29,212 nucleotides of DNA from a virus. Location of the stretch: positions 1-29,212 of the IMG/VR virus record IMGVR_UViG_3300021959_000277. One strand, given 5' to 3'. The translations under genes and the position numbers were made by a program. Under the pieces are notes generated by a model. That model did no database searches. It was given only the letters and a program-made list of their open reading frames with translations, and was not told the origin of the DNA. Position 1 is the first letter of the stretch, and each line of letters begins with the position of its first letter. Of this stretch, positions 1-29,212 are shown one piece after another.

Positions 1-60
1 GTATCAAGTGTGGATGTTAAAGACTTACCTGGAGCAAACGTCTCTGATTCAAAAGCGTAA
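1..60 (+). CDS. 3' end of an unidentified upstream gene (partial)
   Basis: Frame 1 is open from the window edge and ends in TAA at 58-60. It gives 19 residues ending GANVSDSKA. Codon choice (TCA, GTT, GCA, TTA) is like the phage genes that follow. Too little is visible to name a function. The case for coding is only an open frame with plausible codons, so this is a modest call. Confidence 0.45.
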   Translation, partial: VSSVDVKDLPGANVSDSKA

Positions 61-392
61 GAAGAAATAACTATTATCTTACTGGTTAGCCTTGGATACT
101 TAGGTACATAGCATGCGAAAACAAAGTTTCGCGCGCGCGTATGATTTCTGAAATGTTCGCGCTTTGTTCTTTAATGATTCTAATTTGCAACACAACTAAT
201 AACACAATGATTAAAAAAATATTTAAAAGACTTACTTCTCAGCGGTTTAAGAAACCAATGGTTAATAAAAAGCCTATAAAACGCCAGGCAAAAACGCAAA
301 ATAAAAAAGGGGGTATACCCCGAAATTTTGGGCGCGGGCGCAATATATATATATCTCCCGAATTAGAGACACAAACAGAGACAGCCGCTGCT
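61..392. other. GC-rich/AT-tract region upstream of the packaging genes
   Basis: This stretch is unlike the rest of the AT-rich genome. It holds an alternating CGCGCGCGCG run (130-139), a hairpin GCGAAA/TTTCGC with a 6-nt loop (115-132), a longer possible pairing of AACAAAG (120-126) with CTTTGTT (162-168), a 12-bp perfect palindrome GGGGTATACCCC (310-321), a GGCGCGGGCGC tract (330-340) and (AT)6 (343-354). An open frame runs through it from 141 or 207, but codons in the 270-345 part (CGC, CGG, CGA, GGG, CCC) are rare in the neighbouring genes. It sits directly before the packaging genes, so a packaging site, a replication site or a late promoter/terminator is possible. None is proven. Confidence 0.4.
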
Positions 393-569
393 ATGGAATC
401 TATTACAGCTCTAGTTTTTCTTCAGCCAGAAACAAATAGCTTAGTGGTTCACTTTACAGGTTTTGAAAACGAGGAACATTCAAAATCTTTTGCATCTAAA
501 GTAATGAAAAAGTCTGGGGTAGACTATCACTCCCTGGATGACACGTTTAATATACCAACAATCCATTAG
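207..569 (+). CDS. Small conserved phage protein of unknown function, start uncertain
   Basis: Up to 120 residues from ATG 207. The same frame also has an earlier ATG at 141 and a later one at 393. The part from Met 393 (58 aa, starting MESITALVFLQPE) looks like a compact globular protein with phage-like codons and ends DTFNIPTIH. The part before it is basic, low in complexity and uses codons rare in this genome, so the true start may be 393. No start has a clear Shine-Dalgarno site. It lies 8 nt before a one-TM peptide and just upstream of the terminase. I do not recognise a function. A small terminase is conceivable from position only; no DNA-binding motif is visible. Confidence 0.55.
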   Translation: MIKKIFKRLTSQRFKKPMVNKKPIKRQAKTQNKKGGIPRNFGRGRNIYISPELETQTETAAAMESITALVFLQPETNSLVVHFTGFENEEHSKSFASKVMKKSGVDYHSLDDTFNIPTIH

Positions 570-577
570 GAAAAAAT

Positions 578-682
578 ATGAATATACTTGGAATAATTGA
601 TCAGTTAGAACATTTGTGGAAAGATCATAAAAAAGTTGTGATCGCTACAGGTGTTATTATTGTTATAGCTATAATTTTATAA
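578..682 (+). CDS. 34-aa single-transmembrane peptide
   Basis: ATG 578 to TAA 680-682. The N-terminal half is polar (MNILGIIDQLEHLWKDHKK) and the C-terminal half is one continuous hydrophobic helix (VVIATGVIIVIAIIL), so the peptide is probably anchored in the inner membrane with a short cytoplasmic head. The stop shares its last base with the terminase ATG (TAATG), which argues for a real, coupled gene. An AGGAAAAA stretch lies just upstream of the ATG. Function is unknown; a holin-like or superinfection role is possible from architecture alone. Confidence 0.6.
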   Translation: MNILGIIDQLEHLWKDHKKVVIATGVIIVIAIIL

Positions 683-1965
683 TGCATGTTAAGATCCCGT
701 ACACTCCAAGGGAGCTACAACAAAATTTACATAACCAATTAGATAATTATAGATTTGCTGTACTAGCTTGCCACAGAAGATTTGGTAAAACAGTTTGTAT
801 GTTAAACCATCTTATTCGTGCAGCTCTACAAAATAATATGGTTAATCCTAGATATGCTTATATAGCTCCAACTTATAAGCAAGCTAAGTCTATTGCCTGG
901 GATTATATGAAAATGTTTGCGGGACCCATCCCAACAACAAGATTTAATGAAACAGAATTAAGATGTGATTTACCAAATGGAGCTAGAATTACACTTTTAA
1001 GCTCTGAGAATCCAGATGCATTAAGGGGATTAGCTTTAGATGGAGTCGTAATTGACGAGGTAGCTCAGATCGAACCTAAGCTTTGGAATGAAATAATTAG
1101 ACCAGCTCTTTCTGATCGTAAGGGGTTTGCATATATGATCGGCACGCCAGCAGGAATGTCTAATTTATTTTATGAATTATACCAACAAGCTTTAGCAGAT
1201 CCTAAATGGTATGCTTATACAGCAGCTGCAACTGATACTAAGATTATAGATCAAGAAGAATTAGACGCTGCTAAGAAAGCCATGGGCGATACAAAGTACC
1301 GCCAGGAGTTTGAGTGTGATTGGATTGCTAATATTGAAGGATCTATCTACGGAAATATTATGAAAGAGCTTGAGGATAAGCAAAACATAACATTGATGGA
1401 ATATGATCCTACGTTATTAGTTAATACAGTTTGGGATATTGGAGTCGGAGATTCTACTGCTATAGTCTTTTATCAAAAACATGGTAACGCAATTAAGATT
1501 ATAGATTTTTACGAAAATAGAAGAGAGGGTCTACCTCACTATATCCAGGTCATAAAAGAAAAAGATTATATTTATGATAAGCATTTTGCACCTCACGATA
1601 TAGACGTTCAAGAATTTTCGTCTGGTAAAACTAGAAGAGACGTAGCTTATCAGTTGGGAATAAATTTTAGAATACTTCCTAAACTTCCATTAGAAGATGG
1701 AATACATAGTTTAAAAATGGTTTTACCTAGATGCTATTTTAATTTAGATAAATCAAAAAAATTAATAGATGCATTAAAACATTATCATCGAAAGTATAAT
1801 GAGAAGATGAGAATGTTTAATAATAAGCCAGTTCATGATTGGTCAAGTCATGCCTGCGATGCCATGAGATATATGGCAATATCTATAAACGACTACGAAG
1901 AAAAAAGTAAAATTAATCAAACAATCGCTGTTAGCGATTACACAATACATGGATCGATAAAATGA
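682..1965 (+). CDS. terL: Terminase large subunit
   Basis: A 427-aa ATPase-nuclease that pumps DNA into the prohead through the portal and cuts it. The ATPase half has a Walker A-like motif HRRFGKT at residues 31-37, a Walker B segment ending VVIDE (D125, E126), and a coupling-type segment IGTPAG near 153-158. The nuclease half has DIGVGD (D252, D257) and a C-terminal SHACDAMRY block near 390-398, the usual last acidic residue of the RNase H-like fold. Length is normal for the family. It starts in a TAATG overlap with the one-TM peptide and overlaps the next gene by 4 nt. Unlike T7, where the large terminase comes after the lysis genes, here it leads the morphogenesis block. No small terminase is recognisable. 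Confidence 0.95.
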   Translation: MHVKIPYTPRELQQNLHNQLDNYRFAVLACHRRFGKTVCMLNHLIRAALQNNMVNPRYAYIAPTYKQAKSIAWDYMKMFAGPIPTTRFNETELRCDLPNGARITLLSSENPDALRGLALDGVVIDEVAQIEPKLWNEIIRPALSDRKGFAYMIGTPAGMSNLFYELYQQALADPKWYAYTAAATDTKIIDQEELDAAKKAMGDTKYRQEFECDWIANIEGSIYGNIMKELEDKQNITLMEYDPTLLVNTVWDIGVGDSTAIVFYQKHGNAIKIIDFYENRREGLPHYIQVIKEKDYIYDKHFAPHDIDVQEFSSGKTRRDVAYQLGINFRILPKLPLEDGIHSLKMVLPRCYFNLDKSKKLIDALKHYHRKYNEKMRMFNNKPVHDWSSHACDAMRYMAISINDYEEKSKINQTIAVSDYTIHGSIK

Positions 1966-2186
1966 GTTTTTTAACACCTAAAATTCCAGCTATGCCACCT
2001 GTACCACCAGTAGAGGCTTTACCAGAATCTCCATCTTATGAAGATGAGGCAAGAAGAAAAGCTGCTGCAGCAGAAGAAGCTAGACTAAGAAGAAACAGAA
2101 CAGGAAGAAGTAGTACAATTTTAACATCAGCTACAGGAGACGAGTCTGATGCAACAGTAACTAAAAAAACTTTATTAGGAGAATAA
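1962..2186 (+). CDS. Proline-rich small protein with KKTLLG C-terminus, copy 1
   Basis: A 74-aa protein between terminase and portal. The N-terminus is proline-rich (PKIPAMPPVPPVEALPESP), followed by an Ala/Glu/Arg-rich helix, then GRSSTILTS and a C-terminal TKKTLLGE. The next gene has the same layout, with GRSSMILTG and KKKTLLG, so the two are tandem paralogues. Peptides with this C-terminal motif are, from memory, common beside portal genes in podoviruses. Their role is unsettled; a small virion or assembly factor is the simplest guess. The ATG overlaps the terminase stop region by 4 nt. Confidence 0.8.
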   Translation: MSFLTPKIPAMPPVPPVEALPESPSYEDEARRKAAAAEEARLRRNRTGRSSTILTSATGDESDATVTKKTLLGE

Positions 2187-2187
2187 T

Positions 2188-2388
2188 ATGGGAGGAGTAG
2201 TTAGACCACCAAAACCACCAGCACCACCACCAGCGCCAACACCCGCACCAAGTAAACCAGAAGTTTCTCAGGCAACGTCTACAGATTCTATTGATAGAGG
2301 TAAAGGTAGATCTTCTATGATTTTAACTGGACCCCAGGGATTAGGATCTGGTCAATTACAATTAAAGAAAAAAACATTATTAGGATAA
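2188..2388 (+). CDS. Proline-rich small protein with KKTLLG C-terminus, copy 2
   Basis: A 66-aa paralogue of the previous gene, starting 1 nt after its stop; the end of the upstream gene (TTAGGAGAATA) supplies its Shine-Dalgarno site. The first third is almost all Pro/Ala/Lys (PPKPPAPPPAPTPAPSKP), probably extended polyproline. The C-terminal part is RGKGRSSMILTG, then a Gly/Gln linker, then KKKTLLG. Only the C-terminal two motifs are shared between the copies, so the proline part probably acts as a spacer and the C-terminal peptide as the docking element (inference). Function is unknown. Confidence 0.8.
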   Translation: MGGVVRPPKPPAPPPAPTPAPSKPEVSQATSTDSIDRGKGRSSMILTGPQGLGSGQLQLKKKTLLG

Positions 2389-2391
2389 AAA

Positions 2392-3990
2392 ATGGATATT
2401 ACATCTAAAGCAAAAAAAGTTCTCGACACTTATCAATCTTTAAAAACTTCTAGAAATACATGGGAGTCTCATTGGCAAGAAGTTGCAGATTACATGCTGC
2501 CAAGAAAAGCAGACATTAATGTTAAAAGAACAAGAGGAGATAAAAGGCACGAACAAATCTACGATGGCACAGCCACTCATGCTTTAGAATTATTAGCAGC
2601 ATCTTTACATGGAATGCTAACTTCAACAACTTCAGCTTGGTTCTCACTTAAATTTAGAAACGATTTAATTGATCAAGACGATGGAGCTGCGGAATGGTTA
2701 GAAAACTGTAATAAAGTAATGTTGCAAGCTTTTTCAAGATCTAACTTCCAACAAGAAATTTTTGAATTGTATCACGATCTTATTGCTTTCGGTACTGCAG
2801 GAATGTTTATTAACTCAGATCAAGACGATGATCTAAGATTTAAAACAGTACATATCTCAGAATTATTTATTTCAGAAAATCAAAAAGGAACAGTAGATAC
2901 AGTAATTAGAAAATTTAATTTAAAAGCTAGATCTATACCTGTAATGTTTCCTAAAGCGGAATTTCCTCATGGCTTAAAAGATATTATTATTAAAAAACCA
3001 GAAGAAGATGTTGTTATCTTACATGCTGTTATGCCGAATGAAATGGGAGGCATATATGAAAACAATACTAATAAACCTTTTTCTAGCTGTTACGTTCATG
3101 AAGAAACAGGTTTTTTATTAAGTGAAAGTGGTTTTGATAATTTTCCTTATGTAGTTCCAAGATATTTAAAAGCATCAAACGAAATCTACGGAAGATCTCC
3201 TGCGATGAATGCTTTACCAGATGTTAAAATGTTAAATACAATGTCTAAGGTATCTATTAAAGCAGCTCAAAAACAAATAGATCCACCTTTAATGGTTCCA
3301 GATGATGGTTTTGTATTACCTGTAAGAACAGTTCCAGGAGGATTAAACTTCTACAGATCTGGAACAAGAGAAAGAATTGAGCCATTAAACATTGGCAGCA
3401 ATCAACCTCTAGGATTAAACATGGAGGAACAAAGAAGAAAAGCAATCAGAGAAAATTTCTTTGTTGATCAATTATTATCTGTTCAAGGAAATAACATGAC
3501 AGCTACCGAGGTCATGCAAAAATCTGAAGAGAAGATGAGAATATTGGGACCCGTTCTTGGTAGATTACAATCTGAATTATTACAACCATTAATTACTAGA
3601 TGTTTTAATATTTTATTAAAAGAAAGTAAGTTTCAACAAGTTCCAGAATTTTTACAAGATCAACAAATCGAAATTGAATATGTATCTCCAATAGCGAAAG
3701 CTCAAAAATCTGGAGATCTATCTTCTATCATGAGAGGTATAGAAGTATTTGGAGCAGTACAAAATGTAGCTCCTGTTTTCGATTATTTAGATGTCGATGG
3801 TTTAGTAGCTCATCTAAAAGACGTTATTGGTTTACCAGCTAAGATCCTAAGATCTAGAGCTGAGGTAGAGCAAATCAGAGAAGAGAAAAAACAACAGGCG
3901 GAACAAATGCAAGGAATGCAAGAACAAATGCAAATGGCAGAGGCAGCTGGTAAAGCAGCTCCAGCTATTAAGGCGGTAGCTGGTGAATGA
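2392..3990 (+). CDS. Portal (head-tail connector) protein, T7 gp8-like
   Basis: A 532-aa protein expected to form the dodecameric ring at the capsid vertex, the channel for packaging and ejection. Features typical of podovirus connectors: an N-terminal TWESHWQEVADYMLPRK segment, SLHGMLTSTTSAWFSL near residues 70-85, a central P-V-P-rich clip region, MTATEVMQKSEEKM near residue 370, and a Gln/Met-rich C-terminal coil (EQMQGMQEQMQMAEAAGKA) as in other connector tails. Length matches the family (about 510-560 aa). It sits between terminase and scaffold, the usual order. The 3' end overlaps the next gene by 8 nt. Confidence 0.93.
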   Translation: MDITSKAKKVLDTYQSLKTSRNTWESHWQEVADYMLPRKADINVKRTRGDKRHEQIYDGTATHALELLAASLHGMLTSTTSAWFSLKFRNDLIDQDDGAAEWLENCNKVMLQAFSRSNFQQEIFELYHDLIAFGTAGMFINSDQDDDLRFKTVHISELFISENQKGTVDTVIRKFNLKARSIPVMFPKAEFPHGLKDIIIKKPEEDVVILHAVMPNEMGGIYENNTNKPFSSCYVHEETGFLLSESGFDNFPYVVPRYLKASNEIYGRSPAMNALPDVKMLNTMSKVSIKAAQKQIDPPLMVPDDGFVLPVRTVPGGLNFYRSGTRERIEPLNIGSNQPLGLNMEEQRRKAIRENFFVDQLLSVQGNNMTATEVMQKSEEKMRILGPVLGRLQSELLQPLITRCFNILLKESKFQQVPEFLQDQQIEIEYVSPIAKAQKSGDLSSIMRGIEVFGAVQNVAPVFDYLDVDGLVAHLKDVIGLPAKILRSRAEVEQIREEKKQQAEQMQGMQEQMQMAEAAGKAAPAIKAVAGE

Positions 3991-4195
3991 AAAAGATATT
4001 AAGCAATTAGGTATAGATTATAAAACGACTTTTAGATCCGAGGCAGGAGAACGAGTGCTAGACGATCTTAAGAAAAGATGCAGCTATCATACAACTACAC
4101 ACATTAAAGGTGATAGTCATGAAAGCGCATATTTAGAAGGAGCAAGATCAGTGGTCTTGTTTATTAGTAACATGCTTAACAAAAAGGAGAAATAA
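3983..4195 (+). CDS. Bbp19-like small phage protein
   Basis: A 70-aa protein starting inside the last codons of the portal gene. The pattern is F-R-S-E-x-G-x-x-V-L-x-D-L near residues 17-29, then a polar stretch, then S-x-E-S-A-Y-L-E-G-A-R-S-V-V-L-F-I near 46-62. That is the layout I associate with the Bbp19-like family of small proteins located between portal and scaffold in many podoviruses. The biochemical role is unknown. The overlap suggests translation coupled to the portal. Confidence 0.7.
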   Translation: MNEKDIKQLGIDYKTTFRSEAGERVLDDLKKRCSYHTTTHIKGDSHESAYLEGARSVVLFISNMLNKKEK

Positions 4196-4196
4196 A

Positions 4197-5024
4197 ATGT
4201 CAAGCGAAAATCAAGAGGTAGTAACACCAGAAGTATCAAATGATAGTTCTATGTTATCTGGAGATCCTAAAACAGAAACTCCAAACACAGATTGGAAATC
4301 AAATCTTTCCGATGAAATAAGAGCAGACAAGTCTTTAGAAAATATTAATGATATTGAAAGCTTAGCTAAAAGTTATGTTCATGCGCAAAAATTAGTAGGA
4401 GCTGATAAAATTCCAGTTCCAAATAAATTTGCAACTGACAAAGATTGGGATGCAGTTTATGAAAAACTAGGTAGACCAAAAACTGCGGATGAATATAAAT
4501 TTGATGTAAAAGATGTAGACCAAGCAGGTTTAAATTCTTTTAAAGAACAAGCTCACAAAATGGGTTTACTTCCACACCAAGCAAATGAAATGGTTAAGTG
4601 GTACCAAACAAACGAAACTGCAACTCTAGCAGCTAAAGATGAAACAGCAGAAAAAGCAAGAACAGAATCTGTTGCAAATTTAAAGCAAGAGTTTGGTTTA
4701 GCTTTTGATCAAAAACTTAAAGCAGCTAGTGCTATGGCAAAACAATATGTAGCTGCAGATGTGTTAGATGCTCCAATGGCAGATGGATCTAAGTTAGGAG
4801 ACAATCCTGCTATTATAAAAGCATTTGCAAACTTAGCTGAAAAAATGGGTGAAGATCAGTTTGTTACTGCATCTGGACCAACATATTTAACACCTAAACA
4901 AATCGACAAACAAATTGGAGAATTAACAGCTCCAGATTCTGCTTATTGGGATAAACAACATCCTAATCATTCACAGGCAGTAGAAGAGGTTTTGGCTTTA
5001 CGAGAACAAAAAAGTTCTGTATAG
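4197..5024 (+). CDS. Capsid assembly scaffolding protein
   Basis: A 275-aa, highly charged protein rich in Ala, Lys, Glu and Gln, with no transmembrane segment. The N-terminal ~50 residues look disordered (Ser/Thr/Glu/Asn-rich). A predicted helical body follows (residues ~50-230: KSYVHAQKLVG, GLNSFKEQAHKMGL, ANLKQEFGLAFDQKL), then a C-terminal helical end (YWDKQHPNHSQAVEEVLAL). This composition and the place between portal and major capsid gene fit T7 gp9-type scaffolds, which template prohead assembly and then leave. An AAGGAG Shine-Dalgarno site precedes ATG 4197. Confidence 0.85.
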   Translation: MSSENQEVVTPEVSNDSSMLSGDPKTETPNTDWKSNLSDEIRADKSLENINDIESLAKSYVHAQKLVGADKIPVPNKFATDKDWDAVYEKLGRPKTADEYKFDVKDVDQAGLNSFKEQAHKMGLLPHQANEMVKWYQTNETATLAAKDETAEKARTESVANLKQEFGLAFDQKLKAASAMAKQYVAADVLDAPMADGSKLGDNPAIIKAFANLAEKMGEDQFVTASGPTYLTPKQIDKQIGELTAPDSAYWDKQHPNHSQAVEEVLALREQKSSV

Positions 5025-5034
5025 CTAAAAATAC

Positions 5035-5057
5035 CTAGGATAATCGCAAGACCCTAG
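5035..5057 (+). promoter_or_regulatory. Leader hairpin H1 (GCAA tetraloop, AUAA/C internal loop)
   Basis: Lower stem CTAGG (5035-5039) pairs with CCTAG (5053-5057). An asymmetric internal loop follows, ATAA (5040-5043) opposite C (5052). The upper stem TC (5044-5045) pairs with GA (5050-5051), and the cap is GCAA (5046-5049). GNRA caps and short asymmetric loops are common in structured RNAs and protein-binding sites. It begins 10 nt after the scaffold stop codon. Confidence 0.55.
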
Positions 5058-5100
5058 TTGCCACCAGGAATAGTCTGGGATCCAGAAGATCTAAAATTGA

Positions 5101-5126
5101 GGAGCGACCCGCAAGGATAATCTTCC
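5101..5126 (+). promoter_or_regulatory. Leader hairpin H2 (same internal loop, inverted)
   Basis: The lower stem GGAG (5101-5104) pairs with TTCC (5123-5126), including one G-U, and C5105 is bulged. GA (5106-5107) pairs with TC (5121-5122). The internal loop is C (5108) opposite ATAA (5117-5120). CC (5109-5110) pairs with GG (5115-5116), capped by GCAA (5111-5114). Its strands GACCC and GGATAATC are those of H1 in swapped order, so the same loop element is capped from its other end. Confidence 0.55.
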
Positions 5127-5132
5127 GACAAA

Positions 5133-5165
5133 CAACAACAACAACAACACTAACAATAGAAGGAG
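5133..5165 (+). promoter_or_regulatory. (CAA)5 spacer and strong RBS of the capsid gene
   Basis: Five perfect CAA units (5133-5147) give a single-stranded, G-free stretch between H2 and the ribosome site. AAGGAG lies at 5160-5165, 6 nt before ATG 5172. CAA repeats are known as unstructured translation enhancers, for example in the TMV omega leader. Here they probably keep the start region open for high capsid output. Confidence 0.6.
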
Positions 5166-5171
5166 ACAATT

Positions 5172-6044
5172 ATGTCTACTCAAATAACTACAGCATTTGT
5201 AGAACAATACTCTTCAAATGTTACGATGCTTGCTCAACAAATGGGGAGTAAGTTAAGAGGTGCTGTTGATGTCGAATCTGTAAGAGGAAAAAATGCTTTC
5301 TTTGATCAAATAGGAGCAACAAGTGCATCTGTAAGATCAACAAGACATGGCGCAACACCTCAAGTAACGACACCACACAGCAGACGTAGAGTTTCTTTAG
5401 CTGATTACGAATGGGCAGATCTTATAGACGATCTGGACAAAGTAAGAATGCTAACAGACCCTACATCAAACTATGCTAAAGCAGCAGCAGCAGCGATGAA
5501 TCGATCAATCGATGATGTCGTAATTGCAGCTTTAGGTGGATCAGCAGACACTGGCGTAGCAGGTGGAACAGCGGTAGCTTTACCAGCAACCTCTAAATTC
5601 GCAACTACTCAGCAAGCAGATGGACTAACAATCGCTAAACTTTTAGAAACTAAATATTTCTTTGACAATGGCGATATTGATCCTAGCATAAAAAGATATT
5701 TTTTATGTGGACCAAAACAAATCCAAGATCTATTAGCAACAACAGAAGTAAAATCTTCAGATTTTAATACTGTGAAGGCTCTCGCTCAAGGCGATATTAA
5801 TAGCTTTTTAGGATTTGAGTTCATTATGTCTACTAGACTTAATAACGATTCTACAAACACAGACGACAGATTATGTTTTGGTTTTACTCAAGACGCAATC
5901 AAGTTGGCTTTGGGTGCAGACGTTAAAGCTAAAATCTCTGAAAGAGACGATAAGTCTTATGCGACTCAAGTGTACTACTCTATGGCATTAGGTGCTACTA
6001 GAATGGAAGAATCAAAAGTATTCCAAGTACCTTGCGATGAATAA
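5172..6044 (+). CDS. Major capsid protein
   Basis: A 290-aa protein expected to form the icosahedral shell with an HK97-type fold. The N-terminus (TTAFVEQYSSNVTMLAQQMG) and the HGATPQVTTPHSRRRVSLADY segment are typical of major capsid proteins of marine podoviruses. A central SIDDVVIAALGGSADTG helix-turn and the C-terminal segment DDKSYATQVYYSMALGATRM (polar residues, then the final beta strands) also fit. It follows the scaffold gene, has the strongest-looking RBS on the + strand, a structured leader, and a stable hairpin just after the stop. No leader peptide or decoration domain is evident. I see no frameshifted second form as in T7 gene 10. Confidence 0.9.
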   Translation: MSTQITTAFVEQYSSNVTMLAQQMGSKLRGAVDVESVRGKNAFFDQIGATSASVRSTRHGATPQVTTPHSRRRVSLADYEWADLIDDLDKVRMLTDPTSNYAKAAAAAMNRSIDDVVIAALGGSADTGVAGGTAVALPATSKFATTQQADGLTIAKLLETKYFFDNGDIDPSIKRYFLCGPKQIQDLLATTEVKSSDFNTVKALAQGDINSFLGFEFIMSTRLNNDSTNTDDRLCFGFTQDAIKLALGADVKAKISERDDKSYATQVYYSMALGATRMEESKVFQVPCDE

Positions 6045-6066
6045 TAGATAGTTAATATCTATACCT

Positions 6067-6090
6067 AGGGAGGTGGGAAACTGCCTCCCT
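6067..6090 (+). terminator. Stable hairpin after the capsid gene
   Basis: AGGGAGG (6067-6073) pairs with CCTCCCT (6084-6090). Two G-U pairs and G6076-C6081 extend the stem to about 10 bp, capped by GAAA (6077-6080). Only TT follows, so this is at best a weak or leaky terminator, or a 3' stabiliser of capsid mRNA. The position matches the T7 terminator after gene 10. It begins with the same nine bases, ATACCTAGG, as the capsid leader (5031-5039 and 6061-6069). Confidence 0.55.
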
Positions 6091-6117
6091 TACTCACACA
6101 AACATAAAAAGGAAAAC

Positions 6118-6198
6118 ATGCCAAAAGGTAAAGGAACATACGGATCTAAAAAAGGTAGACCACCAAAAAAACCAAAAAACAAACCAAGAAAAAAATAA
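6118..6198 (+). CDS. 26-aa basic peptide, KGTYGSKKGRPPKK type
   Basis: ATG 6118 to TAA 6196-6198, with AAGGAAA just upstream. The peptide is MPKGKGTYGSKKGRPPKKP followed by NKPRKK and a few more basic residues. Half of all residues are Lys or Arg. Tiny basic proteins starting MPKGKGTYG are, from memory, recurrent between capsid and tail genes of podoviruses. The GRPPKK segment resembles an AT-hook, so nucleic-acid binding or DNA condensation in the head is possible. Function is not known. Confidence 0.7.
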   Translation: MPKGKGTYGSKKGRPPKKPKNKPRKK

Positions 6199-6205
6199 AG
6201 GAAAC

Positions 6206-6331
6206 ATGAGCTTATATAGAAATATAAACGCAAGAAAAAAAGCAGGAACATCAAGATCAAAAAAGAAAAGTACAATATCAGCTAAAGCATATAAAAATAT
6301 GAAAGCTGGTTTTCCAAACAAAAAGAGATAA
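6206..6331 (+). CDS. 41-aa basic protein, MSLY..INARKKAGTSRSK type
   Basis: ATG 6206 with AAAGGAAA before it; stop TAA 6329-6331. The sequence begins MSLYRNINARKKAGTSRSKK and ends AYKNMKAGFPNKKR. The motifs AGTSRSK, STIS and MKAGFP recur in tiny proteins beside podovirus capsid or tail genes. It forms a pair with the 26-aa peptide 7 nt upstream. Rich in Lys/Arg and Ser, without hydrophobic segments. Probably virion-associated or an assembly factor (inference from place). Confidence 0.75.
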   Translation: MSLYRNINARKKAGTSRSKKKSTISAKAYKNMKAGFPNKKR

Positions 6332-6335
6332 TTAA

Positions 6336-6920
6336 ATGGCATCAGTAATAGAAATTTGTAACTCAGCATTAAACCAGTTAGGAGCTAGCGCTATAACTTC
6401 GCTTACAGAAAATAGTAAGAATGGAAGATTATGTAACGCTAGATATAATACTGTAAGAGACGCAGTATTTAGATCTCATCCCTGGAATTGTTTAACTAAA
6501 AGAGTTACTTTAGCTGCAGATTCTTCTACTCCAGATTGGGGATTTAAGCATGCATTTACTTTACCAAGTGATTGCATAAGAGTATTAGGAATTAATGCTT
6601 ATGATTCAAATCATAAAATAGAAGGTAGAAAAGTTTTAATTAATGAATCTGCTCTTAAAATAATTTATATTTCAAGAGTAACAGATCCAAACGAAATGGA
6701 TGTTTTATTAAGAGAGACTATTTCTGCAGCTCTTGCTGCTGACATGGGATTTTCAATAACAGCTAATTTACAAACTGCAAAACTTTTTAATGAGAAATAT
6801 GTATTAAAATTATCAGAGGCTAGACACACAGACGCTAGCGAAGGTGGTTACAATACAGATCAAACACTCGGACCAACAGATCAAATTCAAGCAGACGAAT
6901 TTATAAACAGTAGATACTAA
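6336..6920 (+). CDS. Tail tubular protein A, T7 gp11-like
   Basis: A 194-aa adaptor that extends the portal and joins it to the nozzle. The N-terminus is the family signature: EICNSALNQLGASAITSL, then NARYNTVRDAVFRSHPWN near residues 35-52. The ending, DQIQADEFINSRY, is also typical. Length is normal for gp11-type gatekeepers. It lies 1 nt before the tail tubular B gene, and the two products assemble together at the tail. Confidence 0.93.
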   Translation: MASVIEICNSALNQLGASAITSLTENSKNGRLCNARYNTVRDAVFRSHPWNCLTKRVTLAADSSTPDWGFKHAFTLPSDCIRVLGINAYDSNHKIEGRKVLINESALKIIYISRVTDPNEMDVLLRETISAALAADMGFSITANLQTAKLFNEKYVLKLSEARHTDASEGGYNTDQTLGPTDQIQADEFINSRY

Positions 6921-6921
6921 A

Positions 6922-9429
6922 ATGCCAAAACAACTTTTATCAGTTCCTAGCTTTACTGCTGGGGAGCTATCACCAGGTATGCAAGGTCGTACAGATTTTG
7001 CTAAATATTTTAATGGATGTACTCGTCTAGAAAATTTTGTAGTATTACCTCATGGACCCGTTACAAGGCGACCAGGTACTTATTATGTATGCAGCATTAA
7101 AACTAGCGCTGCTAAATCAAGATTAATACCTTTTGAATTTTCAACTGAACAAACTTACATTTTAGAATTTGGTAATCAGTACATAAGATTTTTTAAAGAT
7201 AATGGTCAAATTACATCTGGTGGTTCTGCTTATGAAATATCATCACCTTATTTAACTGCAGAATTATTTGATATTAAATTTGCTCAAAGTGCCGATGTCA
7301 TGTACTTGGTGCATAAAAATCATAAACCTAGAAAATTATCACGAACAGGTCATACTTCCTGGAGTTTAACTGAAGTAGAGTTTACCGATGGACCCTATTT
7401 AGATTCCAACACTACAACAACAACATTAACTCCTGGATCATCTGCGGTAGCTACAGGTGTAACTTTAACTGCATCATCATCTGTTTTTGTTAGTACCGAT
7501 GTTGGAAGATTTGTAAGTTTTTCAAATGGTCATGGAAAGATTACAGGATTTACTTCTGCAACTGTAGTAACGATAGAAATTTTAAAAGCGTTTGACAACA
7601 CTAATTCAGTAGAGGATTGGAAGTTAGGTGCATGGAGTGATACTACTGGTTATCCTGGTTGTGTATCTTTCTTTGAACAAAGATTAGTTTTTGCATCAAC
7701 AAACAATAATCCTCAAACTTTATATTTTTCTAAATCTGGTGATTATGAAAATATGACTAGCGGTACAAATGCTAGTGATGCCATGATTTATACGATTGCG
7801 TCAAATCAAGTTAATGTTATTCAAGCTCTTAAAGCTACAAGAACATTAATAGTTATGACAACAGGGGGTGAGTATTCTGTAAGCTCTGGATCAGCTCAAG
7901 ATGCTATTACACCTACAAATATAAATATTAGAAAACAATCTAATTACGGAAGTGCAGGAGTGGATGCGCTATCGATTGGTAACGCTACAATCTTTCTTCA
8001 GAGAGCGAAGAGAAAGATAAGAGAGCTAGCATATAATTTTGATTCAGATGGTTATCAGGCTCCAGACATGACTATCTTATCGGAACATATAACGGAATCT
8101 GGCGTTACACAAATGGATTATCAGCAGGAGCCTTATTCCATAGTTTGGTGTGTAAGAACCGATGGAGTGTTAGCAGGTCTTACATACAATCGATTAGAGC
8201 AAGTAACAGCATGGCATCGTCATATTTTTGGCGGTAAGTCTGATACAGGTAAAACAATTAAGCAGCAGAAAATTGCTTTTACTTCTAACTCAACTAATGT
8301 GAACACAACAAATAATACAATCACATTATCAAGCCATGGCTTAGTTACAGGAGACACAGTTTATTATAATGCTGCATCGAGTGCTATTGGTGGATTAAAT
8401 AATTCTAGTTTATATTTTGTTATATCAGTAGATGCTAACACAATAAAATTAGCTACTACATTAACAAGAGCAAACGCTGGAACAGCAATTAGTTTAACTT
8501 CAGCTCCTGGTTCAGATGTAACTCAACATATTTTTCAAGGTGTTAATATTCATACAGATATTATTTATTCTGCAAATCATGGATTTAAAACTGGTGATAT
8601 TGTTTATTACGATAATACAGGAACATCTATTACTGGTTTAGCTGAAAACACAAAATATTTTATTGGTAAGGTTGATGATAATCAATTTCAACTTTATGCA
8701 AAAGAAGATCTATTAACTGAAGTCAATATAACAGCTGCTCATTCTTCAGAGCAAACAGATAAAATTTTAACAAATGCTAAAGTAGAAAGTGTAGCAATAG
8801 TTGCTGGAGAAGAAGAAGATCAAGTTTGGGTTATTATTCAAAGATACATAAATGGATCTACTGTAAGATATGTAGAATATTTTACACCTTTTGATTTTAA
8901 TTCAGATCTAACAGCATTTCATTTTTTAGATTCTGGTTTATCTTATAGTGGAGATCCTACTACTAGCATAAGTGGCTTAACTCATTTAGAAGGTGAGAGT
9001 GTTACTATTATAGGAGAAGGAGCTGCACAAAATAATAAAACTGTTAGCTCTGGTGCAATCACTTTAGATTCAGAGGCTGAAGAAGTAAATGCAGGATTAG
9101 GCTATACTTCTGATTTACAAACCATGAGATTAGATGAAGGCTATCAAGAAACAACACAGACTAAAGTAAAAAGAATTTATGATCTATCTGTTAGATTTCA
9201 TGAGACAGTAGGAGCAAGTGTTGGACCCGATGCAGATACTTTAACTGCAATAGATTTCAGAGATAGCTCTGCTAGTATGGATTTACCCGTACCATTATTT
9301 ACTGGAGATAAATTTATAGAATTTGATTCAGATTATGGTACAGAAGGATTAGTATATATTAAACAACCACAGGCGCTGCCAATGACAATTCTTGGAATTT
9401 ATCCAAGACTAGAAACGGAAAGTGTCTAA
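6922..9429 (+). CDS. Tail tubular protein B (nozzle), T7 gp12-like
   Basis: An 835-aa nozzle protein. The start is diagnostic: SFTAGELSPGMQGRTD, then LENFVVLPHGPVTRRPGTYY near residues 35-60, and ISSPY-type beta segments. QRLVFASTNNNPQTLYFSKSGD near 250-275 is another conserved block. Two similar modules of about 80 residues sit at about 455-540 and 541-615. Both share [S/N]HG[L/F].TGD.VYY followed by GL....YF; they look like an insertion duplicated in tandem inside the nozzle. It overlaps the next gene by 8 nt. Confidence 0.93.
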   Translation: MPKQLLSVPSFTAGELSPGMQGRTDFAKYFNGCTRLENFVVLPHGPVTRRPGTYYVCSIKTSAAKSRLIPFEFSTEQTYILEFGNQYIRFFKDNGQITSGGSAYEISSPYLTAELFDIKFAQSADVMYLVHKNHKPRKLSRTGHTSWSLTEVEFTDGPYLDSNTTTTTLTPGSSAVATGVTLTASSSVFVSTDVGRFVSFSNGHGKITGFTSATVVTIEILKAFDNTNSVEDWKLGAWSDTTGYPGCVSFFEQRLVFASTNNNPQTLYFSKSGDYENMTSGTNASDAMIYTIASNQVNVIQALKATRTLIVMTTGGEYSVSSGSAQDAITPTNINIRKQSNYGSAGVDALSIGNATIFLQRAKRKIRELAYNFDSDGYQAPDMTILSEHITESGVTQMDYQQEPYSIVWCVRTDGVLAGLTYNRLEQVTAWHRHIFGGKSDTGKTIKQQKIAFTSNSTNVNTTNNTITLSSHGLVTGDTVYYNAASSAIGGLNNSSLYFVISVDANTIKLATTLTRANAGTAISLTSAPGSDVTQHIFQGVNIHTDIIYSANHGFKTGDIVYYDNTGTSITGLAENTKYFIGKVDDNQFQLYAKEDLLTEVNITAAHSSEQTDKILTNAKVESVAIVAGEEEDQVWVIIQRYINGSTVRYVEYFTPFDFNSDLTAFHFLDSGLSYSGDPTTSISGLTHLEGESVTIIGEGAAQNNKTVSSGAITLDSEAEEVNAGLGYTSDLQTMRLDEGYQETTQTKVKRIYDLSVRFHETVGASVGPDADTLTAIDFRDSSASMDLPVPLFTGDKFIEFDSDYGTEGLVYIKQPQALPMTILGIYPRLETESV

Positions 9430-9871
9430 AATAGAGTTAGTACCTTTTAAAGCTGAACACGCAAAACAAATACTAGATTTAGGTATGAATGATGTTGCGT
9501 TAGAGCTTAGACCAGAACATAAAAAATATGTGGTTAGTGTAGAAGATATTGGTATGTCGTTTACAGGGTTACTCAACAATCAACCTATAGCGGCAGGAGG
9601 TATCTGTTATCTCTGGGAAGGCGTTGCTGAGGGGTGGGTATTAGCATCAAGGGATATATTAAAGTATCCAATTTTTTGCGCTAAGACGATTAAAAGAAGA
9701 ACAGATCTATTAGCAACTAACAATAAATTAAAAAGGATTCAAACTGCTGTCAAACATGATTCTGAAACAGCGATCAGATTTGCAGAGTGGTTAGGATTTA
9801 AAAGAGAAGGTTTAATGAAAAATTATGCTCCAGACGGATCAGATCATTATTTATATGCAAAGGTTTATTAA
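9422..9871 (+). CDS. GNAT-like protein, T7 gp13-type
   Basis: 149 aa with a GNAT acetyltransferase-like layout: KAEHAKQILDLGM at the start, a central beta pair (PIAAGGICYLWEGVAEGWVLA, residues ~57-77), then RIQTAVKHDSETAIRFAEWLGF near 110-131, as in GNAT motif B, and a final beta hairpin ending DHYLYAKVY. T7 gp13 holds the same place after gp12 and has a related fold. It may be a virion-assembly protein that no longer acetylates, or an active acetyltransferase; sequence alone does not tell. Its stop shares a base with the next ATG (TAATG). Confidence 0.75.
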   Translation: MSKIELVPFKAEHAKQILDLGMNDVALELRPEHKKYVVSVEDIGMSFTGLLNNQPIAAGGICYLWEGVAEGWVLASRDILKYPIFCAKTIKRRTDLLATNNKLKRIQTAVKHDSETAIRFAEWLGFKREGLMKNYAPDGSDHYLYAKVY

Positions 9872-10326
9872 TGTCATTTATTAGTATTTTACAGGGCGGA
9901 AAAGCAGCAAAGAAATTAGGTAGCTATAATAATAGCCTAATGCGAAGAGACGCTGATATTCAAAGACAAGAAAAAGATCAAGCTTATAATTTTTACGAAA
10001 CATTTGAAAAACCAAAATTTGATAAAACCGCAGAACAAATAAGAGATCAATTAGAAGTATCTTATCTTAATAGTGGAGTAACTATGGAAGGTACTCCTAT
10101 TGTTGCATTTTTAGATAATGACTATGAGCTTAGAACAGATGCTGAAATTTTAAAATTTAATGCAGATAATGCAAGAGCAAGATCTGAAAACGCAGCATTA
10201 ATGTCGGAGGCAAAAGGTATGTTAGCACAATGGGAAGGTAAACTCATTAAAAGACAAAGTTACTATGATGCTGGTCAATCTCTACTTAACACTGGAGCAA
10301 CTGTATATGGAGCTATGAACACATAA
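9871..10326 (+). CDS. Internal virion protein, gp14-like
   Basis: A 151-aa, mostly alpha-helical, charged protein: LQGGKAAKKLGSYNNSLMRR at the start, long Glu/Lys/Gln helices in the middle (RQEKDQAYNFYETFEKPKF) and a small Gly/Ala-rich C-terminus (AGQSLLNTGATVYGAM) that could insert in a membrane. T7 gp14 has similar helices with Gly/Ala patches and forms the outer-membrane pore during ejection. The assignment rests on composition and gene order (gp11, 12, 13, 14), so it is moderately sure. TAATG coupling at both ends. Confidence 0.65.
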   Translation: MSFISILQGGKAAKKLGSYNNSLMRRDADIQRQEKDQAYNFYETFEKPKFDKTAEQIRDQLEVSYLNSGVTMEGTPIVAFLDNDYELRTDAEILKFNADNARARSENAALMSEAKGMLAQWEGKLIKRQSYYDAGQSLLNTGATVYGAMNT

Positions 10327-12029
10327 TGGCTATTAAACTTTATAAATCTCAAGCTCAAATAGATACAAAATCAACTAATGTATCTGCAACATCTTTAAGC
10401 GTTTCTCCTAGATCTGTATATTCTGCTAGTAAAGCAAGCGGAACCGCAGCAGACGCAGCAGTAAATTTATGGGCAGTAGTTAAAAAAACTAAAGATTCAA
10501 ACAAATCAGCTGCTATTGCTGCATCCTTAGAAAAGAACATGGGTCAATTAACTCTTAATTATGAAAGATCTAATAACTTAAACGATCTCAATACATTTAC
10601 TTTTTCTACTAAGTTAATGAAGGATCAAGCTCTGCTTAAAGAAAACACTTCTGTTAAAAGAAAAGTTAATTCCTGGTTTGCAAGCAAACAATCTAGCTTA
10701 GGTATAGATCTACAAAAAACAATTACTAAAAATGTTATTGATGAAAAATTAGCTACAGATGAAATAGATTTAAATAAACATCAACAAATTGTAGCAACAT
10801 CTAAAAATAGAAACGAAGTTAATGCATCTTTAGGTTATCTTAATAACTATTTTAATAGCGAAGATAATAAATTATTTTATAAACCTGCTGATTGGATTAA
10901 AAAAAAAGAAGAGAACAATCAAAAGATCCAGGAGAACAGAGCAATCCATTTAGCTAGTAATGATCCTAAGTCTATTATTGATAATCCAAAAGGATCTCTT
11001 AAAGATATTAAATCGGAAGAGACAGCAAGTTATATTTTAGAAAAAGCTTACGAAAATCATGCATCTAACATTGAGGCTGAAATAAAAGATCAACAAATTA
11101 TTGATGCTAAAAACGTAGAAGATCAAGCTAATAATTTTGCAGAAATAGCTGTAAGAATACAACACTTTCACGACAACTCAACAAATCCAGATTTTTCTGA
11201 CAAGCTAATTGACTACAAAGATATTAAAAAAGCTTATGTTAATAATGACATTGATGAAACAATGTATAACAAACTTATCTCTTATAGAGCTGGCACAGTA
11301 GATTTAAACGAAGAGCAAATACTTATTGATCTTAACGATGAAATTACAAATGCAGATTCACCAGTAGAATTACAAGCTCTTTCAAAAAAGGTACAAGTTA
11401 AAGATTCAGATCTTACTTTTTTAAGATTAAGCGCAGAGGCTACAGGTAAAGCTTTAACTAAAATTAATAAACTTAAAAAAGATACTGTTCTTTATAATGA
11501 ATATAAAAATAATTATGGAATATTAAAATCAATCTTTTTTGCAAGCGAAAGTTATCAATATGAAATAGGAGAAGATGCAAGAACAGTAAAATCTATTGCT
11601 GTTCAAGCTATGCAACTTTTTGATAAGCTTGTTATGACAGATGGTGTCAATAGTGAAGATGCTTTATTTCAAGTAATGAAAAAATTAAATCCAGGATCAG
11701 CTCTTCCTAATATGTCAATCTTTCCTTTACCTTCTTTTCAAGAAGAATCAAATTGGTCATCTAAAATTAAAGCAGCTGGTGGATCTACATATTTCATAGA
11801 TACTAAAACTAAAATGGCTGAATTATATAGAGACGAAAAATTAACACACTCTGAGTTTATATTTGAAATGGATAATCTTGGTAAAGCTCAAAAATTATTT
11901 AATATGAGATTAAAGTATGCTGTCTCAGATCCAGAAATTCCACCAGAAGAAAGACTTAATTTTGCAGCTGGTGATAAAACAGACGGATTAAAATTTGCTA
12001 TTACAAATTTAATGAAGGCTAAAAAATAA
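10326..12029 (+). CDS. Large internal virion protein, gp15-like position
   Basis: A 567-aa, highly hydrophilic protein rich in Lys, Asn, Asp and Glu, with long predicted helices and no transmembrane segment. No enzymatic motif is visible. It sits where T7 gene 15 sits (a core protein ejected into the periplasm), after the gp14-like gene and before two further large proteins. Called from position and composition only; remote homology to gp15 cannot be shown here. TAATG coupling at both ends. Confidence 0.6.
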   Translation: MAIKLYKSQAQIDTKSTNVSATSLSVSPRSVYSASKASGTAADAAVNLWAVVKKTKDSNKSAAIAASLEKNMGQLTLNYERSNNLNDLNTFTFSTKLMKDQALLKENTSVKRKVNSWFASKQSSLGIDLQKTITKNVIDEKLATDEIDLNKHQQIVATSKNRNEVNASLGYLNNYFNSEDNKLFYKPADWIKKKEENNQKIQENRAIHLASNDPKSIIDNPKGSLKDIKSEETASYILEKAYENHASNIEAEIKDQQIIDAKNVEDQANNFAEIAVRIQHFHDNSTNPDFSDKLIDYKDIKKAYVNNDIDETMYNKLISYRAGTVDLNEEQILIDLNDEITNADSPVELQALSKKVQVKDSDLTFLRLSAEATGKALTKINKLKKDTVLYNEYKNNYGILKSIFFASESYQYEIGEDARTVKSIAVQAMQLFDKLVMTDGVNSEDALFQVMKKLNPGSALPNMSIFPLPSFQEESNWSSKIKAAGGSTYFIDTKTKMAELYRDEKLTHSEFIFEMDNLGKAQKLFNMRLKYAVSDPEIPPEERLNFAAGDKTDGLKFAITNLMKAKK

Positions 12030-13759
12030 TGGATTTAACTTTAACTGAAAGCTTAGAAAATAGTATATTAAAACCAATATACGATCATGAGAACACTCTT
12101 AACTCAGATGCTTTTAAAAAGGCAGATGAGTCTGGAGCTGATACTGCATCCTTCTATCCAGGCATGAATGAAAAAAGAACAATACCTGGTACTAACATTC
12201 CTTTCTATAGTGAGGCTGCACAGAAAAATTTAGCTAAAGGTGCTGAAGTAACTAAAGAATTTTTTACAGAAAACTTACCTAAGTTTGTAAAAAACTTATT
12301 ACCAGATGCTATTTACGGAATATTTAAAGGATTAGAAAATGGAGTAGGTGCAACCGAAGAAACTTTCCCTGGCATCAAACCTTTTATAGATGAAATAGCA
12401 GAGGCAAATCTTGCTCCTACACCTTTTAAAATGTCTTTAAGAGATTTATCTAAAAGAGTACATGAGTTAGATACAGAAAGAGACAAAACATTTGGTAATC
12501 AATTAACTACTTATATGTTTCAAGCAGCTCCATATTTATTCCTTGCAAGATCAAAACTTTTACAAGGTGGGCTAGGAGTAAAACAAGCACACTTATTATC
12601 ATGGATGTTTGCATCTGGTATGGGTTTTAAAAGTGAAGAATTGTTAGTTAGCGATATATATGCCAAAGCTTTAAATGATTCTAAATTTTTAGATTCACTT
12701 AGAAAGTTTGATGCAAAAGTGCCAGGCTTAAGTGTTGAAGGCTTATCTAATTTTACTGCTAGAGCTGCAGATGGTTTATTATTTGAAAAATTATTTGGTA
12801 AAATAAAAGAAGTTTATAAACATTTTAAAATATCTCAGATGAGCAGATCTGAAAAACAAGTATATCTAAGACAAGAAAAAGATATTAAAGAATTTTCTGA
12901 AGGCATGGTTAAACAACAAGATGAAAAAATGCTTGGTGGTTTAATTAAAAAAACAAATCCAAATTCAGACGATATAGCTACAGCAACTAAAATAGTTAAA
13001 AATTCAGACAATCCAAGTGATGCTACTGTTGAAGCTATAAAACAAGATACAAATGTACAAAATCTTATTAAGAAGCAAAAAGATGGTGAACTAGACTCTA
13101 CTGTAAATAAATTTAGAGATCCTTTTTTTCAAAAAAATAGAGAATTTAATTTTGATGGAGTTAAAATAAAAGGCTATGAAAATGCTATTGCTAATTTTTA
13201 TGGAAGTGGAGCTGTTAAAAAAGATAGAATTATTCATATCATGATAGGCGCTCCAGCTACTGGTAAATCAGTTAAAGGTAAAGTTATTGCTGATCATTTT
13301 GGTTCAAAAATTATAGACTCTGATATTTTTAAAGAGGCTTTATTAGGTAAGAAAAATTTATCAGCAACATCCAGCGTTCATGAAGAAGGTAAATATTTAG
13401 CTGAACAAGTTTTAAATAAAGCTAAAGATGCAGGCGATAATATTGTTTATCCAATTATTGGTAAAAGTGAAGAAAAGGTTATGAAGGTTATTAATAACTT
13501 TGCTAAGGATGGTTATAAAGTAAAAATAGTTTACGCTAAAGCTCCTACTAATACAGCTCGAATAAAAAATATAAAAAGAGGTTTAATTACTGGAAGATTA
13601 ATTCCAGATGAATATTTCAATCAAGATTTAGATAGTAAAATACAGAATGTTTACGATTTTGTTTCTCCTGCTGCAGACGGATCTGCAACAATTAAGACGG
13701 GAACAATTACGAAAAATGCTGTGATTAAAACAGAAAAAAAAGGTGTTGAAGTATTTTAA
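12029..13759 (+). CDS. Internal virion protein with C-terminal zeta-toxin-like kinase domain
   Basis: 576 aa. Residues 1-~380 are a helical structural region without known motifs. Residues ~398-560 look like a zeta-toxin/P-loop kinase: Walker A GAPATGKS (407-414, K413), DSD (430-432) followed by IFKEALLG, HEEG (451-454) where zeta toxins carry their HEEG-like signature, then a strand (IVYPIIG), DGYKVKIVYAKAP and an Arg/Lys lid region TARIKNIKRGLITGRLIP (R511 onward). Zeta toxins phosphorylate UDP-GlcNAc and block wall synthesis; relatives phosphorylate other small molecules. The gene is in the ejected-protein cluster, so the domain may enter the cell with the DNA. Activity and substrate are unknown. 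Confidence 0.72.
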   Translation: MDLTLTESLENSILKPIYDHENTLNSDAFKKADESGADTASFYPGMNEKRTIPGTNIPFYSEAAQKNLAKGAEVTKEFFTENLPKFVKNLLPDAIYGIFKGLENGVGATEETFPGIKPFIDEIAEANLAPTPFKMSLRDLSKRVHELDTERDKTFGNQLTTYMFQAAPYLFLARSKLLQGGLGVKQAHLLSWMFASGMGFKSEELLVSDIYAKALNDSKFLDSLRKFDAKVPGLSVEGLSNFTARAADGLLFEKLFGKIKEVYKHFKISQMSRSEKQVYLRQEKDIKEFSEGMVKQQDEKMLGGLIKKTNPNSDDIATATKIVKNSDNPSDATVEAIKQDTNVQNLIKKQKDGELDSTVNKFRDPFFQKNREFNFDGVKIKGYENAIANFYGSGAVKKDRIIHIMIGAPATGKSVKGKVIADHFGSKIIDSDIFKEALLGKKNLSATSSVHEEGKYLAEQVLNKAKDAGDNIVYPIIGKSEEKVMKVINNFAKDGYKVKIVYAKAPTNTARIKNIKRGLITGRLIPDEYFNQDLDSKIQNVYDFVSPAADGSATIKTGTITKNAVIKTEKKGVEVF

Positions 13760-13832
13760 CACTACACAATAAACAATTATTAGTATAATAGAGAGGATAA
13801 TGGGATATTTTCTATCCCAGTAAATTACAAAA
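13760..13832 (+). promoter_or_regulatory. Intergenic hairpin and -10-like element before the 944-aa gene
   Basis: A 73-nt gap in an otherwise gapless operon. TATAAT lies at 13784-13789, but no good -35 box is found at normal spacing. A perfect 7-bp stem TGGGATA/TATCCCA (13801-13807 with 13813-13819, loop TTTTC) follows, with no T-run after it. It may be a weak internal promoter plus a 5' stabilising hairpin, or an RNA-processing site. Confidence 0.4.
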
Positions 13833-16667
13833 ATGGCTGGACCAATAATAAAAAAGACAATAGTTGAACCTATTGTAGATTTAACAAAACCTATCGTTTC
13901 TAATATTTTAAAAGAAACAACAAATATTTTAAAAAAATCTGAAGGTAAACCTAAGAAGATAGACGAAAGTACTATTGTTAAAGAAAAATCTATTACCTCA
14001 GATAAGGCGTTTGAAACAGCAGAAGGAGCAAGCCAGGCTGAAGGTGGAAATATAATTGCTGGTGAGGGAACAGCTATTCCTAAAAAAAATAATTACCAAA
14101 TTAAACCTTCTCTTGAAGAAGAAAAAGTTATCTTAAATCTTGCTAAGCCAGAAAGTACAAGTGTTTATAAAAATTCAAAACACTTAGATACATTTAATAT
14201 AAAATATATTGATAGCGATCAAAGCGTAATCGATATGATTTCGGCTCACGAAAAACTTTATAAGAATAAACTTACTACTAAAACAAAAGATGCTGATATT
14301 GATGAGCTTGCTAATCTAGTTGGTAATGATAGATCTAAGTTACAATTTGATTTTTTATCTACTAAACCAGGGGAAATTCCTCCACCAGCTAAAATTAGAG
14401 CTTTCAGAGATTTTTATATTTATAAAGCAGAGCAATTAGAATTGCTTGCAAAAAAAGCTATCAACGGAACAGACGCAGATAAAATAATGTTTAAACAAGA
14501 AATGGCTCTTGTTGCAAATCTTCATCAAAAATTAGCTGGTATAAGATCAGATGCTGGTCGAGCTTTAAGAGAATGGCAGCTTACATCGCAATCTACAAGA
14601 TTTGAAGATTCAGCTTTTGCTGAGCTTAACATCGCTACTTCTATTGAGAAAATGGGTGGTAGTGAAGATATTGCTCAAACAGCTAAAATGTTTTTAACTT
14701 TACCTAAAAACAAAAGAGGTAAATTTATTACATCGGATGGATTGGGAAGAAAATTAAGGGATGCTACTTACGAAAGTTTTATAAATTTAATATTATCAAA
14801 TCCAATTACTCACGTTAAAAATATTACAGGTAACACATTTACTTTATACAATCGTTCATTCGAAAGAAGTTACGCATCTACATTTAATAGATTAACTAAT
14901 AAAACAGATGGTGTAGCTCACTTCGAAGGATATGCTTTAAACTATGGAATGAAAATGGCTTATGGAGAGGCTATTGAAATGTTCTTTAAAGCTCTTAATG
15001 GTGAACAAACTTTAGTAGCTGGATCAAAGGTTGAGGCTCCAATGAGTGTTTTTAATTCTCAAACTTTAGGAATTAAAAATGACTTCATGGCAAAAGGCGT
15101 AGATGTTATAGGAAAGATTGCTACTTTAAATGGTATACCTCTTAAATCACTAAATGCTGGAGACGTATTTTATAAAACTGTAGCTTATAGATCTGAGCTA
15201 TATGCGTTAGGTTATAGAAAAGCTTTTAGGTTAATGAAAGAGGGAAGATTAGCTGAAAAAGATGCAGGAGCTTTTATTGCTAACTTTATATCTCATCCAA
15301 GTAAAGAGGCTCAAGAGGCAGCTTTTAAAGAGGCACAGTATATTACGTTCCAGGTTCCTACTGGTCAAAAGGGAGATTTACTTTCTCAAGGAGCGCATGG
15401 TGTTAAACAAATTAGAAAATTACCATTTGGAAGATATGTTATTACTTTCCTTCAAACACCTACAAACATTTTAAGATATGCATCTGAACGTACTCCAATA
15501 TTAAATCTTTTAACTGATTGGAAAACACAATGGCAAGCAGGCGGTGCGCAGAGAGATATAGCAAATGCTAAACTTTCTATAGGTACTATGTTTATTTTAT
15601 CAGCTGGTTCAGCTGGTTATTTTGGAGTAGGTACAGGGACCAATGCATCAATAAAGAATATTTCTACAAATAAAAAATTACCAGATAAAACTTACGCTAT
15701 AGAAAAAGCTTTAGACATGCCAAGAAATTCTCTTCTTATAGGAGATACAGTAATTTCATATAATGGAGTAGATCCTTTTGGTCAGATGCTTTCTCAGGCA
15801 ATAGACATTATGCAGGTTGGTAGAGAGGTATGGGAGCAAGGTGGAGACAAAGAGGCTTTAATGAAAGCCTTTTCTGCCTTAGCTATATCTATCGGTGAAA
15901 ACTTTTTTAATAAAAGTTACACAAAGCAATCTAAAGAATATTTCAGTTTGATTGCTGGAGACAAAGATCAATTACTTCAATGGAAAAAAATGGGTAAAAG
16001 ATTATTTGAGAGTGCAGCTACTCCAGGTATTACAAGACAAATAGCAAGATGGGAGCAACAATTTATTGACGGAGACGACTCTGCAAAAGTTACTTCTAAC
16101 GCTGTAGAAGTTGGCAGCATGATTCAAAATGTTAAAAACAATACTCCTGGCATGGGGGAAAATGCTCCTTCAGATTACGATATATTCGGAAGAAAAAAAC
16201 ACGCTTATAGATTTATAAGAAAAAAACAAAAGCCAGATATATCAAAAGAATTATTTACAGAATTAAGTAGAGTGATGCCACCTATTGGCGAAATAAGAAA
16301 ATACCTAGTTTTAGATCCTTTAAAGATGGAGGTTTTAAAAGCTAAAAATACAAGGAATAAAGCGGTACAGAAACTATTAACTAATCTACCTAGAAACAGA
16401 ATAACTGTGGATCTTAATCATGAGGAAATTTCTGAGTATAGACGAATAGGTGGATTAATGGTAAAGGAAGGTTTAGAAAAATTTATAAATTCAAAAGAAT
16501 ATAAAAACGCGCCTAACGATTATTTTAAGAAAACGCTCATTCTTAAAGAAGTTTCAAACATTCGCTCACAGGTTTTTGAAGAACTGCTAATAAATGGCAT
16601 GTTCAAAAGACCGATTAATATTGCGAAAGAAAAATTTAGAAATGAATTAAATGGATACGATCAATGA
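13833..16667 (+). CDS. Very large internal virion (polyvalent-type) protein
   Basis: 944 aa in the position of T7 gp16, before the fibre gene. The N-terminal ~100 residues are low-complexity and Lys/Glu-rich. The middle has LSNPITHVKNITGN (residues ~323-337), a pattern seen in ejected and polyvalent phage proteins, and LPFGRYVITFLQTPTNILRY (~530-550), resembling what I recall of the LPD38-type domain. The C-terminal ~150 residues are charged helices. A short hydrophobic Gly/Ser segment lies near 590-607 (GTMFILSAGSAGYFGVG). No lytic transglycosylase motif is evident, unlike T7 gp16. Probably ejected with the DNA. The 3' end overlaps the fibre gene by ATGA. Confidence 0.65.
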   Translation: MAGPIIKKTIVEPIVDLTKPIVSNILKETTNILKKSEGKPKKIDESTIVKEKSITSDKAFETAEGASQAEGGNIIAGEGTAIPKKNNYQIKPSLEEEKVILNLAKPESTSVYKNSKHLDTFNIKYIDSDQSVIDMISAHEKLYKNKLTTKTKDADIDELANLVGNDRSKLQFDFLSTKPGEIPPPAKIRAFRDFYIYKAEQLELLAKKAINGTDADKIMFKQEMALVANLHQKLAGIRSDAGRALREWQLTSQSTRFEDSAFAELNIATSIEKMGGSEDIAQTAKMFLTLPKNKRGKFITSDGLGRKLRDATYESFINLILSNPITHVKNITGNTFTLYNRSFERSYASTFNRLTNKTDGVAHFEGYALNYGMKMAYGEAIEMFFKALNGEQTLVAGSKVEAPMSVFNSQTLGIKNDFMAKGVDVIGKIATLNGIPLKSLNAGDVFYKTVAYRSELYALGYRKAFRLMKEGRLAEKDAGAFIANFISHPSKEAQEAAFKEAQYITFQVPTGQKGDLLSQGAHGVKQIRKLPFGRYVITFLQTPTNILRYASERTPILNLLTDWKTQWQAGGAQRDIANAKLSIGTMFILSAGSAGYFGVGTGTNASIKNISTNKKLPDKTYAIEKALDMPRNSLLIGDTVISYNGVDPFGQMLSQAIDIMQVGREVWEQGGDKEALMKAFSALAISIGENFFNKSYTKQSKEYFSLIAGDKDQLLQWKKMGKRLFESAATPGITRQIARWEQQFIDGDDSAKVTSNAVEVGSMIQNVKNNTPGMGENAPSDYDIFGRKKHAYRFIRKKQKPDISKELFTELSRVMPPIGEIRKYLVLDPLKMEVLKAKNTRNKAVQKLLTNLPRNRITVDLNHEEISEYRRIGGLMVKEGLEKFINSKEYKNAPNDYFKKTLILKEVSNIRSQVFEELLINGMFKRPINIAKEKFRNELNGYDQ

Positions 16668-19300
16668 CAGTAAGTAGTATAAATACAAAAAACAGTTACT
16701 CTGCTAATGGCAGCTTAACTGCGTTTACATATAATTTTCCTATAAATACTACTGCTGAATTAAAAGTAATAGAAAGAACAGCTACAGGAACTGAGACAGT
16801 AAAATCTTTAACTACACACTACAGTATTACTGATAACGGATCTGCTGGAGGAACAGTAACTTTTTCAACTGCGCCAGCAAATGGTGTAACTGTTGTATTA
16901 TTAAGAGACACATCATTAACGCAAGAAACAGATTATATTGCTAACGATCCTTTTCCTGCTGAAACACACGAAAGCGCTCTTGACAAATTAACTTTACAAC
17001 AACAAGAATTACAAGAAGAATTAGATAGATCTATAAAACTTTCCAGAACTAACACAATGACATCTACTGAATTTACAGTAGGATCTACAGACAGAGCTGG
17101 AAAAATTTTAGGATTTGATACATCTGGTGAATTATCAGTAACCACTACTATTGGATCTAATAGAGGTAACTGGGCATCCACAACAACTTATGCGGTTAGA
17201 GATATTGTAAAAGATACTTCTACAAATAATATCTTCATGGCTAATACAAGCCATACTTCATCTGGCTCACAACCTTTAACTACAAATACTGATAGCTCTA
17301 AATGGGATTTATTAGTTGATGCAGCATCTGCAACTACATCGGCTACAAATGCAGCAAGCTCAGCGACAGCTGCAGCATCATCTGCAACAGCATCCGCAAA
17401 TTCTGCGACAGCCTCAGCCTCTTCAGCATCTACTGCAACGACTAAAGCGTCTGAGGCAACTACTGCTAAGACAGCAGCAGAGACAGCAAAGACAGCTGCA
17501 GAAACAGCTCAAACAGCAGCCGAGGCAGCTCTAGATACTTTTGATGATAGATTTTTAGGAGCTAAATCATCAGATCCATCAGTAGATAATGATGGTGCAG
17601 CTTTAGTAGATGGTGCAATTTATTTTGACACTACTAACGATGTTATGAAAGTCTATGACTTAAGTAATACTCAATGGAGACAATTAGCATTAACTGGATC
17701 TAATCAAACAAATGTAAATACAGTTGCAGGTCAAATTTCACCAACAAATAATATAGCAACTGTTGCTGGAGCAAATGCTAACATAACAACTTTAGCTGGA
17801 TTAAATTCTGAAATTTCAGCATTGAATGGAATAAGCGCAGCTATAACTGGGGTTAATAATATTTCAGCTGCAGTATCCGCAGTTAATTCAAACTCTGCAA
17901 ATATTAATAGTCTTAATACTAATATTGCAAATATTAATACACTTGCTGGAATTACTAATTTAACAAACTTAGCAAATGCTCATGCAGCAGTATCAAGTGT
18001 TAATACAAATTTAGCAGCTGTTCAAAACTTTGCAGATGTTTATCGAATATCATCATCGGCTCCAACTTCTTCTTTAAATGTCGGAGATCTATATTTTGAT
18101 ACAACAGCTAACGAATTAAAAGTTTATAAATCTAGTGGATGGGCAGCAGCTGGTTCTACAGTTAATGGAACTTCGGCTAGATTTAATTACACAGCTACAG
18201 CTGGTCAAACAACATTTACTGGTTCTGATACAGCAGGAAATACACTTGCTTATGATGCGGGGTTTGCGGATGTCTATCTAAATGGCGTTAGGTTATCTGC
18301 AGCAGATGTTAATATTACATCTGGAACTTCTGTAGTTTTATTATCTGGTGCTGCATCTGCGGGAGATATTTTAGATGTTGTTGGATATGGAACCTTTAAT
18401 GTAGCTGCGGTTGCTGGCTCAGCTATAAACTCAGGAACAATTAATGATGCAAGACTTCCAACAACAATGGCTGGTAAAACACTTACTACTGCTGTTGTTG
18501 AGGCAAACAGTTTAACAGCTAGAGGCGATGGATCTTCTACAGACGGAGCTTTAAGATTAAACTGTTCTCAGAACAGCCATTATACAGAATTAAAAAGTGC
18601 AGCTCATGGATCTTACGCTGGTAATTTAAGTTTTACTTTACCAACTAGCACAGGATCAAATGGTCAAGTTTTAGCTACCAACGGATCGGGTGTTTTAAGT
18701 TTTATTGATGCAACAGAAACAAAACCAACTGTAGCTGACGTATCACAAACGATAGCTCCTGCAACAGCTACAACGATTAATATTACTGGAACTAATTTTG
18801 TATCCATACCAATAGTTGAGTTTATAAAAACTGATGGCTCAGTTACACTTGCTAACACAGTTTCATTTACAAATGCTACAACGCTTTCAGTAAACGTAAC
18901 TTTAGCAACGGGTAACTATTATGTAAGAGTAGAAAATCCCGATGGTAACGCTGGTAGATCTACAAATAATATTTTAACAGCATCTACAGCACCCTCGTTC
19001 TCAAGTGCGGCTGGCTCATTAGGCACATTTGCTGGAAACTTTAGTGGAACAATAGCAACGCTTGCTGGTTCTTCAGACAGCGCAATAACTTTTTCAGAAG
19101 TAGGATCTAATCTTGCAACTGCTAACGTAACTCTTTCTTCAGCGGGAGTTTTAGCAACAACAGATTTTGGAGGAAGCAGCACAACTCCAACTACGTACAA
19201 TTTTAGCGTTCGAATTTCGGATGCAGAAAATCAAACAACAGACAGAGCTTTTAGTTTTACTTCTAGCTTTGGAGCAACAGGTTCAGGAGGATTTAATTAA
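16664..19300 (+). CDS. Tail fibre protein with T7 gp17-type N-terminus
   Basis: 878 aa. Residues 1-~135 match the T7 fibre virion-attachment domain (NSYSANGSLTAFTYNFP, then FPAETHESALDKLTLQQQEL). Residues ~215-294 are an Ala/Ser/Thr-rich heptad-like segment, probably a trimeric coil. Two YFDTT....KVY...W modules follow, near 320-345 and 475-500. Residues ~686-774 resemble an IPT/TIG beta-sandwich (TTINITGTNFVSIPIVEF), and ~775-872 resemble a cadherin-like or He-PIG domain. No C-terminal receptor tip like that of T7 is seen; receptor binding may be done by the adhesins encoded next. It starts within the ATGA overlap of the previous gene. Confidence 0.88.
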   Translation: MTVSSINTKNSYSANGSLTAFTYNFPINTTAELKVIERTATGTETVKSLTTHYSITDNGSAGGTVTFSTAPANGVTVVLLRDTSLTQETDYIANDPFPAETHESALDKLTLQQQELQEELDRSIKLSRTNTMTSTEFTVGSTDRAGKILGFDTSGELSVTTTIGSNRGNWASTTTYAVRDIVKDTSTNNIFMANTSHTSSGSQPLTTNTDSSKWDLLVDAASATTSATNAASSATAAASSATASANSATASASSASTATTKASEATTAKTAAETAKTAAETAQTAAEAALDTFDDRFLGAKSSDPSVDNDGAALVDGAIYFDTTNDVMKVYDLSNTQWRQLALTGSNQTNVNTVAGQISPTNNIATVAGANANITTLAGLNSEISALNGISAAITGVNNISAAVSAVNSNSANINSLNTNIANINTLAGITNLTNLANAHAAVSSVNTNLAAVQNFADVYRISSSAPTSSLNVGDLYFDTTANELKVYKSSGWAAAGSTVNGTSARFNYTATAGQTTFTGSDTAGNTLAYDAGFADVYLNGVRLSAADVNITSGTSVVLLSGAASAGDILDVVGYGTFNVAAVAGSAINSGTINDARLPTTMAGKTLTTAVVEANSLTARGDGSSTDGALRLNCSQNSHYTELKSAAHGSYAGNLSFTLPTSTGSNGQVLATNGSGVLSFIDATETKPTVADVSQTIAPATATTINITGTNFVSIPIVEFIKTDGSVTLANTVSFTNATTLSVNVTLATGNYYVRVENPDGNAGRSTNNILTASTAPSFSSAAGSLGTFAGNFSGTIATLAGSSDSAITFSEVGSNLATANVTLSSAGVLATTDFGGSSTTPTTYNFSVRISDAENQTTDRAFSFTSSFGATGSGGFN

Positions 19301-20637
19301 TGGCTAATACATATTTAACAAGAACACAAGGTTCAGGAAACAGAAAAACCTTTACACAATCTTTTTGGTGTAAAATAGCCGACACATCTGGAACTCAATC
19401 TTTAGCAGGTGCTTTTGATGATGGTAATAATTACAGTTATTGTTATCTTGATGGCGGAAATTTAAAGTTACAATGGAAATCAGGTGGAAGTGTTATAGCA
19501 ACCTTAGATACTAATAGAAAATTTAGAGATCCTAATGCGTTCTACAATATTGTTTATGCAGTAGATACAACACAATCAACAGCTTCGGATAGAATAAAAT
19601 TATATGTAAATGGAGTACAAGAAACTTCATTTTCAACAGCAACTTATCCTAGTGAAAATGCCTCTTCAGAAATTAATGGAAATGGAATTACATACAACAT
19701 TGGTTCTGCTTCTTCTGGACAAAATTTTAATGGATTAATGTCTTATGTAGCTTTTGTGGATGGTACACAAGAACTTCCAACAATATTTGGAGAAACAGAT
19801 TCTACTACTGGCGAATGGAAAATAAAAACTAGTATAACTCCTAGTGTAGCTTGGGGTAATAATGGATTTTTAATTCTTAAAAATGGTAATAGTTTAACAG
19901 ATGAATCAAGTAACTCTAATAATTTTACATTAGGTGGTGGTACACTAACTAAAACTGAAGATAATCCAAGTAACAATTTTTGTAATATCAATACTTTATA
20001 TAATCAAACAACTGGTCAAGGTGTAGTTGTAAATAATTGTGGTAATACAGTTTATTATGCATCTAATTCTAGTCGTTCTTGTTTTGGAAGTATTGCTCCA
20101 TCATCAGGTAAATATTATTTTGAAGCTAAAGTATTTGGTGGAACAGGAACAGTAGTAATTGGTATAGTTAATATGGCTTGGAGTAATTTAAATGGTGCAA
20201 GTGGTTACGCTTTTCACGATGATGCTTTAAATTTTGGTTACAATGTTAGTGGTCAAAAAACAAGTGGTGGTACAAATACTGCTTATGGTTCAGCTATTGC
20301 TGACAATGATATTGTAGGAGTTGCTATGGATTTAGATAATTCAAAATTATATTTTAGTCTTAATGGTGTTTTTCAAGGTTCAGGTGTACCAACCTCAGGT
20401 GCAAGTGGAACTTATGCAGCATTTACTTTAGCATCAGGTGCAAATTATACTGCTGCTTGTAGATTAAGAAATGGAACACAAGTAGGATTTAATTTTGGTA
20501 ATGGACAATACTCAGGTTCAAATGTAGTAACTACAAATAGTGGTGATGGTTATTCAGGTACAGATGGTGCATCTAAATTTACTTATCAACCACCAACAGG
20601 ATATTCAGCAATCAACACAAAAGGATTAAACTTATAA
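19300..20637 (+). CDS. Adhesin with LamG-like and SPRY-like domains
   Basis: 445 aa. The N-terminal half (~15-165) resembles a laminin-G/concanavalin-like sandwich: SFWCKIADTSGTQSL, then FYNIVYAVDTTQ and IKLYVNGVQETSF. Residues ~255-400 resemble a SPRY fold: SGKYYFEAKVFGG, VIGIVNMAW, DNDIVGVAMDLDNSKLYFSL. Such pairs are frequent in tail-tip proteins of marine phages and probably bind surface sugars or proteins. Codons lean to GGT and AAT more than in the capsid genes, as if the segment had a different history (an impression, not a calculation). TAATG coupling at both ends. Confidence 0.75.
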   Translation: MANTYLTRTQGSGNRKTFTQSFWCKIADTSGTQSLAGAFDDGNNYSYCYLDGGNLKLQWKSGGSVIATLDTNRKFRDPNAFYNIVYAVDTTQSTASDRIKLYVNGVQETSFSTATYPSENASSEINGNGITYNIGSASSGQNFNGLMSYVAFVDGTQELPTIFGETDSTTGEWKIKTSITPSVAWGNNGFLILKNGNSLTDESSNSNNFTLGGGTLTKTEDNPSNNFCNINTLYNQTTGQGVVVNNCGNTVYYASNSSRSCFGSIAPSSGKYYFEAKVFGGTGTVVIGIVNMAWSNLNGASGYAFHDDALNFGYNVSGQKTSGGTNTAYGSAIADNDIVGVAMDLDNSKLYFSLNGVFQGSGVPTSGASGTYAAFTLASGANYTAACRLRNGTQVGFNFGNGQYSGSNVVTTNSGDGYSGTDGASKFTYQPPTGYSAINTKGLNL

Positions 20638-21683
20638 TGGCTTATACAACTATAAATAAGAGTTCGGATTATTTTAATACTGTACTTTACAATGGTACAG
20701 GTTCAGCACAATCTATAACAGGAGTAGGTTTTGAGCCATCATGGATATGGCAAAAAAGCAGAAGTAATTCACAAGACGGAAGAATATTTGATGCAGTAAG
20801 AGGTGGTAGCAAAGTTATTTATCCAAGTTTAACCAATGCTGAATCAACTGATGCTCAATTAATTACATCTTTTGATAGTGATGGTTTTACAATGGGTTCA
20901 GCAGGTGGTAATGTTAATGATAGTGGAACAACTAATGTAGTTTGGAATTGGCGTGGCAACGGAGCTGGTTCTTCAAACACAGACGGAAGTATTACATCAA
21001 CAGTTTCAGCAAATACAACATCAGGATTTAGTGTGGTTAAATGGACAGGTAGTGGTGGAAACGCAACTATTGGTCATGGATTAAATAAAAAGCCGTCTAT
21101 GATTATAATTAAGTCGTTAGCAAATAGTACTTCTTGGATGGTGTATCATTCAGCTATTGGAAACAATAGTGAAATATATTTAAATGGAACAAATGCGGCG
21201 GCAGGTTCATCAACAGCTTGGCAAGACACAGACCCAACTTCATCAGTATTTTATGTAGCTGGTGGTGCTGGTGACGGAGTAAATGCTAGTGGTGATTATA
21301 TAGCATATTGTTTTACACCAATAAAAGGATTCTCAGCTATGGGTTCCTATGTCGGGAACGGGTCTACTGACGGAAGCTTCATCTATACTAATGGAATGTC
21401 CCCAGCTACAATTATTGCTAAAAAAACAAGTGGTGTAGGTGACTGGATAATTTGGGATAATAAAAGAGATGGTTATAATGAAACTCTAAAAAGACTTTAT
21501 CCTAATGACGCAGCAGCCGAAGAAAGCACAACAACACAAGGAGTTGATTTTCTTTCTAATGGTTTTAAATTAAAAGGTACAACTTCAAATGCCTGGAATA
21601 GTGGAGGTGATACATATATCTTCATGGCGATTGCATCTGCACCATTAGTTGGAAGTAACAACGTACCATGCAACGCAAGGTGA
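20637..21683 (+). CDS. Tail fibre/adhesin with three internal repeats (DUF7483-like)
   Basis: 348 aa. Three segments share a P-[SA]-x-I-I/W-x-K core followed by W-x-[IV]: FEPSWIWQKSRSN (near 28-40), KPSMIIIKSLANSTSWMVYH (near 156-175) and SPATIIAKKTSGVGDWIIWD (near 255-275). Between them lie Gly/Ser/Asn-rich beta stretches. This pattern is found in many marine phage fibre proteins, which I associate with the DUF7483 family. It ends PLVGSNNVPCNAR. Expected to be a distal receptor-binding component. A 14-nt gap with GAGGAG follows before the next gene. Confidence 0.72.
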   Translation: MAYTTINKSSDYFNTVLYNGTGSAQSITGVGFEPSWIWQKSRSNSQDGRIFDAVRGGSKVIYPSLTNAESTDAQLITSFDSDGFTMGSAGGNVNDSGTTNVVWNWRGNGAGSSNTDGSITSTVSANTTSGFSVVKWTGSGGNATIGHGLNKKPSMIIIKSLANSTSWMVYHSAIGNNSEIYLNGTNAAAGSSTAWQDTDPTSSVFYVAGGAGDGVNASGDYIAYCFTPIKGFSAMGSYVGNGSTDGSFIYTNGMSPATIIAKKTSGVGDWIIWDNKRDGYNETLKRLYPNDAAAEESTTTQGVDFLSNGFKLKGTTSNAWNSGGDTYIFMAIASAPLVGSNNVPCNAR

Positions 21684-21697
21684 GGAGAAAATAAATT

Positions 21698-23122
21698 ATG
21701 ACAAAAGCAAGAGATTTAGCAAACTTATTAGACGCAAACGGAGACGTTAAAAGTGCAAACTTAGATAACGTACCAGCTGTTAATTTAACTAATCTAAATG
21801 CAAGCCACCTAACTTCGGGATCTATCCCCGATGCCAGGGTTCCAAGCAGCGCTGTATCTCAACACGCAACATCTTTTGATGACAATAAAATTGTTAATGA
21901 TATTTCTACTTTAGCTATTAGACAAGCATCTAACGAAAACAAAGTTGCTTATAATACTAATTCTACGTTTGTTGATGTTTTTCAAGATAGTTCGGCAATT
22001 AATTTAACAAATGTTTCCAATGTTGATGAATATTTAGCTTCTGTATACACTTCAAAAACTCAATTTGTTCCATCACTTCATAGAACATCAACTAGAAGTG
22101 GAACATTAAGTACTCCAAGTTGGACTGGAAGTGGCTCAGTTGCAAACAGTTCTGGTAATAACTCAACTCAATATTCTGGTACTTTAATAAATCAATTATG
22201 GGATTTATCAGTAAGTTGGGAATGTAATATGTATGTTGGAAATTCTAATCAAGACGGTAATCACGCAACAATGCAATATATGGGTTTTGGTTTAATGATT
22301 ACTACTGATACATCTATTTCAGCAGGTGCAGACCCTAGTATTTTTGCTAGTGCAAGTGACCATAGTTGGTATGGTAATGGAAGTTCTGATTGGTCAAATA
22401 ATAAACTTTTAACATCAGATGCACAAACTGCTTTTGGCACATCAGGTTTAAGTTATACTGGTTATGACAGTGGTACAAGTACTAGTGCAAGATCTCTTGA
22501 TGTAAGTAATGGTGGTCGAATTGTTGCAGGATATTATAATGATACAAATGCTTGGACTGGTTTTAGAATAACACACGACAGTTCAGCACACACAATAGTT
22601 TTTAGACCATTAAGCTGGAATGGTAGTGTTATTGGTACACCTGATAATATGGTGACAACTATTTCAAATGTTCCTGCAACTGGTAGAGCAGTTTTTGGTT
22701 ATGGTGATGCTCACGGTAATTTAAGAAATTTTCAAACTTCTTATAATGGTGGAAATGTTGCAAATGATGATTATTCTTATATTGAAAATTCAGTTACAAG
22801 TGCCACAGGTAATGTAATTTCTGATGCAATTACAGCTTCATCATCAACTAACAAGATGGGTGCTATTATTACTTATCAAGACCAAGCAGGAACTAACGCA
22901 TTAAACACAGATATAGTTTTACAATTATCAGCAGATGGTGGTTCTAATTTTACAACAGCAACACTTACAGCTTTACCTGATTTTTCAACAGGAATTAAAA
23001 TGGCTAAAGTAAATGACTTAGCTGTTACAGCAGGTACAAGTTTAAAATACAAAATATCTCTTGCTAATCAATCAAGTGGTTCTAAAGAAGCTAGAATTAG
23101 AGGCGTTAGCTTACAATACTAA
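21698..23122 (+). CDS. Tail fibre/adhesin, MTKARDLANLLDANGDV type
   Basis: 474 aa. The N-terminus MTKARDLANLLDANGDVKS and the LTSGSIPDARVPSSAVSQH segment are a recurrent module at the start of marine phage fibre proteins and probably make the attachment to the rest of the fibre. After residue ~125 the sequence changes to Gly/Ser/Asn/Thr-rich beta structure with Trp residues (SWTGSGS, WYGNGSSDWSNN), likely a lectin-like sandwich. It ends in an anti-parallel beta block (ISLANQSSGSKEARIRGVSLQY). AGGAG lies about 15 nt before the ATG. The border near residue 125 looks like a mosaic junction. Confidence 0.75.
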   Translation: MTKARDLANLLDANGDVKSANLDNVPAVNLTNLNASHLTSGSIPDARVPSSAVSQHATSFDDNKIVNDISTLAIRQASNENKVAYNTNSTFVDVFQDSSAINLTNVSNVDEYLASVYTSKTQFVPSLHRTSTRSGTLSTPSWTGSGSVANSSGNNSTQYSGTLINQLWDLSVSWECNMYVGNSNQDGNHATMQYMGFGLMITTDTSISAGADPSIFASASDHSWYGNGSSDWSNNKLLTSDAQTAFGTSGLSYTGYDSGTSTSARSLDVSNGGRIVAGYYNDTNAWTGFRITHDSSAHTIVFRPLSWNGSVIGTPDNMVTTISNVPATGRAVFGYGDAHGNLRNFQTSYNGGNVANDDYSYIENSVTSATGNVISDAITASSSTNKMGAIITYQDQAGTNALNTDIVLQLSADGGSNFTTATLTALPDFSTGIKMAKVNDLAVTAGTSLKYKISLANQSSGSKEARIRGVSLQY

Positions 23123-23337
23123 TGCAAGTGCTGCTCACTATGATATTGTGTTCAAGTATTCATGGGGGTTGCTTAGATCCTTTTCCATTATCAAAACACG
23201 ATAGTTATTACGATTGTTTAATATCGGGTTATGAAGAAGCAATAGATAAAACAAAAGAAATAGGCAAATCTGAAATTAACAAAAACGAAATCGTTGTTAA
23301 GTTTAACTGTACTTATGTGAAAGAAAATAATGCCTAG
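23122..23337 (+). CDS. Small Cys-containing protein with hydrophobic N-terminus
   Basis: 71 aa. The first residues, MQVLLTMILCSSIHGGC, are hydrophobic with two Cys, and two more Cys follow (YYDCLIS and KFNCTYV). No perfect lipobox is present, although LTMILC is suggestive. The rest is charged. Four Cys and a possible export signal fit a periplasmic or outer-membrane-attached protein. It lies at the start of the lysis region, so an o-spanin-like or envelope role is possible, without proof. The start is TAATG-coupled to the fibre gene; it overlaps the next gene by 8 nt. Confidence 0.6.
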   Translation: MQVLLTMILCSSIHGGCLDPFPLSKHDSYYDCLISGYEEAIDKTKEIGKSEINKNEIVVKFNCTYVKENNA

Positions 23338-23557
23338 AAAAAAAAAATTATCTAATCAAACATCTGCCGACATAAAAATCTCATACCATGAAAAGGTATG
23401 TCAAGAACGTATGAAAACTATATTTAAAGTTTTAGATGAAATGCGTAAAGATGTGAAAGAACTTAAAGCCGATATGAATCGGGGTAAGGGAGCCGCTGCA
23501 ATTTTAATACTAATTGGAGGTCTACTTGGCTCAATCTTCTACTACTTCACGAAATAG
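23330..23557 (+). CDS. Tail-anchored coiled-coil protein, holin/XhlA-like
   Basis: 75 aa. A basic N-terminus (MPRKKKLSNQ) leads into a charged helix (MKTIFKVLDEMRKDVKELKADM, residues ~26-47), then GKGAAAILILIGGLLGSIFYYF (~53-74) as a single C-terminal transmembrane segment. That is the layout of hemolysin XhlA-type proteins that aid holins. Codons 3-6 include a run of about ten A, a possible slippage spot. The 3' end overlaps the nuclease gene by 32 nt, and its coding sequence supplies that gene's RBS. Confidence 0.65.
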   Translation: MPRKKKLSNQTSADIKISYHEKVCQERMKTIFKVLDEMRKDVKELKADMNRGKGAAAILILIGGLLGSIFYYFTK

Positions 23558-23825
23558 AAAAACAGCATCTGTTGGATTAAGTAACGAATTATTAGCGCAA
23601 GCAAAGTTTGCCAAGGATCCAGATTTAATAGTCTTTGTTCCTGTTGGCGGTACTGGACCCATAGATATTCTAACTTTAAATACTAAAACTCATGAGATCA
23701 AAACGTATGATGTTAAGACTCAAAACTATCGTAAATCTGGAACAAAGATTTATCGAGCTAAAACTAGAGAGCAACAAAAACTAGGTGTCAAAATTCTTAA
23801 CTTTGACCCACGAAAGGATAGGTGA
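23526..23825 (+). CDS. Small PD-(D/E)XK nuclease-like protein
   Basis: 99 aa from TTG 23526. The start is chosen because GGAGG at 23516-23520 is 5 nt upstream; the other in-frame start (TTG 23514) lies before that site. Core residues look like the PD-(D/E)XK fold: E21 in GLSNELLAQAK, D47 in GPID, then D62-V63-K64 in YDVKT, with a beta hairpin between. The C-terminal QQKLGVKIL would be the last helix and strand. Holliday-resolvase-type and homing-type nucleases share this core. Its place between a holin-like gene and the lysozyme is odd for a replication enzyme; host DNA degradation or junction processing before packaging are options. Confidence 0.7.
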   Translation: MAQSSTTSRNRKTASVGLSNELLAQAKFAKDPDLIVFVPVGGTGPIDILTLNTKTHEIKTYDVKTQNYRKSGTKIYRAKTREQQKLGVKILNFDPRKDR

Positions 23826-23828
23826 TTT

Positions 23829-24254
23829 ATGGAAGATGTTAAAAGAAGAGTCAAAGAACATGAAGGGTTTAGAGATACTATTTATTCCGATAGTTTGGGT
23901 TTCGCTACTATTGGTTATGGGCATCTTATACTACCTTCCGATAACTTTGTTGAAGGTGTTCAATATTCTAAGGAGGAGCTTGATGCTTTGTTTGACAAAG
24001 ACTTTGAAATTGCTCTTGTATCTGCTGAAGAATTACTTGAAGAAGTAGAAGTACCTACAACAGTTAAAGGCATCGTTTGTGAAATGTGTTTTCAACTTGG
24101 TAAACCGCGTGTCATGAAATTTAAAAATATGTGGGCTGGAATTAAAGCTGCTGATTATAATAAAGCAGCAGATGAAATGCTCGATTCAGCTTGGCATAAA
24201 CAAACTACTAAAAGATGTGAAGATCTAGCTGAGCTTATGAGGAGCTGCGCATGA
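23829..24254 (+). CDS. Endolysin, T4-type lysozyme (GH24)
   Basis: 141 aa that cleave the MurNAc-GlcNAc bond of peptidoglycan. The catalytic triad is clear: E12 in KEHEGF, D21 in YSDSLG and T27 in ATIGYGH, with the canonical E-8-D-5-T spacing. A later QLG block and the WAGIKAADYNKAADEML segment fit the C-terminal helical lobe. There is no signal peptide or anchor, so release needs a holin (the TM proteins encoded on both sides). Length is slightly short but within the family range. Overlaps the next gene by 4 nt. Confidence 0.95.
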   Translation: MEDVKRRVKEHEGFRDTIYSDSLGFATIGYGHLILPSDNFVEGVQYSKEELDALFDKDFEIALVSAEELLEEVEVPTTVKGIVCEMCFQLGKPRVMKFKNMWAGIKAADYNKAADEMLDSAWHKQTTKRCEDLAELMRSCA

Positions 24255-24619
24255 TTCATTTATTAAAAATATTTAATAACCCATTAACTAAAATGGTTAT
24301 TAATAAAGCAACAGATCACTTTAAGCATAAAGCAGAAAAGACAAAAGTAATTAGAGCTGCTGAAATAGAGGCAGCTAAAGATGTAGATATAACTAGAATT
24401 AAAAGCCAGGATCAATCTTATAAAGATGAGATCTTAATGCTCTGGCTAATTGGTATGCTTACTACGGGTTGGTTCCCTGGGACCAGAGAAAACTTTAGAG
24501 AGTGGGTATCTATAATTAATGAGCTGCCAGACTCAGTATGGTATTTAGTTATCATAGTTTTTTCTGCTAGCTTTGGAACACGAATAACTAAATCGGTGCT
24601 TGATCGTAAAAAGAAGTAA
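24251..24619 (+). CDS. Holin, GTA_holin_3TM-like
   Basis: 122 aa. The N-terminal ~60 residues are basic and helical. A conserved-looking SYKDEILMLWLIGML and WFPG segment follows (residues ~56-79), then ELPDSVWYLVIIVFSASFGTRI (~93-114). The order K-D-E before the first membrane segment, P-G after it, and S-x-G-x-R at the end of the last is what I associate with the gene-transfer-agent holin family. It would make the inner-membrane lesion that lets the GH24 enzyme out. ATGA overlap with the lysozyme gene and TAATG coupling to the following basic peptide. Confidence 0.8.
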   Translation: MIHLLKIFNNPLTKMVINKATDHFKHKAEKTKVIRAAEIEAAKDVDITRIKSQDQSYKDEILMLWLIGMLTTGWFPGTRENFREWVSIINELPDSVWYLVIIVFSASFGTRITKSVLDRKKK

Positions 24620-24768
24620 TGGCTAAAGCAAGGTTTGACGCAAATAAATTACCACATGAGAGAATAGCTAAACGTACTAGCGTAACAAGGAGAAAGAAAC
24701 CTAAATTTTCAAGTATGAATAAACATAAAAGAAGATCCTGGAAAAAAAGAAATAGAGGTGGTTCATGA
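24619..24768 (+). CDS. 49-aa basic peptide, MAKARFDANKLPHERIAKRTS type
   Basis: TAATG-coupled to the holin gene, ending in an ATGA overlap with the next gene. It starts MAKARFDANKLPHERI, is then almost entirely Lys/Arg with Ser and Asn (TRRKKPKFSSMNKHKRR), and ends in WKKRNRGGS. About 40 percent of residues are basic and no hydrophobic core is likely. Small proteins of this type recur in marine podoviruses, from memory. RNA or DNA binding is plausible; the role is unknown. Confidence 0.7.
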   Translation: MAKARFDANKLPHERIAKRTSVTRRKKPKFSSMNKHKRRSWKKRNRGGS

Positions 24769-25118
24769 AATCACTTAAACTTTCAGAGAACACAGGGATA
24801 CAGCTTCCAGCCAAGAACCTTTTAGCTATTGTGGCTGGTGCAATTTTAGCAACAGTTTCTTTTTTTGAATTAGAAAATAGAATTAGCTCACTAGAAACTG
24901 CTGATACTTTATTCCAAGCTGATCTTCTTAAGAAGGCTGAGCAAGAGCCTAAGAATTTGGAAATGTATATGTTGATCGAACATCTTGCAAAACAAATAGA
25001 AAGTATTGAAAAAGAAATTGAGGCTAGCAGATACAACAAAGTTAATATCGACCACATAAAAGAACAAGTAAATGTTCTACAAAAACAAATAGATAAATTA
25101 AGAAACGGAAATCATTAA
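24765..25118 (+). CDS. TM plus coiled-coil protein, i-spanin-like
   Basis: 117 aa. One N-terminal transmembrane segment (PAKNLLAIVAGAILATVSFF, residues ~15-34) is followed by a long charged helix with heptad-like Leu/Ile spacing (LEMYMLIEHLAKQIESIEKE, then IKEQVNVLQKQIDKL). This matches inner-membrane spanins, which span the periplasm to help disrupt the outer membrane. No obvious outer-membrane lipoprotein partner is embedded or adjacent, although the small proteins at 23122 and 25119 are candidates. The gene is in the lysis region, 0 nt before the next gene. Confidence 0.6.
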   Translation: MKSLKLSENTGIQLPAKNLLAIVAGAILATVSFFELENRISSLETADTLFQADLLKKAEQEPKNLEMYMLIEHLAKQIESIEKEIEASRYNKVNIDHIKEQVNVLQKQIDKLRNGNH

Positions 25119-25331
25119 ATGGAACAAACAATTATAGCTCTACTACTCCTGGTTAATAATGAAATTAAAGAGGCTCGTATTCAAAAATCGATTAGCGAAT
25201 GCTTAGCTAGAAAACGTGTCTCTATGAGACAAGCAAATAACAATGTAAGTTATCAATGTATTACTTCAATGGCTGAATTAGAAAAAAATATAGATGGATC
25301 GTATTCTATAAAAAAATTAATAATGAAATGA
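25119..25331 (+). CDS. Small protein with hydrophobic N-terminus, unknown
   Basis: 70 aa, starting immediately after the previous stop. The first ~12 residues (MEQTIIALLLLVN) are hydrophobic; the rest is charged, with two Cys (SECLARKR near 28 and SYQCITS near 47). It resembles the 71-aa protein at 23122 in layout (hydrophobic start, Cys pair, charged body) but not clearly in sequence. It may be exported; an o-spanin-like partner for the upstream TM/coiled-coil protein is only a guess. Ends in an ATGA overlap with the zinc-ribbon gene. Confidence 0.55.
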   Translation: MEQTIIALLLLVNNEIKEARIQKSISECLARKRVSMRQANNNVSYQCITSMAELEKNIDGSYSIKKLIMK

Positions 25332-25444
25332 TTAAAAAAATAATTTTATGGTTTAAGCGTTTTTGGGCTGCACGTTGCGGATGTAATATTAATTCTAAGT
25401 CTGGCAATATTTGTAGAAGGTGTGGCGGAATAAGATTAGCTTGA
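25328..25444 (+). CDS. 38-aa zinc-ribbon-like peptide
   Basis: ATG 25328 inside the ATGA overlap with the previous stop; TGA 25442-25444. The sequence MIKKIILWFKRFWAARCGCN has an amphipathic, Trp-rich start, then C17-x-C19, a 9-residue spacer and C29-x2-C32. Four Cys in two pairs imply a bound zinc ion. Its stop overlaps a TTG start of the next gene (TTGA), and that gene also has Cys pairs. The function is unknown; it may bind nucleic acid or be a membrane-associated regulator. Confidence 0.55.
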   Translation: MIKKIILWFKRFWAARCGCNINSKSGNICRRCGGIRLA

Positions 25445-25608
25445 AAAAGAAAACCTGGAAAAAACCAACTGTTGTAGTAATAGACATTGGACCATGCAGG
25501 TATTGTAAAGCCGACATGAATAATCAAGAGAGCTTTGTAGCATTTGCTGATAAGACTAAAGCTCATTATCAATGCATGAAAAAGGATGATGAATTAATGA
25601 ACAAATAA
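25441..25608 (+). CDS. Small zinc-binding protein, CxxC...HxxxC
   Basis: 55 aa from TTG 25441; an earlier in-frame GTG at 25420 would add seven residues. The TTGA overlap with the upstream stop favours 25441. No strong RBS separates the two. Basic start (KKKTWKKPTVVVIDIG), then C-R-Y-C near residues 19-22 and H-Y-Q-C near 43-46, a likely CCHC zinc site. It is the last + strand gene before the attachment region. Function unknown. Confidence 0.6.
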   Translation: MKKKTWKKPTVVVIDIGPCRYCKADMNNQESFVAFADKTKAHYQCMKKDDELMNK

Positions 25609-25609
25609 T

Positions 25610-25635
25610 TTTGTGTAAGATTTGTGTAAAAATTT
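25610..25635 (+). repeat. Left arm repeat pair (TTTGTGTAA x2)
   Basis: Two direct copies of TTGTGTAA begin at 25611 and 25622, 11 bp apart, one helical turn, so two protein monomers could sit on the same face. A, G or T-rich spacers separate them. Nearly the same sequence recurs on the other side of the tRNA core, as expected for integrase arm-type sites. Excisionase or host-factor sites are the alternative. Confidence 0.65.
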
Positions 25636-25755
25636 ATGTTTCAATTTGAAACACTATTGTAAAATAAGGCTTATTTGACGTTACATTTATTTAGATTTTT
25701 ATTTCTTAAATAGGTAGTATTCGTTGGTACGCTTTAATAGTATTCGAATTTGCTA

Positions 25756-25805
25756 TCGGTTTTCTAAACCGAGGGTCGGAGGTTCGAATCCTCCAGGGCG
25801 CGCCA
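25756..25805 (+). other. attP core: 3' half of tRNA-Arg(UCU)
   Basis: The stretch folds as the second half of a tRNA: anticodon stem TCGGT (25756-25760) with ACCGA (25768-25772), loop TTTCTAA with anticodon TCT, variable loop GGGTC, T-arm GGAGG/TTCGAAT/CCTCC (25778-25794), 3' acceptor strand AGGGCGC, discriminator G and CCA (25803-25805). No D-arm or 5' acceptor strand (GCGCCCT) lies upstream, so it is not a functional tRNA here. Integration would restore the 3' end of the host gene. UCU reads AGA, the arginine codon this phage favours. Confidence 0.85.
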
Positions 25806-25836
25806 ATAACATAACTTTTAGTTTGGTTGTAAATAA

Positions 25837-25864
25837 GTTGTGTAGGATTTTGTGTAGAAATTTT
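25837..25864 (+). repeat. Right arm repeat pair (TTGTGTAG x2)
   Basis: Copies of TTGTGTAG begin at 25838 and 25850, 12 bp apart. Over 25-27 bases the unit matches the left pair except for two A/G changes and one inserted T. Same orientation as the left pair. Probable integrase arm site on the short side of the core. Confidence 0.65.
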
Positions 25865-25884
25865 AAAGAAATTTAAGTGAGGAA

Positions 25885-25914
25885 GGGGGAGAGGTTTTCT
25901 CCCCCCGTTTTTTT
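25885..25914 (+). terminator. Rho-independent terminator, + strand
   Basis: GGGGGAGA (25885-25892) pairs with TCTCCCCC (25898-25905), loop GGTTT, followed by CG and seven T (25908-25914). It ends rightward transcripts of the virion/lysis operon after attP and protects the convergent early genes. The - strand gene at 25913 has its stop codon inside the T-run. On the - strand an A-run precedes the stem and no T-run follows, so termination is probably one-way. Confidence 0.85.
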
Positions 25915-26347
25915 ATGCCTGTTTAAAAGTATTCTGATATGCCATTTCTTTCTCAAGCTTAGGCAACATACTATTATAATGCTTTGCTGTTCCGTATTGA
26001 TCTAAGATATTTCTATCTATCTCTTTACACTTAGCAATCAATCTATCTTTACCTTTAGTAGAAAATATATCAGCTCCTTTTTTATCTTTAGTATTTAACA
26101 AATCTAAAGGATCTGAGTTTAAAATTACTAAAGGATCATAACCTTTAGTATCACAGATCAAATAAAACTTATCAGCTGATATTCCATTATTTGCTTTCTC
26201 CCATTTTTGACCCTGCTGGAAGGAAACATCGCAAATTGAGTATTGCTTTGTTTGTGTTGTCTCTTCAACAGATCTCCATAAAAGTAAAAATTTTGCTATC
26301 TTACCTTTAATCTCAAATCTTCTTTGAAGTAATTGCTCTTTATTCAT
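25913..26347 (-). CDS. Unknown protein between integrase and attP
   Basis: 144 aa, ATG at 26347, GGAGAA Shine-Dalgarno site just upstream. It overlaps the integrase stop by 8 nt, so it is translated with it. No recognisable family: charged helical start (EQLLQRRFEIKGKIAKFLLL), a mid part with Cys and aromatic residues (YSICDVSFQQGQKWEKANNG, FYLICDTKGYDPLVIL) and a helical C-terminus. The place, downstream of int and beside attP, is where excisionases or integration regulators may be found, but it is larger than most excisionases and shows no helix-turn-helix that I can see. Confidence 0.7.
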   Translation of the reverse strand: MNKEQLLQRRFEIKGKIAKFLLLWRSVEETTQTKQYSICDVSFQQGQKWEKANNGISADKFYLICDTKGYDPLVILNSDPLDLLNTKDKKGADIFSTKGKDRLIAKCKEIDRNILDQYGTAKHYNSMLPKLEKEMAYQNTFKQA

Positions 26348-27554
26348 ATTGTTCTCCGTTAGTTATTAGATTGTTAAGAGCAGCGGTTCTTTTGTTTTTA
26401 TTCAAGTCTGATAGGGGTCTTTGGTAAAACCCTTTAAAAGTTTTTAATTCTTTATCCCAGCCATATCTTGCAGCAAAGGATGCATCATCTAAAACTTTCT
26501 TAGCATACATAACAGACGCGCTAAATTTTCTAAAAGGTGAGACTCCTTTTTTCCAAGGAACACCAGCTTTGATTGCAGCTGACTTAACTATATCTGCTGC
26601 ATATTCTTTTCTATATGGAAAGACTCTTCTATATTTTCTTGCAAAAGTTTTAGGATTCATTTGTATATCCATCCAAGCTTTTAAAAGATTATAAAGAGTA
26701 GTAGTAATTTGAACTTTTCTTTTTCTCTTATCAGTTTTTAAATAGTCTGGTCTAAAATTACTATCACCATCTAAAGAGTGTTTAACATCAATAACATAAA
26801 AACCTTGCTCTTCATCCTGGTAAACATCTTCGTAACAAATACCTAAAGCAGCGCTTAGCTCTATTCCAGTTTCTGCTAAGGTATGGATCCAAGCTTTCTT
26901 GCCTGGATTCTTTTCAGCATGGATCATATTAAATACTTCATTAGATTTAGGCAGCCAACTATCTTTAGCTGCAGCTCTATTCTCTAATTGTCTAGGTTTA
27001 AATTCAAACTTAAGGATCTCTTCAATTTCAATATCCCATTCGTTATCTTTGCAATAGATAAGAAACTTTTTGAAATATTGCAGCGCTCTCTGCACAACAA
27101 GCTTACCAATTCTCTCATCCGTTCTAACACCATTACTAATCTTACAGCTGGTTAATAAGCCATTCTTAGTTGATTTTTCTCCATGTTTAAAATCTGCTGC
27201 CTTGTACTCATCCAAGTAGGTTTTGCTTATGTATGGCTGGATATGGGACTCCAGGATAGCAATATATCCGTCTTTAGTCTTTTGCTCTAGATCTGGCTCA
27301 GCTTGCACAGATTTATAATATTGTTTAAAAGCATTCTTAAAAGTAACTCTCTCTTCGGGAGCTACTGAATTTTTAATTTTATTATGTAGGTTGTATTTAG
27401 ATACAATCTCTTCTTCATTACATTCCTTTAAATGATGCTCTAAATTATTAGCTAGTCTTTTCTTATCTAAAGGGAAAGATCCCACAGTGTATTCTTTGCC
27501 ATTTATTTTAGCATAGATCTTATGTTTACCGCCATTCTTAGCTTGTCTTATCAT
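26340..27554 (-). CDS. int: Tyrosine recombinase / phage integrase, divergent
   Basis: 404 aa. It has an N-terminal AP2-like arm-binding part (KIYAKINGKEYTVGSFPLDK, ~12-31), a core-binding domain (~66-175: TFKNAFKQYYKSVQ, YIAILESHIQPYI) and a catalytic domain (~200-385). The nucleophile is probably Y377 in FKGFYQRP. Box II is S339-P-F-R342, with R342 intact but His replaced by Ser. W366 sits in YGWDKEL. The Arg I box reads TGIELSAAL, with E232 where Arg is expected. Lys candidates are K273 and K276 in LKTDKRKRK. It is expected to recombine the attP core at 25756-25805 with a tRNA-Arg gene. A perfect AAGGAGGT Shine-Dalgarno site lies at 27563-27570. Activity is uncertain because of the two substitutions. 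Confidence 0.85.
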   Translation of the reverse strand: MIRQAKNGGKHKIYAKINGKEYTVGSFPLDKKRLANNLEHHLKECNEEEIVSKYNLHNKIKNSVAPEERVTFKNAFKQYYKSVQAEPDLEQKTKDGYIAILESHIQPYISKTYLDEYKAADFKHGEKSTKNGLLTSCKISNGVRTDERIGKLVVQRALQYFKKFLIYCKDNEWDIEIEEILKFEFKPRQLENRAAAKDSWLPKSNEVFNMIHAEKNPGKKAWIHTLAETGIELSAALGICYEDVYQDEEQGFYVIDVKHSLDGDSNFRPDYLKTDKRKRKVQITTTLYNLLKAWMDIQMNPKTFARKYRRVFPYRKEYAADIVKSAAIKAGVPWKKGVSPFRKFSASVMYAKKVLDDASFAARYGWDKELKTFKGFYQRPLSDLNKNKRTAALNNLITNGEQYE

Positions 27555-27699
27555 TCTTCTGTACCTCCTTATGATTATAAATATCTAGTGTTACCCATTC
27601 AGTGTCTTTATCTTTTGGATCCTGCTCTACAGTTTTCTTAGTAACTAATAGCTTTTTCCAAAATGGTTTAAGCTTTTTCTCTTTATTCATTTGACTCAT
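27538..27699 (-). CDS. 53-aa basic protein upstream of integrase
   Basis: ATG at 27699 (second in-frame ATG at 27690) to TAA ending at 27538. It fills the only sizeable gap of the - strand block and overlaps the integrase start by 17 nt; its codons contain the integrase Shine-Dalgarno site. The product begins MSQMNKEKKLKPFWKKLLV and is very basic at the N-terminus, acidic in the middle (EQDPKDKDTEW), ending NDKTS. No clear RBS of its own. It may be a small regulator (Xis-sized), or only a leader reading frame for integrase. Confidence 0.5.
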   Translation of the reverse strand: MSQMNKEKKLKPFWKKLLVTKKTVEQDPKDKDTEWVTLDIYNHKEVQKNDKTS

Positions 27700-27710
27700 A
27701 GATTTGTGTT

Positions 27711-27980
27711 TCAAACCTTAACCTCGCTTTCGCTCCAGGTATTGCCATTAAGAATACATTTGTCTTTTGGACCACCAGTTAAAGCATAAGTCTTACCCTC
27801 AGCTGGTTTATCTTTAGCTAGTAATTGACCCAGGTATTCTGGAGCTGCCATAAATAATGGCTCAACATATTGAGTTTTAACGCAGCCTTGCTCCAATAAA
27901 TATTTAAGAGCTTTTGGTTTCTCAGAAACACTATCTAAATAAATTTTAATAATGTTTTCGTGTGGTTTAGTTATCTTCAC
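27711..27980 (-). CDS. Small early protein, unknown
   Basis: 89 aa from GTG at 27980, with AAGGAGGT a few bases before it. The start overlaps the stop of the upstream gene (GTGA). A helical N-terminal half (ENIIKIYLDSVSEKPKALKY) is followed by a Gly/Pro/Lys-rich end (LTGGPKDKCILNGNTW). No known motif recognised. Co-transcribed with the small genes around it in what is probably the early or lysogeny-side operon. Confidence 0.7.
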   Translation of the reverse strand: MKITKPHENIIKIYLDSVSEKPKALKYLLEQGCVKTQYVEPLFMAAPEYLGQLLAKDKPAEGKTYALTGGPKDKCILNGNTWSESEVKV

Positions 27981-28120
27981 GCAACCTCCTTCTTTTTTTT
28001 TGACTCAGTTAATTTTTTTGCTATTGCTTTTTTTAAAGCAGCCTTTATTGCTTTTTCTTTTTTCTTGTCATCATCTAAAGTCATAACAACAAGATGTTTA
28101 TCAAACCAATTTTTAGCCAT
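27977..28120 (-). CDS. 47-aa Lys/Ala-rich small early protein
   Basis: I chose ATG 28120 because AAAGGAGG stands 7 nt upstream; the frame is open to 28165 but that part would contain the RBS. The protein starts MAKNWFDKHLVVMTLDDDKK and then is an almost pure Lys/Ala/Glu helix (KAIKAALKKAIAKKLTESKK). The basic helix suggests nucleic-acid binding. Unknown function. Confidence 0.65.
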   Translation of the reverse strand: MAKNWFDKHLVVMTLDDDKKKEKAIKAALKKAIAKKLTESKKKKEVA

Positions 28121-28133
28121 TACGGATCCTCCT

Positions 28134-28406
28134 TTAATGTTTATGGATGGCAGCGATCTCAGCATTTATCCACTCTGCCCACATGCCATGTTTATCTAAA
28201 ATTTTAACAACTTTTTTATTAATGCCAAAGTCGTCAATTTCCTTATTTCTAGTGTTGCCTCTTTGCCAGTAATCTCCAACACCTTTCCTATCATCTGCAC
28301 CATCGCAAAGAATTTGAAACTCTCCGCTTTGGTGGTCGTGACTCTCTACAGCATATCCTTTCATTTCTAATTCAGAATACGCAGCGCTTACGTTTACTTC
28401 AGCCAT
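28134..28406 (-). CDS. Small early protein, unknown
   Basis: 90 aa, starting in a TAATG overlap with the upstream gene, with GGAGG from that gene's last codons as RBS. It begins MAEVNVSAAYSELEMKGYAV and has a polar, Gly/Asp-rich middle (CDGADDRKGVGDYWQRGNTR) and an amphipathic C-terminal helix with Trp (HGMWAEWINAEIAAI). No family recognised. The ordered Trp/Gly pattern suggests a folded globular protein rather than a linker. Confidence 0.7.
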   Translation of the reverse strand: MAEVNVSAAYSELEMKGYAVESHDHQSGEFQILCDGADDRKGVGDYWQRGNTRNKEIDDFGINKKVVKILDKHGMWAEWINAEIAAIHKH

Positions 28407-29050
28407 TATGCAGCCTCCTTATTGTTAGATTGAAAACTTCCACCATTTGGATTGTCGATTAGAATTTTATCTTGAGGATCTTTAGGATCTAACCAACACA
28501 TAAATTGATCGTTCCAAATATTATCTACAAGATTGCAAGTATTATCTTGATCTTTACTTTCCCATTGACCATAAATACTTTTCATTCCTGTATTTAATTT
28601 AACATCAGTGTAACCCGACTTGATTTGGTAATCCTGCGGCTTAGCTAGATGTGTACCAAAATAAGGATCATCGTTTCTGTGGAAGTAGTGATTAAACTTA
28701 GCTCCAAAGAAATGATCTTTTTTTAGTTTCTGTAAATTCTTAAAGAACTGAAACATAATATGTTTATGATTATTTAAAGAAAAGACAGTGTTGTTAAGCT
28801 TGATAACATTTTTACCATAAGATGAATTAGATTGTCTGACTATGTTACCATCAATTTTAAAATTTAAAGTTTTACCTTTATAATTCCAAACATTACTTTG
28901 ATAAGTAGTGTACTTGTTAAAAGGTAAAATAAATTTTTTAGCATAAGCCATCAAGAACTGACCCTTATGTGTTTTAAGATTTAGTTTTTTAATCTTAAGA
29001 GTCTGAACTTTTCTTTTGTTAGGATCTATATAGTTAATTGAGATTGTCAT
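28406..29050 (-). CDS. Early protein of unknown function
   Basis: 214 aa from ATG 29050, with GGAGG (CAGGAGGCTGC) upstream and TAATG overlaps at both ends. The N-terminal half is basic with beta-prone stretches (VQTLKIKKLNLKTHKGQFLM, GKTLNFKIDGN). The middle is His/Phe/Tyr-rich (HFFGAKFNHYFHRNDDPYFG). The C-terminus is Asp/Asn-rich (WLDPKDPQDKILIDNPNGG) and ends KEAA. Not recognised. The His cluster might bind metal, but no known nuclease or polymerase motif is seen. Confidence 0.75.
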   Translation of the reverse strand: MTISINYIDPNKRKVQTLKIKKLNLKTHKGQFLMAYAKKFILPFNKYTTYQSNVWNYKGKTLNFKIDGNIVRQSNSSYGKNVIKLNNTVFSLNNHKHIMFQFFKNLQKLKKDHFFGAKFNHYFHRNDDPYFGTHLAKPQDYQIKSGYTDVKLNTGMKSIYGQWESKDQDNTCNLVDNIWNDQFMCWLDPKDPQDKILIDNPNGGSFQSNNKEAA

Positions 29051-29212
29051 TAAGCAGCCTCCTGGTTAGTTTTATTTTTTGAAATGTGAAAGACTTTGCC
29101 ACCCAATGGAAACGTAACGCCATTACTGTTAGCATTATTAAGATTGTAAACAGCAGTCTTAAAAATTGAGAACCACTCAAAGCCTACTTGATCGTTAGTA
29201 ACTTCTTTTAAT
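29050..29212 (-). CDS. 3' end of an unknown early gene (partial)
   Basis: Frame open from the right edge; stop TAA at 29050-29052 shares a base with the next ATG. The visible 53 residues include VGFEWFSIFKTAVYNLNN and VTFPLGGKVFHISKN, and end QEAA, encoded by the same GGAGGCTGC as the end of the following gene. The folded-looking pattern and codons support real coding. No family recognised from this fragment. Confidence 0.65.
   Translation of the reverse strand, partial: LKEVTNDQVGFEWFSIFKTAVYNLNNANSNGVTFPLGGKVFHISKNKTNQEAA

Follow-up and report, generated by a model that had tools for sequence, protein, structure and literature searches.

A conserved pair of mirrored, bulged hairpins in phage capsid-gene leaders: a probable RNA signal for major capsid protein synthesis

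Overview

We found that the leader of the major capsid protein (MCP) gene in the window, i.e., the whole 29,212-nucleotide stretch of marine phage DNA analyzed here, carries two hairpins that display the same asymmetric internal loop in opposite orientations. Comparison with other phage leaders indicates that this pair is probably an undescribed RNA signal, which controls the synthesis of the main shell protein of the phage. We put at roughly one in two the probability that it acts in cis as a structured 5′ leader on the MCP mRNA, setting MCP output through a trans-acting factor that reads the two bulges. Few phage proteins are made in larger amounts than major capsid proteins, and to our knowledge little is known about the control of their synthesis at the RNA level in dsDNA tailed phages. 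The element, with its compact new bulge motif, would be an RNA signal shared among phages that infect Pelagibacter, Vibrio, Yersinia and many uncultured hosts, and bears on how these phages raise capsid output far above that of the neighboring genes.

The hairpin pair in the leader of the window

The element is located in the leader between the scaffold ORF and the MCP ORF, and the region comprises the following features, all on the plus strand:

4197..5024, +, scaffold or capsid-assembly protein gene, an ORF upstream of the element (phrog_3742, phrog_458)
4997..5025, +, weak candidate sigma70-like promoter, TTTACG-17-TATAGC, with the putative -10 box ending 9 nt 5′ of H1
5035..5057, +, H1, type I motif hairpin with outer helix CUAGG/CCUAG, AUAA facing C5052, inner helix UC/GA and loop GCAA
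5064..5078, +, P2 hairpin, CCAG-GAAUAGU-CUGG, from RNAalifold on alignment A2, with double-sided changes
5079..5091, +, P3 hairpin, GAUC-CAGAA-GAUC, followed by UAAAAU, from RNAalifold on alignment A2, with double-sided changes
5101..5126, +, H2, type II motif hairpin with GGA/UCC, a GC/U loop, GA/UC, C5108 facing AUAA at 5117-5120, CC/GG and loop GCAA
5127..5159, +, unstructured A/C-rich linker, starting CAACAACAACAACA
5161..5165, +, Shine-Dalgarno AGGAG, read from the sequence
5172..6044, +, MCP gene, Phage_capsid_2 (PF19821, E=1.4e-86; phrog_3437, major head protein)

Read as RNA, H1 is CUAGG-AUAA-UC-GCAA-GA-C-CCUAG and H2 is GGA-GC-GA-C-CC-GCAA-GG-AUAA-UC-U-UCC, such that in both hairpins AUAA opposes a single C between two short helices. 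We term hairpins with AUAA on the 5′ strand, as in H1, type I and those with AUAA on the 3′ strand, as in H2, type II. A sequence-only reading of the window had reported both hairpins and a swap of their strands, GGAUAAUC and GACCC; on re-reading the sequence, we recovered the same positions and the same swap, with GGATAATC-GCAA-GACCC in H1 and GACCC-GCAA-GGATAATC in H2. Its rendering of H2 is right as to the C/AUAA loop, but the lower stem is interrupted (GC/U). The leader, which it had taken to be the only long untranslated gap, is also accompanied by a second one at 6045-6335, which holds only small basic ORFs. These are two very basic ORFs of 26 and 41 aa (6118-6331) between the MCP and tail tubular A genes, with K/R constituting a third to nearly half of the residues and with zero acidic residues; in the compared phages, different, unrelated small ORFs occupy the place 3′ of the MCP gene.

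The closest cultured relatives of the window, as judged by its MCP, are the HTVC010P-type pelagiphages (57-65% identity), and the upstream scaffold gene shows the same synteny as the 'capsid assembly protein' of HTVC024P and others. An integrase-like ORF at 26340-27554, with a weak Phage_int_SAM_3 match, suggests that the window represents a temperate relative of the HTVC010P-type pelagiphages.

Covariation in related leaders

Leaders gathered by MCP homology, irrespective of the motif, display the same design with other stem sequences, such as H1 of HTVC010P (GGUAAG-ACAA-UUC-GCAA-GAA-C-CUUACU) and both hairpins of the leader L035 (H1, CCAGA-AUAA-UCC-GCAA-GGA-C-UCUGG; H2, GGUAAA-C-CCCU-UUU-AGGG-AUAA-UUUAUC). 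When run unaided on alignment A2, which comprises 39 non-redundant relatives, RNAalifold recovered the H1 outer stem, P2, P3 and the H2 inner stem, and 13 of 15 pairs showed double-sided (compensatory) changes. When the loop was positioned from the alignment, with the outer helix not used for placement, all five outer pairs of H1 are paired in 37-38 of the 39 sequences, versus shuffled means of 23-33 (p<=0.0005 each), while outer pairs 1 and 2 of H2 are paired in 38/39 and 32/39, respectively. The compensation in the H1 outer stem of A2 features 16 G.U cells and 0 A.C cells, a bias that marks the sense RNA as the strand that folds. P2 and P3 were ruled out as essential parts, as they are missing in Vibrio phage CKB-S2 and in L396, where the two motif hairpins are nearly adjacent. 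Across the homologous leaders, the ANAA/C loop is kept as the flanking pairs change with compensation, which upholds the earlier proposal that RNA structure rather than sequence is under selection; that proposal had also expected the GCAA loops to be kept, and these vary.

Energy folding gives a different picture, in that the element is not apparent in the folded leader of the window (z -0.39). H2 in particular is thermodynamically weak there, with a pair probability of 0.13 or less, and energy folding alone gives it no preference. The low folding probability of H2 fits stabilization by a partner, yet it is the main caution on the element. We take the comparative evidence from the aligned leaders to override energy folding, which alone would have led to rejection.

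A wider R-Y-A-N/Y motif in mirrored order

We enumerated all hairpins with any four bases opposite any one base, with no loop preselected, in 133 non-redundant 200-nt MCP leaders (L085 and L138 found via the pattern, the rest via the MCP). AUAA/C (50 versus 0.2 expected), ACAA/C (44 versus 0.3), GUAG/U (18 versus 0.2), AUAC/C (14 versus 0.15) and ACAC/C (6 versus 0.2) emerged from this enumeration, and the MCP coding sequence of the same phages, used as a control, has 0 or 1 of each enriched loop. GGUA/C (16) and UAGC/G (11) are likewise raised and look like alternative registers of GUAG/U; strong enrichment over both the shuffles and the coding controls is limited to the R-Y-A-N/Y loops and these registers. 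The AUAA/C loop singled out by the sequence-only reading is, hence, strongly enriched in MCP leaders, but it is just one form of a wider motif.

When only Watson-Crick helices are admitted in the 133 leaders, ANA[AC] lies opposite C 141 times and opposite U 6 times, and GNAG opposite U 24 times and opposite C 3 times. Among the A-type hairpins, 134 of 141 have a pyrimidine at the second position of the motif and 141 of 156 have A at the third. Read from these counts, the consensus is R-Y-A-N opposite Y, with R and Y covarying (A with C, G with U), as expected if R.Y were an A+.C or G.U wobble, which would be isosteric, beside a Y-A-N bulge. Mixed leaders, such as L504 with AUAA/C in H1 and GUAG/U in H2, suggest one recognizing partner for both hairpins. 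The terminal loops are free (ATTC, ATCT, AATC, TTTT, that is, UUUU in the RNA, TTTA and others) with no conservation of a GNRA loop, and this variability removed GCAA from the motif, although the tetraloop had been part of the design as first described.

With Watson-Crick-only helices, the motif pair is present in 79 of the 133 non-redundant leaders versus 9 of 1330 shuffled ones (0.7%). Chance identity and assembly duplicates were ruled out by the use of non-redundant sets and shuffles. Under strict scoring of the same 133 leaders, the order is I-II in 51, II-II in 21, I-I in 7 and II-I in 0, the II-II leaders belonging chiefly to the clade of pelagiphage Baldr. The mirrored order, which the sequence-only reading had viewed as a strong mark of selection on RNA structure, is conserved far outside this phage. 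If the two hairpins were to stack base to base, the I-II order would give the bulges the same polarity along a quasi-continuous helix. The end of H2 lies 33-59 nt from the ATG in nearly all I-II leaders, with a median of 45 nt. One leader (L514, 1320-1440) has three motif hairpins, two of type I and one of type II.

Distribution across phages

Exact-pattern scans for each hairpin covered the 2.9 million viral contigs of IMG/VR. Among the matches listed, both hairpins occur together, 67-69 nt apart, in at least 79 distinct sequences, and 250 of 276 are directly upstream of an MCP homolog; the other 26 of the 276 listed are mostly the same leaders with contig-end cuts or mis-called starts, and a few are chance matches. 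The element precedes PF19821 MCPs in HTVC010P-type pelagiphages, Manatee Spring freshwater phages, Vibrio phages VP2 and CKB-S2, many phages from environmental samples, Pelagibacteraceae single-amplified genomes and several metagenome-assembled bacteria. Two type II hairpins with AUAC/C precede the PF19821 MCP of Yersinia phage YeP5. MCP identity among the element-bearing phages goes down to about 25-30%, the remote MCPs being confirmed by Pfam.

A covariance model trained solely on the near clade placed 38 of its 39 matches at MCP leaders, including those of far relatives, with one strong match in the window and one match per host-plus-phage genome where it matched. Under stricter filters, it had no match in 384 other host-class genomes, and a host-borne element was ruled out, there being no match in host chromosomes. 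The element was found before MCP genes only, bar a possible scaffold case (see L213 below), and not before early or other late genes. It is absent from E. coli phage vB_EcoM_APEC, Alcaligenes phage Piluca, Acinetobacter phage TPWB-05 and Pf-WMP3, which have a scaffold-MCP gap of 11-22 nt, and the 69-nt leader of Vibrio phage 121E34-1 lacks the motif.

Three further loci display related hairpins. In the Phage_capsid_2 phage L213 (2146-5065, minus strand), where the MCP leader has its own I-II pair, an extra type II hairpin (CAGA-C-CC-GAGA-GG-AUAA-UCUG) lies over the scaffold ribosome site, its end about 8 nt upstream of the scaffold ATG, which hints that scaffold and capsid may be under common control. 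L235 (5400-5490), a phage whose portal is P22-like and whose MCP belongs to another family, has two tandem type II hairpins directly before the scaffold gene, for which no relative was found to confirm them. A weak candidate, the type II-like GA-C-CCCU-UGCG-AGGG-ACAA-UC, is seen in the MCP leader of Pelagibacter phage Jormungand of the Autographiviridae (L574, 755-785), from which the element may reach other MCP families.

Promoter context

We defined a strong sigma70 match as one in which the best match upstream of H1 is equalled by <=2/50 shuffles. Such matches were found in 40 of 106 leaders, and in 36 of those 40 the -10 box ends 5-14 nt before H1 (e.g., L433, TTTACA-17-TATAAT; L416, TTGACC-17-TATATT); Vibrio phage VP2 has TTGACT-17-TATAAT, as read from its sequence. 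A promoter this close upstream would place H1 near the 5′ end of the putative MCP transcript. The candidate in the window is weak, with 2/50 shuffles as good and no flag from a consensus scan; several class-A relatives retain it as TTTACG/TATAGC or TATAAG. Many leaders (L504, L513, L065, HTVC024P) and several clades have no promoter-like sequence. A TTGACA inside the leader was rejected by eye as a -35 box, since a -10 box at proper spacing is lacking. In L456 (1329-1368), the loop of a terminator-like hairpin contains the -35 box of the promoter that precedes the MCP leader, and L424 and L453 resemble it by eye.

This context raises the prospect of a purely structural 5′-end stabilizer or insulator comparable to the T7 gene 10 leader and needing no dedicated partner: a 5′-terminal hairpin would shield the MCP mRNA, and the ribosome site would stay accessible owing to the A/C-rich linker. 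The promoter just upstream of H1 in many clades, VP2 included, and a linker free of structure that precedes the ribosome-binding site of nearly all leaders are consistent with such a role. We nonetheless consider it unlikely: a simple hairpin needs neither a conserved R-Y-A-N/Y bulge nor a second, mirrored copy, the loop identity is fixed while the stem sequence drifts, and the hairpins of the window are weak.

The location between the scaffold and MCP genes would also suit an RNase processing site that frees the MCP message from a late transcript, and in clades that lack a promoter-like sequence it would provide the mature 5′ end they need. However, the helices, at 2-8 bp, are short for RNase III, and an endonuclease has no need for two mirrored copies of one bulge, making this a very improbable alternative.

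A predicted control element of the capsid message

Control of the MCP message is favored by several features of the element, which occurs in single copy, is linked to the MCP gene, keeps its distance to the ATG (median 45 nt) and is specific to phages. Capsid control as first suggested from the sequence is itself favored solely by the near-exclusive position of the element before MCP genes. The repeated, invariant bulge in free stems favors recognition by a trans-acting factor, and the spread over unrelated hosts along with the absence from host chromosomes favors a phage factor, with a universal host factor such as RNA polymerase being another possible recognizer. The core of the element consists of tandem hairpins, type I followed by type II, each with the same internal loop, in which a wobble-type R.Y pair (A+.C or G.U) would adjoin a three-base Y-A-N bulge; an unstructured linker of about 45 nt and the ribosome-binding site come next. 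The comparisons establish this structure and the selection on it, and the partner and the function are inferred. We posit that in many of these phages the MCP gene is transcribed from its own sigma70 promoter, so that the mRNA would start near H1. Both bulges would be recognized by a single trans-acting factor, which the phage itself most likely encodes; its binding would either stabilize the mRNA or gate translation, and so adjust how much MCP is made relative to the scaffold and portal proteins encoded in the same gene block. It counts against this reading that the element is about 45 nt from the ATG and leaves the MCP ribosome-binding site uncovered, as do the relatives that lack the element, the weak H2 of the window and the many leaders with no promoter-like sequence. 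Among the neighboring genes, we found no conserved RNA-binding candidate, and the small basic ORFs after the MCP gene were ruled out as the partner because they are not conserved in relatives.

More tentatively, the R-Y-A-N module, used as a mirrored pair, might be recognized by a factor conserved among phages, perhaps even the capsid or scaffold protein, which would amount to a feedback control of capsid synthesis shared by dsDNA tailed phages of many bacterial groups. If true, it would include the HTVC010P-type viruses, which are abundant in the ocean. The element is also a potential annotation marker for uncultured phages and, if its partner is found, possibly a new RNA-binding pair for biotechnology.

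Comparison with known systems

Rfam 15 gave no match at the gathering threshold in the window, and in E-value scans of 17 diverse loci the two matches that appeared were chance ones outside the element. A search of the open literature found no account of such a leader, a 2017 survey of 224 RNA candidates being outside its scope. The sequence-only reading, which knew of no described family of this kind, is in line with these searches. From its layout, the element would act in the manner of a phage leader RNA, and it belongs to no family tested.

The putRNA of phage HK022, two stem-loops that follow closely on a sigma70 promoter, needs no phage protein for its action in cis and binds the β′ zinc-binding domain of RNA polymerase; put is described as having an RNA triplex and a four-base bulged loop and operates at early operons (PMC9378689). 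By that description, putL and putR are like our element in having two bulged stem-loops, which follow a sigma70 promoter in put and a sigma70-like candidate in many of our leaders; put acts in cis, as the element would. A put-like RNA that binds the emerging host RNA polymerase and confers resistance to pausing and termination over the long late operon would account for the host breadth through a universal polymerase, and the element does follow sigma70-like promoters, in L456 directly after the terminator-like hairpin. The layout is matched as to the two hairpins, with a strong promoter 5-14 nt upstream of H1 in 36/106 leaders and none in many others. Put sites act at early operons whatever gene lies downstream, whereas the element occurs at MCP genes (with the possible L213 scaffold exception) in one copy per genome, not before early or other late genes, and the maintained spacing to the ATG, with its median of 45 nt, suggests a role at the MCP message. 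We regard this alternative as rather doubtful, somewhat more so than a structural stabilizer.

The guanidine-II (mini-ykkC) riboswitch has two similar small tandem hairpins with conserved hairpin loops (ACGR). The element likewise has two similar small hairpins in tandem within a leader; unlike guanidine-II, it has free loops, a conserved internal loop and a mirrored order. A riboswitch-like aptamer, with H1 and H2 (and P2 and P3 in some clades) folding around a small ligand, would explain a small, repeated and highly constrained internal loop, as in such tandem-hairpin riboswitches. Yet we saw neither a switchable terminator nor sequestration of the ribosome site, P2 and P3 are dispensable, and the element is limited to phage capsid genes in unrelated hosts; a ligand-binding role has little to recommend it.

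The T7 gene 10 leader comprises the phi10 promoter, a 5′ stem-loop and an A/U-rich enhancer. Its dedicated promoter directly upstream of the MCP gene and its structured 5′ end have putative counterparts in our leaders, and an unstructured linker and a strong ribosome site are common to both, but it has one simple hairpin without a conserved bulge and a promoter of the phage RNA polymerase rather than sigma70. We know of no homolog of the R-Y-A-N/Y pair in it. A putative dedicated promoter with a 5′-terminal hairpin is clear by sequence in many clades and in VP2, and weak in the window.

The coat-protein operators of the RNA phages MS2 and PP7 each consist of a single hairpin spanning the replicase start, whereas the element, found in dsDNA tailed phages, has two hairpins in mirrored order some 45 nt before the MCP gene. 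In common with them, it displays hairpins with free stems and a conserved unpaired purine (the third base is A in 141/156) that may control the synthesis of a structural protein, a resemblance in kind rather than homology.
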